Shown piece by piece: positions 1-64,000 of a stretch of 64,000 bases of DNA. A program made the translations under genes and the position numbers. Each line of letters starts with the position of its first letter. The first letter of the stretch is position 1. This DNA is from Neoroseomonas lacus (GTDB lineage Bacteria; Pseudomonadota; Alphaproteobacteria; Acetobacterales; Acetobacteraceae), in contig NZ_BMKW01000001.1 of assembly GCF_014644535.1 (NCBI RefSeq), positions 186,001 through 250,000 on the forward strand, in the 5' to 3' direction. A model generated the notes under the pieces. The model ran no database searches. It was not told the origin of the DNA and saw nothing but the letters and a program-made list of their open reading frames with translations.

Positions 1-1649
1 AGCGCATCCTCCGGGCTCATCCAGGGTAGCGAGGAGAGCGGCAGGCGCAGGCCGATCGGGCTGTCGCCGGGGATGAGGAACATGTGCTCGCCGCGGAAGA
101 ACCAGCGGCCGGACTGCCAGCGGCGGACGCCATCCTGCATGACGCGATGGATCGGCAGCACCGAGCCGACCTCGGCCGAGAGGCCCTGGCCGAAGATTCG
201 GGCGAGGCGGTCGCGTTCGAGTTCGTCGGCGAGCTTGGCATCCTCGACCACGACATTGGCCGGCAGGCGCTGCTCCTTCCACAGGTAGTAGTGGATGTCC
301 TCATGCGCGCCCTGCACCAGGCCGGGGTCGACCTGCAGGCGTTCGGCCAGCAGCTTGGCGAAGCGGGAGGCATCGGCGGCCGTGGCGTTGTCCTTGTCGT
401 CGTCGGAGGCGAGCAGCGCCGGGTTGGTCCAGACCGGCTCGCCATCGGCACGCCAATGGGAATACAACGCCCAGCGCGGCAGCTGCTCGCCGGGGTAGTG
501 CTTGCCCATGGCGTATTGCAGGGCCGAACCCGGCGACCACAGCTTGACCAGCCGGCGCAGCAGCCGGCCGGCATAGGCGCGTTTGGTCGGGCCGAGGGCA
601 TCGGTGTTCCATTCCGCCGCGTCACGGTCGGAGGCGGCGACGAAGGTCGGCTCGCCACCCATGGTCAGGCGCATGCCCAGCGCCTTGAGCTTGCGGTCCA
701 CCGCCTCGCCGGCCATGCGGATCGCGTCCCATTGGGCCGGGGCATAGGGCTTGGTGACACGCGGCGTCTCGAGCACGCGGCGGACCGACATCTCGAAGGA
801 GAATTCGGTCTTCACCTCCTCCAGCGCGCCGGAGATGGCGGCGGCCGATTGCGGCTCCGGCGTCGCGGCGAGCGGGATGTGGCCCTCCCCGGTCATCAGG
901 CCGGAGGTGGCGTCGAGGCCGATCCAGCCGGCACCGGGCAGGTAGACCTCGGCCCAGGCGTGCAGGTCGGTGAAGTCCTCGGTCGGGCCTTCGGGGCCCT
1001 CGACCGGCTTCTGGTCGGCGACGAGCTGGATCAGGTAGCCGGAGACGAAGCGGGCGGCGAAGCCGAGCCGGCGCAGCAGTTGCACGAGCAGCCAAGCGCT
1101 GTCGCGGCAGGAGCCGCGGCCCTCGGTCAGGGTCTGGTCGGGTGACCAGACGCCGGGCTCCATGCGCACGACGTAGGCGATGCGCGACTGCACCATCTGA
1201 TTGAGCGCAACCAGCATGTCGATGGTGCGCTGTTCGGTGCGCGGCACCTCGGCCAGCAAGGCATCCAGGCGCGGGCCGCCCGAGGGGTCAATACGGCGGA
1301 ACGGCGCCAGTTCCTGCTCAAGGCCGGGGTCATAGACGAAGGGCCAGGTCTCGGCTTCGGGTTCGAGGAAGAAGTCGAAGGGGTTGATCGTCGCCATGTC
1401 GGCGACGAGGTCCACCGTCACGTCGAAATGCGTCACCCGCTCGGGGAAGACGATTCGCGCCAGGAAATTGCCCTGCGGGTCCTGCTGCCAGTTCAGAAAA
1501 TGAGGCTGCGGCTCGACCTTGAGCGCATAGGCGACGATCGGCGTCCGGCTGTGCGGCGCCGGTCGCAGGCGCACCGTCTGCGGCCCGAGGGTCGCCGGGC
1601 GTTCGTAGCGGTAGGTCGTGCGGTGCGTCAGGGCGACGTGAATGGACAT
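1..1649 (-). CDS. Transglutaminase-like / DUF2126 family protein (3' end outside window)
   Basis: This reading frame is open from the ATG at 1649 to the window edge, giving about 549 residues with no stop. It begins with a transglutaminase N-terminal beta region ([15 protein letters not shown]), followed by a transglutaminase core with the Cys motif GSCRDSAW, the His motif [15 protein letters not shown] and the Asp in GLDAT. Further on comes GGEPTFV, characteristic of the DUF2126 domain that follows the transglutaminase core in proteins of about 1100 residues. The family is usually annotated as putative cysteine protease or transglutaminase; substrates are unknown. About half of the protein lies beyond position 1. 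The upstream gene is divergent and separated by 206 bp. Family assignment is confident; function is not. Confidence 0.85.
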
Positions 1650-1798
1650 GGTGCTACCTGGCCGGGGTTGGGGATGCTTCCCATGGATGGGCTGATGGAT
1701 GCAATCGGCGGTCCACTCGGAAGGTCATGGGATCAGGTGCGGAACGGGCGCGGGACATTCGTGCGTCGATGCGGATCTCAGAGGGGGGGTGATTTTGG

Positions 1799-1812
1799 TT
1801 GGCGGCGGCCAA
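1799..1812. promoter_or_regulatory. Short inverted repeat in divergent promoter region
   Basis: TTGGC-GGCG-GCCAA lies 44 bases upstream of the peroxidase start, in the 206-bp gap between two divergent genes. It could be an operator, but the dyad is short and could arise by chance in GC-rich DNA. Nothing else clear was seen in this gap. Confidence 0.2.
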
Positions 1813-1855
1813 TCGTTTCGCTAAAACATCATTCCTATCTCGGAAGGATTTAGCG

Positions 1856-3493
1856 ATGTCCGGTCACGGTGGACTTCCCCCGCAGATCAAGGCGGTGCGG
1901 GCGGGCACCCTTCGGGATCGCAATCCTAGATTCATGGTCGGCCGGTTCGGGCACATGTTCCCGGCGAGCCTGCAGCGGCCGCCCGTGGTCCCCGATACGG
2001 CGCTGAACGATCTTGCCGCGACGATGAAGGATACGAGGCCGGAGAACCAGGGCAACAACGACAACATCCCAGCCGGCTACACCTATCTCGGGCAGTTCAT
2101 CGACCACGACATCACGCTCGATCTCTCGTCATTGACCGAAGCCGATCGCGACCCCCTCGGGGAGAAGAATTTCCGCACGCCGCAGCTTGAGCTAGACAAC
2201 GTCTATGCGGCAGGGCCCAGCGGCGATGCCTCGGCGCATCTGTTCGACCGGATGCGGCCGGGCAAGCTGCTCATCGGCGTCGCCGGGCCGGGTGGGCCCA
2301 TCGGCGCCCCCGAGGTAAAGGCGGGATTGCCGCTCGACCTGCCGCGCAATGCACAGGGCATCGCGTTGATCGGCGACGCGCGCAACGACGAGAACCTGCT
2401 CGTGGCGCAGACCCAGCTCGCCTTTCTCAAGTTCCACAATACGGTGTTCGACAACGAGGGTGGGAAGGACTTCGACGCGACGCGCAAGCTCGTCCGCTGG
2501 CACTACCAGTGGATCGTGCTGCACGACTTCCTGACCAAGCTGATCGACAACAACGATCTGCAGGACGTGCTGACCGGCGGCCGCCGCTTCTATCTGCCCG
2601 AGATCCAGAGCGATTATGGCGAGGCCTATATCCCGGTCGAATTCTCCGGCGCCGCCTATCGGCTGGGCCATTCGATGGTGCGGCAGAACTACAGTCACAA
2701 CCGGGCGTTCAACCCGACCCGGCCACCACTTCCAGGGGTGGGGCTGACCTCCTCCTTCAAATTCCTGTTCCACTTCACCGGCAAATCAGGCGGCATTGTC
2801 GGCACGCTCGCGAACGGGTTGAGCCAGAACGACAACGCGGCCATGGCGGCGCAGCTCAAGCTCGGCCTGCCCTTCGTGTTCCCCGAGCTGCCTGGCGATT
2901 GGGCAATCGACTGGCACCGGTTCTACGATCTCGGCCCCACCACCCCGGTTCCGCCTGGCACCACCCCCGCCGACAACGCCTTCGTTCTCAACCATGCGCG
3001 GCTGCTCGACCCGTTCCTCGTGCCAGAATTGCACACGCTGCCCGGCGGCGGCGGGTCGCTGCCCTTCCGCAACCTGTTGCGCGGCTACCGGCTGGAGCTG
3101 CCGAGCGGGCAGGCCGTCGCGCGGCACATGGGCGTGCCGGTGATGTCCGAGGCGGAGATCACCTCCGGCGACGATGGCAAGATGCTGAAACAGGTCGGCC
3201 TGCATGAGGCGACGCCTCTCTGGTACTACATCCTCAAGGAAGCGCAGATGCTGGGCGATGTCGGCAACCGCCTCGGGCCGGCTGGCAGCCGGATATTGGC
3301 CGAGGTTTTCGTCGGGCTGCTGCAGACGGATCCTGAGTCCTTCCTGCACCCGGACCAGGATCCGGCCTGGCGGCCGACCCTGCCTTCGGCCTTCGCGGGG
3401 CATTTCACCATGCCGGACCTGCTGCGTTACGTCGCGGCGCATGAGCCGGGCTTCCTGAACCCGATCAACCACCCGCCGAATATCCGACCCTGA
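1856..3493 (+). CDS. Animal-type haem peroxidase family protein
   Basis: This 545-residue protein belongs to the peroxidase-cyclooxygenase (animal haem peroxidase) superfamily. The distal motif GQFIDHDIT places the distal histidine near residue 84. The GDARNDENLL and FLKFHN segments follow, and AAYRLGHSMV carries the proximal haem histidine near residue 271. I chose the ATG at 1856 because a GGAAGGA ribosome-binding site sits 7 bases before it; an upstream in-frame ATG at 1799 has no such site. No signal peptide is visible, so the protein is either cytoplasmic or leaves by a non-Sec route. Bacterial members oxidise halides or organic substrates with peroxide, but the substrate here cannot be told. 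A structured repeat follows the gene. Confidence 0.85.
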   Translation: MSGHGGLPPQIKAVRAGTLRDRNPRFMVGRFGHMFPASLQRPPVVPDTALNDLAATMKDTRPENQGNNDNIPAGYTYLGQFIDHDITLDLSSLTEADRDPLGEKNFRTPQLELDNVYAAGPSGDASAHLFDRMRPGKLLIGVAGPGGPIGAPEVKAGLPLDLPRNAQGIALIGDARNDENLLVAQTQLAFLKFHNTVFDNEGGKDFDATRKLVRWHYQWIVLHDFLTKLIDNNDLQDVLTGGRRFYLPEIQSDYGEAYIPVEFSGAAYRLGHSMVRQNYSHNRAFNPTRPPLPGVGLTSSFKFLFHFTGKSGGIVGTLANGLSQNDNAAMAAQLKLGLPFVFPELPGDWAIDWHRFYDLGPTTPVPPGTTPADNAFVLNHARLLDPFLVPELHTLPGGGGSLPFRNLLRGYRLELPSGQAVARHMGVPVMSEAEITSGDDGKMLKQVGLHEATPLWYYILKEAQMLGDVGNRLGPAGSRILAEVFVGLLQTDPESFLHPDQDPAWRPTLPSAFAGHFTMPDLLRYVAAHEPGFLNPINHPPNIRP

Positions 3494-3602
3494 TCCAGAC
3501 GGATGGTTTGCGTCGCCTTGCGAGCGGTCTCAATGCTCGACCGAAGCTCTGCCAGATGACGCATTGGCGTTTCCGGCACAGGATTTTGCAGGCGGACACT
3601 GT

Positions 3603-3704
3603 GAGCCGTTTCCGTTCGCTCCAGTTCACGGAACCCGCTCCAGGCTGTCGCTTTTCGGAGCATCTTCTCCCGATCAGGTGATTTCACCTGATCGGGATCT
3701 GCTC
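3603..3704 (+). repeat. Dispersed palindromic repeat element, copy A
   Basis: This 102-bp element aligns without gaps to 35028-35129, with most positions identical. It contains a GGAACCCG block and ends in a perfect hairpin: CCCGATCAGGTGA (3669-3681), loop TT, TCACCTGATCGGG (3684-3696). The hairpin is bracketed by GAGCA and TGCTC. The copy lies in the 247-bp gap between two genes on the same strand. It resembles the intergenic palindromic elements of other alphaproteobacteria, and the hairpin could also work as a terminator for the peroxidase gene. Confidence 0.8.
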
Positions 3705-3740
3705 TAGCCTGCCTTCCAACACGGGAAGGAAACACCATCC

Positions 3741-5447
3741 ATGGCCGATCTGGTGATCCGCGGCGGCACGGTCGTCGATGGGACGGGTGCCGCACCCTTC
3801 GAGGCGGATGTCGCCTTCGATGGCGGCCATATCACGGCGATCGGACGGGTCGCCGAACGCGGGCGCGAGGAGATCGACGCGCGCGGCCGCATCGTCAGCC
3901 CCGGCTTCGTCGACATCCACACCCACTACGACGGGCAGGCGGTGTGGGATTCGCATCTCGCGCCTTCCGCCTGGCATGGCGTGACCACGGCGGTGATGGG
4001 CAATTGCGGCGTCGGCTTCGCGCCCTGCCGCGAGGCCGACCGCGAGAAGCTGATCGAACTGATGGAGGGAGTCGAGGACATCCCCGGTCCGATCCTGCAT
4101 GAGGGGTTGGATTGGCGCTGGGAGACCTTCCCCGAATATCTCGACGCGCTGGATGCCAAGGCGCGCGACATCGACATCTGCGCGCTGCTGCCGCATGGCG
4201 CGCTGCGCGTGCATGTGATGGGCGCGCGCGGTCTGGCGCTGGAGAATGCCAACCAGGGCGATATCGCCGCGATGCGGGCGCTGACGGCCGAGGCGGTGCG
4301 CGCCGGGGCCTTCGGCGTTTCGACCTCGCGCACCATCAGCCACAAGACGCTGAAGGGCGACCCGACGCCGACGCTGCGAGCCCAGGAGGAAGAATTGCAT
4401 GGCCTCGCCCTCGGCCTGCGCGACGGTGGCGGCGGTATGCTGGAGATGGTGTCGGACTGGAACACGCCCGACCCAGCCACGGAATTCGCCATCCTCCGCC
4501 GCGTGGTAGCGGCGAGCGGGCAGCCGGCCGTGTTCTCGTTGACCGCGCGGCATGACCGGACCGAGGCGTGGAAGGAACTGCTCGCCTTGTCCGACGCGGC
4601 GGCGGCGGAGGGCCTGCCGATCCGCCCGGTGTTTCCGCCGCGGCCCATCGGCATCCTGCTCGGCCTGCAGGGTAGCCAGAATCCCTTCGCCGGCTGCCCG
4701 TCCTACAGGACCATCGCGCATCTGCCCGCGCCCGCCCGCGCGGCGGCGATGCGCGACCCGGCGCTGCGCGCGGCGATCCTGTCCGAGGACCGCGTCGCGG
4801 GGTCGAGTTTTCCGCTGATCACGCGGCTGGGGTTCGAGCGCATGTTCCCCTTCGGCGACCCCCCGGACTACGCGCCGCCGCAGGAGGCCTCGATCGCCGC
4901 CATGGCGGGGCGCGAGGGGCGCCGCGCGGAGGAGGTCGCCTATGACCTGCTGACGGCCGATGACGGGGCCGGCTTCATCTTCGCGCCGCTGACGAACTTC
5001 GCGGACTACACGCTCTCGGCCAGCGCCGAATGCCTGCGGCACCCGAATGCCATCGCCGGGCTGTCGGATGGCGGGGCGCATGTCGGCTTCATCTCGGATG
5101 GGTCGTTTCCGACCTTCCTGCTCACCTATTGGGCACGGGATGCCAAGGAGCAGGTCTTCGCGCTGCCGGAGATCGTGCGGCGGCTGACATCGGACACCGC
5201 GCGGGCAGCGGGGCTCGCCGATCGCGGGGTGCTGAAGGTCGGGCTGCGCGCGGATGCGAATGTGTTCGACCTGGCGGCGCTGGGGCTCGACGCGCCGCGC
5301 ATGGTGGCTGACCTGCCGGCCGGTGGGCGACGGCTGCTGCAACGCGCGCGCGGGTATGTGGCGACCGTGGTGGCGGGCGCGGTGACCTATCGCGACGGGC
5401 AGGCCACCGGGGCGCTGCCGGGGCGGCTGGTGCGGGCGGGGCGGTAG
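3741..5447 (+). CDS. N-acyl-D-amino-acid deacylase family amidohydrolase
   Basis: This 568-residue metallo-dependent hydrolase matches D-aminoacylases, which hydrolyse N-acyl-D-amino acids to the free D-amino acid and a carboxylate. The HxH metal site DIHTHYDGQ (His60, His62) follows a beta-rich N-terminus (LVIRGGTVVDGTG). GNCGVGFAPC and the late SDGGAHVGF Asp motif are typical of the family. A GAAGGAAA ribosome-binding site precedes the ATG. No signal peptide is present, so the enzyme is cytoplasmic. A hairpin separates it from the convergent dehydrogenase gene. The substrate may instead be a dihydropyrimidine-like or other N-acyl compound; the family is diverse. Confidence 0.82.
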   Translation: MADLVIRGGTVVDGTGAAPFEADVAFDGGHITAIGRVAERGREEIDARGRIVSPGFVDIHTHYDGQAVWDSHLAPSAWHGVTTAVMGNCGVGFAPCREADREKLIELMEGVEDIPGPILHEGLDWRWETFPEYLDALDAKARDIDICALLPHGALRVHVMGARGLALENANQGDIAAMRALTAEAVRAGAFGVSTSRTISHKTLKGDPTPTLRAQEEELHGLALGLRDGGGGMLEMVSDWNTPDPATEFAILRRVVAASGQPAVFSLTARHDRTEAWKELLALSDAAAAEGLPIRPVFPPRPIGILLGLQGSQNPFAGCPSYRTIAHLPAPARAAAMRDPALRAAILSEDRVAGSSFPLITRLGFERMFPFGDPPDYAPPQEASIAAMAGREGRRAEEVAYDLLTADDGAGFIFAPLTNFADYTLSASAECLRHPNAIAGLSDGGAHVGFISDGSFPTFLLTYWARDAKEQVFALPEIVRRLTSDTARAAGLADRGVLKVGLRADANVFDLAALGLDAPRMVADLPAGGRRLLQRARGYVATVVAGAVTYRDGQATGALPGRLVRAGR

Positions 5448-5459
5448 GCCCCGAGCCAT

Positions 5460-5475
5460 CGCGGGTTGGCCCGCG
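5460..5475. terminator. Hairpin between convergent genes
   Basis: CGCGGG-TTGG-CCCGCG lies between the stop codons of the converging deacylase and dehydrogenase genes. It has no T-tract, so it is at best a weak bidirectional terminator. Confidence 0.35.
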
Positions 5476-5483
5476 CGCGCCGT

Positions 5484-6413
5484 CTAGCCGGCGGCGCGGG
5501 CTTCCAGCAGGCGGACGAGCGCGGCGTCGCGCCGCTGCGCGAGTTCGCCCGTGGTCGCGCCGCCGGTTCCCTCGGCGACGCCGGCCACCAGCATCGCCTG
5601 CACCGCTGCATCCACCTTCGGGTCGCCCAGGTCCATCCACCAGGATTCCAACGCGGGCAGCAGGTGGTGCAGGAAATGCTCCATGCCCCCTTCCCCGCCG
5701 GCCAGGTGGAACGTGGTGTGGGGACCCATCAGCGCCCAGCGCAGGCCGGGACCCTCGCTGATCGCGGCGTCGACATCGGCGACGGAGGCGACGCCCTCGG
5801 CGACCAGATGCACCGCCTCGCGCCACAGCGCCGCCTGCAGGCGGTTGGCGAGGTGGCCGGGGACTTCCTTGCGGATCTCGATCGGGTGCTTGCCGATGGC
5901 GCGGTAGATCGCCATCGCGGCGGCGACGGCCTCGGGGCTGGCCTTGGCGCCGCCGACCACCTCGACCAGCGGGATCAGATGCGGCGGGTTGAAGGGGTGG
6001 CCGATCACGACGCGTTCGGGATGCGCGCAGCGTTCCGACAGGCGCGAGGCCAGCAGGCCCGAGGTGGATGACGCGATCACCACATCCGGCGGCAGCGCGG
6101 CGTCGATGCGGGCGAGCAGGTCCTGCTTGATGTCGAGGCGTTCGGGCGCGCTTTCCTGCACGAAATCGGCGCCTTCGAGCGCGACGACAGGGTCGGCGTT
6201 GAAGGTCCAGGCATTCGGGTCGGCATCCGGCTTGCCGCCCAGGCGCATCAGCGTCGGCCAGGCATTCTCGATCATCCGCCGCAGCAGGTCGGGCGCGCCG
6301 GGGGAAGGGTCGCTGGCGCTCACCGGCAGGCCGCGGCTGAGGAAATAGGCGGCCCAGGAGGCGCCGATCGTTCCCGCGCCAATCACCGCGACGCGCCTGA
6401 TTTCCGTCCGCAT
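5484..6413 (-). CDS. 3-hydroxyacyl-CoA dehydrogenase family protein, carnitine-dehydrogenase-like
   Basis: This 309-residue NAD-dependent dehydrogenase starts with the Rossmann motif GAGTIGASW at residues 12-20. It shows the family's catalytic-region pattern IASSTSG and GHPFNPPHLIPLVEVVGG, and a C-terminal helical domain (VPGHLANRLQAALWREA). Its length and motifs best match L-carnitine 3-dehydrogenases and lambda-crystallin-like enzymes rather than bifunctional FadB proteins. The ATG at 6413 was chosen because GGAGGA lies 7 bases upstream. The N-terminal extension reaching 6761 is antisense to the next gene and is rejected. The gene is divergent from the serine hydrolase. The substrate is inferred only from family likeness. 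Confidence 0.82.
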   Translation of the reverse strand: MRTEIRRVAVIGAGTIGASWAAYFLSRGLPVSASDPSPGAPDLLRRMIENAWPTLMRLGGKPDADPNAWTFNADPVVALEGADFVQESAPERLDIKQDLLARIDAALPPDVVIASSTSGLLASRLSERCAHPERVVIGHPFNPPHLIPLVEVVGGAKASPEAVAAAMAIYRAIGKHPIEIRKEVPGHLANRLQAALWREAVHLVAEGVASVADVDAAISEGPGLRWALMGPHTTFHLAGGEGGMEHFLHHLLPALESWWMDLGDPKVDAAVQAMLVAGVAEGTGGATTGELAQRRDAALVRLLEARAAG

Positions 6414-6513
6414 GGGGTATCCTCCGTTCGTTGCCGCGCAGGATATCGCGGCCGCCCTGCCCTGGCCACGCCCCGGAAGCCGGACTAGCCTTCGCACTTC
6501 AGGAGGAACGCCC

Positions 6514-7356
6514 ATGCAAGACCTCGTCGCGCGGATGAATGCGATCTGCGACGCGCAGAATTTCGACACCACCTGGTATGTGAAGGACCTCAAGACCGGC
6601 GCCGAGGCGGATCGGGGCGGCGATGTCGTCACGCCATCGGCCAGCACGCGCAAGACCTCGATCCTGATGCATGCGCTGTCGAAGGTGTATGAGGGCAAGC
6701 TCAAGCTCGACGAGCCCTGCACCATCGAGGCGCGGCTGCAGGAAGGCGTGGACAGCGGCACCTACCAGTACATGACGCCGGGCTGTGTCATTCCGCTGCG
6801 CGATGCCTTCGTGAACATGATCATCACCTCCGACAATGTCTGCACGCAGATGGTGTTGGAGCGGCTCGACCGCGGTGAATTGAACGCCTGGTGCAAGGGC
6901 ATCGGCATGACGGGGACGACGCATCGGGTGAACTTCCCGCCGCCGGGCCTGCCGTGGGACCACCCGATCGACGCGGTGGCGAGCACCACGGCGCGCGACC
7001 AGGGCGTGTTGCTCGACAAGATGGTGAAGGGGGCGAGCGATGCGGCCGCCGCGGCGCATCTGGGCGCGACGCCGGAACTGGTGCGGCTGGGGCTCGACAT
7101 CCTCTCCTGGCAGCGGCTGCGCAACCTGATCCCGTCGCTGCTGCCGGCCAAGACCAAGGTCGCCAACAAGACCGGGCGCGGGCCGCGCGGGCGGATGGAT
7201 GCGGGCGTGGTCTACAAGGACGATGCGCCGCGCTTCATCATCACCGCCTATGTCGACCGCGTGCCGGATACGCTGCCTGATGGGCTGCCGGGCTACACGG
7301 CCGCCTATGCCACCGCCGGGCGACTGACCCGGGCCTGCTGGGATGCGATGAACTGA
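6514..7356 (+). CDS. Serine hydrolase of the beta-lactamase (class A-like) fold, cytoplasmic
   Basis: This 280-residue protein carries the three class A beta-lactamase motifs: SxxK as STRK (Ser44, Lys47), SDN (106-108) and KTG (219-221). AGGAGGA lies just before the ATG at 6514. There is no signal peptide, unlike genuine periplasmic beta-lactamases, so an intracellular hydrolase or amidase role is more likely than resistance. The stop codon is one base before the next ATG, so it is probably cotranscribed with the hydratase and lyase genes downstream. It may open an amide or lactam substrate that feeds that pathway; this is inference from context. Confidence 0.8.
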   Translation: MQDLVARMNAICDAQNFDTTWYVKDLKTGAEADRGGDVVTPSASTRKTSILMHALSKVYEGKLKLDEPCTIEARLQEGVDSGTYQYMTPGCVIPLRDAFVNMIITSDNVCTQMVLERLDRGELNAWCKGIGMTGTTHRVNFPPPGLPWDHPIDAVASTTARDQGVLLDKMVKGASDAAAAAHLGATPELVRLGLDILSWQRLRNLIPSLLPAKTKVANKTGRGPRGRMDAGVVYKDDAPRFIITAYVDRVPDTLPDGLPGYTAAYATAGRLTRACWDAMN

Positions 7357-7357
7357 C

Positions 7358-8230
7358 ATGACAACCGACGCCGAATTCGAAGCCGCCATCGCGGCATTGC
7401 AGGACTGGGTCGGCCGCGAGCGCGTGGTCGAGGACGAGATTGGCCTGTCCTCCGCCCGCCGCATCGCGGGGATGCTGGACATCGATCCCGCCTCGCTGAA
7501 GCAGGGCGACGCGCTGCCGCCGCATTGGTTCACGATGTTCTTTCCGGACATCGCGAAGCAATCCGACATCGGTCCGGACGGGCACCCCAACAAGGGCGTG
7601 TTCCTGCCGCCGATCCCGCTGCCGCGGCGCATGGGCGCGGGGCGGCGCGTGACGATCAACGAGGCGCTGCGCATCGGCACGCCGGCGATCAAGCGCGCCA
7701 TCGTGGCACAGGTGCTGCCGAAGATCGGGCGCACCGGGCGCATGGCGATCCTGACCATGCGGCACGTCATCGAATGCGAAGGGCGCACCGCCGCGGTCGA
7801 TGAATTCGACGCGATGTATCGCGAGGCACCGCCGCCGGGCCAGCCGACCGCCGCGACGCCGCCGGTCGCGGCACCCGACAATGCGGCGTGGTCGGAACGG
7901 AAGCTGCTCTCCTCGCCGCTGGTGTTCCGCTATTCCTCGGTGACGTGGAATGCGCATCGCATCCATTACGATGCGGACTACGCGCGCGACGAGGAAGGCT
8001 ATCCCGCCACGGTGCAGAATGGCGGACTGACCATGCAGTTGATGCTCGATGCGGCGTTGAAGCATGGGCCCGGGCGGATCACCGGCTTCACCGCTCGGCT
8101 GGCGCGGCCGTTGTGGGTTGGCGACACCGTCATGCTGTGCGGCGCGGCGCCGGCCGATGGCAAAATGGCGTGCTGGGCGGCCGACAAGGATGGCCATCTC
8201 TGCGCGACGATGGAGGTCGCCTTCGCATGA
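7358..8230 (+). CDS. MaoC-type hydratase (mesaconyl/itaconyl-CoA hydratase-like)
   Basis: This 290-residue protein has two hot-dog-fold regions: an N-terminal FAS1-like dehydratase domain (LPPHWFTMFFPD, GVFLPPIPLPRRM) and a C-terminal part with VTWNAHRIHYDADYA. That latter motif marks enzymes such as mesaconyl-C4-CoA hydratase and itaconyl-CoA hydratase. It overlaps the following CitE-type lyase gene by four bases (ATGA), the same hydratase-lyase pairing seen in itaconate degradation (Ich and Ccl). A paralogue with the same motifs lies at 24342-25187. The exact CoA substrate is uncertain. Confidence 0.82.
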   Translation: MTTDAEFEAAIAALQDWVGRERVVEDEIGLSSARRIAGMLDIDPASLKQGDALPPHWFTMFFPDIAKQSDIGPDGHPNKGVFLPPIPLPRRMGAGRRVTINEALRIGTPAIKRAIVAQVLPKIGRTGRMAILTMRHVIECEGRTAAVDEFDAMYREAPPPGQPTAATPPVAAPDNAAWSERKLLSSPLVFRYSSVTWNAHRIHYDADYARDEEGYPATVQNGGLTMQLMLDAALKHGPGRITGFTARLARPLWVGDTVMLCGAAPADGKMACWAADKDGHLCATMEVAFA

Positions 8231-9096
8231 CCCGCGCCTCCCCGGTGACCTGGCGGTCGCTGATGTTCGTGCCTGCCACGGGCGAGAAGTTCGTCGCCAA
8301 GGCGCATACGCGCGGGGCGGATGTGGTGATCCTCGACCTTGAGGATTCCATCCCGCCCGGCGAGAAGCAGGCCGCGCGCGCCGCGCTGCCCGCCGCGGCC
8401 GCGAGCGTCGGCCAGGCGGGGGCGGAGGTAGCGGTACGCATCAACCGCGCGCTCGACCTCGCCGTGCCGGATATCGCGGCGGCGGTGATGCCGGCCGTCG
8501 GAACGCTGATGCTGCCCAAGGTGATGGGGCCGGAGCATATCCGGCTGTTGTCGGAAGTCGTCGCGGCGCGCGAGGCGGCGCAGGGCATGCTGATCGGACA
8601 TACGCGCTTCGCCGCCATCGTCGAGACGCCAGACGCGCTGCCGCTGCTCGGCGCCATCGCCGCCGCGGATCCGCGCGTCGTCGCGCTAGGCATCGGCGCG
8701 GAGGACCTGTCCACCGAGTTGGAAGCCGTGCCCAGCGGGGACATGCTGTACGTCTATGCGATGATGGTCGTCGCGGCAGCGCGCGCGGCGCGCATCCAGC
8801 CGCTGGGGTCGGTCGGGCCGTTTGCCGATTTCTCGGATCTCGCGGCGTATCGCGCGTCGTTGAAGCGGTCGCGGGCGCTGGGCTTTGCCTGCCAGGCCTG
8901 CATCCACCCAGCACAGGTGCCGATCATCAACGAGGAATACGGCCCCTCCCCGGCCGAGGTCGAACGCGCGCGCAGGCTGATCGGCGCCTTCGACGTGGCC
9001 TTGGCCGAGGGCCGCGGCGCAGTCGCCTTCGAAGGGCAGATGATCGACCTGCCGGTGGTCGAACGCGCGCGACGGCTGTTGTTGCGGGCCCGGTAA
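8227..9096 (+). CDS. HpcH/HpaI aldolase-citrate lyase family CoA-ester lyase (CitE-like)
   Basis: This 289-residue TIM-barrel enzyme has VPATGEKFVAKA, ILDLEDSI (acidic metal region), FAAIVETPDA (Glu ligand), GIGAEDLSTEL and the C-terminal CIHPAQVPIINEEY segment of CoA-ester lyases. Relatives cleave malyl-CoA or citramalyl-CoA to acetyl-CoA and glyoxylate or pyruvate. Its start overlaps the stop of the upstream hydratase by four bases, so the two are translationally coupled. Context favours a citramalyl-CoA or malyl-CoA-type lyase finishing a short CoA-dependent pathway. Confidence 0.85.
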   Translation: MTRASPVTWRSLMFVPATGEKFVAKAHTRGADVVILDLEDSIPPGEKQAARAALPAAAASVGQAGAEVAVRINRALDLAVPDIAAAVMPAVGTLMLPKVMGPEHIRLLSEVVAAREAAQGMLIGHTRFAAIVETPDALPLLGAIAAADPRVVALGIGAEDLSTELEAVPSGDMLYVYAMMVVAAARAARIQPLGSVGPFADFSDLAAYRASLKRSRALGFACQACIHPAQVPIINEEYGPSPAEVERARRLIGAFDVALAEGRGAVAFEGQMIDLPVVERARRLLLRAR

Positions 9097-9102
9097 CGGC
9101 CA

Positions 9103-9702
9103 ATGGCAACAGGCTGGCGGGAGGAGTTCGAAGGCTTCCCGGCCAGCCTGCGTCGCCTGGTCGAGGCTGAACTGGCCGCCGGCAATGCCGTCGCCGAGGT
9201 CCACCACGGCTTTCCGGCACCGCCGGTCGGCGCCTGCTTGGTGCTGGCGCGGCCGGTCTCGACGCGGCCGCGCGCGAGTGACGGGGTGCTGTCCTTTCGC
9301 GCCCGGGAGAGCAGCCTGCTGTCGGGCGAATGGTCCGATACAGCGGGCGCGTTCTTCGTGCTCGAACCGCCGCTGCCGCCGGCCGAACCGCCGGACATGG
9401 ACGTCATTCGCGCGGCGATGGTCCCTGTGGCACAGCCGGCCGCATCGACGCCGGATGCCGAACTTGAATTCGACTATCGCGGCGAGATGCTGACCTATCG
9501 CGAGGACGGGCGCGTCGCGACGATTATCTGCACCTTCGGCGACCCGCCGCGCCTGCTGCCGCGCACCCTGAACGGGTGGAGGCTGCCGGACGGGCAAGGC
9601 TGGCGGCCCATCACGCCGGCGGAGCGTGAGCGGGTGGTGAAACGAATCATCGACATCTGCCGCCAAGGTCACGGCATGTCGCGCATCGACCTCAAAGAAT
9701 GA
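9103..9702 (+). CDS. Hypothetical protein, 199 residues
   Basis: I do not recognise this protein. It is a soluble protein with no signal peptide or membrane segment. It has a proline-rich middle (LEPPLPPAEPPD) and a C-terminal basic helix (ERERVVKRIIDICRQ). It follows the lyase gene after only six bases and overlaps the next gene by four bases (ATGA), so it is probably part of the same transcript. Codon use matches the neighbours, with high GC at third positions, supporting a real gene. No ribosome-binding site is evident before the ATG at 9103. Confidence 0.65.
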   Translation: MATGWREEFEGFPASLRRLVEAELAAGNAVAEVHHGFPAPPVGACLVLARPVSTRPRASDGVLSFRARESSLLSGEWSDTAGAFFVLEPPLPPAEPPDMDVIRAAMVPVAQPAASTPDAELEFDYRGEMLTYREDGRVATIICTFGDPPRLLPRTLNGWRLPDGQGWRPITPAERERVVKRIIDICRQGHGMSRIDLKE

Positions 9703-10982
9703 CGGACCGCATCACCATGGCCTGGCTGCCCACCATCCTGCTTGGTTTGCTGATCGGCCTGGCCGCCGGGGCGTACGGGGGCGTCGTCGCCGACGCCGCG
9801 GTGCCCTGGCTGCGCATCTCGGCCCGCGAGGGCGGGTCCGGCATGTTCGTCGCGTTGATGATCCTGCTCGGCTTCGTCGGCGGCAGCATCCTCGGCATGG
9901 TGCTGTGCCGGCTGACCGGCGGGCCGGGCCTGCCGGGTGTCGCTCGCGGCTTCGGCATCGGGCTTGCCGGGGTGCTCGGCGTCATCACCCTGCTGGGTGG
10001 CCTGGCTTGGCTGTCGCGCGAGGTGGAACCGCTGATCGGCGGGAAACCGCTCGATGTCGCCGTCGAGATCCGCCTGGCGGAGGGCGAGGCGCGGCCGGTG
10101 GCGGCAGAAGGCGGCTACTCCTACGTCTCGATGCATTCCGGGCCGCAGAGGAGTGGGCGCGCCGGCCCGTTGGACATCGAGGCGGCGCGGTTGGAGGATG
10201 AGCGCTGGATCATCCCCGGGTCGGTGCCGATCCACATCAGCGTCGATGACCGTGTGGTCGGCGTGGTGCTGCTCGGTGGCGGCACGCGCTTCTTCACCGT
10301 GAATGTCCCGGCGCGACCCGCGCGTGTGGATGGCGATTGGTCCAGTTGGCGCGAGCCTGATGCCTCCTCTGCCGCTCCGCCACCCACTGGGGTGGGGTTC
10401 GAGTTGCGTTATCGTGTCGTGCTGCGCCCGCCGCCGCCGCCGCCCGTGGAGATGCCCGCCCCCGCCGGCCCGCCGCCGCTGCCGGAGGCCGACGCGCCCA
10501 CCGAGGCGTGGCTTGCCTTCACCTCCGTCACGATGCCGAGCGAGACCCGCGACCGCGCCCTCGCTACCGTGCAGGATCGCGCCGATTTCGTGCCGCTGAT
10601 GGCGGCGCGCATTGTCGAGGGGGATGCCGAGACCGCGCGCGACGCGATGTATCTGGTGGGGCAGATGCGGCCGCCGCCGGCGGTCCTCGGCGACGCCGTC
10701 CGCCGCCGTGCGGCCGCGCTCGTCGTCATGATCGAGGCGATAGACCCGGACGATGAGAACAGCCTGGCCCTGCTTTACGACCGCCCCCACACGTTGGCGA
10801 CGGGGGTGTTCGCGGCGGCCTTCGGCTTGCGTGCCGCGGGCGTCGACATCCGGCCGGAGTTGCACGCCATCGCCACCGCAGCCGCCCCGCGCGAGAAGCA
10901 GGCACGCGACATCGTCGGCATGATGGACCGCGTCATCGCCTATTTCGACAAGCTCGACCGCGAGGGCCGGGTGCTGGATTGA
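9699..10982 (+). CDS. Hypothetical membrane protein with cytoplasmic or periplasmic C-terminal domain
   Basis: This 427-residue protein is not recognised. The first 110 residues hold about three membrane segments (LPTILLGLLIGLAAGAYGG, a second around residues 50-70, a third around 85-105). A beta-rich region follows, then a low-complexity proline stretch (about residues 240-270) and an alpha-helical C-terminal domain. The start overlaps the preceding gene (ATGA), so the two unknown proteins probably work together. A downstream ATG at residue 7 is an alternative start. Confidence 0.65.
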   Translation: MTDRITMAWLPTILLGLLIGLAAGAYGGVVADAAVPWLRISAREGGSGMFVALMILLGFVGGSILGMVLCRLTGGPGLPGVARGFGIGLAGVLGVITLLGGLAWLSREVEPLIGGKPLDVAVEIRLAEGEARPVAAEGGYSYVSMHSGPQRSGRAGPLDIEAARLEDERWIIPGSVPIHISVDDRVVGVVLLGGGTRFFTVNVPARPARVDGDWSSWREPDASSAAPPPTGVGFELRYRVVLRPPPPPPVEMPAPAGPPPLPEADAPTEAWLAFTSVTMPSETRDRALATVQDRADFVPLMAARIVEGDAETARDAMYLVGQMRPPPAVLGDAVRRRAAALVVMIEAIDPDDENSLALLYDRPHTLATGVFAAAFGLRAAGVDIRPELHAIATAAAPREKQARDIVGMMDRVIAYFDKLDREGRVLD

Positions 10983-11003
10983 CGCCCGGCCCCACGTGGC
11001 GCG

Positions 11004-11306
11004 CTACATCTCGCACATGGTCAGGATGCGTTCGGCGATCAGCGGGGTATAGGCCTCGCGCACCAGCGGCATGCGGGGGTTCTGCGTATGCGCCTTCACC
11101 GCGGCGCGGTCGGTATAGACCTCGACGAGCATGATGCGGCCTTCATCCTTGCTGCCATCGGCGTTGAGCGGCTGCAGCACCTCGAAGCGCTCGCAACCCG
11201 GTTCCTCGGCCTGGGTCAGGCGGGCATGTTCGCGGATCAGCGCATCGAAGGCGGCATGGCTGCCAGGATGCGGGCGGAATTCGACGTGGATGGCGATCTT
11301 GGGCAT
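11004..11306 (-). CDS. Antibiotic biosynthesis monooxygenase (ABM) domain protein
   Basis: This 100-residue protein matches the dimeric alpha+beta barrel ABM/YgiN family. It has the N-terminal strand IAIHVEFRPHPG, the ARLTQAEEPGCERFEV segment and a LVEVYTDRAAVKAH strand-helix. Members oxidise quinols or other small aromatics without cofactor, or act as non-catalytic partners. GGGAGAA lies upstream of the chosen ATG at 11306; the longer frame to 11429 lacks support. The gene converges with the unknown membrane protein gene and is divergent from the chemotaxis receptor gene. Confidence 0.8.
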   Translation of the reverse strand: MPKIAIHVEFRPHPGSHAAFDALIREHARLTQAEEPGCERFEVLQPLNADGSKDEGRIMLVEVYTDRAAVKAHTQNPRMPLVREAYTPLIAERILTMCEM

Positions 11307-11525
11307 GGCGCTTCTCCCGTTGCGGATGGCGCAGGGTGGCGCGGATCGCGCGCGCCTCCAAGCCCGGGACCGCCGCCACGCCAAATCGCGTCGCCTTGCA
11401 GGCGTCGCGGCCACCATGTGGCAATCCATTAACTGCTACGGTGCATCACTGTTCGCCGGCGTGGCGCGATCGGCCCGCCATCCAGTCCGCGGCATGGCGG
11501 GCATCAGCGGCAGGAGCATCTCTGC

Positions 11526-13598
11526 GTGCGCATTCGAACCATTGCGACAACCGCGCTCGGCGGTATCGCAGCAATTGCCCTGGTGGCCGGCGGGCTGCTG
11601 CTGCGATCCAACCTCCAGGAACTCGACAAGGCGAACGACGCCACCGCCCTCAGCGCAGTCTTTGCGGGCATCACGCGGCTGCCGCTGCTGGTGGCCGAGG
11701 ACCGCTCCCGCCTGACCCGCTTCATCACCAGCGACGAGGCGCAGGAGGCGGCCACGCGCGCCCGCTTCGGCGAGGCGCGGAACGAGCTGGACTCGCAAAT
11801 CAACGCGGTGCGGGGGGCGGTCGACCGGGCCGGGACCATCCTGCCGCGCAGTGTCGGCACCGCCCTGAACGACCTGCAGACCGCCCTTGCCGCCGTGCAC
11901 CGCGATGCGGAGGCCGGCCGGCGCCTGTCGCGTGACGAAAGGCTGGTGTTGCAGCCCCAGCTCTCGGGACGCACCCTTGTGGCGCAGACGCAGTTCAGCA
12001 CGCTGATCCCCAGCATCGAACAGCAAATCAGCCGGCTCAGCGCCGACTTGCAGACGCCGGCCGCCATGGCGCGGCTGACGGTGAACCTGCGCGAAGCGAT
12101 CTCGGGCTTCCTGGTGCCGACCGGCCCGAGCGTGCGCGCCCATCGCGCCGCGACGCCCGAGGAACTGCGCCGCATCGACACCGCCTTCGGCCGTTACGAC
12201 ACGCTGACCGCAGAGATGCAGTCGCGCATGGCCGGCGACGACGCCGCGCCGACCTTGCTGCGTGGCTATGCGACGATGGCCGACCGCGTTCTTGCCCCCA
12301 ACAAGCAGTTGGTGGACCGCACGGTCGATCAGGCCCGCCAGGGCCCACCACAGACCAGCGAACAGGACTGGAATGCCGCTGTGGATGCGTTCGGCGGCGT
12401 CGCTGAACTGCGCGACGTGGCCGCTGCCGTGCTGATGACCGAGGCCGAGGCGGTGCGCGCCCAAGCCTGGCAGGACCTGATCACGGGCCTGGTCGCCCTC
12501 GGTCTCGGCCTGGTGGCGCTCGGCATCGGCGGCTGGCTGTTCCGGCGCAAGGTGCTCGGTGCGCTCACCGAGATCACCGCGGCGATGACCACGGTCGCCG
12601 CCGGGCGGCTCGATGTCGATGTGCCGCATTTGGGGCGCCGTGACGAGGTCGGGGAACTGGCGCAGGCGCTGGAGACGTTCAAGGAAGCCGGCCTGCGCAG
12701 CCGCGCGGCGGAGGCAGCCCGCGAGGCCGAGGAGCGCGCCAAGGCCGAGCGGGCGGCGCGGATCGACAGCCAGGTCAGCAGCTTCGATACCGTAGCGCAG
12801 GTCTCGCTGCGGCGCCTGACCGAGGCAACCGAGGCAATGACGCGCGCGGCCGATACCGTCTCGGCGGCGAGCAAGACGACGGGCTCGCGCGCCGGGTCCG
12901 TCGCCGCGACGGCCGATCAGTCCTCCAACGAGGTGCAGACTGTCGCAGCGGCGACCGAGGAGCTCAGCGCCTCGGTGGTCGAGATCACGCGGCGCGTCCA
13001 GAACGCCAGCAGCATGGCGCAGGAAGCCGTGCGCGAGGCACAGGCGGCCGACAGTTCCGTCCAGGGGCTGGCGGCGGCGGCCAAGGAGATCGGCCAGGTG
13101 GTGCAGCTGATCACCGACATCGCGGCGCAGACCAATCTGCTGGCGCTGAACGCCACCATCGAGGCGGCGCGCGCCGGCGAGGCCGGCAAGGGCTTCGCCG
13201 TGGTGGCGAGCGAGGTGAAGAGCCTGGCGAGCCAGACCACGCAGGCGACCGAGAATATCTCGCGCCAGATCGCCGAGATCCAGGCGGCGACGGCCGGTGC
13301 GGTGACGGCGATCCAGGGCATCGGCCAGCGCATCTCGCAGATGAGTGACGTGTCGGCCGACATCGCCTCGGCGGTCGACCAGCAGGGGCATGCGACGCGC
13401 GAAATCGCCGAGAGTGTCCAGCGCACCGCCGTCGGCACCAATGCGATGCGCTCGGAGATCGGCGAGGTCACGCAGTCGGCCGGGCAGATGCATGAGGTGA
13501 CCGACGAGATGGTGACGGCGATCCGTACCATGTCCAGCGAGTCCGCCGGGTTGCGTGGGGAGATCGGCACTTTCCTCGAACGCATCCGCGCAGCCTGA
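11526..13598 (+). CDS. Methyl-accepting chemotaxis protein
   Basis: This 690-residue chemoreceptor starts with GTG; an AGGAG lies nine bases upstream. It has an N-terminal membrane segment (about residues 8-26), a long helical periplasmic sensor region, a second membrane segment (about 317-337), a HAMP domain and a C-terminal signalling domain. The conserved hairpin tip [20 protein letters not shown] is present. The sensor region looks like an all-helical four-helix bundle. It signals to CheA/CheW, which are not in this window. The ligand is unknown. A probable terminator follows the stop codon. Confidence 0.92.
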
Positions 13599-13633
13599 GG
13601 CGGGGCGACGGGGCGCTACGCTGCGCCCATCTG

Positions 13634-13680
13634 GGCAAGACACGCGCGGCTTGGCCGAGCGGGTCTTGCCTTGTCCTCTT
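13634..13680 (+). terminator. Probable rho-independent terminator after the chemoreceptor gene
   Basis: GGCAAGAC (13634-13641) pairs with GTCTTGCC (13663-13670). An inner GCT/AGC pair extends the structure, and a T-rich tail (TTGTCCTCTT) follows. It lies 35 bases after the chemoreceptor stop. Confidence 0.55.
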
Positions 13681-13786
13681 GCCGGCGAGCCGCAGCTTGA
13701 ACCCCGGCGTGAATCGAAGGACCATCGCGAGATCAGCGCGTGCCACCGGCACAGCGGCACGCCCACGAACCGTCGCGAGGTTTTCC

Positions 13787-15349
13787 ATGCACCGCCGAGC
13801 CCTTGTCGCGACCCTTGCCTTGCCGACCCTGCTGTCGCGGGGTGCCGCCGCCCAAGCGAGCCGCGCCGCCACGCTGCGCGTGGTGCCGGAGACGCTGACC
13901 ACCATCTTCGACCCGCATTTCACCACCAGCTTCACGACGCGCGACGTTGCTTATCTCGTCTATGACACGCTGTTCGCGGTGAATGACCGCTGGGAACCAA
14001 AGCCCCAGATGGTCGAGCGCTGGACGGAAAGCCCGGATGGGCGGGATTGGACCTTCACGCTGCGCGAGGGGCTCGCCTTCCACGATGGCAGCCCGGTCAC
14101 GGCCGAGGATTGCACCGCGAGCATCCGTCGTTGGGGCGCGCGGGATTCGCTCGGCGCCTTCCTGATCGCCGCGACGGAATCGCTCGAGCCGGTGGATGCG
14201 CGCAGCTTCCGCTTACGCCTGTCGCGGCCCTTCGGGCTGGTGTTGCAGGCGCTGGCCAAGCCGGGCGCGATGGTGCCGATGATCATGCCCAAGCGGCTGG
14301 CCGAGACGCCGCCGGCAAGGCCGGTGACGGAGCCGATGGGGTCCGGCCCGTACCGTTTCGTGGCGTCGGAGTACCGCGCCGGGGACCGCATCGTCTTCGC
14401 GCGCAATGAGGCGTATCGGCCGCGGCCCGAGCCCTCGGTCTGGGCGTCGGGCGGCAAGCGGCCGACCTTCGAACGCATCGAGTTCATCGCCCTGCCCGAT
14501 GTATCGAGCCAGGTGAGCGGGCTTTCCACCGGCGAGGTCGATTACCTCGAACGCGTGCCCGCCGATGTGCTGCCGGTGCTGGAGCGCAATTGCGCGGTGC
14601 GGGCGCAGGTCGTCTCGCCCTTTGGGTACCAGGGCATCTTGCGCTTCAACCACACCCAGGCGCCGTTCGACGATGTGCGCGTGCGCCGGGCGGTGATGCT
14701 GGCGGTGAAGCAATCGGACTACTTGGCGGCGGTGTCGGGCCGGGCGGAATTCGCGCGCGATTGTCGCTCCATGTATGGCTGCGGCACGCCCTATGAGACC
14801 AATGCCGGCATGCCGGCGGCGACCGATTTCACCACGGCGCAGGCGGAGCTGCGGGCATCCGGCGCCGATCTGTCGAAACCAGTCAGCATCCTGCATCCGG
14901 CGGATGCGCCGGGCATCGCTGCGTTGGGGCTGGTATCGCAGGATCTGCTGACGCGGCTCGGCTTCACCGTCGATATGCAGACGATGGATCTGAACACCTT
15001 CTTCGGGCGGCGGGCGCGGCCGGAGGGGTGGCACATCTTCCACACCACCAACACCGTGCCGGATATGCAGACGCCGTTGCAGAACGCCTATCTCAACGGT
15101 GCGGGCGCGCGCGGCTTCGTCGGCTGGCCGGCCTCGGAGGCGGTGGAAGCCGGGCGCAGCGCCTTCGCCGCGGCGGCCGATGAGCCGGCGCGCAAGAGCG
15201 CGGCCGAGCAGGTGCATCGCGCCGCGGCCGAAGCCGGCTTCTACATGCCGCTCGGGCAGTTCGTGGCACCCTCCGCCTGGCGGGCGGAGTTGAACGACGT
15301 GCCGACCGGCCCGGCGATGTTCCTGTGGAACATCCGGCGCGGAGGTTGA
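13787..15349 (+). CDS. ABC transporter substrate-binding protein, family 5 (peptide/dipeptide type)
   Basis: This 520-residue secreted solute-binding protein has a signal peptide (MHRRALVATLALPTLLSRG, with cleavage probably after AAAQA). It then has the SBP family 5 core: WTFTLREGLAFHDGSPVTAED, a GSGPYRF motif, and RFNHTQAPFDDVRVRRA, which is diagnostic of DppA/OppA-type proteins. The ATG at 13787 gives a clean signal peptide; an upstream in-frame ATG at 13679 would bury it. No permease or ATPase genes follow, so the transporter partners must be elsewhere. The next gene starts four bases after the stop, suggesting the imported ligand is processed by that deaminase. Confidence 0.88.
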   Translation: MHRRALVATLALPTLLSRGAAAQASRAATLRVVPETLTTIFDPHFTTSFTTRDVAYLVYDTLFAVNDRWEPKPQMVERWTESPDGRDWTFTLREGLAFHDGSPVTAEDCTASIRRWGARDSLGAFLIAATESLEPVDARSFRLRLSRPFGLVLQALAKPGAMVPMIMPKRLAETPPARPVTEPMGSGPYRFVASEYRAGDRIVFARNEAYRPRPEPSVWASGGKRPTFERIEFIALPDVSSQVSGLSTGEVDYLERVPADVLPVLERNCAVRAQVVSPFGYQGILRFNHTQAPFDDVRVRRAVMLAVKQSDYLAAVSGRAEFARDCRSMYGCGTPYETNAGMPAATDFTTAQAELRASGADLSKPVSILHPADAPGIAALGLVSQDLLTRLGFTVDMQTMDLNTFFGRRARPEGWHIFHTTNTVPDMQTPLQNAYLNGAGARGFVGWPASEAVEAGRSAFAAAADEPARKSAAEQVHRAAAEAGFYMPLGQFVAPSAWRAELNDVPTGPAMFLWNIRRGG

Positions 15350-15353
15350 GGCG

Positions 15354-16442
15354 ATGCTGTCCTGGTCGGATTTCCTCGATGCCGTGCCGAAGGTTGAGCT
15401 ACATTGCCACATCGCCGGCGCGATGCGCGCGACCTCGCTGCATGAGATCGCCGCGGCCAATGGCGTGACGCTGCCGCGCCCGGCCGAGACGCTGTACCAG
15501 TGGAAGGATTTCTACGGCTTCCTGGAAGTGCTGCGGCTCGGCGCGCTGGCGGTGACGCGGCGCGAGGATTTCGAGCGCGTCGCCTATGAGTGCATCGAGG
15601 ACATGCACCGCCACGGCAATGCGCGGCATGTCGAGATCTTCTTCAACCCGCATTACTATGCGCCGAATGGGGCGACCTATCCGCTGATCGTCGAGGGTCT
15701 CGCCGCCGGGCTGGAACGCGCCGAGAGGGATTTCGGCGTGTCGTCGCTGATGATTGCCTGCATCGACCGCAGCGTGTGTCTTCCCAGCGAGGCATTGCAG
15801 ATGCTCGATTGGGTCGCGGCGCATCCGCATCCGCGCGTCGTCGGCGTCGGGCTGGATGGCGCCGAGCGCGGCGGGCCGCCGCTGGTGTGGTTTGAGGCAT
15901 GGCGGCGCGCCGGGCGGATGGGGCTGTTCCGCACCGCGCATGTTTGCGAGGACAACCAGACCCTCGCCGAAGGCCCGCCCAGCCACGTGATCAACTGTCG
16001 GCACGCGCTGGGCTGCGACCGGCTCGACCATGGCTACAACATGCTGGCCGACCCCGACCTTGTCGCGCGCATGGTCGAGGACGGCACGCCCTTCACCATG
16101 GCCTGCTGGTCCTCGATCGTGCCGAACCGGGTGCCGCGGCTGGAACGCATCAGGCGGATGGGGGAAGCGGGGCTGAACATCGTACTCGGCACAGACGACC
16201 CGACGATGTTCGCGACGACGATCGGGCATGGGTGGCGCGTAGTGTTCGACCATGCGCGGTGGGGTGTGGCTGAGGCGCGGAAGCTGAGCCTGGCCGGCGT
16301 CGATGCCTGCTGGTTGCCGGCGGAACGCAAGGCGGCGTTGCGGGAGGCGTTTGTCGCGAGATTGGATGCGCTGGAGGCGCGGGTGGATCCGGTTGATCGG
16401 GTGGTCGATCTGGCGATCGAGCGGGCGCGGCCGGGCGCTTGA
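15354..16442 (+). CDS. Adenosine deaminase family protein
   Basis: This 362-residue TIM-barrel hydrolase has the metal-binding HxH as ELHCHIAGA, the TAHVCED motif (equivalent to HAGE, so the His ligand and catalytic Glu keep their spacing), LDHGYN with the catalytic His, and the TDDP aspartates in GTDDPTMF. Known family members deaminate adenosine, adenine or modified purines such as isopentenyladenine. The non-standard HAGE and HLDG motifs make classical adenosine less certain. GGAGG precedes the ATG. It is probably cotranscribed with the substrate-binding protein, which suggests that it acts on an imported purine-like compound. Confidence 0.82.
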   Translation: MLSWSDFLDAVPKVELHCHIAGAMRATSLHEIAAANGVTLPRPAETLYQWKDFYGFLEVLRLGALAVTRREDFERVAYECIEDMHRHGNARHVEIFFNPHYYAPNGATYPLIVEGLAAGLERAERDFGVSSLMIACIDRSVCLPSEALQMLDWVAAHPHPRVVGVGLDGAERGGPPLVWFEAWRRAGRMGLFRTAHVCEDNQTLAEGPPSHVINCRHALGCDRLDHGYNMLADPDLVARMVEDGTPFTMACWSSIVPNRVPRLERIRRMGEAGLNIVLGTDDPTMFATTIGHGWRVVFDHARWGVAEARKLSLAGVDACWLPAERKAALREAFVARLDALEARVDPVDRVVDLAIERARPGA

Positions 16443-16451
16443 GGGGGACCA

Positions 16452-16472
16452 GAGAGGGGCTTTTCCCCTCTC
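16452..16472 (+). terminator. Hairpin after the deaminase gene
   Basis: GAGAGGGG (16452-16459) pairs with CCCCTCTC (16465-16472) around a CTTTT loop, nine bases after the stop codon. A similar hairpin follows the convergent dadA gene. Confidence 0.5.
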
Positions 16473-16479
16473 CGGACCT

Positions 16480-16686
16480 CACCCCACCAAAGGCCTAAGG
16501 GCCTCTGGACACCATTTTCCGGTGCGGGGCCGGGCGGGGTTGCAGGAACGACAATGTCGCGTCGTGCCCCGCGCCCAGACGCATTCCTGGTACTGCGCAG
16601 CTCTGGTGTTCTGCTGCCGTGAGAGGCCTCTCCCCGCCCAACACGAAGTATTGGTGTCCAGAGGCCCTTAGGCCTTTGGTGGGGTG
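16480..16686. repeat. 35-bp perfect inverted repeat between convergent genes
   Basis: The arms 16480-16514 and 16652-16686 are exact reverse complements and enclose 137 bp. Each arm follows a small GC-rich hairpin that lies just past the stop codon of the adjacent gene. The structure is therefore two copies of one gene-end cassette (hairpin plus 35-bp motif with an AGGCC/GGCCT core) facing each other. The enclosed bases show no gene. Confidence 0.8.
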
Positions 16687-16688
16687 GC

Positions 16689-16711
16689 TTGGAGGGGCAA
16701 AGCCCCTCCAA
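16689..16711 (-). terminator. Hairpin after dadA
   Basis: TTGGAGGGGC (16689-16698) pairs with GCCCCTCCAA (16702-16711) around AAA, five bases past the dadA stop codon on the minus strand. The stem is perfect over ten bases, but no clear T-tract follows. Confidence 0.5.
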
Positions 16712-16716
16712 CCTTT

Positions 16717-17976
16717 TCACGCCGCCGCGTAGCGCGCCAGCGACAGATCCGCCGCCTCGATCTCCGGCTTCTTGCCGGTGACCAAGTCCGCCAGCAGCCG
16801 CCCCGACCCACACGCCATGGTCCAGCCCAGCGTGCCATGGCCGGTATTCAGATGCATGTTGCGGAAACGCGTCGGCCCGACCACCGGCGTACCGTCCGGC
16901 GTCATCGGGCGCAGGCCTGTCCAGAAGGACGCCTCGGCGACATTGCCGCCGCGGGGGAACAGATCCGTCACCGAGTGTTCCAGCGTCTCGCGCCGCGGCT
17001 TGCGCAGTTGCAGCGAGAAGCCGGCGAGTTCCGCTGTGCCGCCGACGCGGATACGGTCCCCGAGGCGGGTGATGGCGACCTTGTAGGTCTCGTCCATCAC
17101 GGTGGAGACCGGGGCGCCGGCCTCCTCGCGGATCGGGATGGTCAGCGAGTAGCCCTTCACCGGATAGATCGGCACGCGGACATTCAGCGGCGCCAGCAGT
17201 TCCGGCGTGAAGCTGCCGAGCGCGATCACATAGCTGTCGGCCGTCTCGGTGCCGGTGTCGGTGACCACGCCGGTGATGCGGTCGCCTTCGGATTGCAGGC
17301 CGCGCACGGTCACTCCGTAGCGGAACGTGACGCCGGCCGCCTCGGCCATGGCGGCAAGGCGCTGGGTGAAGATGTGGGCGTCGCCCGTCTCGTCGCCCGG
17401 CAGGCGCAGGCCGCCGAGGAACTTGCCCTGAACGTTCTTCAGCGCTGGTTCGGCGGCGATGCAGCCGGCTGGGTCGAGCAGTTCGTAGGGCACCTTGAAG
17501 GTATCGAGCACGGCCGTGTCGTCGCCCACATGATCGAGCTGCTTCTGCGTGCGGAACAGCTGCAGCGTGCCCATCGAGCGTCCGTCATAGGCGATGCCGG
17601 TCTCGCGCCGCAGGTCGCCCAGGCAGTCGCGGGAATATTCGGCGAGGCGGACCATGCGCGTCTTGTTGATGCGGTAGGCGGCCTCGGTGCAGTTGGCGAG
17701 CATCGAGGCGAGCCAAGTGTAGAGGCGCCGGTCGGCGCGCGGCCACATCACCAGCGGACGGTGGCGCATCATCATCCACTTCAGCGCCTTCACTGGGATG
17801 CCGGGGCCGGCCCAAGGCGCGGAATAGCCGTAGGAGAGCTGGCCGGCATTGGCGAAGGAGGTCTCCATCCCGGCCGCCGACTGGCGTTCGAGCACGGTCA
17901 CCTCATGCCCCGCCCGGGCCAGGTACCAGGCGCTGGTGACGCCGACGACGCCGCTGCCGAGAACGATGACGCGCAT
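16717..17976 (-). CDS. dadA: D-amino acid dehydrogenase, small subunit type
   Basis: This 419-residue flavoprotein oxidises D-amino acids to 2-oxo acids. The N-terminal FAD motif is [20 protein letters not shown] (residues 3-22), followed by [20 protein letters not shown], the classic DadA segment. The C-terminal [16 protein letters not shown] and [18 protein letters not shown] are the DAO-family FAD-binding end. The start at 17976 gives an N-terminus beginning directly at the FAD motif; the extension to 18069 runs into the intergenic region. The gene is divergent from an Lrp-type regulator, the usual arrangement for amino-acid-induced dad genes. It may process D-amino acids released by the deacylase at 3741. 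Confidence 0.88.
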
Positions 17977-18042
17977 GGGGGGCACCCTTTGCCGGATGAT
18001 GCTGTGATGCGGCGATGGTGTGACGGTTTGGTGTCGCATGTG

Positions 18043-18111
18043 CTGCGGAATCGCCGCAGATTGCGCCATTACGCTGGCCCTACGCCGCAGACTCTGCGAA
18101 TTTGCCGCAGA
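18043..18111. promoter_or_regulatory. Repeated GCCGCAGA boxes, likely Lrp-type operator region
   Basis: GCCGCAGA occurs at 18053-18060, 18084-18091 and 18104-18111. The first forms the dyad CTGCGG-N5-CCGCAG (18043-18059). The spacings of 31 and 20 bases are about three and two helical turns. They lie between divergent dadA and the regulator gene, where an Lrp/AsnC protein would be expected to bind. Confidence 0.5.
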
Positions 18112-18113
18112 TC

Positions 18114-18566
18114 ATGCCAAGCCTCGATGATGCCGACCTTCGAATCCTCCGCGCCCTCCGTCAGGATGGGCGGATGACCAATGCGGCACTGGCCGAGGCG
18201 GTGGGGCTCTCGCCCTCGGCCTGCCTGCGGCGGTTGCGGCTGCTGGAACGCAGCGGGGTGATCCGCGGCTATACGGCCATCATCGACGAACCCGAGGCGC
18301 GGGACACGGTGACGGTGATCGTGCAGATCACGCTGGACCGGCAGACGGAGGAACATCTCTCGCGCTTCGAGAACGCCGTGCGGCGGCTGCCAGAAGTGCG
18401 CGAATGCTACCTGATGACGGGGATGTCGGACTACCTGCTGCGGGTCGAGGTGCGCGACGCGCCGGACTACGAGCGCGTGCACAAAGAGCAGTTGTCGCGG
18501 CTGCCGGGGGTGGCGCGGATCCAATCCGCCTTCGCGATCAGACGGGTGATCGGCAGCCGGGGCTAG
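18114..18566 (+). CDS. Lrp/AsnC family transcriptional regulator
   Basis: This 150-residue regulator has the winged-helix DNA-binding domain (LDDADLRILRALRQDGRMTN, then a recognition helix SPSACLRRLRLLERSGVI). The C-terminal RAM domain includes VRECYLMTGMSDYLLRVEV. It is the size of a standard Lrp-type octameric regulator responding to an amino acid. I prefer the ATG at 18114; a TTG at 18102 would also be in frame. It is divergent from dadA and probably controls it and itself through the GCCGCAGA boxes. A hairpin follows. Confidence 0.9.
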   Translation: MPSLDDADLRILRALRQDGRMTNAALAEAVGLSPSACLRRLRLLERSGVIRGYTAIIDEPEARDTVTVIVQITLDRQTEEHLSRFENAVRRLPEVRECYLMTGMSDYLLRVEVRDAPDYERVHKEQLSRLPGVARIQSAFAIRRVIGSRG

Positions 18567-18573
18567 GGCAGAT

Positions 18574-18601
18574 CGCGCCTGACTTTACCCGGTCAGGCGC
18601 G
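18574..18601. terminator. Bidirectional hairpin between convergent genes
   Basis: CGCGCCTGAC (18574-18583) pairs perfectly with GTCAGGCGCG (18592-18601) around an eight-base loop. It sits between the stops of the convergent regulator and methyltransferase genes. There is no strong T-tract. Confidence 0.55.
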
Positions 18602-18626
18602 TGAAGATACCCGCTCAGACAAAAGG

Positions 18627-19487
18627 TTAGGCCGGCTCGGTGGAGAGCCACCACCCATCGCCGGCGAACCAGCAGGAGGCGTCGCGCACCGGATCAAGGC
18701 GGAGCGCGCGCACAGCCTCCCAGCCCCCATCGTCGAAGGCGGCGGCGAGGCCGGCGTCAGCCCCGCCGGGCAGGTCCGTCCGGCAGCCGACGAAGGCCGC
18801 GCGCTGGATGAAGCGCGCCGGCCAGGCGAGCCCACCCTGGCGCGGCTTGCGCACCAACAGCATGCCGCCATAGCCGCCCTCTGGCTGCAGCGGGAAGATC
18901 AGCCGGCCATCCGGGCGCAGCGCTTCCAGCCAGCCCCAGCTCGGTTGCGCCAACCCGGCACTGACATAGATCGCATCGGCCGGCGGCAGGCCCTCCACCG
19001 CGCCGGAGCTGGCGACCACGCGCACCCAGGGCATGGCGCGCAGGTTCTCGGTCGCACGCGCGGCAAGGGCGGGTTCGATCTCATAGGCGGTGACCGAACC
19101 GCCCTCCCCCACCAGATGCGCCAGGATCGCCGTGTAGTACCCGCTGCCGGCGCCGATATGCAGCACCGCTTCGCCGGGTCGCAGTGCCAGCGCTTCGAGG
19201 CAGCGGGCGTGGAGCACGGGCTCGCCGATGTTCAGGCCTTTCGACACGTCCAGCGCGACGAGGTTGTCCTGGTACAGGTAGGCCGGGTCGTCGTCCGGTG
19301 TCTGGACGTAAGCCCGGCCGGAGGCGCCGTACACCGGGATCTGCCAGGGACCGGGGCCGGCGAAGACCTCGCGCGGCACGGCGGCGAAAGCGCGCCGCAC
19401 CGCGCCGGAGGCACCGGCGCGATGGGCGGTGACGGCGGCGAAGAAGTGCCGCAGCCGCGCGCTGCGCGCATCGCCATCCTTGGCCAT
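18627..19487 (-). CDS. Protein-L-isoaspartate O-methyltransferase family protein
   Basis: This 286-residue SAM-dependent methyltransferase has the PCMT-like N-terminus (VPREVFAGPG), the segment YLYQDNLVALDVSKGLNIGEP, motif I VLHIGAGSGYYTAILAHLVG and the downstream acidic VTAYEIEP. Classical PCMT repairs isoaspartyl residues, but this protein is longer than the usual 210-220 residues and has an extra C-terminal region, so its substrate may differ. Its stop converges with the regulator gene. The DapA-type gene at 19499 lies upstream on the same strand at a distance of 11 bases, so the two are probably cotranscribed. Confidence 0.78.
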   Translation of the reverse strand: MAKDGDARSARLRHFFAAVTAHRAGASGAVRRAFAAVPREVFAGPGPWQIPVYGASGRAYVQTPDDDPAYLYQDNLVALDVSKGLNIGEPVLHARCLEALALRPGEAVLHIGAGSGYYTAILAHLVGEGGSVTAYEIEPALAARATENLRAMPWVRVVASSGAVEGLPPADAIYVSAGLAQPSWGWLEALRPDGRLIFPLQPEGGYGGMLLVRKPRQGGLAWPARFIQRAAFVGCRTDLPGGADAGLAAAFDDGGWEAVRALRLDPVRDASCWFAGDGWWLSTEPA

Positions 19488-19498
19488 GCGGGGCGCCG

Positions 19499-20422
19499 TC
19501 AGGCCGCTGCCGCCAGTCGCTCCGTCCGCGCGAGGCGGGCGAGCAGGTAATCCACCTCGCCGGCCGTCTCCTTCGACATCTTCGGCCCCGGCGCGCGCAG
19601 GGTGTCGTGGGCGATGATGCCGCGCTTCACCAGCACGTATTTGCGGATGGCGAGGCCAAGGCCCGGCTGCACCTCGGTGCGGATCAGCGGCAGGTGGAGA
19701 TCGAACAGGTCCTGCGCCGCATCGCGGCTTCCGGCCGCCATCAGCGCACAGACCTTCACCAGCATTTCGGGGAAGGCGTAGCCGGTCATGATGCCATCGG
19801 CGCCGCGGGCGAGTTCCTCCGGCAGGAACTGGCCGCCGACGCCGCCGAGGATGGAGACGCGCGGCATCTTGCCTTCGGCCTCCAGGCGGCGGACGGCCGT
19901 CAGCTTGTCGAGGCCCGGCCAGTCCTCGGCCTTCAACATCACCATGCGCTGATCCTGCGCCATGCGCGCGATCATCGGTGCGGTCATGGTGATGCCGGTC
20001 AGCTGCGGGTAGTCCTGCAGCACGAAGGGCGCGTCCACCACATCCATCGCCTGGGCAATGTAGGAGATGACCGCCTCGTCGCCCTTCAGCCCTGGCGTGG
20101 GGGAAACCATGATCCCGGCGGCGCCAAGATCGATCGACCCGCGGGCGATCGCCTTCATCTGCGCGAAGCCGGGCGCGGAAGCGCCGACCACGACGGGGAT
20201 GCGGCCCGCGACGCGCTTCAGCACGCGATCGACGAAGGCGAGGCTTTCCGCCTCGGTCAGCTTCGGGGCCTCGCCCATCACGCCGAGGATCGTCATGCCC
20301 GAGGCACCGGCCGCGATGAAGGCGTCCGTCATGCGGTCGGTGCTGGCGACGTCGATCGCGCCATCCGGCAGGAACGGCGTGGGGGCGATGACGAATACGC
20401 CCTTGGCGGATCGGTCGAGCAT
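19499..20422 (-). CDS. Dihydrodipicolinate synthase (DapA) family aldolase
   Basis: This protein of about 307 residues is a class I aldolase or lyase of the DapA/NanA superfamily. It has GVFVIAPTPFLPDGAIDV, the GVMGEAPKLTEAE motif (in place of GTTGE), and a Schiff-base Lys region at VMLKAED. The GGVGGQFLPEEL segment is typical of non-lysine DapA paralogues. A second in-frame ATG at 20428 exists, but the ribosome-binding site GAAGGGA abuts it, whereas it lies six bases before the ATG at 20422. Being divergent from a PrpF-type gene suggests a catabolic role on a hydroxy-oxo acid rather than lysine synthesis. Confidence 0.82.
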   Translation of the reverse strand: MLDRSAKGVFVIAPTPFLPDGAIDVASTDRMTDAFIAAGASGMTILGVMGEAPKLTEAESLAFVDRVLKRVAGRIPVVVGASAPGFAQMKAIARGSIDLGAAGIMVSPTPGLKGDEAVISYIAQAMDVVDAPFVLQDYPQLTGITMTAPMIARMAQDQRMVMLKAEDWPGLDKLTAVRRLEAEGKMPRVSILGGVGGQFLPEELARGADGIMTGYAFPEMLVKVCALMAAGSRDAAQDLFDLHLPLIRTEVQPGLGLAIRKYVLVKRGIIAHDTLRAPGPKMSKETAGEVDYLLARLARTERLAAAA

Positions 20423-20484
20423 GGGCATTCCCTTCGCGGCTGGCTATGTGACCCGACCATAGCGCCGAAGCGAGGAACCGTCAC

Positions 20485-21624
20485 ATGGACCAGGCCTTCA
20501 TCCCCGCCGTCTTTCTCCGCGGTGGTTCGTCCAAAGGCGTTTTCTTCCATGCCAAGGACCTGCCGGCCGACCGCGCGAAGCAGGATGCGATCTTCCTCTC
20601 GGTGCTTGGCAGCCCGGACCCCTATGGGCGGCAGCTCGATGGGATGGGGGGTGGCATTTCCTCGCTGTCCAAAGCCGTCATCATCGGGCCGCCGACGCAT
20701 CCCGAGGCCGATGTGGACTACACCTTCGCGCAGGTCGCAGTGGACCGGCCGTTGGTCGATTGGTCGAGCAATTGCGGCAATCTGTCTTCTGCCGTCGGGC
20801 CTTTCGCGGTGGATGAAGGCTTGGTGCGGGCGAGCGATGGCGAGGCGCTGGTGCGTATCCACCAGGTCAACACGAAGCGCATCATCCATGCGCGCTTCCT
20901 GGTACGCGGCCGGCGCGCGGCGACGGAGGGGGATTTCGTCATGGCCGGCGTGTCGGGCAGCGGCGCGCGTATCCGGCTCGACTTCCTCGCACCCGGTGGT
21001 GGCGCGACAGGCACGCTGCTACCGACCGGCCATGCCATCGATGTGTTGGAGCATTGCGGGCGGCGGTATCGTGCGACGTTGGTCGACGCCGCCAATGCCT
21101 GCGTCTTCCTCGATGCCGCGGAACTCGGCCTGGCCGGCACCGAAGGCCCCGACGCGATCGAGGCGCAGCCGACCATCATGGCATTGCTCGATGCGCTGCG
21201 GCGGGTCGCGGCGGTGCGCATGGGCTTGTGCGCCACGCCCGAGGCCGCGCCGCTCGCGATCCCGAAGGTCGCCGTCGTGTCAGCCCCGGCCAATTATCGC
21301 GCGCTGGACGGGCAGACGATCGGAGCCACCACGCATGAAGTCGCGGTGCGCATGATCTCGATGGAACGCGCCCATCGGGCGGTGCCGCTGACCGGCGGCA
21401 TGGCGCTCGGCGTTGCCTGCCGGATCGAGGGGTCGCTGCCGCAGTTGATCGCCGCGCCGTCTCGGGACGATGAGGTGCGCCTCGCCAACCCCTCCGGCAT
21501 TCTCTCGGTGGGCGCGGAAGTACGGCGCGACGGTGCCGGCTGGTTCGCTGAAAGTGCGGTGGTCTTTCGTTCCGCGCGGCGGCTGATGCAGGGGTCCGTC
21601 GCGGTGCCGACCCGCCTGCTATGA
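20485..21624 (+). CDS. PrpF family isomerase (4-oxalomesaconate tautomerase / aconitate isomerase-like)
   Basis: This 379-residue protein matches the PrpF family, with FLRGGSSKGVFFHAKDLP at the N-terminus, the catalytic Cys97 in SSNCGNLSSAVG and the C-terminal AHRAVPLTGGMALGVAC. Members move double bonds in methylaconitate, 4-oxalomesaconate (LigU, GalD) or related tricarboxylates. GAGGAA lies before the ATG. Downstream are two LigI-like hydrolases, which supports a 4-oxalomesaconate or pyrone-dicarboxylate theme. It heads a long same-strand run ending near 30127. Confidence 0.85.
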   Translation: MDQAFIPAVFLRGGSSKGVFFHAKDLPADRAKQDAIFLSVLGSPDPYGRQLDGMGGGISSLSKAVIIGPPTHPEADVDYTFAQVAVDRPLVDWSSNCGNLSSAVGPFAVDEGLVRASDGEALVRIHQVNTKRIIHARFLVRGRRAATEGDFVMAGVSGSGARIRLDFLAPGGGATGTLLPTGHAIDVLEHCGRRYRATLVDAANACVFLDAAELGLAGTEGPDAIEAQPTIMALLDALRRVAAVRMGLCATPEAAPLAIPKVAVVSAPANYRALDGQTIGATTHEVAVRMISMERAHRAVPLTGGMALGVACRIEGSLPQLIAAPSRDDEVRLANPSGILSVGAEVRRDGAGWFAESAVVFRSARRLMQGSVAVPTRLL

Positions 21625-21681
21625 CGGGCGCGCGCGGCGTGGCATATCTCGGGGGTCCAGGAAATCCGGAGGAAACATCCG

Positions 21682-22662
21682 ATGACCAGCCGCCGCCAGG
21701 TGCTCGCGTTGAGCGCTGCCCTTCTCGCGTCAGGTAAGGCCGTCGCGCAGGCGGCCTGGCCGGACCGGCCCATTCGCGTCATCGTGCCATTCGCCGCGGG
21801 CGGCAATGCCGACACCATCGCCCGCCTCCTGCAGCCGCGCCTGCAGGAGAAGCTCGGCCAGCCGGTGGTCGTGGAGAACCGGCCCGGTGCCGGCGGCGGG
21901 GTTGGCGCCGATGCGGTCGCCCACGCCCGGCCGGATGGCTATACGTTGCTGATCGGCTCCAACGGCCCGCTTTCGGTGAACCCAGTGGTGCAGGCGCACC
22001 TGCCCTATGACGCCGCCAAGGATTTCGCGCCGATCGCCATGGCGATGCAGGTGCCGCATTGCCTCGTCGTGCAGCCCAATGCGCCTTATCGCACCGTGTC
22101 GGATGTGGTGGAGGCGTCCAAGCGCACCCCTGACGGATTCGGCATCGGCACGGCCGGGGTGGCGAGTGCGACGCATCTCTCCCTGGAGGCCTTCAAGGCG
22201 CGGACGGGGGCGAACCTGCTACATATTCCCTATCGCGGCGGCGGGGCGGCGATCCCGGATTTCATCGCCGGGAACCTACCGATGCTGTTCACCGAATTTT
22301 CCACCGCCCTGCCGCTGCACAATGACGGCAAGGCGCGCATCGTCGCCGTGGCCTCGGCCGAGCGGCTCGCCGCGCTGCCCGATGTGCCGACGATGAGCGA
22401 GCAGGGCGTGGAGGGCTTTACCGCCGGCTCCTATGTCGGGCTGGTGGCGACCGCGGGCACGCCACCCGAGGCGATGCGCAAGCTAGGCGATGCGATGGCG
22501 GCCATCGTGCGCGAGCCTGAATTCCGCCGCCGCATGGAAGCGATGGGTGGCGAGGCGGCGTCCGCCGCGCTCGCCACGCCGGATGGCTTCGCCAGCTATA
22601 TCGCGGCCGACCTTGCCGGCTCGCGCGTCATCGCGCGCAGCGCCAATATCCGGGTGGAGTGA
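21682..22662 (+). CDS. Bug family tripartite tricarboxylate transporter substrate-binding protein
   Basis: This 326-residue periplasmic protein has a signal peptide (about residues 1-23, ending KAVAQA). It then has the Bug signatures WPDRPIRVIVPFAAGGNADT, VVVENRPGAGGGVGAD and LHIPYRGGGAAIPDF. Bug proteins bind carboxylates and either serve TctAB permeases or act as extracytoplasmic sensors; no TctA or TctB gene is in this window. GGAGGA lies before the ATG. Its stop codon region overlaps the next gene closely, so it belongs to the catabolic operon. The ligand is probably a di- or tricarboxylate used by the neighbouring enzymes. Confidence 0.9.
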   Translation: MTSRRQVLALSAALLASGKAVAQAAWPDRPIRVIVPFAAGGNADTIARLLQPRLQEKLGQPVVVENRPGAGGGVGADAVAHARPDGYTLLIGSNGPLSVNPVVQAHLPYDAAKDFAPIAMAMQVPHCLVVQPNAPYRTVSDVVEASKRTPDGFGIGTAGVASATHLSLEAFKARTGANLLHIPYRGGGAAIPDFIAGNLPMLFTEFSTALPLHNDGKARIVAVASAERLAALPDVPTMSEQGVEGFTAGSYVGLVATAGTPPEAMRKLGDAMAAIVREPEFRRRMEAMGGEAASAALATPDGFASYIAADLAGSRVIARSANIRVE

Positions 22663-22664
22663 CC

Positions 22665-23510
22665 ATGCGCGAAACACCACCAGGCGCGACCGACTGCCAT
22701 TGCCACATCTTCGGCCCGGCGGCGCGGTTCCCCTATGCCGAACCGCGTTCCTACACGCCGGAGGATGAGACGCTCGAGGACTATCTCGCGCTGCTCGACC
22801 GGCTGGACCTCGATCGCGGCGTGATCGTGCAGCCTTCCGCCTATGATCGCGACAATGCGTGCACACTCGATGCGCTGCGGCGCGCGCCGGATCGGTTGCG
22901 CGGCGTCGCGGTGGTCGGCGTGGAGGCGACGCCCGACACGCTGCGCGCCATGCATCGCGATGGCATCCGCGGGTTGCGCGCCAATGAATACCGGCGCGAC
23001 GGCGCCGCCGCGTATCATGGCGGCGTCCGGCTGACGGAGATTGAGCCGTTCTTCCCCATAATGGAAGAACTCGGCTGGCACCTGCAACTGTGGATCGATG
23101 CGCGGCATTTGCCGGAACTGGAACCGCGTCTGGCCAAGGTGCCGGTGCCGATCGTGGTGGACCATATGGGGCGGCTGCATCACAGCCATGGGACGAACGA
23201 CCCGGGCTTCCAGGCGCTGCTGCGTGGCGTGGGCGCTGGGCGGTACATGGCCAAGCTGTCGGGCACCTATCGCCTCGGCGCCGTGAAGCCGGACTACATC
23301 GAGGCCAAGCCCTTCCACGATGCGCTGGTCGCGGCGAATCCCGATGCGCTGGTGTGGGGCACCGACTGGCCGCACCCGCGCCCGGATGGCGGACGGCCGG
23401 ATGCAGCGCGGTTGCTGCGCGTCTTCCTCGACTGGACGACCGACCCTGTGCAGCGACGGAAAATCCTGACGGATACGCCGGCGCGGCTCTATGACTTCCC
23501 GCGAGGCTGA
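22665..23510 (+). CDS. Amidohydrolase 2 family protein (LigI-like)
   Basis: This 281-residue TIM-barrel hydrolase starts near ATDCHCHIFGP, the HxH region of the amidohydrolase-2 family. It contains VVDHMGRL, and ends with LVWGTDWPHPRPDG carrying the catalytic Asp. This matches 2-pyrone-4,6-dicarboxylate lactonase (LigI) relatives. The ATG at 22665 has GGTGGAG five bases upstream; a GTG at 22659 is a less likely start. A paralogue follows directly at 23515, and the two probably form a pair acting on related lactones or carboxylates. Confidence 0.85.
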   Translation: MRETPPGATDCHCHIFGPAARFPYAEPRSYTPEDETLEDYLALLDRLDLDRGVIVQPSAYDRDNACTLDALRRAPDRLRGVAVVGVEATPDTLRAMHRDGIRGLRANEYRRDGAAAYHGGVRLTEIEPFFPIMEELGWHLQLWIDARHLPELEPRLAKVPVPIVVDHMGRLHHSHGTNDPGFQALLRGVGAGRYMAKLSGTYRLGAVKPDYIEAKPFHDALVAANPDALVWGTDWPHPRPDGGRPDAARLLRVFLDWTTDPVQRRKILTDTPARLYDFPRG

Positions 23511-23514
23511 GACG

Positions 23515-24345
23515 ATGCGCCGTCCGAGTTTCACGTTGCCGCCCGGCACTTGCGATACGCATGTGCATGTCTGGGGGCCTTTCGATAGGTTCCCTGTCGC
23601 GAAGGGCGCGCCCTATACGCCGCCCGAACGCAACAAGGCGGACTTGCTGGCGCTGCATGCGCGGCTTGGCGTGCAGCGCTGCGTCATCGTCCAGACATCG
23701 GTGTACAAGGCCGACAACCGCGCGATGCTCGATGCCATCGCCGACAACCCCGTTACCTATCGCGGCGTCGCGCTGGTGGATGAGAGCTTCGGGGATGCCG
23801 AGTACAAGGCGCTGCATGATGGCGGCGTGCGCGGCGTGCGCTTCGGCTTCGTGAAGCATCTCGGCGGCATCCCGGATCTCGACCTGGTGCGTCGCACGGC
23901 GCATCGGATCGGCGAGATGGGCTGGCACCTCGTACTGCATCTCGACGCCGCAAATATCCCTGACTTTGAGGTGCTGTTCCGCGCCTTCCGCTTGCCGGTG
24001 GTGGTCGATCACATGGGCAGGCCACCGGCACAGGATGGGCTGGAGCAGGCGCCGTTCCGCATCCTGCTCGACCTGCTTAAGGCGCCGAACTGGTGGGTGA
24101 AGGTGTCGGGGTCCGAGCGCATTTCCGCCGAGGGGCCGCCTTTCCATGACGCCGTTCCCTTTGCGCGCAAACTGATCGAGGTCGCTCCCGACCGCACGCT
24201 GTGGGGCACCGACTGGCCGCACCCCAATGTGCGCTGGGAACCTGATGAGGCTGATCTCGTGGACATGCTCCCGCAATTCGGCGACGAGGCCGCGCTGCAG
24301 CGCGTGCTGGTGGACAACCCCGCGCGGCTCTACGGTTTCCAATGA
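23515..24345 (+). CDS. Amidohydrolase 2 family protein (LigI-like paralogue)
   Basis: This 276-residue protein is related to its upstream neighbour. It has TCDTHVHVWGPFDRFP, VVVDHMGRPP and TLWGTDWPHPNV with the catalytic Asp. It starts at the ATG at 23515, four bases after the previous stop; a longer in-frame start at 23491 would overlap that gene. Its end overlaps the next hydratase gene by four bases (ATGA). Such lactonases act in protocatechuate 4,5-cleavage and similar pathways. Two paralogues side by side suggest either a heteromer or two successive or alternative substrates. Confidence 0.85.
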   Translation: MRRPSFTLPPGTCDTHVHVWGPFDRFPVAKGAPYTPPERNKADLLALHARLGVQRCVIVQTSVYKADNRAMLDAIADNPVTYRGVALVDESFGDAEYKALHDGGVRGVRFGFVKHLGGIPDLDLVRRTAHRIGEMGWHLVLHLDAANIPDFEVLFRAFRLPVVVDHMGRPPAQDGLEQAPFRILLDLLKAPNWWVKVSGSERISAEGPPFHDAVPFARKLIEVAPDRTLWGTDWPHPNVRWEPDEADLVDMLPQFGDEAALQRVLVDNPARLYGFQ

Positions 24346-25187
24346 CCGGTGACATTCATGAATGGGTCGGCCGCAAGCGTCGCGTGAGCGACGAAATGGC
24401 CACGCCGCTGGTGCGCCGCATGGCGGCGCTGACCGACCGCAGCGACGTCGCACTCGACCGTGGCGCGCCGGTGCCGAACCATTGGCTCTCCATCCTGTTC
24501 GACGATGCGGCGCCGCAATCGCAGCTCGGCCGGGACGGGCATCCGACGAAGGGGGATTTCCTGCCGCCGGTCCCCCTGCCCCGCCGAATGCTGGGCGGGC
24601 GGCGCGTGACCTATCACGCCGCGCCGCGCGTCGGCGACACGCTGGAACGCGAAACCGAGATCGCCGCCATCACGCCCAAGGTCGGGCGCTCGGGGGCGAT
24701 GATCTTCGTCATGCTTCGCCACTCCATCACCGGCCCGAACGGGCTGGTGGCGGTAGAGGAACAGGATACCGTCTATCTCGAAGCCAAGCGCAACGCGCCC
24801 GCACCGGTCGAAAAGCCGATCGTCACGCCGAACAGCGCCTGGCGCGAGCCATGGACGCCGAGCCCGGTGGTGCTGTTCCGCTTCTCGGCGCTCGCCTTCA
24901 ACGGCCACCGCATCCACTACGACGCGGATTACGCGCGCGATGTCGAGGGCTATCCGGCGCTGATCGTCAATGGCAGCGTCAGCACGCTGTTCCTGTTCGA
25001 GGCGTTGCTGCGTCGCGCGCCGGGCAAGCAGATCCGCCACTACGAGGCCCGCACCATGCAACCCGTCTTCTGCGACCGCCCGGCCTTCCTGTGTGGCGAG
25101 GCACCCGATGCCGAGGGCAAGCAGGCCCTGTGGGTCGAGGCCGCGGACGGCGCCATGGCGATCCGCATCGTCACGAGGGTCGGCTGA
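24342..25187 (+). CDS. MaoC-type hydratase (second copy, mesaconyl-CoA hydratase-like)
   Basis: This 281-residue protein shares its layout with the gene at 7358: an N-terminal hot-dog region with VPNHWLSILFDD and FLPPVPLPRRM, and a C-terminal region with AFNGHRIHYDADYARD. These are hallmarks of mesaconyl-C4-CoA or itaconyl-CoA hydratases. It overlaps the amidohydrolase gene by four bases and is followed one base later by a CaiB-type CoA-transferase. Hydratase plus CoA-transferase is the expected pair for activating and hydrating an unsaturated dicarboxylate. Confidence 0.82.
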   Translation: MTGDIHEWVGRKRRVSDEMATPLVRRMAALTDRSDVALDRGAPVPNHWLSILFDDAAPQSQLGRDGHPTKGDFLPPVPLPRRMLGGRRVTYHAAPRVGDTLERETEIAAITPKVGRSGAMIFVMLRHSITGPNGLVAVEEQDTVYLEAKRNAPAPVEKPIVTPNSAWREPWTPSPVVLFRFSALAFNGHRIHYDADYARDVEGYPALIVNGSVSTLFLFEALLRRAPGKQIRHYEARTMQPVFCDRPAFLCGEAPDAEGKQALWVEAADGAMAIRIVTRVG

Positions 25188-25188
25188 G

Positions 25189-26394
25189 ATGGCCGGTCCA
25201 CTCGACGGCGTGCGCGTGCTCGACCTTTCGGCGGTGGTGGTGGGGCCGATCTGCACCCACGTGTTGTGCGAACACGGCGCGGAGGTCATCAAGATCGAGG
25301 GGCCGCCCAGCGGGGACCTGCTGCGCTCGCTCGCCGGCAAGGGGCGGTCGCCGGGGATGAACGGCAAGTTCCTGAACTTCAACCGGGGCAAGCGGTCGCT
25401 CGGCATCGATTTGAAGAAGCCCGCTGGCATCGCCGCACTACAACGGCTGGCCGCGACGGTTGATGTGTTCGTCACCAATATCCGGCCCGATGCGCAGGCG
25501 CGGCTCGGTGTCGATGCGGCGAGCCTGCGGGCGATGGCGCCGAAGCTGATCCATTGCTCGATCACCGGCTTCGGCAGTGACGGGCCTTATGCCGGGCGGC
25601 CGGCCTATGACACGGTAATCCAGGGGGTGTCGGGTGTTGCCGGCGCCTTCGAGGCCTCGACCGGCGAGCCGCGCTACGTGCCTTTCCTTGTGGCCGACCA
25701 CACGGTCGGGCTGGTCGCCGCGCAGATGATTGGCTTCGCGCTGTATCGGCGCGAGAAGACGGGCATGGGCGAGGCAATCGAAGTGCCGATGTTCGAGAAC
25801 ATGGCCGCCTACATCATGCAGGAACATCTGGGCGCGGCGTCCTTCCGCCCGCCGCTGGGACCGGCAGGCGACCATCGCGTGCTCAGCCCCGACGGCAAGC
25901 CGCTGCCGACCAAGGACGGCTTCATCTGCGTCTCGGCCAATACGGATGCGCAGGCGCATGGCTTCTTCGACGCAATCGGGCGGCCGGAGCTGAAGACGGA
26001 CCCGCGCTTTGCGCGCGTGGCCCAGCGCGTGCAGCATACCAAGGAGTACTTCCACATCCGCGCGACCTCGCTGGGCGGCCGCACCACGGCGGAATGGCTG
26101 GAGATTTTCGACCAGGCCGATGTGCCGGCCTCGCCCTACAACACCATCGGCTCGCTGATCGACGACCCGCATCTGCGCGCCGTCGGCATGGTGCGCGAGG
26201 AGGAACACCCGACCGAGGGGGCCACCTGGGCCATCGGCGCGCCGAACCGCTTTTCCGGGGGCGTCGCGCCGCCGCGGCCCCCTGCCCCGCGGCTTGGTGC
26301 CGATGGCGCGGCGGTGCTGGCCGAGGCCGGTCTTACAGCGGATGAAATAGACGTGCTGCGCCAGGACGGCGTGCTGATCGAGGGAATGTCATGA
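25189..26394 (+). CDS. CaiB/BaiF CoA-transferase family protein
   Basis: This 401-residue class III CoA-transferase moves CoA between carboxylic acids. The N-terminal PLDGVRVLDLSAVVVGPICT, the GAEVIKIEGP strand-turn, RGKRSLGIDLKKPAG and VTNIRPDAQARLG are diagnostic. The catalytic aspartate is expected in the LVADHTVGL region (about residue 170). It starts at ATG 25189, one base after the preceding stop, and overlaps the next Bug gene by four bases (ATGA). Together with the hydratase it probably activates a mesaconate-like dicarboxylate. Confidence 0.9.
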   Translation: MAGPLDGVRVLDLSAVVVGPICTHVLCEHGAEVIKIEGPPSGDLLRSLAGKGRSPGMNGKFLNFNRGKRSLGIDLKKPAGIAALQRLAATVDVFVTNIRPDAQARLGVDAASLRAMAPKLIHCSITGFGSDGPYAGRPAYDTVIQGVSGVAGAFEASTGEPRYVPFLVADHTVGLVAAQMIGFALYRREKTGMGEAIEVPMFENMAAYIMQEHLGAASFRPPLGPAGDHRVLSPDGKPLPTKDGFICVSANTDAQAHGFFDAIGRPELKTDPRFARVAQRVQHTKEYFHIRATSLGGRTTAEWLEIFDQADVPASPYNTIGSLIDDPHLRAVGMVREEEHPTEGATWAIGAPNRFSGGVAPPRPPAPRLGADGAAVLAEAGLTADEIDVLRQDGVLIEGMS

Positions 26395-27362
26395 TCCGCT
26401 TCACCCGACGCGCGGCCATCGCCGGCGCCACGCTCGCACCCCTTGCGGTCGCCCGCGCGCAGGGCACCTGGCCGGACAAGCCGGTGCGCCTCGTGGTGCC
26501 CTTCACGCCAGGTGGGTCGACCGACATCCTCGCCCGCGCGATGGGCCAGCGGCTGGGCGAGATCTTCAACCAGCCCTTCATCATCGACAATCGCCCCGGT
26601 GCCGGCGGGACGCTGGGATCCGAGCAGGTGTTCCGCGCCGCTCCCGACGGGCAGACGCTGATGATGGGCCACATCGGCACGCTGGCGGCCAACCCCGCTC
26701 TGTACCGCAATCTGTCCTTCGACATCGGCGCCTTTGTCCCGGTCGCGCTGGTGGCCAATGTCGCGAATTTCCTGGCAGTGACGAACCGGCTGGAGGCGAC
26801 GGACGTGCCATCGCTGGTCGCGCTGGCGAAGCGGCAGCCGGGCATCCTGACCTACGGTTCCGGCGGCAATGGCAGTGCCGCGCATATCTCGATGGTCGCC
26901 TTCATGGAGGCGACGGGGACCGACATGACCCATGTGCCCTATCGCGGCACCGGGCCGATGATGACGGACCTGATCTCGGGCACCATCAACCTGACCATGA
27001 CGGGCGGACCGCCGGTACTGCCGCCGATCCGGGCGGGGCAGTTGCGCGGGCTTGGCATCTCCTCGTTGGAACGCCTGCCGAGCGCGCCGGAGATCCCGAC
27101 CATCGCCTCCCAGGGCGTACCGGGGTTCAACGTACTGCAATGGTACGGCATCGTTGCCCCGCCGGGCACGCCGGTGGCGATCGTCGGCAGGCTGAACGAA
27201 GCCTGCAACGGCATCCTCACCGAGGCGCCGTTCCGGGCGCGGCTGGAGACCGAGGGTGCCACCGCCGACCCCATGACCCCCGCGCAATTCGGCGACTACA
27301 TCGCGCGTGAACGCGAATTCTGGGGCACGCTGATCCGCCGCAACAATGTGAGCCTCGGCTGA
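26391..27362 (+). CDS. Bug family tripartite tricarboxylate transporter substrate-binding protein (second)
   Basis: This 323-residue secreted binding protein has a twin-arginine-containing N-terminus (MIRFTRRAAIAGATLAPLAV) ending near ARAQG. It is followed by WPDKPVRLVVPFTPGGSTDI, FIIDNRPGAGGTLGSE and HVPYRGTGPMMTDL, the Bug family signatures. It differs clearly from the Bug protein at 21682, so it probably binds a different carboxylate. It overlaps both neighbouring genes, by four bases upstream and one base (TGATG) downstream. No membrane partner genes are present. Confidence 0.9.
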   Translation: MIRFTRRAAIAGATLAPLAVARAQGTWPDKPVRLVVPFTPGGSTDILARAMGQRLGEIFNQPFIIDNRPGAGGTLGSEQVFRAAPDGQTLMMGHIGTLAANPALYRNLSFDIGAFVPVALVANVANFLAVTNRLEATDVPSLVALAKRQPGILTYGSGGNGSAAHISMVAFMEATGTDMTHVPYRGTGPMMTDLISGTINLTMTGGPPVLPPIRAGQLRGLGISSLERLPSAPEIPTIASQGVPGFNVLQWYGIVAPPGTPVAIVGRLNEACNGILTEAPFRARLETEGATADPMTPAQFGDYIAREREFWGTLIRRNNVSLG

Positions 27363-28549
27363 TGACCCGTCCCTTCGAAGGTATCCGCATCATCGATGCA
27401 ACGCATGTGCTGGCCGGGCCCTTCGCGGCCTATCAGCTCGCATTGCTTGGCGCCGAGGTCATCAAGGTCGAACACCCCGAGGACCCGGACCAGAGCCGCG
27501 GCAGCGGCGGCGACTGGGACCTCAACCGCGCCGGGATGGGCACGTATTTCCTCACCCAGGGGTCGAACAAGCGGTCCCTGACGCTCGACCTCAAGCAGGA
27601 GGCGGCGCGCGAGGTGTTCCGCAAGCTCGTCGCCGAGGCCGATGTGCTGGTGGAGAATTACCGGCCCGGTGCGTTCGAGGCGCTGGGGTTGGGGTATGAG
27701 GCGCTGTCGGCGCTGAATCCACGGCTGATCTATTGCTCGATTTCCGCCTTCGGGCAGACCGGGCCGCGCGGCGGGCAGACCGCCTATGACCATGTCATCC
27801 AGGCGACCTCGGGCATCATGGCCTGCACCGGCACGCCGGAGGTGAATCCGGTGAAGCTCGGCGCACCGGCGATCGACTATGCGACCGGCACGATGGGGGC
27901 CTTCGCGCTGTCGGCGGCGCTGTTCCAACGGGAACGCACCGGACGCGGCCAGCGCATCGACCTCGCCATGCTGGATGTGGCGATGATGATGATGGCCTCA
28001 CACGTCACGGCGCATTCGCGCACCGGCAAATCGGCCAGGCCGCGCGGCAACGAGCATGAATACGCGACCAACTCCGCCTATGCGACGAAGGACGGGATGG
28101 TGATGCTCGGCGCCTCCAATCTGCGCCAGCAGAAGCGGCTATGGACGGCGCTCGGCCGGCCCGAGATGGCCAAGGCGACGAATGAGGAGCGCGTTGCCGG
28201 CCGCGCCGCTGAGGCCGCGGTGCTGCGCGAGATCCTGGCCACCCGCACCGCCGATGAGTGGGAGGTCTTCCTGCAATCGCGCCACGTTCCCGCCGGCCGC
28301 GTGCGCCGGATGGACGAGGCGCTGGCCGACCCGCAACTCGCCGCGCGCGGCCTGACGCATCGCTTCGCGGAAGCGGAGGGCGTCGCCGGTCCCTTCAGCG
28401 TGCCGGTCGCCGCCTTCGGCTTCGCCCACGGCGGGCCGCGCGTCGATGCGCCGCCGCGCCCGCTCGGCGCGGACAGCGATGCCATCCTTGCCGAACTCGG
28501 CTACGACGATGCGGCGCGTGCCGCCCTGCGCCGCAGCGGCGCGGTCTGA
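27362..28549 (+). CDS. CaiB/BaiF CoA-transferase family protein (second)
   Basis: This 395-residue class III CoA-transferase has FEGIRIIDATHVLAGPFAAY, GAEVIKVEHP, NKRSLTLDLKQEAA and VENYRPGAFEALGLGYEAL. The catalytic Asp is in PAIDYATG (about residue 172). It belongs to a different subgroup from the enzyme at 25189, closer to formyl-CoA and oxalate-type or succinyl-CoA-dependent transferases. It is coupled to the upstream Bug gene by a one-base overlap. The VOC gene follows after 19 bases. Confidence 0.9.
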   Translation: MTRPFEGIRIIDATHVLAGPFAAYQLALLGAEVIKVEHPEDPDQSRGSGGDWDLNRAGMGTYFLTQGSNKRSLTLDLKQEAAREVFRKLVAEADVLVENYRPGAFEALGLGYEALSALNPRLIYCSISAFGQTGPRGGQTAYDHVIQATSGIMACTGTPEVNPVKLGAPAIDYATGTMGAFALSAALFQRERTGRGQRIDLAMLDVAMMMMASHVTAHSRTGKSARPRGNEHEYATNSAYATKDGMVMLGASNLRQQKRLWTALGRPEMAKATNEERVAGRAAEAAVLREILATRTADEWEVFLQSRHVPAGRVRRMDEALADPQLAARGLTHRFAEAEGVAGPFSVPVAAFGFAHGGPRVDAPPRPLGADSDAILAELGYDDAARAALRRSGAV

Positions 28550-28568
28550 TCCCCCAGGAGCGAGCCCC

Positions 28569-28943
28569 ATGGCGACATTCACCTTCGATCACATCCACCT
28601 GCGCAGCCCCGACATGGAGGCGACCGCCGCCTTCTACGAACGCGTCTTCGGTGTCGAGCTGAAGCGCAGCGCGCAGCGGATCGACTTCAATCTCGGTGGG
28701 CAGCCGGTCTTCGTCTCGCCGATCACGGATACGACGACGGGGGATGCGCCCTCGGCGCCCTATCGCGGGCTGGAGCATATCGGCCTCGCCGTGACCGGCA
28801 TCGATGCCGTGGTCGCCGAGCTGAAGGCGAAGGGCGTGACCTTCACCATGGAGCCGAACACCATTCGGCCGGGCGTGCGCATCGCCTTCCTGCGCGGGCC
28901 GGAGAACATCTCGATCGAATTGCTCGAACGGAGCGCCGCCTGA
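28569..28943 (+). CDS. VOC (glyoxalase/dioxygenase) superfamily protein
   Basis: This 124-residue single-module pair VOC protein starts FTFDHIHLRSPDMEATAAFY, with a metal-ligand His in DHIHLR, and has LEHIGLAVTGIDAVVAEL and a C-terminal ISIELLE with the last Glu ligand. The layout fits methylmalonyl-CoA epimerase or lactoylglutathione lyase-like enzymes. AGGAG precedes the ATG. Its context, between CoA-transferase and oxidoreductase genes, would suit an epimerase, but the substrate is not clear. Its stop codon overlaps the proposed CTG start of the next gene. Confidence 0.82.
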   Translation: MATFTFDHIHLRSPDMEATAAFYERVFGVELKRSAQRIDFNLGGQPVFVSPITDTTTGDAPSAPYRGLEHIGLAVTGIDAVVAELKAKGVTFTMEPNTIRPGVRIAFLRGPENISIELLERSAA

Positions 28944-30127
28944 CCGTCGCGGTCATCGGCGCCGGCCCCGCGGGGCTGATGGCGGCGGAGGCGGCGGCGG
29001 AGGCCGGTGCGTCCGTCACCGTCTTCGACCACATGCCCTCCCCCGCGCGGAAGCTGCTGATCGCCGGGCGGGGCGGGTTGAACCTGACGCATTCCGAACC
29101 GCTTGAGCGCTTTCTTGATCGCTACGGCACGGCGCGGGGACGGCTTGCGGCGGCGATCCGCGCCTTTCCACCCGAGGCGCTGGTCGCTTGGTGCGAGGGA
29201 CTGGGGCAGCCGACCTTCACCGGCAGTTCGGGCCGCGTCTTTCCCAAGGCGATGAAGTCGTCGCCGCTGTTGCGCGCCTGGCTGGCGCGGCTGGCGGGGC
29301 GCGGTGTCACCTTGCGCACGCGGCATCGGTGGCTGGGGTTTGCCGCGGATGGTGCGCTGCGTTTCGCGACGCCCGAAGGCGAGCATCTGGAACGCCCGCG
29401 CGCGACGGTGCTGGCGCTGGGCGGCGCGTCCTGGCCGCGGCTGGGCTCGGATGGCGGCTGGGTGTCGTTGCTGGCGGATTGCGCGATCGCACCGCTGCGG
29501 CCGTCCAATATGGGCTTTGCGGTGGCGTGGTCGGGGGCGTTACGCGCGCGTTTCGCCGGGACGCCACTGAAGCGGATCGCGCTGAGCTTCGACGGCACGA
29601 CGGTACGCGGCGAAGCGGTGGTGACGGAACGCGGCATCGAAGGCGGAGCGGTCTATGCGCTGTCGGCGGCGCTGCGCGACGCCATCGCGGCGATGGGCGA
29701 GGCGACTCTGCTGGTCGATTTGCGGCCGGACGTGGCGCGCGAGGAATTGGCGCGCAGACTTGGCGGGCGGCCGGGTGCGGTGACGCTGTCCAACCATCTG
29801 CGCCGCGCGGGCGGGCTGGCGCCGGTTGCCATCGCGCTGGTGCAGGAAGCGCTGCATGCGGGGGCGGCGCGCGATGACCTCGCGGCGCTGGTGAAGGCCG
29901 TGCCGGTGCGGCTGACCGCGCCCTTCGCCATCGAACGCGCCATCTCCTCCGCCGGTGGGCTGGCCTGGAGCGAGGTAGACGAAAGCTTCATGCTGACACG
30001 CCACCCCGGCGTCTTCGCCTGCGGCGAGATGCTGGATTGGGAAGCGCCGACCGGCGGCTATCTGCTGCAGGCCTGTTTCGCGACAGGCCGCGCGGCGGGG
30101 CGCGCCGCGGCGGCCTTCGCGCGCTAA
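28940..30127 (+). CDS. BaiN/HI0933-like NAD(P)/FAD-dependent oxidoreductase, probable CTG start
   Basis: This flavoprotein of about 395 residues has the dinucleotide-binding motif TVAVIGAGPAGLMAAE, then ARKLLIAGRGGLNLTH and a C-terminal VFACGEMLDWEAPTGGYLLQ, which mark the HI0933/BaiN family. The first in-frame ATG (28979) lies after the glycine motif and would destroy the FAD site, and no ATG, GTG or TTG lies close upstream. The CTG at 28940 overlaps the VOC stop as CTGA and has GGAG six bases before it, so it is the likely start. The end overlaps the convergent amidohydrolase stop by four bases. Confidence 0.82.
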   Translation: MTVAVIGAGPAGLMAAEAAAEAGASVTVFDHMPSPARKLLIAGRGGLNLTHSEPLERFLDRYGTARGRLAAAIRAFPPEALVAWCEGLGQPTFTGSSGRVFPKAMKSSPLLRAWLARLAGRGVTLRTRHRWLGFAADGALRFATPEGEHLERPRATVLALGGASWPRLGSDGGWVSLLADCAIAPLRPSNMGFAVAWSGALRARFAGTPLKRIALSFDGTTVRGEAVVTERGIEGGAVYALSAALRDAIAAMGEATLLVDLRPDVAREELARRLGGRPGAVTLSNHLRRAGGLAPVAIALVQEALHAGAARDDLAALVKAVPVRLTAPFAIERAISSAGGLAWSEVDESFMLTRHPGVFACGEMLDWEAPTGGYLLQACFATGRAAGRAAAAFAR

Positions 30128-31725
30128 AGGCGCTCGCCCGCGCCGATACCCTCGAACGGCGTCGGCACGCACCATTCCTCACCGCGCGCAGTGGTGGCGT
30201 ATTCGGGCCAGCGCAGGTCGACCGGCGGAACGAAGTCCTTTTCCAGCAGCGGCGCGACCCAGTCAGACCCGCCCATGCCGCCGCCCGTGCGCTGGCGCCA
30301 TTCGGCCTGCGCGGCGTCAAGCAGGCCGGGCTTGGCGGCGAGGTCCACCAGCGTCAGCGCCATCGTCTTTGCCGCGACGAACATGCCCGGGTCGATCGCC
30401 GCCGGCAGGCCGCCGAGCGCGTTGTAGGACCACATCGGGTAGTCGAAATTTCCATCGGGCACGCGTAGCCGGGGCCGCGCGGTGAGCAGCCGCACCGTCG
30501 GGCAGTGCCAGCAGAATTCGACGTAATCATCGGCCGAGAGATGCATCTGCCAAGGCGGCAGGAAGTGGCGCATGCCGGCTTCGAAATCGGCCGGCGTCGT
30601 CAGCGTCGTATTGGCAGCGGCGAAGGGGTCATCCATCGGCGTGAGGCCGAGCCCCTGCTGGATCTCGCGCGCGAAGACCTTGGCGGCGGCGGGGTATGCC
30701 GGCGGGCCGACCTCCTGGAGGTTCGCCCAGGTCGCTTCGGTCAGCACGGTGTTGGCGAGGCCGACACGCGTCTTGGTCACCCAGCGCCAATGGGCTGTGC
30801 AGGCAGTCGCGGCGGCTGCGGAGCGCGCATTGGCCATCAGCACATTGGCGATCTGCTGCGCCATCGGCAGCGAGGGCGTGCGCCAGGAATACTGGATCTG
30901 GGTGAAGCGCGGCGCGAGGTTGTCTGACGTCGCATCGCCGCCATGCATGATGAACTCGTTCAGCGTCCAGGCGCCGGCGTGGGGGAACATTGCCTCCTTG
31001 GTGTATTTCGTCGTCGTGTACATCAGGCACAGCGCGTCGGTCGCACCCGGCGCGCGGGCGGCGGCGTGGCCAACATCACGGATCGGCAGCAGGGATTTAT
31101 CGATCCAGGATTCCGGGCTGTCGCAGGTGAAGGTGACGATGCAGGACCAGTAGGCGCCAAACTGGGTCTCTGCCGTGACGGTGTTCTGCATGTGCGGGTG
31201 ATAGACGACAGCGGCATCCAGCCCGTCGTAATACCCCTTCGCCGCATGGACGGGCTTGGAGCCGCAGACCTTCTCGGCCGGTTCGCCGAACAGCACGAGC
31301 CGGCCCGGCGTGCCGGTCGCTTCCAGCGCGGCCTTGGTCGCGAGGATCGAGGTCAGCGCCGCGGTGCCGAGGGAGGAATGCGGGTCGGTGTGCCCGGCCG
31401 CGTAGGGGTGCATCCCGGCGCGCGGCTCCCGGCGTGGCACCACCGCCTGGCAGTTGCCGGGCACCGCATCGTATTCCGAGAATGACGCCAGAACCGGCCC
31501 GGAACGGCCCCAACGCGCGCAGAAGGCGGTGGGCATGCCGCCGGAACCGGCCTCGACCTCAAAGCCCTCGGCGCGCAGCAGCTCGACATAGGCGGCGGAT
31601 GATTTGTATTCGCGCCAGGCCGGCTCGGCGAAATGCCAGATGCGCTCGTTGAAGGCGGACATCCGCGATTCATTCGCGGTGATCCAGTCGAGCGCGCTGC
31701 GGCGCAAGGCAGAAAGGTCGGTCAT
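30124..31725 (-). CDS. M20 peptidase / AbgB-like amidohydrolase with altered metal motif
   Basis: This 533-residue protein matches the AbgB (p-aminobenzoyl-glutamate hydrolase) branch of M20 enzymes. The N-terminal helix (IWHFAEPAWREYKSS) and FSEYDAVPGNCQAV are typical. The usual GHACGHN motif reads GHTDPHSS, and the AEE motif reads EPAEK, so a Cys ligand is replaced by Asp and the second Glu by Lys. The enzyme may use different metal chemistry or be partly inactive. Its stop codon overlaps that of the convergent flavoprotein (CTAA). It is first in its direction among catabolic genes only by position. Confidence 0.8.
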   Translation of the reverse strand: MTDLSALRRSALDWITANESRMSAFNERIWHFAEPAWREYKSSAAYVELLRAEGFEVEAGSGGMPTAFCARWGRSGPVLASFSEYDAVPGNCQAVVPRREPRAGMHPYAAGHTDPHSSLGTAALTSILATKAALEATGTPGRLVLFGEPAEKVCGSKPVHAAKGYYDGLDAAVVYHPHMQNTVTAETQFGAYWSCIVTFTCDSPESWIDKSLLPIRDVGHAAARAPGATDALCLMYTTTKYTKEAMFPHAGAWTLNEFIMHGGDATSDNLAPRFTQIQYSWRTPSLPMAQQIANVLMANARSAAAATACTAHWRWVTKTRVGLANTVLTEATWANLQEVGPPAYPAAAKVFAREIQQGLGLTPMDDPFAAANTTLTTPADFEAGMRHFLPPWQMHLSADDYVEFCWHCPTVRLLTARPRLRVPDGNFDYPMWSYNALGGLPAAIDPGMFVAAKTMALTLVDLAAKPGLLDAAQAEWRQRTGGGMGGSDWVAPLLEKDFVPPVDLRWPEYATTARGEEWCVPTPFEGIGAGERL

Positions 31726-31767
31726 GCGGGGCCCTCGGTGGTTGGCCGCGTCATGATGCGACGGGCG

Positions 31768-32370
31768 TCAGCCCCGCGCCAGACGCCGGGCCACGAACTC
31801 CAGCCGGTCCTGGCCCCAGAAGATGTCGTCGCCGATCACGTAGCAGGGTGCGCCAAACACGCCGCGGTCGAGCGCCGCCTGGGTATCGGCCAGGCGCCGT
31901 TCCTGCCAGTGCGGATCGGAGCCGAGCGCCATGACTTTCTCGGCGTCCAGCCCGACATCGGCGATCAACGCGGCGAGCGTCGCCGGATCGGCGGGGTTCC
32001 TTTCCTCCTCCCACAGCGCCTTCAGCACGCGATGGGCGAGCGCGATGGCCGGTGCATCGCCCATCGCCTCGCGCAGCCCGATGACGCAGGCGGCGGCGGG
32101 GATTTCATTGTGCGGGAAATGCTTCGGATGAATCTTGATGGGGATGCCGAGCGTGTCGCGCCAGCGGGCCAGTTCCTGCAACCGATAGGCTTGGCGCTGC
32201 GGGGACCGCTTCGGCAGCGGCAGCCCGCCCGAGCCCGCGAAGATCGTGCCGAAATCGACCGGGAAGATGCGCAGCGTCGCGCCATGCTGCGCGGCCAGCG
32301 CCTCAATCCGTGCCGCGCCGAAATGCGTCCAGGGCGAGTTCAGCGAGGCGTAGTAGTCGATATGCGCCAT
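31768..32370 (-). CDS. 2-hydroxychromene-2-carboxylate isomerase / DsbA family oxidoreductase
   Basis: This 200-residue thioredoxin-fold protein resembles glutathione-dependent HCCA isomerases of the DsbA/kappa-GST family. It starts IDYYASLNSPWTHFG, with the catalytic Ser-Pro in place of a CxxC. It has the PKHFPHNEIPAA region and ends GAPCYVIGDDIFWGQDRLEF with the cis-Pro strand. HCCA isomerase acts in naphthalene and related aromatic degradation, but many relatives have other substrates. It lies six bases downstream of the CoA-transferase B gene, in the same operon. Confidence 0.85.
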   Translation of the reverse strand: MAHIDYYASLNSPWTHFGAARIEALAAQHGATLRIFPVDFGTIFAGSGGLPLPKRSPQRQAYRLQELARWRDTLGIPIKIHPKHFPHNEIPAAACVIGLREAMGDAPAIALAHRVLKALWEEERNPADPATLAALIADVGLDAEKVMALGSDPHWQERRLADTQAALDRGVFGAPCYVIGDDIFWGQDRLEFVARRLARG

Positions 32371-32375
32371 GCGAC

Positions 32376-33005
32376 TTACTCCGTAACCGGAGCGGCGGTG
32401 GCGGCGCGGACCTCGTCCAGCGTCACGCCCGGCGCGAGGTCCCGCACCGCGAAGGCGGTGCCGGTGGGCGCGAACAGGCCGAGATCCGTCGCCACCAACT
32501 TTACCACGCCGCGCGCGGTGATCGGCAGCGAGCAGGTAGCGAGCAGCCGTGGCGAGCCGTCGCGCGTACGGTGTTCCATCATCAGGTAGACGTTCTTCGC
32601 ACTGGCCGCGAGGTCCATCGCGCCGCCGATGACGCCGCCCTTGGACCCCTTCACCTTCCAATTGGCGAAGTCGCCATTCGCCGCGGCCTCATAGCTGCCA
32701 AGCACGGTGACATCGATGCGCCCGCCACGGATCAGCGCGAAGCTGTCGGCGTGGTCGACAATGGCGGCACCAGGGTTGAGGGTGACATAGCGGCGGCTGG
32801 CGTCGACCAGGTGGATGTCCTCCTGCCCCTCGGGCGCCACGGGACCGAAGCCGATGACGCCGTTCTCGGCGTGGAAGAACACCTCGCGGTCACCGAGCGG
32901 CACATCCGTGATCAGTGTCGGCATGCCGACGCCGAGATTGACGATCCAGCCGTCCTGGAATTCGCGCGCCAGGCGTTCGGCGATCTGTGTGCGGGACCAG
33001 GGCAT
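32376..33005 (-). CDS. 3-oxoacid CoA-transferase family, subunit B
   Basis: This 209-residue class I CoA-transferase beta subunit has NLGVGMPTLITD and the catalytic glutamate in HAENGVIGFGP. The later NWKVKGSKGGVIGGAMDLA is typical of ScoB/PcaJ-type subunits. The start overlaps the subunit A stop by one base (TGATG), giving translational coupling for a 1:1 complex. The enzyme probably activates a 3-oxo acid or similar acid with CoA from succinyl-CoA or acetyl-CoA. Confidence 0.92.
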   Translation of the reverse strand: MPWSRTQIAERLAREFQDGWIVNLGVGMPTLITDVPLGDREVFFHAENGVIGFGPVAPEGQEDIHLVDASRRYVTLNPGAAIVDHADSFALIRGGRIDVTVLGSYEAAANGDFANWKVKGSKGGVIGGAMDLAASAKNVYLMMEHRTRDGSPRLLATCSLPITARGVVKLVATDLGLFAPTGTAFAVRDLAPGVTLDEVRAATAAPVTE

Positions 33006-33739
33006 CAGCGGGTCTCCTTCAGCGACGGCCAGATCGCCGCGGGCGCGGGCGGGATGTGCACCAGGCGATGGACCAGGATGCCGGGGGTGTGGACGTCGTC
33101 CGGGTCGATGGCGCCGGCAGGGAGGATGGGCTCCTCGACCTCGACGATCACCAGCTTGGAGGCCATCGCCATGATCGGGCCGAAATTGCGCTGGGCGCGG
33201 CGGAAGCGGAGGTTGCCCGCCTCATCGGCCTGGTAGCAGCGCAGCAGCGCGACATCGCAGGGCAGCGCGTATTCCAGCAGGTACTCGCGGCCGTTGATCA
33301 TGCGCGTCTCGCGGCCCTCGGCGAGCTCGGTGCCGACCGCCGTGGGCGTATAGAAGGCGGGAATGCCGGCGCCGGCGGCGCGCAGGCGCTCGGCCAGCGT
33401 GCCCTGCGGGACGGTCTCCGCATCGACCTCGCCGCGCTCGTAATACGGGGTGAAGGGAAGCACGTCCGAGGCACGCGGCGCGGCGGTGAAGGAGCAGATC
33501 ACCTTCGCCACCTGGCCGTTTTCCACCAGCATGCCGATGTCCGGATTGCGCGGCTTGCGCGGACCACCGGTGGTGTTGCCGACGCAGACCAGCCGTTTGG
33601 CCCCCTGCCGCAGCAGCGCCGCCGTCAGGTTGAAGGGTGAGCCCGGCAGCGCGAAGCCGCCAAAGGCGATCGTCGAGCCGTCCTGTATGCCGGCCACCGC
33701 CGCGTCGAAATCCGCCACGACCTTGCTGCGTCGCGCCAT
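33005..33739 (-). CDS. 3-oxoacid CoA-transferase family, subunit A
   Basis: This 244-residue alpha subunit has IQDGSTIAFGGFALPGSPF near the N-terminus, the CVGNTTGG loop, IPAFYTPTAVGTELAEG and the C-terminal FRRAQRNFGPIMAMASK. It forms the CoA-binding half with subunit B directly downstream. It is the first gene of the operon that continues through subunit B, the DsbA-type isomerase and possibly the M20-type enzyme. The substrate cannot be read from sequence. Confidence 0.92.
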   Translation of the reverse strand: MARRSKVVADFDAAVAGIQDGSTIAFGGFALPGSPFNLTAALLRQGAKRLVCVGNTTGGPRKPRNPDIGMLVENGQVAKVICSFTAAPRASDVLPFTPYYERGEVDAETVPQGTLAERLRAAGAGIPAFYTPTAVGTELAEGRETRMINGREYLLEYALPCDVALLRCYQADEAGNLRFRRAQRNFGPIMAMASKLVIVEVEEPILPAGAIDPDDVHTPGILVHRLVHIPPAPAAIWPSLKETR

Positions 33740-33934
33740 CGCATCGTTCCCTTACCCTTTCCGCCATGGTCCGGCGGCTGGGCGACGATGTCCAGAGGGG
33801 CGGCGGTAATCACTTTCGCAGTGAGGCGCGCGCGGGGGCTGGCGCGTGGAGAAAGTTCTAGTTAAGAAATTTATGCCAAAATGGCCTCGGGCGCGCTGAT
33901 GGCGGCGCCCACCACCGCATCGCGGGAGTGGCTT

Positions 33935-34324
33935 ATGGCAGGCGGTGGGGCTGACAAGCCCCTCATGCGTATCAATGGCATCGGTGGACGCATCAGTGTC
34001 TATGAGGACCGCGTGGTCCTCCAGCGTCGGGGCATCTTCTTCACCCTGGTCAACCTGGCCTTTCATCTCGAACGCGAGATGGAAAGCGAGATTGTGCTGA
34101 GCAGCCTGACCGCCGTGCATTTCGTGCGCTCCTTGCTGTTCGTGCAATTCATCCGCTTCAGCTACGCCGGCTGCCCGCAGCCGAGTGGCCACTACCTTCG
34201 CGATGCCTTTGCAGAGAACGCCTTCATGCTCAGCCTTTTCGACAATCGCCGCCTGGTGGCCTTGCTCCACTGCGTCTCGGCGGCCGCGCTTCGGTCCGGA
34301 GCGCGCCTGGCGGACCGCGCATGA
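33935..34324 (+). CDS. Small PH-like domain protein (unrecognised)
   Basis: This protein of about 129 residues has a single probable beta-rich domain beginning NGIGGRISVYEDRVVLQRRG, a pattern like bacterial PH-type or DUF4429-type domains in which an edge strand carries a hydrophobic turn. GGGAG lies six bases before the ATG at 33935; longer in-frame starts at 33881 and 33899 have weaker sites. Its stop overlaps the mlaA start by four bases (ATGA), so the two are coupled. It may assist lipid-related envelope functions, but that is inference only. Confidence 0.55.
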   Translation: MAGGGADKPLMRINGIGGRISVYEDRVVLQRRGIFFTLVNLAFHLEREMESEIVLSSLTAVHFVRSLLFVQFIRFSYAGCPQPSGHYLRDAFAENAFMLSLFDNRRLVALLHCVSAAALRSGARLADRA

Positions 34325-35028
34325 GGGCGCTGACACGTGCCCTCGCCGTGGCACTGCTGCTCGCACCCATGCCAGCCCTGGCACAGGAGGAAGGCAGCTG
34401 GCGGGACCGCTTCAACCGGACTGTCTTCGCCCTGAATCACGACATCGAGGAAGCCGCGCTGGTGGTGCTCGACGCCGTGCCCGACTACCTCCGGCTGCCG
34501 TCATCGGTGCAGACCGGCTTGCTGAACATGCTGCACAACAGCGTCAATGAACCACTCAGCGCCATGGGCCATGCCATCGCCGGCCGCTACGACCTGGCAG
34601 GGCGGCAGATGCAGCGCGTCGGCATCAATCTCGTCGCCGGCTATGGCGGCTATGTGGACCGGGCGACCCAGCGCGGCATCGATGTGCCGTTGATCGATAT
34701 CGGCACCGCGCTTTGCGTGCGCGGGGTCGATGCCGGCCCCTTCTTCGTCCTGCCGGTGATGGGCCCGCGCACGACGCGCGATGGCCTGACCGATCTGACG
34801 GCGTCCAACGTCGTGATCTACGCGATGGTGATCCCGTTCGTCGGCATGGCGCCGTCAATCGGCATACTGATCGTCATCGAGGCGGTCAGCGACATCGCCG
34901 CACTCGCGATGGCGCGCAACTTCGACCCGGGGCGACCGACCGGGACGGATTTCGAAGCCGTGCGCGATGCCTATCTCGAACACCGGACTCGCCTTTGCGC
35001 CGAGGCGCAGGCCCGCGCGCCGGCGTAG
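34321..35028 (+). CDS. mlaA: MlaA (VacJ) family protein
   Basis: This 235-residue protein matches MlaA, the outer-membrane component that extracts mislocalised phospholipids in the Mla retrograde pathway. It has the FNRTVFALN start of the family domain, LNMLHNSVNEPLSAMGHAIA, INLVAGYGGYVDRAT and FFVLPVMGPRTTRDG. The signal peptide (about residues 1-22) ends ALAQE and has no lipobox Cys, unlike E. coli MlaA, so it may be a soluble or non-lipidated form. The rest of the Mla system is not in this window. Repeat copy B begins at the last base of its stop codon. Confidence 0.85.
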   Translation: MRALTRALAVALLLAPMPALAQEEGSWRDRFNRTVFALNHDIEEAALVVLDAVPDYLRLPSSVQTGLLNMLHNSVNEPLSAMGHAIAGRYDLAGRQMQRVGINLVAGYGGYVDRATQRGIDVPLIDIGTALCVRGVDAGPFFVLPVMGPRTTRDGLTDLTASNVVIYAMVIPFVGMAPSIGILIVIEAVSDIAALAMARNFDPGRPTGTDFEAVRDAYLEHRTRLCAEAQARAPA

Positions 35029-35129
35029 GGCGGATTCCGTTCGCCACACCTCGCGGAACCCGTTCCAGGCTGTTGTTTCTGCGAGCATCTCCGCCCGATC
35101 AGATGGTTCCACCTGATCGGGATGTGCTC
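35028..35129 (+). repeat. Dispersed palindromic repeat element, copy B
   Basis: This is an ungapped match to 3603-3704. Its hairpin is CCCGATCAGATGG, loop TT, CCACCTGATCGGG. Compared with copy A, the pair next to the loop is G-C instead of A-T, a compensatory change, while one position has a single mismatch. It lies between convergent mlaA and the carbonic-anhydrase-like gene, where it could also stop transcription. Confidence 0.8.
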
Positions 35130-35141
35130 AAGGCAGGCGCG

Positions 35142-36071
35142 TCAGGCCGGCACCGCCGTCAGGCGCCGGAACCAGCGCTCGGAACGGAACGGCCAGAACC
35201 CCTCGGCCCTCGGCTCCAGGCCGGCGGTCGAGGCAATACGCGCGGCGCGGGCCTTCGCGTCCTGTTCGCGTAGCGTGCCGCCGGACAGCCGGCGATACAG
35301 CCGCCCGGCCTCGCTCACATCCGCGCGCCCGACGCGCCCCCGTGCATCGGCGCGTGAAGCCAGGAAGACCGAGATGTCGCGCTCGGCCACGGCGCCGCTC
35401 GGCGCGCCGACTTCGCCACGGATGCGTCGCGCCTCATCGGCCGTCAGCCCATATTCGCGAATGCCGGTGGCGAGCAATTCGCGTTCCTGCGCCGCATCAG
35501 GCTGCGCACCCGGGGCGCTGCGCAGGCGCACGAGTTCGGCGAAGGCCTCAGGCTTGCGGTTCGGCGACGGCTCCGGCGTGGGCGGCATGACCACCTCAGC
35601 GCGCAACCCCTGCGGCGCGCAATGCAGGCAGGGCAGCGACTGCACCGCACCATCAAGCTCCATGAGCTTGATCTCGACCTCCATGTCGGGGTGGCGGCGG
35701 CGCACCTCGGCCGCGGCGCGATTCAGCAAGTCCGTATGCACCCGCAACTCGTCCGCCGGGTCGGCGGAGAGCTTGCGCCCCGCCCAGGCATTCACCGCGC
35801 CGCAATCACGGTGATTGAGGAAGGTCACCCGCCGAACGCCATGCAATTGACGCGACGCGGCGAGGTTTTCCCACAGCGCGGTGCCCCAGGCGGGCCGCGT
35901 CTCGTCCACCGCGGCCAACGCGGCGCCGCCGATACGCAGTTCGCTGTACCGCCCGGTGCGGCCGAGCATCTGCAACAAGGCCGAGGGCTCCTCGACGAAA
36001 CGCGGGTCGATGCAGGAGACGACGAAGGTATCGGCGACCGAGGGCGGCCGCGCATTCCGAGCAACGGTCAT
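35142..36071 (-). CDS. Beta-carbonic-anhydrase-like protein with unnamed C-terminal domain
   Basis: This 309-residue protein begins with a carbonic-anhydrase-like domain that keeps the zinc motif CxDxR (Cys20, Asp22, Arg24 in VVSCIDPRF) and HxxC (His87, Cys90 in NHRDCGA). After a proline-rich linker (about 175-190) comes a domain of about 110 residues (FAELVRL ... RGRVGRADVSEAGRLYRR ... RSERWFRRL) that recurs as the stand-alone protein at 39025-39459. I do not know this domain. The start overlaps the stop of the membrane-protein gene (ATGA). The carbonic anhydrase activity is plausible but unproven, because the fold also occurs in inactive relatives. Confidence 0.75.
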   Translation of the reverse strand: MTVARNARPPSVADTFVVSCIDPRFVEEPSALLQMLGRTGRYSELRIGGAALAAVDETRPAWGTALWENLAASRQLHGVRRVTFLNHRDCGAVNAWAGRKLSADPADELRVHTDLLNRAAAEVRRRHPDMEVEIKLMELDGAVQSLPCLHCAPQGLRAEVVMPPTPEPSPNRKPEAFAELVRLRSAPGAQPDAAQERELLATGIREYGLTADEARRIRGEVGAPSGAVAERDISVFLASRADARGRVGRADVSEAGRLYRRLSGGTLREQDAKARAARIASTAGLEPRAEGFWPFRSERWFRRLTAVPA

Positions 36072-36472
36072 TTCAGGATCTCGACATGAGTGATGCCGGC
36101 CAGGCGGTGATGCAGCAGCGACCAGCACAGGCCGGCGGCATAGACTAGGCTCACGACTCCCAGCGGCATGATCGCGAGGCCTTCGAGGCTGAAGGTGTCG
36201 AGGTCGGTCAGCCGGGTGAGCGTGATCCAGCTGCAGAGCACGGCGGTCGTCACCATCGCCACGCCCTTCTTGCCGAAGGCCCCGAACAGGGTGCCGAGGA
36301 TGGCGGCATGGACGAGCAGCAGCAGCAGACCGACGGTCAGCTTGGGCCAGAAATGCCCGTGGCCATCCCACAGCCAATGCCAATAGGAGCGGCCGCTCGG
36401 GTTATAGACGGCAAAGACGACGAAAAGGCTGAACAGGACCCGCGCCAGGGCCGCCTTCCAGTCGAAATGCAT
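36068..36472 (-). CDS. Small four-TM membrane protein (DUF6524-like)
   Basis: This protein of about 134 residues has four hydrophobic segments. The first is near RVLFSLFVVFAVYNPSGRSY, and the others are near residues 45-67, 70-90 and 100-122. The YNPSGRSYWHW motif recalls the DUF6524 family, which has no known function; I give this from memory with moderate confidence. A GTG at 36478 overlapping the upstream stop is an alternative start. It is coupled to the carbonic-anhydrase-like gene by a four-base overlap and to the upstream exported protein by adjacency. Confidence 0.7.
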   Translation of the reverse strand: MHFDWKAALARVLFSLFVVFAVYNPSGRSYWHWLWDGHGHFWPKLTVGLLLLLVHAAILGTLFGAFGKKGVAMVTTAVLCSWITLTRLTDLDTFSLEGLAIMPLGVVSLVYAAGLCWSLLHHRLAGITHVEILK

Positions 36473-36474
36473 AC

Positions 36475-37548
36475 TCACCGCCCTCCGCTGGCCGATGGGC
36501 AGCCGGCCAGGCCGGCGGTGATCTCAGGGCGACGCGCCGCGATGGCGCGGCGCGTGGCATCGTCCAGCACGGCGACATAGGCGGCCTCGGCACGGCCGAT
36601 CGCCTGCATCGCCCGGGCTTCGAAATCAGTGCGGTTCAGCGCGGCATCGACGCGGTTGAACCCCCAGTCGATCGCCCAATAGAGCCCGACGCCGCTGGCC
36701 GTCCCGATGACCAGCCCCGGCGCGCCGCCGATGGCGAAGCCGGCGGCACCGCCGGCTGCCAGCAGCGACCCGGCCTCGCTGGCGCGGACGGCAACGGCGC
36801 TCAGCCTGGCGGCCATCGGGCGCATGGAATGCACGAAGACCGATGTCGGATCCGAGCCGGGCTCCGGCCCCGCACCGGGCCCCAACCCCGTGACGCCGGC
36901 GGTGACCTCGGAAGCCAGGCCGTTGATCGAGACGGCAAGGTCAAGGCGCGGCGGCGCGGGCGCGGCAGTGACGGGTGCCGCGTCGATGATCGGGCGCACT
37001 GCGTCCAGCAGCCCGCGCCGCCAGAACAGCTCGACCAGGCTCGCGGCATTGGCGGCATCGGCGGCGAGGCCGTCCGCCATGCCCGCTGGCGCCAGCAGAC
37101 GCTGATGAAAGGCGCGACGCATCGGCTCTGCCATGCGCTGGACCAGGTCCTCCGCTTCGACGATGTCGCCGCCCGCCGCGCTGTCGGCGACGCCGCGCAG
37201 CATGGCGCCCAGCATGCGGAAGGAATTGATGTAGGACTGCACCCAGTCGAAGGCCCAGCCGCTGAAGGCCGGCACACCTTCGCGCGCAGTGGCGAATCGG
37301 GCCGCCGCGGCGTCATTGGCGATACGGCCCATCAGGGCGGCGCTGTCCTCGGCCGCGCGGGCGAAGCCGACGCGCGCCCCTGCGAGCGTTTCCGCACTGA
37401 CGGCGCGCAGCAGGCAGCGTCCATCGGGCAGCACCAAGGCGACGGCGCGCACGCGCTCGCCACCCGACGGCACTTCCGCCTGGGCGGCAACCGATAAGAA
37501 TGCGACAGCGATGACGCCAAGCCCGGCAATGCGTGCTAAAAAACCACA
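36475..37548 (-). CDS. Exported hypothetical protein, start codon unclear
   Basis: This protein of about 355 residues has a signal-peptide-like N-terminus (FLARIAGLGVIAVAFLSVAAQ, cleavage near AQA). It then has a helical region and a glycine-rich hydrophobic stretch (GFAIGGAPGLVIGTASGVG, glycine-zipper-like) before a helical C-terminus. I do not recognise it. No ATG, GTG or TTG lies in frame just before the signal peptide. A GTG at 37549 is one frame off, separated by a run of six T. The longer frame to 38175 is antisense to the next gene and rejected. Possible explanations are an ATT start at 37530, slippage, or a sequence error. Confidence 0.6.
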   Translation of the reverse strand, partial: CGFLARIAGLGVIAVAFLSVAAQAEVPSGGERVRAVALVLPDGRCLLRAVSAETLAGARVGFARAAEDSAALMGRIANDAAAARFATAREGVPAFSGWAFDWVQSYINSFRMLGAMLRGVADSAAGGDIVEAEDLVQRMAEPMRRAFHQRLLAPAGMADGLAADAANAASLVELFWRRGLLDAVRPIIDAAPVTAAPAPPRLDLAVSINGLASEVTAGVTGLGPGAGPEPGSDPTSVFVHSMRPMAARLSAVAVRASEAGSLLAAGGAAGFAIGGAPGLVIGTASGVGLYWAIDWGFNRVDAALNRTDFEARAMQAIGRAEAAYVAVLDDATRRAIAARRPEITAGLAGCPSASGGR

Positions 37549-37557
37549 CGAGTAGGA

Positions 37558-38178
37558 GTGAGAGCGGCCAGGGTGTCCGAGACGACGATTGCGTTTGCCC
37601 TTGATGCCGCGGCGATGCTGTTGGCCCTGCTGATCGCGCTCGGTGCGATGCGGCTCGGCGCCGCACAGTTCAACCTGCTCGCCCCCGCTGATGCCGAGGC
37701 GGTGCCGATCTTCCACGTCTCGGCGCTGATGGCGGGGCTGATCTGCGGCGCGGTGCTGCTCATTTGTTCGCCGAATCTGGACGCCTTCGCGCCACGCCGG
37801 ATCTTCGCCGAGGATTCGCCGTGGGCGATCGACTTGAAGGAATTCCTCACCTCCTATGCGCTGCCGCAGGCCGCGGCGCTGCGGACCTTCTGGGGCGGAC
37901 TGCGTGGCGAGTCCGGCGCGCCGGTGATCATGGCCGCCTGGACGGCCGTGGCGAGCATCCTGTTCGGCTGCTTCGCCGCGCTGCGCTTCTGGCGCGGCTG
38001 GAGCCGGGTGCGCGCCCTGCTCGCCTTCTTCAGCCTGGCCGGCTGGATCACTCTGTTGCTCGGCTATGGCGTGCATCTCGCTGCCTGGGTGGCGGCGCAT
38101 CTCAGCTTCTGGATCTTCCTGCTGCTGCTGGTCGCATTGCAGCGGTGGCGCCATGGTCGCCGCTCCGCCGCGCATTAG
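37558..38178 (+). CDS. Multi-TM membrane protein (unrecognised)
   Basis: This 206-residue protein has about four membrane segments: around residues 8-28, 48-66, 122-142 and 152-192, the last perhaps two segments. A loop rich in Pro and aromatic residues (about 70-110) lies between segments 2 and 3. It starts with GTG at 37558 or 37573. It is divergent from the exported protein at 36475, and its stop shares four bases (TTAG) with the convergent DUF4239 gene. Function unknown; context suggests an envelope role. Confidence 0.65.
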   Translation: MRAARVSETTIAFALDAAAMLLALLIALGAMRLGAAQFNLLAPADAEAVPIFHVSALMAGLICGAVLLICSPNLDAFAPRRIFAEDSPWAIDLKEFLTSYALPQAAALRTFWGGLRGESGAPVIMAAWTAVASILFGCFAALRFWRGWSRVRALLAFFSLAGWITLLLGYGVHLAAWVAAHLSFWIFLLLLVALQRWRHGRRSAAH

Positions 38179-38981
38179 CGGATATCCATCAGCATGATGA
38201 AGGGCCGCGGCGAGAGCAGCGGATCATCGCCCACGAAGGGAAAGGCGAGCTTGAGTGAGACGAGCAGCACCAGGCCCACGATGATCGCGATCACCGCCCC
38301 CATGCCGTAGTGGACGCCGAGGCCTCCGCTGCCGATGAACCACTGGAACACCAGTACCGAGACCGAGACGCTCAGGATCAGCATCCAGATCAGCAGCGAA
38401 ATGGTCCGCGTGCCCACGGACAGCCGGTCGATGCGTGCCTCGGCGACCTGTGCGACCCATTGCACCGTGTTCTGTGCCAGGGCCTGCTGCGCCTGGGTCA
38501 CCGGCTCAGTGTCGAAGAAGACGCGCGACAGGCGGGTGAAGGCGGCGTCGGAACTGCCGGAACCGATGCCGGCGCCCTGGCGCAGGCGCGGCCAGTCATA
38601 CGCCACGACGGCTTCGGCATAGTCGCGGATCGCCCCGCGCATGGCCTGGCGCGCGCCGGTCTGTTCGGCGCCGTTGTAGGTATCGACGGCGTGGGCGAGC
38701 ATGTAGAGCGCGCCGCTTTCCTTCTGCAGGGTGTCGCGCGATGTCGTATAGATGTCCCAGGCACCGACCAGCGTGAGGGCGGCGACGACGGCATAGACCT
38801 CGACGACGAAGCTGAACTTGACCGAGCCGATACCGCTGCTTGCCGCGAGTTCCTGCGGCGTGAAGACGGCGAACATCACCGCGCCGACCGACATTGCGAT
38901 CAGCACGGGCACGCCGATGGTCACGATCACGCCGAACACGATCGGCATCGCCGCGATGTCCTGTGCCATCAGGAAGTCCAT
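38175..38981 (-). CDS. DUF4239 domain membrane protein
   Basis: This 268-residue protein has the DUF4239 layout: two N-terminal membrane segments (VFGVIVTIGVPVLIAMSV, and a second around 55-75), a soluble helical middle (about 80-195), and two C-terminal segments ending in SLKLAFPFVGDDPLLSPRPF, the family's most recognisable end. DUF4239 is bestrophin-like and its function is unknown. GGAGA lies upstream of the ATG. It is in the same minus-strand run as the genes up to 43206. Confidence 0.75.
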   Translation of the reverse strand: MDFLMAQDIAAMPIVFGVIVTIGVPVLIAMSVGAVMFAVFTPQELAASSGIGSVKFSFVVEVYAVVAALTLVGAWDIYTTSRDTLQKESGALYMLAHAVDTYNGAEQTGARQAMRGAIRDYAEAVVAYDWPRLRQGAGIGSGSSDAAFTRLSRVFFDTEPVTQAQQALAQNTVQWVAQVAEARIDRLSVGTRTISLLIWMLILSVSVSVLVFQWFIGSGGLGVHYGMGAVIAIIVGLVLLVSLKLAFPFVGDDPLLSPRPFIMLMDIR

Positions 38982-39024
38982 GATGGTTTCTCCGGATCGG
39001 GATTGCGTGGCCCTTGGGCCGGCG

Positions 39025-39459
39025 TCATTCGCCGATCTGGCGATACCAGCGCCGCGTGCGCAGGATGCGGCCGCTGCGCGCCGGCTTGAGGTCGGCCTCC
39101 TCCATCAGCCGCTTGACGCGGCGCTGGGCATCGGCGGGCGCGACGTTGCGCCCCGCCCTTGCGCGGTAGAAGGCGGCGGCCTTGTCGAAATCCTTGCGCG
39201 TGACCCGGCCATGCCGGTCGGCGAGGGTTTTCAGGAGCTGCGCGGCAGAGGCATTCACCTCATGCTCGAGCGACATGTCCTCCTCGGCAGCGGCCGCGCG
39301 GATCATGCCGCGCGCCTCATCCAGCCGGAGACGGTAGCGGGTCACGCCCTCCTCGAGGAGGCGGCGTTCCTCCTCCCGGTCGAGAAAGCGGCTGCCTTGC
39401 GTGTGCAGCCTTACCAATTCGCCGAAGCGCGCCGCATCGGGATTTTCCGTCATCGCCAT
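39025..39459 (-). CDS. Stand-alone copy of the domain found in the carbonic-anhydrase-like protein
   Basis: This 144-residue helical protein aligns along its length with the C-terminal domain of the protein at 35142. Shared positions include FGELVRL/FAELVRL, the EERRLLEEG/ERELLATG helix, LDEAR/ADEAR, RHGRVTRKDF/RGRVGRADV, a Tyr-Arg pair and a C-terminal RRWYR/RWFRR. No signal peptide or membrane segment is seen. AGAGGA precedes the ATG at 39459. I do not recognise the family. The charged, helical make-up suggests a protein-interaction module. Confidence 0.7.
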   Translation of the reverse strand: MAMTENPDAARFGELVRLHTQGSRFLDREEERRLLEEGVTRYRLRLDEARGMIRAAAAEEDMSLEHEVNASAAQLLKTLADRHGRVTRKDFDKAAAFYRARAGRNVAPADAQRRVKRLMEEADLKPARSGRILRTRRWYRQIGE

Positions 39460-39516
39460 CGTCGATCCTCTGTTTTGGAGGCGTTCTGTGTCGCGGACGC
39501 GCCACGCCCGCTCGGT

Positions 39517-40251
39517 TCAGTGCATTACCTGCATGCCGACGGAGCGCAGCGGCGGGTCCTGCCGGCGCATCTGCAACTCGGTCTCGCCATGCAGCGCGCG
39601 GGGTGCCTGCAGTTGCTCGCCCAGCCGATCGATCGAGCGAATCAGCCGGCCCGCTTCGAGCGACATCGGCGCATCCCGCGGCACCAGTGCCATCTTGATC
39701 TGCGGCAGCGGGAAGAGATCGATCTCGACTCGCTCGACCGAGAGGTCGCCGATCTCGGAAGCGGCGACCACGGCGCCGACGATCGCGCGCTGTACACGCG
39801 ACAGCGGCCCGCCCTGACGCTGCGCATGGCGTTCAAGCTGACGTTCAATGTAGTCCCGATCGGCATCGGTCAGCTCGCGCGCCTGGCCGAAGGTCATGCG
39901 GGATCCGGGGATCAGGCCGATAGAGGTTTCGATCTCGCGCAAGCCGTAGCCCGCCGTTTCCATCAGCGCGACGAAGTCATCGCGCTGCTGAATCTGGCTT
40001 CGAAGGGTCTCGGCACCGAGCCGCGCCGGACTCGCCGAAGCCTGGCCCGACGAGAAGATGCCGAGGAAGCCATCGAACATCCGCCCGATGCGTTCGAACA
40101 CCGTGTCGCCCGAGGGTAGGTCCTGCAGCGGCAAGGTCACGACCGAGCCATGTTCCGCCTGCTCGCCGCCGGGCCGGGCGGTCGCGGCGGGGATCGCGGC
40201 GCTCCAGAGCGCGGCGATCAGAATCAGGCTGGCGGGGGCACGCAGGCTCAT
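39517..40251 (-). CDS. Exported hypothetical protein
   Basis: This 244-residue protein has a signal peptide (MSLRAPASLILIAALWSAAI, ending near ATARPG). The mature part is mostly helical, with LPSGDTVFERIGRMFDGFLG, a basic helix (DRDYIERQLERHAQRQ) and a C-terminus rich in Arg and Gln. I do not recognise it. GGAGCGA lies upstream of the ATG. It follows the PstS-like gene by 25 bases in the same direction, so the two exported proteins are probably coexpressed. Confidence 0.6.
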   Translation of the reverse strand: MSLRAPASLILIAALWSAAIPAATARPGGEQAEHGSVVTLPLQDLPSGDTVFERIGRMFDGFLGIFSSGQASASPARLGAETLRSQIQQRDDFVALMETAGYGLREIETSIGLIPGSRMTFGQARELTDADRDYIERQLERHAQRQGGPLSRVQRAIVGAVVAASEIGDLSVERVEIDLFPLPQIKMALVPRDAPMSLEAGRLIRSIDRLGEQLQAPRALHGETELQMRRQDPPLRSVGMQVMH

Positions 40252-40276
40252 TGTTGTCGCTCCGAGTCCGGGGGGC

Positions 40277-41368
40277 TCATCTCGTTTGGATCACGGTCAT
40301 GCGTTCGGCGGCGATCCGCTGCGCCAAGCGATCGGCGGTCGGCAACGGCACCAGGCCGGCCTGACCGAGATAGCCCGTCGGGCCCACCGATGCCTCGCTG
40401 GTCGCCTCGTCCAGGAACTCGGCAATGCCGCGCACCACGCCGACGCCGCCACGCGTGCGGGCATGCTGACGCTTGGCGTAGAGATAGATCGTGCGTGTCG
40501 GCTCGTATTCGCCCGAGGCGATTGAATTGCGCGTCGGCGACACATCGTCGAGCGGCAGGGCGACGAGATTGCCGCCGCTGCGCGTCACGTCGTCAAAGGA
40601 GGTCACGGCAATGGTCCCGCGCGGGCTGGCGACGAGCCGCGCCGTGATCTCGCTCGCGGGCAATTCCGTCACACGGCCGTCGACGCGCAGCGTGATGCAT
40701 TTTTCGCGGCGGAAACCGGCCTCGAAGATCATGCGGATCTGGCGGACAGGACGGCAGCCGGATTCCAGCACCGTATCCTCGAACAACTCGCGCAGGCCGC
40801 TGCCAATCGCAGGCAAGATGAAGCGTATCTGCTCATTCGGCAGCCCGATGGTGAGCTGCGACCAGACGATGGCCCGGTTCGCGTCGAAGCCGCGCTCCCC
40901 GGCGGTCTCGGCGGCCAGCGCCTCATAGACCTGACGGGTGGTCAGGGTGGGTTGCGGGTCGCCGCGGCGCACCGCGAGCACCACCGCCCCAAGGCCGAGA
41001 CGCAACTCGACCGCTTCCTCGACACCATTGGCGCCGCAAAGCTCGCGCGCCGAGGAGGACATGCGACGGGACGTCACCAGCATGTCGGCCATCGCCACGC
41101 CGACTCCCGCGCAGAACAACGCAACGGCACGCGAGGTCGGCAGCGCCTGGATCACGGGCGCCGCCGCCTCGGGGTAGCGCTCCAGGAATCCCTGAGTCAC
41201 CAGGGCGGCGACGCGCTCCGCATTCGCAGCCGCGACGATGGTCAGCCGGTCGCGCAGGATGGTCGGCCTGGCCTGGGCCAGCGCGCCGCTCGGCAGCGCG
41301 ACGAGGCTCAGCGCCGCTGCACCGAACAATGCGCCCAGGCGGCGCAGGAGGTCGGTCTTCCGGGTCAT
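40277..41368 (-). CDS. PstS-like periplasmic binding protein
   Basis: This 363-residue protein has a signal peptide (about residues 1-32, ending GALAQA). Its PBP-like domain resembles phosphate-binding PstS proteins: LTIVAAANAERVAALV at the N-terminus, and the VELRLGLGAVVLAVRRGD and LTTRQVYEALAAET segment that precedes the PstS hinge. Cys residues (ELCGANG and the CRP/CIT region) may form disulfides. No pst permease genes are nearby, so it may work as a sensor or scavenging protein. The mitofilin-like gene upstream ends five bases before its start. Confidence 0.7.
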   Translation of the reverse strand: MTRKTDLLRRLGALFGAAALSLVALPSGALAQARPTILRDRLTIVAAANAERVAALVTQGFLERYPEAAAPVIQALPTSRAVALFCAGVGVAMADMLVTSRRMSSSARELCGANGVEEAVELRLGLGAVVLAVRRGDPQPTLTTRQVYEALAAETAGERGFDANRAIVWSQLTIGLPNEQIRFILPAIGSGLRELFEDTVLESGCRPVRQIRMIFEAGFRREKCITLRVDGRVTELPASEITARLVASPRGTIAVTSFDDVTRSGGNLVALPLDDVSPTRNSIASGEYEPTRTIYLYAKRQHARTRGGVGVVRGIAEFLDEATSEASVGPTGYLGQAGLVPLPTADRLAQRIAAERMTVIQTR

Positions 41369-41373
41369 GCGCG

Positions 41374-42231
41374 TCACCCCTGCCGCCCTGTACCGGCAAG
41401 CAGACCCAGGATGGCATCCTGCAGCGATTGTTCCACGGCGACCCTGGCGCGCATCTGGGCCAGCCACCCGGCGAGAAGCGTCTGCTGTTCGTCATCGAGG
41501 GTCGCGACCTCCGCCAGCGCGCCGGCCAATTCACCCCGCCGCAGATGCTCGCGAATGCTGGCAAACGCGGTATCGACCAGACCCGGCTCGACCGGCGCGA
41601 CAAGGCCGACACCAGACAGCGTGGACCGGACCGCATTCATCGCGCGTTGCAGGAAGTCCTTTTCGGAGCCGGCGCGTGCGGCGATCGCCGGCGCCAGCAA
41701 TTCGAAGCGCTCGGCCAGATCGCGCGCCGAGGGCAGGCCCCGCGCGGCATGGCTGCCCAGCACTTCAAGGTAGAGTTGCGGCATCAGGGCCGGGCCATCC
41801 AGCGACAGGATCAGTTGCCATTCACGCGCCCAGGGCCGCCCGGTGCTGACCACCGTCTCGAGATGCAGCAATGCTAGCGCGAGGCGGTCCGCCTGGATGC
41901 CACCCATGGCCGCGCGCGCCTCAGTGGCGCGGTTCAGCCGTTCGTCGAGCGTGCCGAGACCTTCCTCCAGGCGCCGGACGCGGGCATCCAGGGTCACGGG
42001 TCGTGGGCGGCTATCGGCGACAGCGGTGGCGCCGCCCTCCGGCGTGAGGGACTGCCCCTGCCCGCTCAGCGGCATGACGACCAGGCCGGCGAGCAATATG
42101 CCGGCCAGGGCGCTGCCCCCGCGGCATCGGGCCACCAGGGGCACGAGACGCCGGGGCGCGCCGGGCGCCAGGGCCAGGCTGCTGCCCGGACCGGGAGGCT
42201 GTTGCGGGATCAGGTTGCTGATTTGCTTCAT
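41374..42231 (-). CDS. Mitofilin-like (Mic60/COG4223) inner membrane protein A
   Basis: This 285-residue protein has one membrane segment (about residues 38-58), a short coiled coil (LDARVRRLEEGLGTLDERLN) and a helical C-terminal domain. LLHLETVVSTGRPWAREW matches the block of bacterial mitofilin-like proteins with a GRPFAxEL-type motif, and RRGELAGALAEVATLDDEQQ followed by LLAGWLAQMRARVAVE matches the mitofilin signature near the C-terminus. In alphaproteobacteria such proteins shape inner-membrane contact sites, usually beside hemC/hemD, which is not the case here. The ATG at 42231 was chosen because the conserved region starts after it. Confidence 0.65.
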   Translation of the reverse strand: MKQISNLIPQQPPGPGSSLALAPGAPRRLVPLVARCRGGSALAGILLAGLVVMPLSGQGQSLTPEGGATAVADSRPRPVTLDARVRRLEEGLGTLDERLNRATEARAAMGGIQADRLALALLHLETVVSTGRPWAREWQLILSLDGPALMPQLYLEVLGSHAARGLPSARDLAERFELLAPAIAARAGSEKDFLQRAMNAVRSTLSGVGLVAPVEPGLVDTAFASIREHLRRGELAGALAEVATLDDEQQTLLAGWLAQMRARVAVEQSLQDAILGLLAGTGRQG

Positions 42232-42396
42232 GCTGCGCCGACCTGGAGCGTTGCCCGCCATTCTTGGCAGGGTGATTCCGGTAGGCCCGTTATCGCCGCG
42301 CAGTGGTTTATGCGTCGTGAATGGAGTGGGCCTCGCGCCAATTACCTTGCGCCGCAGCACGATTTTCGGGATGCCGGCGAGGCCAGACGACCGGTG

Positions 42397-43206
42397 CTAC
42401 CGATAGGCATAGGCAGCCAGCACCGCTGCGACGCGGTCGGCCATCCGATCCAGCGCGATGCGCTGGCGGCTTGCCTCGACCCAGCCCGACAACGCGGCCG
42501 CGGCATCGGCATCGAGCGGCGCGAGCGCCGCCATGGCTTCTTCCAGCAAACCGCGGGCGGCGGCGTCGCGGGCGGTCGCGAAGATCTCGCTCCGTCGTGC
42601 CTGGATCGCGACGCGGCTGTCGCTGCGGACCAGCGCGACTATCCGCTGCGCCATCCGGGTGGTCCAGCGTTGCGGTTCCTCCTCGCCGAGGGCCAGCACG
42701 CTGGCAGCGATGGCATCGAGCTGCGCCGACAGACCCGCCCGGTCCGGCACGCCATCGACATCGCGCAGCAATGCGGCCGATAGTGGCGCGATCGCATCCT
42801 CGCCGGCATCCAGCCCGCGCAACGCGGCGAGCGGTACCGCATAGGAGCCGCCGGCGCGCAGCCCCTCGCTCAAGGCGAGGCCGGCGCGCATGAGTGAATC
42901 CGCTTCCTGCCGGCTGCCGCGGAAGCGGACATAGTCGCGCTCGGCATCCGCCAGGCGTTGCATTTCGAGGGCCATGTCCGCCGCCAACCTGGCCAGGTTC
43001 GCCTCGGAGACGGCGTAGGCGGCGAGCGCCAGCGGCGTGGCCGTGGCGGGCACCGCGGCCGGCCGCATCAGGGCGACGCCATAGCCCGCGACGAAGCCGA
43101 GGCTGACCGCCCCGGCCGCGCGCAACGCGCGACTGCGCCACGGCGCCGGCGCGGGGCCGACAGGGGGCTGACCGGCATTCGTCTCGGCATCATAGGCTAT
43201 CGACAA
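42397..43206 (-). CDS. Mitofilin-like inner membrane protein B
   Basis: This 269-residue protein has one membrane segment (about 31-48), a long helical part and a C-terminal end, LLEEAMAALAPLDADAAAAL then SGWVEASRQRIALD, which matches the mitofilin end found in the protein at 41374. AGLALSEGLRAGGSYAVPLA corresponds to the GRPFAxEL block. The start is probably TTG at 43206, with GGAG seven bases upstream; the upstream frame to 43284 lacks coding character. Paired with protein A across a 165-bp gap in which I see nothing clear. Confidence 0.62.
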   Translation of the reverse strand: MSIAYDAETNAGQPPVGPAPAPWRSRALRAAGAVSLGFVAGYGVALMRPAAVPATATPLALAAYAVSEANLARLAADMALEMQRLADAERDYVRFRGSRQEADSLMRAGLALSEGLRAGGSYAVPLAALRGLDAGEDAIAPLSAALLRDVDGVPDRAGLSAQLDAIAASVLALGEEEPQRWTTRMAQRIVALVRSDSRVAIQARRSEIFATARDAAARGLLEEAMAALAPLDADAAAALSGWVEASRQRIALDRMADRVAAVLAAYAYR

Positions 43207-43466
43207 GGTCCGTCTCCGCTCATCTGGTCCGACGACCACGCCGCGACAGGACCCGGGGCGCCGCGGGAAGCCGCGCAGGGCCATGGATGCGACGATCCGC
43301 CCCAGAAGACACCAACAGGATGGAGAAATCGCTTACGCCGCGGCGCTGTGACGATGCGGCAGGCGCAAGGATCTTTGCCGAAGCCGATCGAGCAGCCGGG
43401 AAAATCAATCCGGATTTAACGCGACTGGCGGACGGTATGGGCGAGATCGACCAGGAGCTCGTCAGC

Positions 43467-44579
43467 ATGGAACTTGCGACCATCGGCCTACTGTCCGCCA
43501 TCGTCTTCGGCCTGATCGCCGGCGATGCGGTGATCAGCGCCAACACCATGGCAGTGGGCATCGGCCTGCCGCCCACGGTGCAGCAATCCGGCCTCACCCG
43601 CCAATCGGCCGAGGAGATTTTCGTCACCGAACTCTCCCGCATCGCTGCCATCCCGTCGGGCGTACCGGTGCCTGTGCCGCGCGTTTCCTCCCGCCGCACC
43701 GTGATCGGCGCGCTGGCCGAACCGCTCAAGCTCACCGACCTGACCGTCGCCCTGCAGGACCTGTTCGGGCTTGAGCCGATCCGCGTCTCCGCGACGATCA
43801 TCCAGCGCGGCAACGGGCTGGTGATGGAAGCCATCGTGGCGCAGGAAGGCCATCCGTTGCAGCGGCTCTCCTTCGAACGGCCCGATGGCGACGCGGTGGC
43901 GCTGATCCGCCAGGCGGCGATCACCACCTTCGCCGAGATCGCGCCCTTTCGGGTGACCCTCGCGCAGCTGCGCGACGTGCTGCAGGACCCCAATCTCGAT
44001 GTGGGGCGGGTCCGTGCCCATGCCGAGCGCCTGCTGCAACGCGACTGGGGGGTGGATTCCGATGTCGAACGCTCGGCGCTGCACAGTCTCGTTTCCGTCC
44101 TCGCCCTGCTGCATGGCGATGTGGACGGAGCGCGCGACGAAATCCGCCGGGCCGAAGCCATCGATGGTGCGCTGCCCACGGCACGTTCCTTCTATGCGCT
44201 GAACGGGTCCTTCATCGGCATCCTGGAGGGCGACCTGCTGCTGGCTGAACGGGAACTGAACCGCGCCGCGCAGATCCCGATGCGACAGATCATCCCGGTC
44301 TTCCCCGCCTATGTGGAAGTGCAGCGCGGCTTGATCAGCTGGGCCACCGGCAAAACTGACGACGCAGACGCCGCCTTCCAGCGCGCGCTGGAAGTCGATC
44401 CGCGGAACAACGTGGCGCTGATCTATCGTCACTGGATCGCCCAGAGCCGCCTCGGCATCGCGCCCAATGCGGCGGACCGGCCGGCTATCGCCACCACGCT
44501 GTCGCCACAGATCCCGGGGCTGATGGCCTCGGCCTTCCTGCTCGACCCGCGCACGCGCACAGTCTCGCGCGCGCGCTGA
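43467..44579 (+). CDS. Membrane-anchored protein with C-terminal TPR-like helices
   Basis: This 370-residue protein has one N-terminal membrane segment (LATIGLLSAIVFGLIAGDAV), an alpha/beta middle (about residues 60-200) and a C-terminal helical region with TPR-like repeats (WATGKTDDADAAFQRALEVDP). I do not recognise the middle domain. I chose ATG 43467 because AGGAG sits nine bases upstream; an upstream in-frame ATG at 43287 would give an N-terminus with low-GC third positions that looks non-coding. It is divergent from the mitofilin-like genes across a 260-bp gap. Confidence 0.65.
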   Translation: MELATIGLLSAIVFGLIAGDAVISANTMAVGIGLPPTVQQSGLTRQSAEEIFVTELSRIAAIPSGVPVPVPRVSSRRTVIGALAEPLKLTDLTVALQDLFGLEPIRVSATIIQRGNGLVMEAIVAQEGHPLQRLSFERPDGDAVALIRQAAITTFAEIAPFRVTLAQLRDVLQDPNLDVGRVRAHAERLLQRDWGVDSDVERSALHSLVSVLALLHGDVDGARDEIRRAEAIDGALPTARSFYALNGSFIGILEGDLLLAERELNRAAQIPMRQIIPVFPAYVEVQRGLISWATGKTDDADAAFQRALEVDPRNNVALIYRHWIAQSRLGIAPNAADRPAIATTLSPQIPGLMASAFLLDPRTRTVSRAR

Positions 44580-44597
44580 AGAACGCGTGCCGCCGGG

Positions 44598-45059
44598 TCA
44601 GCTCGGCGGCGCGGCGCGGCGCCACAGCACGGCAAAGCGGTTGCGCCCGTCGTCACGGCTGTAGCGCTGCCACTCGGTCATCTGCATGACCAGGTGAATA
44701 CCCAGTCCACCCACCGTGCGTTCCTCGACCGACGCATCCGTATCGGGCACCGGCCGGGCGGTCGGGTCGAAGGGGATGCCGTCATCCTCGGTCGCGAGTT
44801 CCACCTCGACGCCATCGTCACGCCGGGTGACCACGGTCGAGACGGTGAAAATGCCCGGCACCGCTCCGGCAGGCCAGGCATAGCGCGCCACATTCGTCAC
44901 CATCTCCTCGGCAACCACGAGGAAGGCGGCGCAGGCGCCGGGCGTGCAGCCGGCATCGGCCAGCGCCTCCTCAAGCCGTGCCAGCACGGCGGCGATGGCG
45001 GCATCGTCCCGCGCACAGGCGAAGTCGAGCCTGCGCGTCGCTGTCTCGTCACTGGTCAC
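44598..45059 (-). CDS. RsbW-like ATP-binding anti-sigma/serine kinase protein
   Basis: This 153-residue protein has a GHKL ATPase fold: the N box VVAEEMVTNVARYAW (Asn56), the G1 box ATEDDGIPFDP and the G2 box TVGGLGIHLVMQM. These fit HATPase_c_2 proteins such as RsbW and SpoIIAB, which phosphorylate a STAS antagonist and bind a sigma factor or other target. The GTG start at 45059 has GAGG upstream, and the STAS gene ends 11 bases earlier, so the pair is coexpressed. No sigma factor gene is seen nearby, so the target may be another protein. Confidence 0.85.
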   Translation of the reverse strand: MTSDETATRRLDFACARDDAAIAAVLARLEEALADAGCTPGACAAFLVVAEEMVTNVARYAWPAGAVPGIFTVSTVVTRRDDGVEVELATEDDGIPFDPTARPVPDTDASVEERTVGGLGIHLVMQMTEWQRYSRDDGRNRFAVLWRRAAPPS

Positions 45060-45069
45060 GCCGGGCGCC

Positions 45070-45408
45070 TCAGGCGCCGATGAGGCGGCGGGCGTCTTCC
45101 TCATCGGCGCCGATCGACAGCACCTTCGAGAAGCCGGAGATGTCGAACACCTCCTGCACCGCCGCCGGCAGCCCGAACAGCGCGAGCCGGCCATCCGAGG
45201 CCTTGGCCCGCTTCGCCGCCATCAGCACGACGCGCAAGCCGGCCGAGGAAACATAGGCAACATCGCGCATATCGAGGATGACGCGCGGCGCCGGCCCGGC
45301 GAAGCTGCCGAGGATCGCACCCTCCGCCTTGACGGTCGCGTTGTTGTCGAGCCGGCCCTTCAGCCGATGCAGCACAACGCCGTCGGTCGCCTGGGTATAG
45401 ATGTCCAT
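45070..45408 (-). CDS. STAS domain anti-sigma factor antagonist
   Basis: This 112-residue STAS protein has the core ILDMRDVAYVSSAGLRVVL, where Ser55 (in SSAG) is the expected phosphorylation site of RsbV/SpoIIAA-type antagonists. GGAAGGGA lies before the ATG. It is next to an RsbW-like kinase gene downstream and a PP2C phosphatase gene 115 bases upstream. Together they form the classic partner-switching set: kinase, antagonist, phosphatase. Confidence 0.9.
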   Translation of the reverse strand: MDIYTQATDGVVLHRLKGRLDNNATVKAEGAILGSFAGPAPRVILDMRDVAYVSSAGLRVVLMAAKRAKASDGRLALFGLPAAVQEVFDISGFSKVLSIGADEEDARRLIGA

Positions 45409-45523
45409 CGCGATGGTCCCTTCCGGATGAGGTCGCGTTCGGTGGAATCATCCGAACGCGTGAGGATGTTAGCCAAACAATGCCCGGGGCAGGCTGTGCG
45501 CATGCTTGTGAACGCGGCCTGCG

Positions 45524-47587
45524 CTAATCGCCTGCGACGGCCACCACCTCGCCGGCATAGGCGAGGCAGAGCAGTGTGATGTCGTCGGCCTGCGGGCAGC
45601 CTTCGGCGAAGTCGTTCACCACCGCGGCGATGTGGCCGACCAGCTGGGCGGGGTCCGATCCCGCAGCGGCGATCAGCGCGGCTGTCAGGCGGTCGTCGCC
45701 GAACAGGCTGCCATCGGCACGGTCGGCCTCGGTGACGCCATCGGTGAACAGCACCAGCGTCTCGCCCGGCGTGAGCCGCGTCTCGCGGTCGTCGAAAATG
45801 AAATCCTCGACGACGCCGAGCGCGATGCCATCCGCCCCGCCCAGCGCGCGCTGGCAGGCGGAGGCGCCGACCACGCGCGGCGGGTTGTGACCCGCATTGG
45901 CGTAGCGCAGATGGCCGCTCTCAGGATCGAGGATGGCGACGAAGGCGGTGGCGAACATCATCGTCGGGTTGTCGGCGGCGAGCGCCGAATTGGCCTGGAA
46001 CAGCGCCTCGGCCGGGCTCGCCCCGCGCGACATCGCCGCGCGCAACAGGCTACGCGTCATGGCGACGAAGATCGCCGCGGCGACGCCCTTGCCGGAAGCA
46101 TCGCCCACCATCACGGCGAGACCGCCATCGGGCAGCCGCATCACGTCGTAGAAGTCGCCGCCCACTTCCTTGGCCGGCCACATCGCCGCGTGCATCTCGA
46201 AGGACGAGGAAACGGGGAAGACCGAGGGCAGGCTTTCCAGTTGCAGCCGGCGCGCGACTTGAAGCTCCTGCACCATGCGTTCGAGCAGCACGCGCTGGTC
46301 CAGCGCCTGGCGCACTGTGTCGAGGTCGCGCGTGCGCTCGGTCAGCAGGGCCTCGAGCTTGGTATGGCGGTTCAGCACGCTCTCGACCATGCTCTGGAAC
46401 GCCTCGGCGAGGCCGGCGCCGCCCTGCCCCTCGCCCTGTTCGAGGCGGCGCAGCACCGCCGTCACCGCCGCGCGTTCCGAGGCTTCGAACACCTCCGCGA
46501 GGCGCGTCAGTTCACCGCCGATCAGCGCGAGGTGACGGCGGCGGGCCAGGCGGTCGCGCGTCTCCATCCGGTCGAGCGCGAGGCCGCTGCTGCGCAGCAC
46601 GCCGAGGGCACGGGCGATCTGGCCGATCTCGTCGTCGCGTTCATCGACCGATGCGCTGGCCAGCCGGTCACCGCCGGCGATGGCGCGCAGCACCCCGGCG
46701 AGGTCGGTCAGCGGCTCCAGCGCCGCACGCAGCATGCGGTACAGCAGGATGCCGGCGGTCAGGATCACCACCACCAGCACCAGGCCGGCGACCAACAGCA
46801 CCACCTCATACCGCTGCGCCGATTGCGACACATCCTGCAGCACGAAGAGCCGCGCCACCGGCACGCCGCTGCTGCCCATCAGCATGGTGGGCACGATCTG
46901 CATCCAGCGGCCGTCATGGCGGAAGCTGACCGGCATGGCGGCATCGCGCGCGCCGGCCGCCTCGATGCTGTGCCAGGCGCTCGCCCCCTGCGGCAGCAAT
47001 GGACGGCCGGCGAGGTCGGCGACCAGCGCCTGCCCCCCCAGCGCGGCACCGATCACCTCCAGCGTCGGCGCGAAGGCGGCCCCGGCGGCGACCACCTGTG
47101 GCCCCTGCCCGCGCGCGAAGGCCACCAGATGCAGCCCACCGCCATCGGGTATCGGCTCGATACCGCTGTCCCCCGTGCCGGGCTGGTATTCGCGCAGCAC
47201 CGCGGCGGTGTCGATCATGCCTTCGACGGCATGTTCGGCGGGCTGGGCGAGCAACACGCGGCCACCGCGCGCGATCACTTCGATGCGCTCGATAGGCGCC
47301 GCACCCTCGCGCAACACCTCCAGCCGCGCCCGGGCGGCGGGGATGTCGCCCCGCTCGAGTTCCTGCGCCAAGGCGGCATCGGTGGCGATGCGCTCTACCG
47401 CCTCGGTCAGCGGCCGCGCGGCGCGCAGCATCTCGCGCGAAACGACGGCGACCTGGCGCGCGACGGTGAGCTCGCCGACGCGCCCGTCGCGTTCCTGCAA
47501 CAGCAGCCAGGCCGGGACGGCGACGGCCGCGGCGACGATCGGGACAATGGCGGCGGCGAGCGCGATGATGCGGGTGCGGAGCAGCAT
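45524..47587 (-). CDS. Transmembrane HAMP/PP2C (SpoIIE-type) serine phosphatase
   Basis: This 687-residue protein has an N-terminal membrane segment (about residues 6-28), an extracytoplasmic sensor region (about 30-310), a second membrane segment (VVLLVAGLVLVVVILTAGIL), a HAMP domain and a coiled coil. It ends in a PP2C SpoIIE-like phosphatase with VGGDFYDVMRLPDGGLAVM, GDASGKGV and a late ADDITLL metal-ligand Asp. It should dephosphorylate the STAS antagonist in response to an envelope signal. It starts seven bases after the substrate-binding protein gene, so the sensor region may interact with that protein. Confidence 0.92.
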   Translation of the reverse strand: MLLRTRIIALAAAIVPIVAAAVAVPAWLLLQERDGRVGELTVARQVAVVSREMLRAARPLTEAVERIATDAALAQELERGDIPAARARLEVLREGAAPIERIEVIARGGRVLLAQPAEHAVEGMIDTAAVLREYQPGTGDSGIEPIPDGGGLHLVAFARGQGPQVVAAGAAFAPTLEVIGAALGGQALVADLAGRPLLPQGASAWHSIEAAGARDAAMPVSFRHDGRWMQIVPTMLMGSSGVPVARLFVLQDVSQSAQRYEVVLLVAGLVLVVVILTAGILLYRMLRAALEPLTDLAGVLRAIAGGDRLASASVDERDDEIGQIARALGVLRSSGLALDRMETRDRLARRRHLALIGGELTRLAEVFEASERAAVTAVLRRLEQGEGQGGAGLAEAFQSMVESVLNRHTKLEALLTERTRDLDTVRQALDQRVLLERMVQELQVARRLQLESLPSVFPVSSSFEMHAAMWPAKEVGGDFYDVMRLPDGGLAVMVGDASGKGVAAAIFVAMTRSLLRAAMSRGASPAEALFQANSALAADNPTMMFATAFVAILDPESGHLRYANAGHNPPRVVGASACQRALGGADGIALGVVEDFIFDDRETRLTPGETLVLFTDGVTEADRADGSLFGDDRLTAALIAAAGSDPAQLVGHIAAVVNDFAEGCPQADDITLLCLAYAGEVVAVAGD

Positions 47588-47594
47588 GATGCGT

Positions 47595-48581
47595 CTAGAC
47601 CGCCTCGGCGATGCGCAGGAGTTCGACCGGCGGATAGGCGCGCAGCCGCCGCGCCGTTTCCATGCGCACGAGATAGGAGAAGCGTGACAGCGTCTCGACC
47701 GGGATCGCCGCCGGCGACACGCCGCCGAACAGGATCTGCTCCGCCTTGAAGCCGGTGAAGGCGCCGACGCTGTAGTAGCGGCTGACCAGCCCGGCCAGCC
47801 CATCGGCGAAGGCGACGAAACGCTCCGACGCGGCGAAGCTCGGCAGGCCCTCCTGCAGGGCGGCGGCGGTCAGCACGGCGCGATGTTCGTTGAGGAAGGT
47901 GTCGGGCGGGATGTAGAGCCATTCCGCGCCGGCCTCGCGCGCCGCGGTCACCAGCCCCGGAATGGCGTCGGGTTGCGGGCGGCCATCGGCCAGCGGCACC
48001 GGGAGGCTGTGCAGCACGGCACCGCGCGTGGCGAGCTGTTCGGCCATCTCCTCCAGCGTCACAATCGAGTTGCGCTCGCGCGGGTTGAACAGCGCAGCGG
48101 CGCGTTGGAAGGGCCGATAGGATTCCATCGCGCGCAGCTGCACCGCGACCGGGGCGATGTATTCGGTGCCGGTCACCGGCCGGCCCGGCGCGGCGCGGCT
48201 GCGCACGACGCGATTGCGCACCGGGTCGGTAACGATGTTGAAGACGACAGGCATGCCGTTCAGATGCCGCGCCGGGTCATGCGCATCCCACGGCCCGAGC
48301 GCCGCCATGGTCAGCGTCGTGCCCCACAGGTAAACGAGGTCCGGCCGCATCGCCTGCGCCTGCCGCACCATGGCCGGCACGCGGGAGAGGTCCTCCTCGG
48401 CGTTACTCACCACCAATTCGACATCGAGCCGGCGTGCGGCGAAGTAATCGCGGAAGCCGTCGCAGGCTTCCTCCCAGCCGCGGAACAGCATCATCAGGAT
48501 ACGCGGGCGGCGCTGGGCGCGCGCGACAGCCGGCGCAACGAGCCCAAGCGCGGCGGCGGCGACGAGCGGACGACGACGCAT
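47595..48581 (-). CDS. TrpX/DUF534-type ABC substrate-binding protein (orphan)
   Basis: This 328-residue protein has a signal peptide (about residues 1-22) and the ABC_sub_bind (PF04392) features: MVRQAQAMRPDLVYLWGTT, VFNIVTDPVRNRVV and ALFNPRERNSIVTLEEMAE. It ends MAARRL-like. Known relatives bind tryptophan, other amino acids or small organics. There is no permease or ATPase partner. Instead it is coupled to the MFS fusion gene upstream (TGATG) and to the phosphatase gene downstream, so it probably feeds a ligand signal to the two-segment sensor proteins. Confidence 0.82.
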   Translation of the reverse strand: MRRRPLVAAAALGLVAPAVARAQRRPRILMMLFRGWEEACDGFRDYFAARRLDVELVVSNAEEDLSRVPAMVRQAQAMRPDLVYLWGTTLTMAALGPWDAHDPARHLNGMPVVFNIVTDPVRNRVVRSRAAPGRPVTGTEYIAPVAVQLRAMESYRPFQRAAALFNPRERNSIVTLEEMAEQLATRGAVLHSLPVPLADGRPQPDAIPGLVTAAREAGAEWLYIPPDTFLNEHRAVLTAAALQEGLPSFAASERFVAFADGLAGLVSRYYSVGAFTGFKAEQILFGGVSPAAIPVETLSRFSYLVRMETARRLRAYPPVELLRIAEAV

Positions 48582-50650
48582 CACGGCGCACTCCCCATGG
48601 CGGCCGCGCGTCGGCCGGCCTGCTGCACCACGGCGTAGGCCAGGCCTGCCAGCGCCGTCACCGCGCCGAGCACGCCCATCGCCCAGACGGTATCGCCGCG
48701 CGTCAACAGCCATGCGGCGGCGAAAGGCCCGATCACGCTGCCGATGCGCTCGCCCAGCCGCAGGAAGGAGAGCAGCAATGGCGTCGACCCGCTGCCCGTC
48801 GCCGCCGCGGCCGCGAGCATCGGCGCCGAGGCGAGGCCCTGCGCCGCACCGGTCACCGCGATGGCGATGGGCAGCGCCACGGCCTCCGGCAGGATGGGGA
48901 TCATCAGCAGCGCCGCGCCATTCAGCAGCGCACCACCCCAGATCAGCCCGCCACCGATGCGCACGCGGTCGGCCAGCCAACCGCCCAGCGTGATGGCCGG
49001 CAGCATGCACAGCCCGTACAGCATGACGTTGCGCCCGATCGCCGCCTGACTCTCACCCAGGTCGCGCAGCGCGAGCGGCGCGAGGTAGAAGATCACGCCG
49101 GCCAGCACCACCTTCGCCGGCACCGCGGCGAGCAGCAGCAGCGCCGTGAAACGCGCATTGCCGAAGGCGGCACGCGCGCCAGCGAGCACGCTCTCGGCGG
49201 CCGCCCCCGCCTCGGCGAGGCCGCGCGGGATAGCCCGCAGCGCCACCAGCATCACCACGACCACCAGCGCCACCGAGGCCACGAATGTCGCCGCATAGCC
49301 GAGCCGGTCGGCGATCACCGCGCCGATCGCGGTGCCGCAGACCGCGCCGCTCATTACCGCGCCGGTGAAACCGCCCAGCGAGCGCGCCAGCCGTCCCTGC
49401 CGCGCGGCGAGCGCCATCTGCGCCTGGCAGGCGATGGTCAGCACCGCATAGCCGATGCCACACAGCACGCGCGCGGCGGCGAAGGGCAGCAACTCCGTGG
49501 CGAGCGCCGCGCCCAGATAGCCGAGCGCCGCGAGGCCGCCACCGATCAGGATCGCCCCACGCGGCCCGCGCCGCGCCGTGAGCCGCCCGCCATAGGGCGT
49601 GGCCAGCGCCACGGCGGCGACGAAGGCGGAGATCGGCAGCGCTGCCAGCAGGTCGGGCGAAAGGAAGGGCGGTGCGCCGCGCGCCAGATCCCGACCGAGC
49701 AGCGGGATGAAGGAGGTGGAAAGCTGCTCGGCGACGACGAAGAGGAAGAGCGGCAGCCTTGCCGCGCTCGCACTGCCCGCCAGCGGTTCCGGGACCGCGC
49801 CGCCGTCGCGAAAGCGCAGCCGGTCGTGCAGGCCGTCGAGCACCGCGGCAGCCTCCCTTGCCGCCCGGCCACCCGCCGAAGCTGCCTCCGCCGCCAGCCA
49901 TTCGAGATAGGCCCAGCGGTCACCAAGCCGCCGCACCAGCGCGTTCACCGCGCGCGCCACGGCGCCGGCCTCATCCGTCGCGCCGGTAACGGCCTGCGCG
50001 GTGCAATCGCCGGCACTGAGCCGGCGCGCCATGCGCTCGATCATCGAGAGCGGCCCGATCACCGTGCGGTCGATGACGAAGCGCAGCAGTTCCATCGCCA
50101 GCATCACCGCGACCAGCAGCACGATCACGAGGTCCCAGCTTGTATCCTCGATGACGCCATCGACCGCGGCGCGGCTGACGCCGACCAGCAACCAGCCCTG
50201 CGGCCGACCGCCCGGGGCTGCGACGGCCACCGCCGTCTCGTAGATGCCGGGCAAGGCGCGGCGCAGCATCCCATCGCCGGGCAGCACCGCCGGCGGCACC
50301 AAGGGCTCGAAGCTGGCGGCGGCCGGCCCGGCGGTGGCGCGCGGCTGGCCCGCCAGGTCGGTCAGCACCAGATAGGCGACCGCCGGCTGGCTCGCCGCCA
50401 TGTCCGCCAGGTATTCGCTCGTACCGACCAACTCGTCGAAGGGAATGCCGAGGCCGAGCGCGCGCTCGAGTGGGTTGGCGACCACGACGCCGATCACCGC
50501 CGCCTCGCGCTCGATCGCCGGGCGCACTTCGCGGTCGAAGGCGCCGAGAGCCGCGAAGGAGACCGCGACCACCGTGCCCAGCAGCACCAGCGCCGCGATG
50601 ATGGACAGGTTGCGCACCAGGCGGCGGACGATGTGCTCGGTGCTGATCAT
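48581..50650 (-). CDS. Sensor-HAMP-MFS fusion protein
   Basis: This 689-residue protein joins two modules that are usually separate. Residues 1-250 are a sensor: a membrane segment (IIAALVLLGTVVAVSFAAL), an extracytoplasmic domain, a second membrane segment (about 172-192) and a HAMP-like helix pair (PLSMIERMARRLSAGD). Residues about 300-680 are a complete MFS transporter of about 12 segments, including TPYGGRLTARRGPRGAI (the loop 2-3 motif) and RVLCGIGYAVL. Both ends overlap neighbours (ATGA, TGATG). It may sense and move one compound. I know of no named family with this layout. Confidence 0.82.
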   Translation of the reverse strand: MISTEHIVRRLVRNLSIIAALVLLGTVVAVSFAALGAFDREVRPAIEREAAVIGVVVANPLERALGLGIPFDELVGTSEYLADMAASQPAVAYLVLTDLAGQPRATAGPAAASFEPLVPPAVLPGDGMLRRALPGIYETAVAVAAPGGRPQGWLLVGVSRAAVDGVIEDTSWDLVIVLLVAVMLAMELLRFVIDRTVIGPLSMIERMARRLSAGDCTAQAVTGATDEAGAVARAVNALVRRLGDRWAYLEWLAAEAASAGGRAAREAAAVLDGLHDRLRFRDGGAVPEPLAGSASAARLPLFLFVVAEQLSTSFIPLLGRDLARGAPPFLSPDLLAALPISAFVAAVALATPYGGRLTARRGPRGAILIGGGLAALGYLGAALATELLPFAAARVLCGIGYAVLTIACQAQMALAARQGRLARSLGGFTGAVMSGAVCGTAIGAVIADRLGYAATFVASVALVVVVMLVALRAIPRGLAEAGAAAESVLAGARAAFGNARFTALLLLAAVPAKVVLAGVIFYLAPLALRDLGESQAAIGRNVMLYGLCMLPAITLGGWLADRVRIGGGLIWGGALLNGAALLMIPILPEAVALPIAIAVTGAAQGLASAPMLAAAAATGSGSTPLLLSFLRLGERIGSVIGPFAAAWLLTRGDTVWAMGVLGAVTALAGLAYAVVQQAGRRAAAMGSAP

Positions 50651-51402
50651 GCGTTGCGTTCCGGGGCGCGGGCGGCGATGGCTTCAAGCTGGCGCTCGGC
50701 ATCGTCCAGCGTTGCGCCGTGGCGATGGATGGCCTCCCGCAGGCCTTGCAGCATCGCCTCCTCCGTCGCGGGTGCACCGCCGCCTGCGAGCAGCCCGGCC
50801 AATTGCGCGAAGAGCGCGCGCGTCGGCCGTGCCACCAGGAAGATGGCGAGCCAGGCGAGCGGCAGGCCGATCGCCAACGCGGTTAATCCGGGCCCGGCCA
50901 TGGCGAGCGCGACCGCCGTCAGCCGGTCGGCAATGCCCGCCCGGCCATAGCCGAGCAGCAGGCTGCCTTCCCGCTGGCCGAAGCTGTTGACGACGGGCAT
51001 GCCGATCCAGTCGAGCCCGCCGAACCGCGCGAGGCGCCGCGTGGTGCCCGCCGGCAGCAGCGCAGGGGCGGCGGCATCGCCGATGCGCACGCGTTCGGTG
51101 TCGAACAGCACGCGCCCGCCGGCATCGGCCACGGTAATGCGTTGCAGGTCCACATCGCGCCCGAAGGCACGGTCGAGTAGCGACTGCGCCCCCGGCACGT
51201 CGGCCAGCCGCACACCGATATTCATCCCGCGTTCGAAGGTATCGACGAGGTCGGCGCCGATGGTGGTGAACATGCGCTGATGCTGGATCAGGAGTAGACG
51301 CTCGAACTTCAGGTAGTTGAGCGCGGTGACCAAGGTGCAGGCGAGTACGGTCAGCGCCGTCAGCAGCAGGCCGATGCGGGTGGCGAAGGACGACCCCGTC
51401 AT
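50647..51402 (-). CDS. Two-TM sensor-like protein without output domain
   Basis: This 251-residue protein has a membrane segment (about residues 9-29), an extracytoplasmic region (about 30-165, with GGRVLFDTERVRIGD and DWIGMPVVNSFGQREGSLLL, like dCache/CHASE-type sensors), a second segment (about 170-192) and a short cytoplasmic helical tail. There is no kinase or cyclase output. Its N-terminal layout parallels the MFS fusion that follows with a four-base overlap, so it may be a sensory partner of that protein. Confidence 0.7.
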   Translation of the reverse strand: MTGSSFATRIGLLLTALTVLACTLVTALNYLKFERLLLIQHQRMFTTIGADLVDTFERGMNIGVRLADVPGAQSLLDRAFGRDVDLQRITVADAGGRVLFDTERVRIGDAAAPALLPAGTTRRLARFGGLDWIGMPVVNSFGQREGSLLLGYGRAGIADRLTAVALAMAGPGLTALAIGLPLAWLAIFLVARPTRALFAQLAGLLAGGGAPATEEAMLQGLREAIHRHGATLDDAERQLEAIAARAPERNA

Positions 51403-52205
51403 GCCGGGACGGCGCTGCACAGGGTTGGTGGCAGCAGCGCTTCCGCCAGCAGCCCGAGATAGTCGACCGCCGAGACCAGCGGCATGGCGCCGCGTTCGAA
51501 CGCATCGAAGGCGGTCGCGTCGGGCATGCGGAAATACTGGCCGCCGGCGGGCTGCCCATGGCCGCGCGGCGGATGCCCGGCCGCCGCCGCGCGCACCGCG
51601 GCGGCAGCGAGCGTCGCACCGCCGCGATACAGCTCGGCGATGTGCCACAGCAGGCAGCGCTGATCGTCGCGCGCCACGCTGTGCTCGGCGATCAGCGGGC
51701 CGGTGTCGATGCCGGCATCGACGATGTGCAGGCTCGATGCAAGGCGCGATTCACCCAGCGCCGCCTGCCAGAAGGGCGCGAACAGGCCGCGATAGCGCGG
51801 CAGCGGACCGGGATGGACATTGAGGATGCCCATCGGCACCGCATCGATGACGCGCTGGGGGAAGATCAGGCTGAAGCGCATCGACACCACCATGTCCGGG
51901 CAGCGGTCGAGCAGGCATCGCGCGCCGCCGTCGCGGCGCAGGTCGGGCAGCGGCAGCCAGGATTCCGGGCGCAGCGATTCCGGCGCGCCCGCCCATTCGC
52001 CCATCGTCGCCGGATGCAGCGTGCCGATCGGGAATTCGCGCTCCAGCGCGCTCAGCAGGCGCAGGCCCGGCACGCTGTCCTCGGCCGGGCGGACCTTGGT
52101 GCTGCAGAAGACGTCGACCTCCGCCGCATCGCCCAGTTCGCCGAGAAAGCGGCGCGCGGCGATGACGCCGAAAATGTCGCGCTTCACGCAGAGGGCAACA
52201 CGCAT
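51399..52205 (-). CDS. Formyltransferase family protein
   Basis: This 268-residue protein contains the formyltransferase signature NVHPGPLPRYRG, which supplies the catalytic Asn and His, and the Asp region DAGIDTGPLI. The fold resembles methionyl-tRNA formyltransferase and sugar N-formyltransferases, but it is shorter than Fmt and lacks a clear C-terminal tRNA domain. It is the first gene of the signalling operon, with a four-base overlap to the sensor gene. A formylated small molecule, modified sugar or protein could be the product; the substrate is unknown. Confidence 0.82.
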   Translation of the reverse strand: MRVALCVKRDIFGVIAARRFLGELGDAAEVDVFCSTKVRPAEDSVPGLRLLSALEREFPIGTLHPATMGEWAGAPESLRPESWLPLPDLRRDGGARCLLDRCPDMVVSMRFSLIFPQRVIDAVPMGILNVHPGPLPRYRGLFAPFWQAALGESRLASSLHIVDAGIDTGPLIAEHSVARDDQRCLLWHIAELYRGGATLAAAAVRAAAAGHPPRGHGQPAGGQYFRMPDATAFDAFERGAMPLVSAVDYLGLLAEALLPPTLCSAVPA

Positions 52206-52285
52206 CGCGAGCCATTCCCGAACCGTTGCATCGTGGCGTGAGGCAGGCCGATGCCCCCGCCGCATCGGACCCTAGGCCGGCGACC

Positions 52286-52316
52286 CTTACGTCTTGTTGA
52301 ACAAATCGGCCGTAAG
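52286..52316. promoter_or_regulatory. Nested dyad upstream of the permease
   Basis: CTTACG (52286-52291) and CGTAAG (52311-52316) flank the palindrome TTGTTGAACAA (52294-52304) in the gap between the divergent formyltransferase operon and the permease gene. It could be an operator or a leader hairpin. No purine riboswitch structure was seen. Confidence 0.35.
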
Positions 52317-52348
52317 ACGGTTCCGGTTCGAGGGGAGCCGACGGCGCC

Positions 52349-54037
52349 ATGGCAATCATCTACGGTCTGGAATCGCGGCCGCCGCTGCGCGTGCTGCTGC
52401 CCGCGGCCTTCCAGCATATCGGCCTCGGCGCCGTCACCCTGGTCTTCCCGCTGCTGGTGGCCGAGGCCGCCGGCGCCGATGAACGCACCACCGCGAACTA
52501 TGTCAGCCTGGCGATGATCGCGCTGGGCATCGGCACCCTGCTGCAATGCTGGGGGCGGCGGGGAATCGGTTCAGGCTTCCTGCTGCCCTCGGTCTACACC
52601 GCGATCTTCCTGCCGCCGGCGATCGCCGCCGCGCATGTCGGCGGGCTGGGCGCGGTGGCGGGGCTGACCATGGTCGCCGGGCTCACCTCCATCGTGCTGT
52701 CGCGCGTCATCCAGCGCATTCGCGTCTTCCTGCCGGCCGAGGTGGTCGGGCTGGTGGTCACCGTGCTCGGCATCATCCTCGGGCTGTTGTCGCTGCGCCT
52801 GGTGCTCGGCGTCGACGAGATCGGAAATGGCGGCACGCGCGACCTGCCGGCCGGGATCGTCGCCTTGCTGGTCACCTTCGGTGTCGCCGTCTGGGGTGGT
52901 GCGCGGCTGCGCACCGTCGCCGTGCTGGTCGGTCTCGGGGCCGGCTGCCTGACGCATCTCGTGCTGCTGCTCGCCGGGTTGCTTCCCGGCAGCGCCGCGC
53001 CGGAGATCCACCTGACGGTGATATCCTGGCCGCTCGCCGCGCCGAACCTGCCGCTGGTCTATCTGCCGGGCTTCATGGTCGGCGCGGTCGCCGCGGCGGT
53101 GCGCGTGATGGGCGACGTGGTGGCCAGCCAGCGCGCCAATGACCCGGCCTGGAAGCGCACCGACTTCCGCACCGTCCAGGGCGGCATGATGGCCGATGGG
53201 CTCGCCAACGTCATCGCCGGCGCGATCGGCGTGATCGGCATGAACAGCTATTCAGCGAGCGTCGGGCTCGCCGCCGCGACCGGGATTACCGCCCGCCGCG
53301 TCGCCGCCGCGGCGGGGCTGGGCTGGATCCTGCTCGGCCTGACGCCCGGGGCGGCGTCGCTGGTGATGGCGGTGCCGCGCGGCGTGCTCGGCGCGGTGCT
53401 GCTCTACGCCGCCTCCTACATCCTGATGTCGGGCATGACGATCATCACCCAGCGGCTGCTCGACACCAGGCGCACGTTGACCATCGGCGTCGCGTTGCTG
53501 ATCGCGCTGTCCTACAGCGAGATCCCCGGCATGTATGCCGCGTTGCCCGACTACCTGCTGATGACCATCGGCTCGGGCCTGGTGCTCGGCATGGCGGCGG
53601 CGTTGGCCCTGAATGCGATCTTCCGCATCGGCGCCACGCACCACGCGGAATGGAGCTGGGACCCGGCGCAGGGCACCGGGGCGCTGTTGGACTTCGTCAA
53701 CGAGGCCGGGCGCAGTTGCGGCGCGCGGGCCGAGGTCGTCGGCAAGGCCGCGCATCTGCTCGAGGAATTCGCCGATGCCGCGCCGCTGGTGGTCGACCCC
53801 GGCCAGACGGTGCTGGTGCGCGCCCGCTTCGATGAGCTGCACCTCGACATCGACCTCGCCTGGCAGGGCGAGGCGATGGCCGCCGGCGCCGCGGTGGACC
53901 TGGATGCCGACATTGAGGCCGCGGGCTTCGTCTCGGGGCTCGCCATGGTGCTGATGCGCCACCACGCGGACAGGTTGGAGCCGACCACCCTGCCCGACGG
54001 CCGGCACGGCCTGACCGCGACGATCGACGATCACTGA
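52349..54037 (+). CDS. NCS2 (uracil/xanthine) permease with degenerate RsbW-like C-terminus
   Basis: This 562-residue protein starts with a permease of the nucleobase-cation symporter-2 family (about residues 10-430; many membrane segments; GMNSYSASVGLAAATGITAR is the NCS2 signature region). The last 120 residues form a soluble domain that resembles HATPase_c_2 proteins: a helix LLEEFADAAPLV at the N-box position and GLAMVLMRHHADRLE at the G2 position, but with key Asn and Gly residues missing. It lies divergent from the partner-switching operon. GAGGGGA precedes the ATG. Confidence 0.85.
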   Translation: MAIIYGLESRPPLRVLLPAAFQHIGLGAVTLVFPLLVAEAAGADERTTANYVSLAMIALGIGTLLQCWGRRGIGSGFLLPSVYTAIFLPPAIAAAHVGGLGAVAGLTMVAGLTSIVLSRVIQRIRVFLPAEVVGLVVTVLGIILGLLSLRLVLGVDEIGNGGTRDLPAGIVALLVTFGVAVWGGARLRTVAVLVGLGAGCLTHLVLLLAGLLPGSAAPEIHLTVISWPLAAPNLPLVYLPGFMVGAVAAAVRVMGDVVASQRANDPAWKRTDFRTVQGGMMADGLANVIAGAIGVIGMNSYSASVGLAAATGITARRVAAAAGLGWILLGLTPGAASLVMAVPRGVLGAVLLYAASYILMSGMTIITQRLLDTRRTLTIGVALLIALSYSEIPGMYAALPDYLLMTIGSGLVLGMAAALALNAIFRIGATHHAEWSWDPAQGTGALLDFVNEAGRSCGARAEVVGKAAHLLEEFADAAPLVVDPGQTVLVRARFDELHLDIDLAWQGEAMAAGAAVDLDADIEAAGFVSGLAMVLMRHHADRLEPTTLPDGRHGLTATIDDH

Positions 54038-54102
54038 CGCTTCGTTAGGGGCCGGTTCAACCTATCCGTCGATACTGCCGGCGATAGAAGGAGGGTGCCC
54101 CC

Positions 54103-56039
<1,937 letters not shown>

Positions 56040-56132
56040 CGCCCCGTCAGGGCACGGTCGCCAGCGCCAATCGCGTGGCAGCACCGACACGCCCAGGCCG
56101 AGACCCGGGAGGCCATGTCGTGGTGGAATGTT

Positions 56133-56208
56133 TGGTGTGCCCGGTGGGACTCGAACCCACGACCTACAGATTAAAAGTCCGTTGCTCTACCGGCTGAGCT
56201 ACGGGCAC
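56133..56208 (-). tRNA. tRNA-Lys (anticodon UUU)
   Basis: Read on the minus strand, the sequence folds into a full cloverleaf. The acceptor stem GTGCCCG/CGGGCAC is perfect. The anticodon arm ACGGA/TCTGT holds the loop CTTTTAA with anticodon TTT (UUU). The T arm GTGGG-TTCGAGT-CCCAC is canonical. Discriminator A is followed by an encoded CCA at 56133-56135. Confidence 0.97.
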
Positions 56209-56251
56209 GCCGGACCCGGCGCCGGGTCTTGGTGGCGCCGGGTACATAGTC

Positions 56252-56755
56252 TCAAGCGGCGTCGGCCGCCACCTTCAGGCTGCGGATCTTGTCCGGGCCC
56301 TGCACCATGCCCGAACCGCCCGCGCCGCGCTTGATCTTGTCGATCGCTTCCATGCCGGCCGTCACCTGGCCCCAAATGGTATACTGGCCATCGAGGCTCG
56401 GTGCCGGGGCGAACATGATGAAGAACTGGCTATTCGCGCTGTGCGGATTCTGCGTGCGGGCCATGCCGCAGGTACCCCGCTGGAAACGCGCTACGCCGGG
56501 CTGGCTGAACTCCGCCTCGATGTCGGGCAGCTCGGAACCGCCGGTGCCAGTGCCGGTCGGGTCGCCGCCCTGGGCCATGAAGCCCTCAATGACGCGATGG
56601 AAGGGCACGTCGTTGTAGAAACCCTGGCGCGCCAGGGTCTTGATCTGCTCGACATGCTTCGGCGCCAGGTCTGGGCGCAAGGCAATCGTCACGGTGCCGT
56701 GCTCGAGTTCGAGGATCAGCGTGTTCTCGAGGTCGGTGGCCGGGGTCTCGCTCAT
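56252..56755 (-). CDS. Cytoplasmic cyclophilin-type peptidyl-prolyl isomerase
   Basis: This 167-residue cyclophilin has the catalytic Arg region FHRVIEGFMAQGGDPTGTG, the SANSQFFIMF motif and a C-terminal GQVTAGMEAIDKIKRG. It accelerates proline cis-trans isomerisation during protein folding. There is no signal peptide. A closely related, exported copy lies directly upstream at 56779, separated by 23 bases, so the pair arose by duplication and serves both sides of the membrane. Confidence 0.93.
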   Translation of the reverse strand: MSETPATDLENTLILELEHGTVTIALRPDLAPKHVEQIKTLARQGFYNDVPFHRVIEGFMAQGGDPTGTGTGGSELPDIEAEFSQPGVARFQRGTCGMARTQNPHSANSQFFIMFAPAPSLDGQYTIWGQVTAGMEAIDKIKRGAGGSGMVQGPDKIRSLKVAADAA

Positions 56756-56778
56756 GGATTCTGCTTTCGGCAATAAGG

Positions 56779-57369
56779 TCAGCGGACATCCGCGGCGATG
56801 CGCGCCGTGCGGATGCGGTCGGGATTGGTCACGGCGCCGGAACCCGGCGCGCCGGGCTTGATCTTGTCCACGGCGTCCATGCCGGAGATCACGCGCCCCC
56901 AGATGGTGTATTGGCCATCGAGGCCCTGGTTCGGCGCGAACATGATGAAGAACTGGCTGTTCGCGCTGTTCGGATTGGCCGTACGGGCCATGCCGACGGT
57001 GCCGCGGACGAAGCGCGCGCGCGAGGCCGGGCTGAATTCCGCGGCGAGGTCGGGCAGGCGCGAACCGCCCGTGCCGGTGCCGGTCGGGTCGCCGCCCTGC
57101 GCCATGAAGCCCGGGATCACGCGATGGAACGGCGTATTGTCGTAGAAGCCCTGGCGCGTCAGCGTCTTGATCCGCGCAACGTGGTTCGGTGCGAGGTCGG
57201 GCAGCATCTGGATGACCACGCGACCGCCCGGGATCTCGAGGATCAGCGTGTTCTCGGGGTCGGGTGCGGCGGCCGGGGCCGGCGCGGGGGTTTGCGCCGG
57301 CGCGTTCTGCGCGCAGGCGGCAAGGCCAAGCGCGGCAACAGTGCCTCCGATGAGCGTCCTGCGGTCCAT
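56779..57369 (-). CDS. Exported cyclophilin-type peptidyl-prolyl isomerase, probable lipoprotein
   Basis: This 196-residue cyclophilin starts with MDRRTLIGGTVAALGLAAC, a signal with a lipobox-like LAAC at Cys19, so it is probably a periplasmic lipoprotein. It then has a Pro/Ala-rich linker. The catalytic region FHRVIPGFMAQGGDPTGTG and SANSQFFIMF match the downstream paralogue closely. It lies 14 bases downstream of coaD in the same direction. Confidence 0.92.
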   Translation of the reverse strand: MDRRTLIGGTVAALGLAACAQNAPAQTPAPAPAAAPDPENTLILEIPGGRVVIQMLPDLAPNHVARIKTLTRQGFYDNTPFHRVIPGFMAQGGDPTGTGTGGSRLPDLAAEFSPASRARFVRGTVGMARTANPNSANSQFFIMFAPNQGLDGQYTIWGRVISGMDAVDKIKPGAPGSGAVTNPDRIRTARIAADVR

Positions 57370-57383
57370 GTGTGGGTTTCCCT

Positions 57384-57885
57384 TCAGCCTTGTGTTGCGC
57401 GCAGCTTGGCCATGGTGCGGTCAAGCGTCGTCTTCGGCACGAAGCCGGAAATGTCGCCGCCCAGCTTCGCGATTTCCTTCACGAGGCGGGAGGCGATGAA
57501 CTGGTTGGTCTCGGATGCCATCAGGAAGACCGTCTCGATCTCCTGGTCCAGCCGGCGGTTCATGCCGACCATCTGGAATTCATAGTCGAAATCGGAGACC
57601 GCGCGCAGGCCGCGGACGATCATTCGTGCCCCGATCTCGCGTGCATAATGCACGAGAAGCCCCTGGAAGGGCCGCACCTCGATGACCGCGCCGGTGCGCG
57701 CGGCGATCGGTGCCACTTCGAGCCGCACCAGGTCGACGCGATCCTCGAGGTCGAAGAGCGGGCCCTTGCCGATATTGATGGCGACGCCGACCACCAGCCG
57801 GTCGACCAGCCGCGCAGCGCGGCCGATCACGTCGAGATGCCCGTTGGTGACGGGGTCGAAAGTGCCCGGATACAGGGCGATCCGC

Positions 57886-57893
<8 letters not shown>
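57384..57893 (-). CDS. coaD: Phosphopantetheine adenylyltransferase
   Basis: This 169-residue enzyme catalyses the fourth step of coenzyme A synthesis, adding AMP to 4'-phosphopantetheine. It has the nucleotidyltransferase motif [36 protein letters not shown], and the late [12 protein letters not shown] region. The ATG at 57893 overlaps the gyrA stop by eight bases, so the two are cotranscribed. A longer in-frame ATG at 57917 lies further inside gyrA and is unlikely. Confidence 0.96.
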
Positions 57894-60621
<2,728 letters not shown>

Positions 60622-60687
60622 GCGGTTGGGCTCGATCCGGTCATGGGGGCGCGGCGCGGCCGCGCGCGGGTTTGGGCGTCATAGGCA

Positions 60688-60715
60688 CCGCGCGGCGGCC
60701 TGCGTCAACCGCCGC
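60688..60715 (-). terminator. Hairpin between ssb and gyrA
   Basis: GCGCGGCGG (60688-60696) pairs with CCGCCGCGC (60707-60715) around a ten-base loop, just after the ssb stop on the minus strand. There is no T-tract, so termination may be partial. Confidence 0.4.
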
Positions 60716-60726
60716 GCCGGGCCGGC

Positions 60727-61260
60727 TCAGAAGGGGATTTCGTCGTCGAGGTCGGTCTTCTTCGAGTCCCAGCCGCCACCGCCACCGCCGCTGCGAGGCG
60801 CCGGACCGGAGCGCGCCGCGCCGCCGCCACCCTCGTAGCCGCCACGCGAGGCGCCACCGCCGCTGGCCGGACGTTCGGCATAGCCGCCCTCATCCGGCGC
60901 GCCGCCGGCGCCGCCACGCCCGCCGACCAGCTGCAATTCGCCGCGGAACTGACGCAGCACGATTTCGGTCGTGTAGCGCTCCTGGCCTTCCTTGTCCTGC
61001 CACTTCCGGGTTTCGATCTGGCCTTCGATGTACACTTCGCTGCCTTTGCGCAGGTACTTCTCGGCCACTTCGCCCAGGCGCTCATTGAAAATGGCGACGG
61101 CGTGCCACTCCGTGCGCTCCTGCTGGTTGCCTTCGCGGTCCTTGAATCGCTCGCTGGTTGCGATGCGCAGGTTCACCACCTTGCCGCCGTTCTGGAAGTT
61201 GCGCACTTCCGGATCGCGACCCAGGCGGCCGAGGATAATGACCTTGTTGATTCCCGCCAT
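60727..61260 (-). CDS. ssb: Single-stranded DNA-binding protein
   Basis: This 177-residue protein has the OB-fold SSB domain ([54 protein letters not shown]). A glycine-rich linker (about 115-165) leads to the acidic tail DLDDEIPF, the docking site for replication and repair proteins. It binds single-stranded DNA as a tetramer. GAGGAA lies upstream of the ATG. It is divergent from uvrA, the conserved ssb-uvrA arrangement in many proteobacteria. Confidence 0.97.
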
Positions 61261-61448
61261 AGCAGCGATTCCTCAGTAATTTAGCCGGCCAGCCTACTCG
61301 CTTCTGGCCGTCGCGGCCATCCCCCCGCAGGGCACGCGGCAGCGCAGCAAACCCTTTCCAGACGCCCGGTCAGGGGGCATATAGATAGAGAACATCACCG
61401 GAACACTCCCGGCCGGCCCCGCCGTGCCCCGGGCGGAGCCCCCATCGC

Positions 61449-64000
61449 ATGACCGGCCAGATCCGAATTCGCGGCGCCAGGCAGCACAATCTCAAGGATG
61501 TCGACCTCGACATCCCGCGCGACAAGCTGACCGTCGTCACCGGCCTGTCGGGGTCGGGCAAGTCGTCCCTCGCCTTCGACACCATCTATGCCGAGGGACA
61601 GCGGCGCTATGTCGAGTCGCTATCGGCCTATGCGCGACAGTTCCTGCAATTGATGCAGAAGCCCGATGTCGATTCGATCGAGGGGCTGAGCCCGGCGATC
61701 TCCATCGAGCAGAAGACCACCAGCCACAATCCACGCTCGACCGTGGGCACCGTCACCGAGATCCACGACTATATGCGCCTGCTCTGGGCGCGCGTCGGCG
61801 TGCCCTACAGCCCGGCGACCGGGCTGCCGATCGAGGCACAGACCGTCTCGCAGATGGTCGACCGCGTCATGGCGATGGAGGAAGGCACGCGGCTGCTGCT
61901 GCTCGCCCCCATCGCGCGCGGCAAGAAGGGCGAGTTCAAGAAGGAACTCGCCGAACTGCAACGCCGGGGCTTTGAGCGGGTGAAGGTGAATGGCGCGCTG
62001 CACCTGATCGCCGAGGCCCCGAAGCTCGACAAGAAGCTGAAGCACGACATCGAGGCGGCGATCGACCGCATCGTGGTGCGCGAGGGCATCGCCCAGCGCC
62101 TGGCGGACAGCTTCGAGACCGCGCTGGGCTTGGCCGACGGCATCGCCTATGCGGAGAACGCGGACACCCAGGAACGCACCGTGTTCAGCGCGAAATTCGC
62201 CTGCCCGGTCAGCGGCTTCACCATCGAGGAGATCGAGCCGCGGCTGTTCTCCTTCAACTCCCCGCACGGCGCCTGCCCTTCCTGCGATGGCCTCGGGACG
62301 GAGACCTTTTTCGATGCCCAGCTGGTAGTGCCGCAGGATGATGTGTCGCTGAAGGACGGCGCCATCATGCCGTGGACCGGTGCGCAATCGCCCTACTACA
62401 CCCAGACGCTCGAAAGCCTGGCGAAGCACTTCAAATTCCCGATGAGCACGCCCTGGCAGGATATCCCGGCCGCGGTGCGCCAGCAGATCCTGCATGGCAC
62501 GGGCGATGACGTCGTCACGCTCCGCTACAAGGACGGCCTGCGTGCCTACGAGGTGAAGAAGGCCTTCGAAGGCGTCATCCCGAACCTCGAACGTCGCTTC
62601 AAGGAATCCGACAATCCCTGGGTGCGCGAGGACCTCTCCCGCTACCAGGCGCAGAAGCCCTGCCAGGTCTGCACCGGCTACCGGCTGAAACCGCAGGCGC
62701 TGTCGGTGAAGATCGCCGGCAGGCACATCGGCGAGGCGAGCGAATTGTCGATCCGCCGCGCGCGGGAGTGGTTCGCCACGGTGATGGAGACGCTGACCCC
62801 GCAGCGCCAGGAGATCGCCCGGCGCATCCTGCGCGAGATCGAAGAACGCCTGCAGTTCCTGGTCGATGTCGGGCTGGATTACCTCAGTCTCAGCCGGTCG
62901 TCGGCCACGCTGTCGGGCGGCGAATCGCAGCGCATCCGGCTCGCCTCGCAGATCGGTTCCGGCCTGACGGGCGTGCTGTATGTCCTGGACGAACCGTCCA
63001 TCGGTCTGCACCAGCGCGACAATGAACGGCTGCTCGGCACGCTGCGCAGGCTGCGCGACCTCGGCAACACGGTACTGGTGGTCGAGCATGACGAGGATGC
63101 GATCCGCCAGGCCGATCATCTGGTCGATATCGGCCCGGCCGCCGGCAAGGGCGGCGGGCATGTCATCGCCCAGGGCACGCCGGCCGAGGTCGCCGCCAAC
63201 CCCGCCAGCCTGACCGGGCAGTACCTGTCCGGCATCCGCCGCATCGAGGTGCCGGCGACCCGTCGCAAGGCCGACAAGAAGAAGCAGCTGCGTGTCATCG
63301 GCGCGACCGGCAACAACCTGAAGAACCTGACGGCCGCGCTGCCGCTCGGCACCTTCACCTGCGTCACCGGCGTGTCCGGCGGCGGCAAGTCCACGCTGGT
63401 GATCGAGACGCTCTACAAGGCCGCCTCCCGCCGCCTGATGGGCGCGGCCGAGGTCCCTGCCCCGCATGAGCGCATCGAGGGGCTGGAACATCTCGACAAG
63501 ATCATCGACATCGACCAGTCGCCGATCGGCCGCACGCCGCGCTCCAACCCGGCGACCTATACCGGCCTGTTCGCGCCGATCCGCGACTGGTTCTCGGAAA
63601 TGCCGGAATCGCGCGCCCGCGGCTACAAGGCCGGCCGCTTCTCCTTCAACGTCAAGGGAGGCCGCTGCGAGGCCTGCCAGGGCGACGGCCTCATCAAGAT
63701 CGAGATGCACTTCCTGCCCGACGTCTACGTCACCTGCGACACCTGCAAGGGCAAGCGCTACAATCGCGAGACGCTGGAGGTGAAGTTCCGCGGCAAGTCG
63801 ATCGCCGACGTGCTCGACATGACGGTGGATGAGGGGGTGGAGTTCTTCTCCGCCGTGCCCTCCATCCGCGACAAGCTGAAGGTGCTGAGGGAAGTCGGCC
63901 TCGGCTACATTCATCTCGGCCAGCAGGCGACGACGCTGTCGGGTGGCGAGGCGCAGCGCATCAAGCTGTCGAAGGAACTGTCACGTCGCGCCACGGGCCG
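61449..64000 (+). CDS. uvrA: Excinuclease ABC subunit A (3' end outside window)
   Basis: The window holds about 850 residues of this nucleotide-excision-repair ATPase; the full protein is about 950. It has the first Walker A (GLSGSGKSS, near residue 32), a zinc-finger CPSCDGLG region, the ABC signature LSGGESQRI with DEPSIGLH, the second Walker A (GVSGGGKST) and a zinc region CEACQGDG. The second LSGGEAQRI lies near the window end. UvrA finds DNA damage and loads UvrB. It is divergent from ssb across a 188-bp gap. Confidence 0.97.

What the first reader, a model, noticed from the sequence alone, without database searches (positions are those of the whole stretch)
44598..52205. Compact operon joining a partner-switching circuit to a transporter, an orphan binding protein and a formyltransferase
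Seven minus-strand genes run formyltransferase, two-TM sensor, sensor-HAMP-MFS fusion, TrpX-type binding protein, HAMP/PP2C phosphatase, STAS antagonist, RsbW-like kinase. The first four are linked by ATGA or TGATG overlaps and the phosphatase follows after 7 bases. The last three are the complete RsbU/RsbV/RsbW-type set. Inference: an extracellular ligand is sensed by the binding protein and membrane sensors, and the output is release of an unidentified RsbW target. No sigma factor is present, and the link with a formyltransferase is not one I know.
Basis: partly seen in the sequence, partly recalled or inferred. Interest (0 to 1): 0.82.

Follow-up and report, generated by a model that had tools for sequence, protein, structure and literature searches.

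The report
Partner-switching sensor operon with formyltransferase
A seven-gene bacterial operon looks like one branch of a wider sensing unit, built from a binding protein, a sensor-transporter hybrid, a small-molecule enzyme and a protein-phosphorylation switch, some of whose relatives sit beside protein-secretion machines.

Summary
In detail: seven minus-strand genes at 44598-52205 with the stated overlaps. They are conserved as a unit: of 23 named homologous loci, 13 hold all seven genes, 10 in exactly this order, and 20 have the formyltransferase directly upstream of the sensors. The core (two-TM sensor, sensor-HAMP-MFS fusion, binding protein) reaches across the class (fusion matches in 20 of 384 other genomes) and into Vibrio. 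Outside this clade other small-molecule enzymes (GNAT acetyltransferases, ATP-grasp ligases, PanB-like, alanine racemase) stand beside the core in 17 of 23 loci. The output or neighbour varies: PP2C switch, class III cyclase, T6SS, T3SS, NHLM export. In an unselected sample, 6 of 8 module genomes with a T6SS carry the module within 25 kb of it (about 0.1 expected); in the formyltransferase clade only 1 of 12. The part list matches the Bordetella btr locus, which controls type III secretion and whose MFS, 'ABC transporter', racemase and ligase genes are listed as 'unknown'. Best reading: a ligand-sensing partner switch for an amino-acid-like signal, possibly self-made, gating an export or second-messenger output. 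The window's own output is unproven.

The parts
51399..52205 (-). Formyltransferase (268 aa), Formyl_trans_N type; N129, H131, D167
   Evidence: Pfam Formyl_trans_N 1.4e-13; the three residues invariant in 20 aligned sequences (window plus 19 loci); AlphaFold pLDDT 92.7; Foldseek matches 10-FTHFDH hydrolase domain, ArnA, Fmt, WbkC. That these are the catalytic residues is recalled from PurN/Fmt.
50647..51402 (-). Two-TM periplasmic sensor without output domain (251 aa), related to the N-terminal sensor of the MFS fusion
   Evidence: Hydrophobic stretches 10-28 and 161-179; tblastn cross-match of this protein to the MFS-fusion gene of L031, E 6e-7; no Pfam family
48581..50650 (-). Sensor-HAMP-MFS fusion (689 aa): periplasmic sensor, HAMP, then a DHA1-like MFS domain
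   Evidence: Pfam MFS_1 and sub-threshold HAMP; AlphaFold pLDDT 84.3; Foldseek VMAT2, MdfA, NorA
47595..48581 (-). Periplasmic substrate-binding protein (328 aa), PF04392 superfamily, no ABC permease or ATPase in the operon
   Evidence: Pfam 1.8e-17; PDB relatives 3lkv, 6hni, 3lft
45524..47587 (-). Membrane sensor-HAMP-PP2C (SpoIIE) phosphatase (687 aa)
   Evidence: Pfam SpoIIE 6.5e-51; all four motif patterns tested are present (patterns recalled)
45070..45408 (-). STAS antagonist (112 aa), serines S54/S55
   Evidence: TIGR00377 over cut-off; S54 and S55 invariant in 16 aligned sequences (window plus 15 loci)
44598..45059 (-). RsbW-like kinase, likely GTG start at 45059 (ATG at 45104 also possible)
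   Evidence: HATPase_c_2 5e-14; E67, N71, D107, G109 and GGLG 132-135 invariant in 17 aligned sequences (window plus 16 loci)
52349..54037 (+). Divergent NCS2 (xanthine-type) permease with a C-terminal tail of about 135 aa; possible companion, not core
   Evidence: Pfam/NCBIfam; flanks the operon in L037, L038 and L054 but not in L039; homologues with the tail in Thiodictyon near NHLP, STAS, binding-protein, SpoIIE and ATP-binding (RsbW) genes

Best explanation
The operon is a transmembrane ligand-sensing partner switch, the formyltransferase-bearing branch of a wider module that resembles the Bordetella btr locus. Proposed working: the periplasmic binding protein captures a small amino-acid-like molecule. 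The loaded protein and/or the transport state of the MFS domain is read by paired periplasmic sensors (two-TM protein, MFS-fusion sensor, phosphatase sensor). Through HAMP this sets the PP2C phosphatase, which dephosphorylates the STAS protein. Free STAS protein binds the kinase and releases its partner. The operon's enzyme makes or modifies the sensed molecule, or a competing one. In relatives the output is an export machine or a nucleotide cyclase, and post-translational control of such an output is the likeliest here too. Shown: gene order, conservation, intact motifs, the recurring enzyme slot and the secretion-gene linkage in relatives. Inferred: ligand class, signal path, role of the enzyme, and the output in this organism.
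For: Operon conservation: 13 of 23 named loci hold all seven genes, 10 in exact order. MFS-fusion profile matches in 20 of 384 class genomes besides the window's own and in 4 new genomes of a 349-genome phylum draw, usually with two-TM gene and binding protein beside them. Enzyme slot: 17 of 23 intact loci outside the formyltransferase clade. In 308 genomes the five strongest GNAT-A homologues (E<1e-35) all lie inside modules, though four of the five were rows of the query alignment. T6SS: of 22 module genomes drawn without regard to context 8 have TssC, 6 of them within 25 kb; expected 0.10, Poisson P 1.5e-9 counting genomes, 4e-6 counting four. T3SS SctU/SctR beside the module in L089. NHLM-type export genes downstream in 7 of 23 named loci (families run on L042 only). 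Cyclase in place of PP2C in L086, cyclase-RsbW fusion in L096, TPR-cyclase beside RsbW in L056. Published btr part list.
Against: Of the 17 formyltransferase-clade genomes passed to, 12 have TssC and only Phreatobacter (L055) has it at the module; the window's TssC genes are on C5 and C16, the module on C1. STAS and kinase genes were each found in only 16 of 23 loci; in L045, L049 and L055 neither was found although the contig runs on. T6SS-embedded loci L103-L107 gave no PP2C, STAS or kinase match and no enzyme was recognised there. In Bordetella none of the three switch proteins acts as a negative regulator, which does not fit a simple kinase-holds-target switch. Homology to Bordetella btr proteins was not tested. 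No ligand is known.
Confidence: 0.55

Rival explanations
1. A nutrient or toxic-compound sensor and transporter: the MFS domain moves a compound, the formyltransferase detoxifies or assimilates it, and the partner switch regulates only its uptake or use.
For: The MFS fold is DHA1 efflux-like; divergent NCS2 permease also in three other loci, L037, L038 and L054; SulP permease directly after the phosphatase in L051.
Against: Does not explain recurrent T6SS, T3SS and NHLM linkage or the alternative cyclase output.
Confidence: 0.25
2. A general-stress-type partner switch whose kinase holds an unlinked sigma or anti-sigma factor, as RsbW holds SigB; neighbours are incidental.
For: Complete phosphatase/STAS/kinase set; the only PDB sequence relative of the kinase profile at E<=0.001 is RsbW.
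Against: No sigma factor among the seven genes or the neighbours run through Pfam, though most neighbours in other loci were only read as ORFs; the RsbW-cyclase fusion and secretion neighbours point elsewhere.
Confidence: 0.15
3. The formyltransferase acts on a protein or sugar for the cell surface and is only co-expressed.
For: Closest solved structures include sugar N-formyltransferases and Fmt.
Against: No sugar-nucleotide gene among the seven; other lineages place unrelated small-molecule enzymes beside the same core.
Confidence: 0.15

Closest known systems
Bordetella btr locus (BtrU/V/W, BtrO, BtrN, BtrM, alr)
   Same: SpoIIE phosphatase, kinase, STAS protein, MFS transporter, an 'ABC transporter' gene and amino-acid-type enzymes in one locus (PMC7498569, Table 3 in section 6, read). 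Aureimonas sp. AU20 has SpoIIE, binding protein, glutamate-cysteine ligase and a sensor-MFS match near tssF and tssG.
   Different: btr has an ECF sigma factor and a secreted anti-sigma factor; here none was seen, the enzyme is a formyltransferase and no secretion cluster was recognised beside it. Sequence homology to Bordetella was not tested.
SiaABCD of Pseudomonas aeruginosa (PMC7647112, PMC8457831; search listing and abstract starts only)
   Same: PP2C phosphatase SiaA upstream of a phosphorylated partner; the window phosphatase matches the SiaA model at 88.7 bits.
   Different: Below the SiaA cut-off of 700; no diguanylate cyclase in the operon; extra binding protein, MFS fusion and formyltransferase.
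RsbU/RsbV/RsbW (SigB) circuit of Bacillus (recalled)
   Same: Same three protein types with intact motifs.
   Different: No sigma factor in the operon; the phosphatase is a transmembrane sensor encoded with a binding protein.
PF04392/TrpX binding proteins (PDB 3lft, 3lkv, 6hni)
   Same: Same superfamily.
   Different: No ABC permease or ATPase in the operon; far below the TrpX cut-off.

Membership tests
RsbU/V/W partner switch | PP2C phosphatase, STAS protein and GHKL kinase with key residues, encoded together | tested here: met
RsbU/V/W partner switch | Kinase phosphorylates the STAS serine, phosphatase reverses it | not testable with these tools
   needs biochemistry; S54/S55 invariant in 16 aligned sequences
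RsbU/V/W partner switch (sigma type) | Cognate sigma factor in the operon | tested here: not met
   none among the seven genes, nor among the window neighbours run through Pfam
btr-type locus | SpoIIE, kinase, STAS, MFS, binding-protein/ABC gene and small-molecule enzyme in one locus | tested here: met
   window parts against the published list; met as composition only
btr-type locus | Sequence homology to BtrO, BtrN, BtrU | not tested
   no named Bordetella sequence was reached
btr-type locus | Controls a secretion system | tested here: inconclusive
   TssC not on the module's contig in the window genome; secretion genes adjacent in some relatives
TrpX equivalog (NF041285) | Score over curated cut-off | tested here: not met
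   64.7 against 390 bits
SiaA equivalog (NF038263) | Score over curated cut-off | tested here: not met
   88.7 against 700 bits
Formyl_trans_N superfamily | Family match, fold and N-H-D residues | tested here: met
Fmt, PurN, ArnA, PurU equivalogs | Score over curated cut-off | tested here: not met
   best is Fmt, 46.7 against 201.5 bits

The most novel reading that the evidence does not exclude
A self-sensing (quorum-like) system of a new kind: a small-molecule enzyme (formyltransferase here; acetyltransferase, ligase, racemase or hydroxymethyltransferase elsewhere) makes an acylated or ligated amino-acid signal, the sensor-MFS fusion exports it and reports flux, the orphan binding protein reads it outside, and a partner switch fires a secretion machine or cyclase. 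The same logic would explain the unassigned MFS, ABC, racemase and ligase genes of the Bordetella btr locus.
Probability: 0.27. Interest if true: 0.92.

Novelty: new variant of a known kind. Interest (0 to 1): 0.72.

Why it matters
Partner switches are known mainly as sigma-factor controls; what they sense outside the cell is rarely known. This module repeatedly couples one to a binding protein, a sensor-transporter fusion and a small-molecule enzyme, and several relatives sit in T6SS, T3SS or NHLM export loci. If the reading holds, the trigger of such secretion systems becomes a tractable chemical question: find the enzyme's product and the binding protein's ligand. It also offers a testable hypothesis for the btr genes listed as unknown. 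No paper describing the module was found in ten searches of the held open-access library; most subscription papers are not held.

Tried and rejected
NCS2 tail as an RsbW-like domain: profile comparison gave 1.5% probability, so not claimed. T6SS as the window's direct output: its TssC genes are on other contigs, so not claimed. Apparent RsbW N-terminal extensions in L092 and L083: no cyclase match, and they look like upstream read-through of the open frame; only L096 is counted as a fusion. Plasmid searches with the formyltransferase gave only partial matches (no record with 80% coverage) and with the window's MFS fusion none. MFS hits H50-H52 cover only the MFS half and were not counted as fusions; H50 was read, H51 and H52 seen only in the listing. 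Of the 24 module genomes besides the window's own, 22 went into; G491 and G064 were left out. Loci cut by contig ends (L067, L082, L095, L097, L098) were dropped from the enzyme count. L112, L113 and L115 lack the MFS triad and were not counted. L048 was left out of alignments A5 and A7. The 25-kb limit for T6SS linkage was chosen after seeing the data. Odds: the self-sensing reading was lowered from 0.28 to 0.27 because the reciprocal GNAT-A test is partly circular.
Full report
OBSERVATION. The seven genes and junctions are as described. In transcription order: formyltransferase (51399-52205), two-TM sensor (50647-51402), sensor-HAMP-MFS fusion (48581-50650), binding protein (47595-48581), HAMP-PP2C phosphatase (45524-47587), STAS protein (45070-45408), kinase (44598 to 45104, or GTG 45059). 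Junctions are ATGA, ATGA, TGATG, 7 nt, 115 nt, then a 35-nt overlap or 10 nt. The HAMP matches are slightly under Pfam's cut-off. The binding protein is in the ABC_sub_bind superfamily but far below the TrpX equivalog cut-off.

CONSERVATION. A formyltransferase search of 99 genomes, the window's own included, gave close homologues (147 bits or more) in 7. In five of the other six all seven genes lie in the same order; in the sixth the contig ends inside the third gene. A scan of a genome collection with the binding-protein alignment gave 23 named loci: mostly Roseomonas-group Acetobacteraceae, plus Tistlia, a Phreatobacter MAG and other MAGs. Profile searches and start picks give: 13 of 23 hold all seven genes, 10 in exact order and strand. 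Two-TM, MFS and binding-protein genes are consecutive in 22 of 23. The formyltransferase is directly upstream in 20 of 23; of the other three, L051 begins inside the two-TM gene, L053 has a STAS gene there, and L054 (Neoroseomonas terrae) lacks formyltransferase, two-TM gene, MFS gene and the start of the binding-protein gene. The phosphatase directly follows in 20 of 23 (gap -1 to 41 nt by my start picks); in L056 and L057 about 2.3 kb lie between, and L059's contig ends first. STAS and kinase genes were each found in 16 of 23. Formyltransferase and two-TM gene overlap by 1 or 4 nt in 15 of 20. In a draw of 397 genomes of the family, the window's own included, the binding protein reaches E<=1e-40 in 10, one of them (G020, 233 bits) much weaker than the rest, so the module is sparse.

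INTACT CHEMISTRY. Formyltransferase N129, H131 and D167 are invariant in 20 aligned sequences; the spacing fits the PurN/Fmt catalytic residues (recalled). Kinase E67, N71, D107, G109 and GGLG are invariant in 17, STAS S54 and S55 in 16. Four phosphatase motif patterns are all present in the window and in 18 of 22 loci; L055, L056 and L057 each miss one, and L053, whose gene is cut by the contig end, shows none. The formyltransferase model (pLDDT 92.7) matches 10-FTHFDH, ArnA, Fmt and WbkC at query TM 0.52-0.64 and reaches no curated equivalog cut-off, so its substrate is open.

THE WIDER MODULE. The MFS-fusion profile matches 21 of 385 class genomes at E<=1e-60, the window's own included, and 7 of 349 in a phylum draw, 4 of them new. 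Some matches cover only part of the profile. The two-TM gene and binding protein usually stand beside it. Exceptions: in L090 and L091 the binding protein is on the other strand one enzyme gene away; in L105 and L106 there is one longer fusion and no separate two-TM gene; in L129 the two-TM gene is several kb off; L067, L095 and L098 are cut by contig ends. The MFS half is closest in fold to VMAT2 and to DHA1 drug/H+ antiporters. The output varies: SpoIIE phosphatase mostly; in L086 a protein sharing the phosphatase's sensor half but ending in a class III cyclase, with the same partial match in its close relative L087; in L096 the kinase domain is fused to a cyclase homologous to the TPR-cyclases of L056, L057 and L081 (E 3e-113). 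The window genome has a distant TPR-cyclase homologue on another contig (E 8e-15), a candidate target only.

THE ENZYME SLOT. Outside the formyltransferase clade 23 loci have usable context; in 17 a small-molecule enzyme stands beside the core. GNAT-A, mutually homologous: L086, L087, L089, L092, L093, L108 (Azospirillum brasilense), L129 (opposite strand), L130, and L096 by position. GNAT-B: L081, L085. PanB-like: L083, L084. ATP-grasp_4 beside GNAT-A: L086, L087. D-Ala ligase-like: L090, L091. Alanine racemase: L096. A formyltransferase homologue (opposite strand) and another GNAT: L088. Glutamate-cysteine ligase: Aureimonas L114 (record annotation). In six none was recognised, their neighbours being read mostly as ORFs: L094 and L103-L107. 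Of GNAT-A, L108 reaches a Pfam GNAT cut-off and L093 a sub-threshold match; L089, L092 and L086 gave no Pfam family, so they rest on homology. Reciprocal test: 9 of 308 genomes have a GNAT-A homologue at E<=1e-15. The five strongest lie in modules; four of these were rows of the query, the fifth (G663) was not. The four weaker ones (E 1e-16 to 1e-32) lie in genomes that gave no fusion match.

SECRETION LINKAGE. TssC was sought in 38 module genomes: 20 have it, 7 of them within 25 kb of the module (G689, G097, G1099, G934, G881, G1024, and G1112, which is Phreatobacter L055 by coordinates). Among the 22 genomes drawn without regard to context, 8 have TssC and 6 are linked; 0.10 expected, Poisson P 1.5e-9, or 4e-6 counting four. 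Three linked genomes are of one genus, and the 25-kb limit was set after the fact. Among the 17 formyltransferase-clade genomes in that call, 12 have TssC and 1 is linked; many of these assemblies are fragmented. Four more searches for TssC, two of them repeats within (G981, G1123, G682, G663), found none. On a tree of 44 fusions the T6SS label (8 rows) needs 4 changes, at least 3 forced by well-supported branches; several long branches make placements uncertain. L107 (Vibrio sp. THAF190c) shows the triad immediately before VgrG, TssA and further T6SS-like genes; the Hcp-like ORFs gave no NCBIfam match. L084 has TssH and L105 has TssH and TssK nearby. L089 has T3SS SctU and SctR on the same strand; no such genes were seen in the ORF list of its congener L130, not run against families. 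Seven of 23 named loci (L040-L042, L044-L046, L049) are followed by a glycine-rich ORF and NHLM-type export genes; families were run on L042 only, the others read by ORF similarity. On the tree this is one group, with L043 and L058 inside it lacking the link. L047 has NHLP precursor genes nearby.

KNOWN SYSTEMS. For the Bordetella btr locus (PMC7498569; passages and section 6 read) the review lists STAS protein, kinase, alanine racemase, MFS transporter, SpoIIE phosphatase, 'ABC transporter' and gamma-glutamylcysteine synthetase, with the MFS, ABC, racemase and synthetase functions given as unknown. It states that all three switch proteins are required for type III secretion and none acts as a negative regulator. 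Aureimonas AU20 has an intermediate arrangement: SpoIIE, binding protein, glutamate-cysteine ligase and an MFS gene with a match to the fusion profile including its sensor (E 2.5e-53), near tssF and tssG. Composition agrees; sequence homology to Bordetella was not tested. SiaABCD was seen only as listings and abstract starts.

JUDGEMENT. The operon is ordinary in its switch proteins and unusual in its front end. The most economical account is a ligand-sensing partner switch with a small-molecule enzyme in the loop. The self-sensing version is a hypothesis that the evidence suggests and does not prove. For this genome the target is unknown.

Noticed in passing
window 52349-54037: NCS2 permease with a C-terminal tail of about 135 aa. 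Homologues with the tail stand in Thiodictyon (L115) near an NHLP precursor, STAS, binding-protein, SpoIIE and ATP-binding genes.
   Followed up: partly
window 54103-55953: Ser/Thr kinase near the operon; similar kinases stand beside the module in L039 and L043.
   Followed up: no
L054: Neoroseomonas terrae lacks formyltransferase, two-TM gene, MFS fusion and the start of the binding-protein gene, leaving phosphatase, STAS and kinase; real deletion or assembly fault not decided.
   Followed up: no
L042:13604-14764 and similar ORFs in L040, L041, L044-L046, L049: Glycine-rich ORF with a double-glycine leader-like start before NHLM-type export genes; no Pfam or NCBIfam match for the L042 copy.
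   Followed up: partly
L112 (Caballeronia sp. NK8 plasmid): PP2C, RsbW and STAS genes directly before T6SS-like genes, without the MFS triad (T6SS names read from the ORFs).
   Followed up: no
L113 (Nitratidesulfovibrio vulgaris DP4 plasmid): SpoIIE phosphatase gene just downstream of an annotated T3SS cluster, with two genes between it and sctU.
   Followed up: no
G000:C11:146534-148222: TPR-cyclase homologue in the window's genome, unlinked to the operon.
   Followed up: no
L085:1926-3500 and L107:11301-12863: A DUF3369-HD response regulator stands near the T6SS-linked module in L085; a similar-looking ORF in Vibrio L107 was not run against Pfam.
   Followed up: partly
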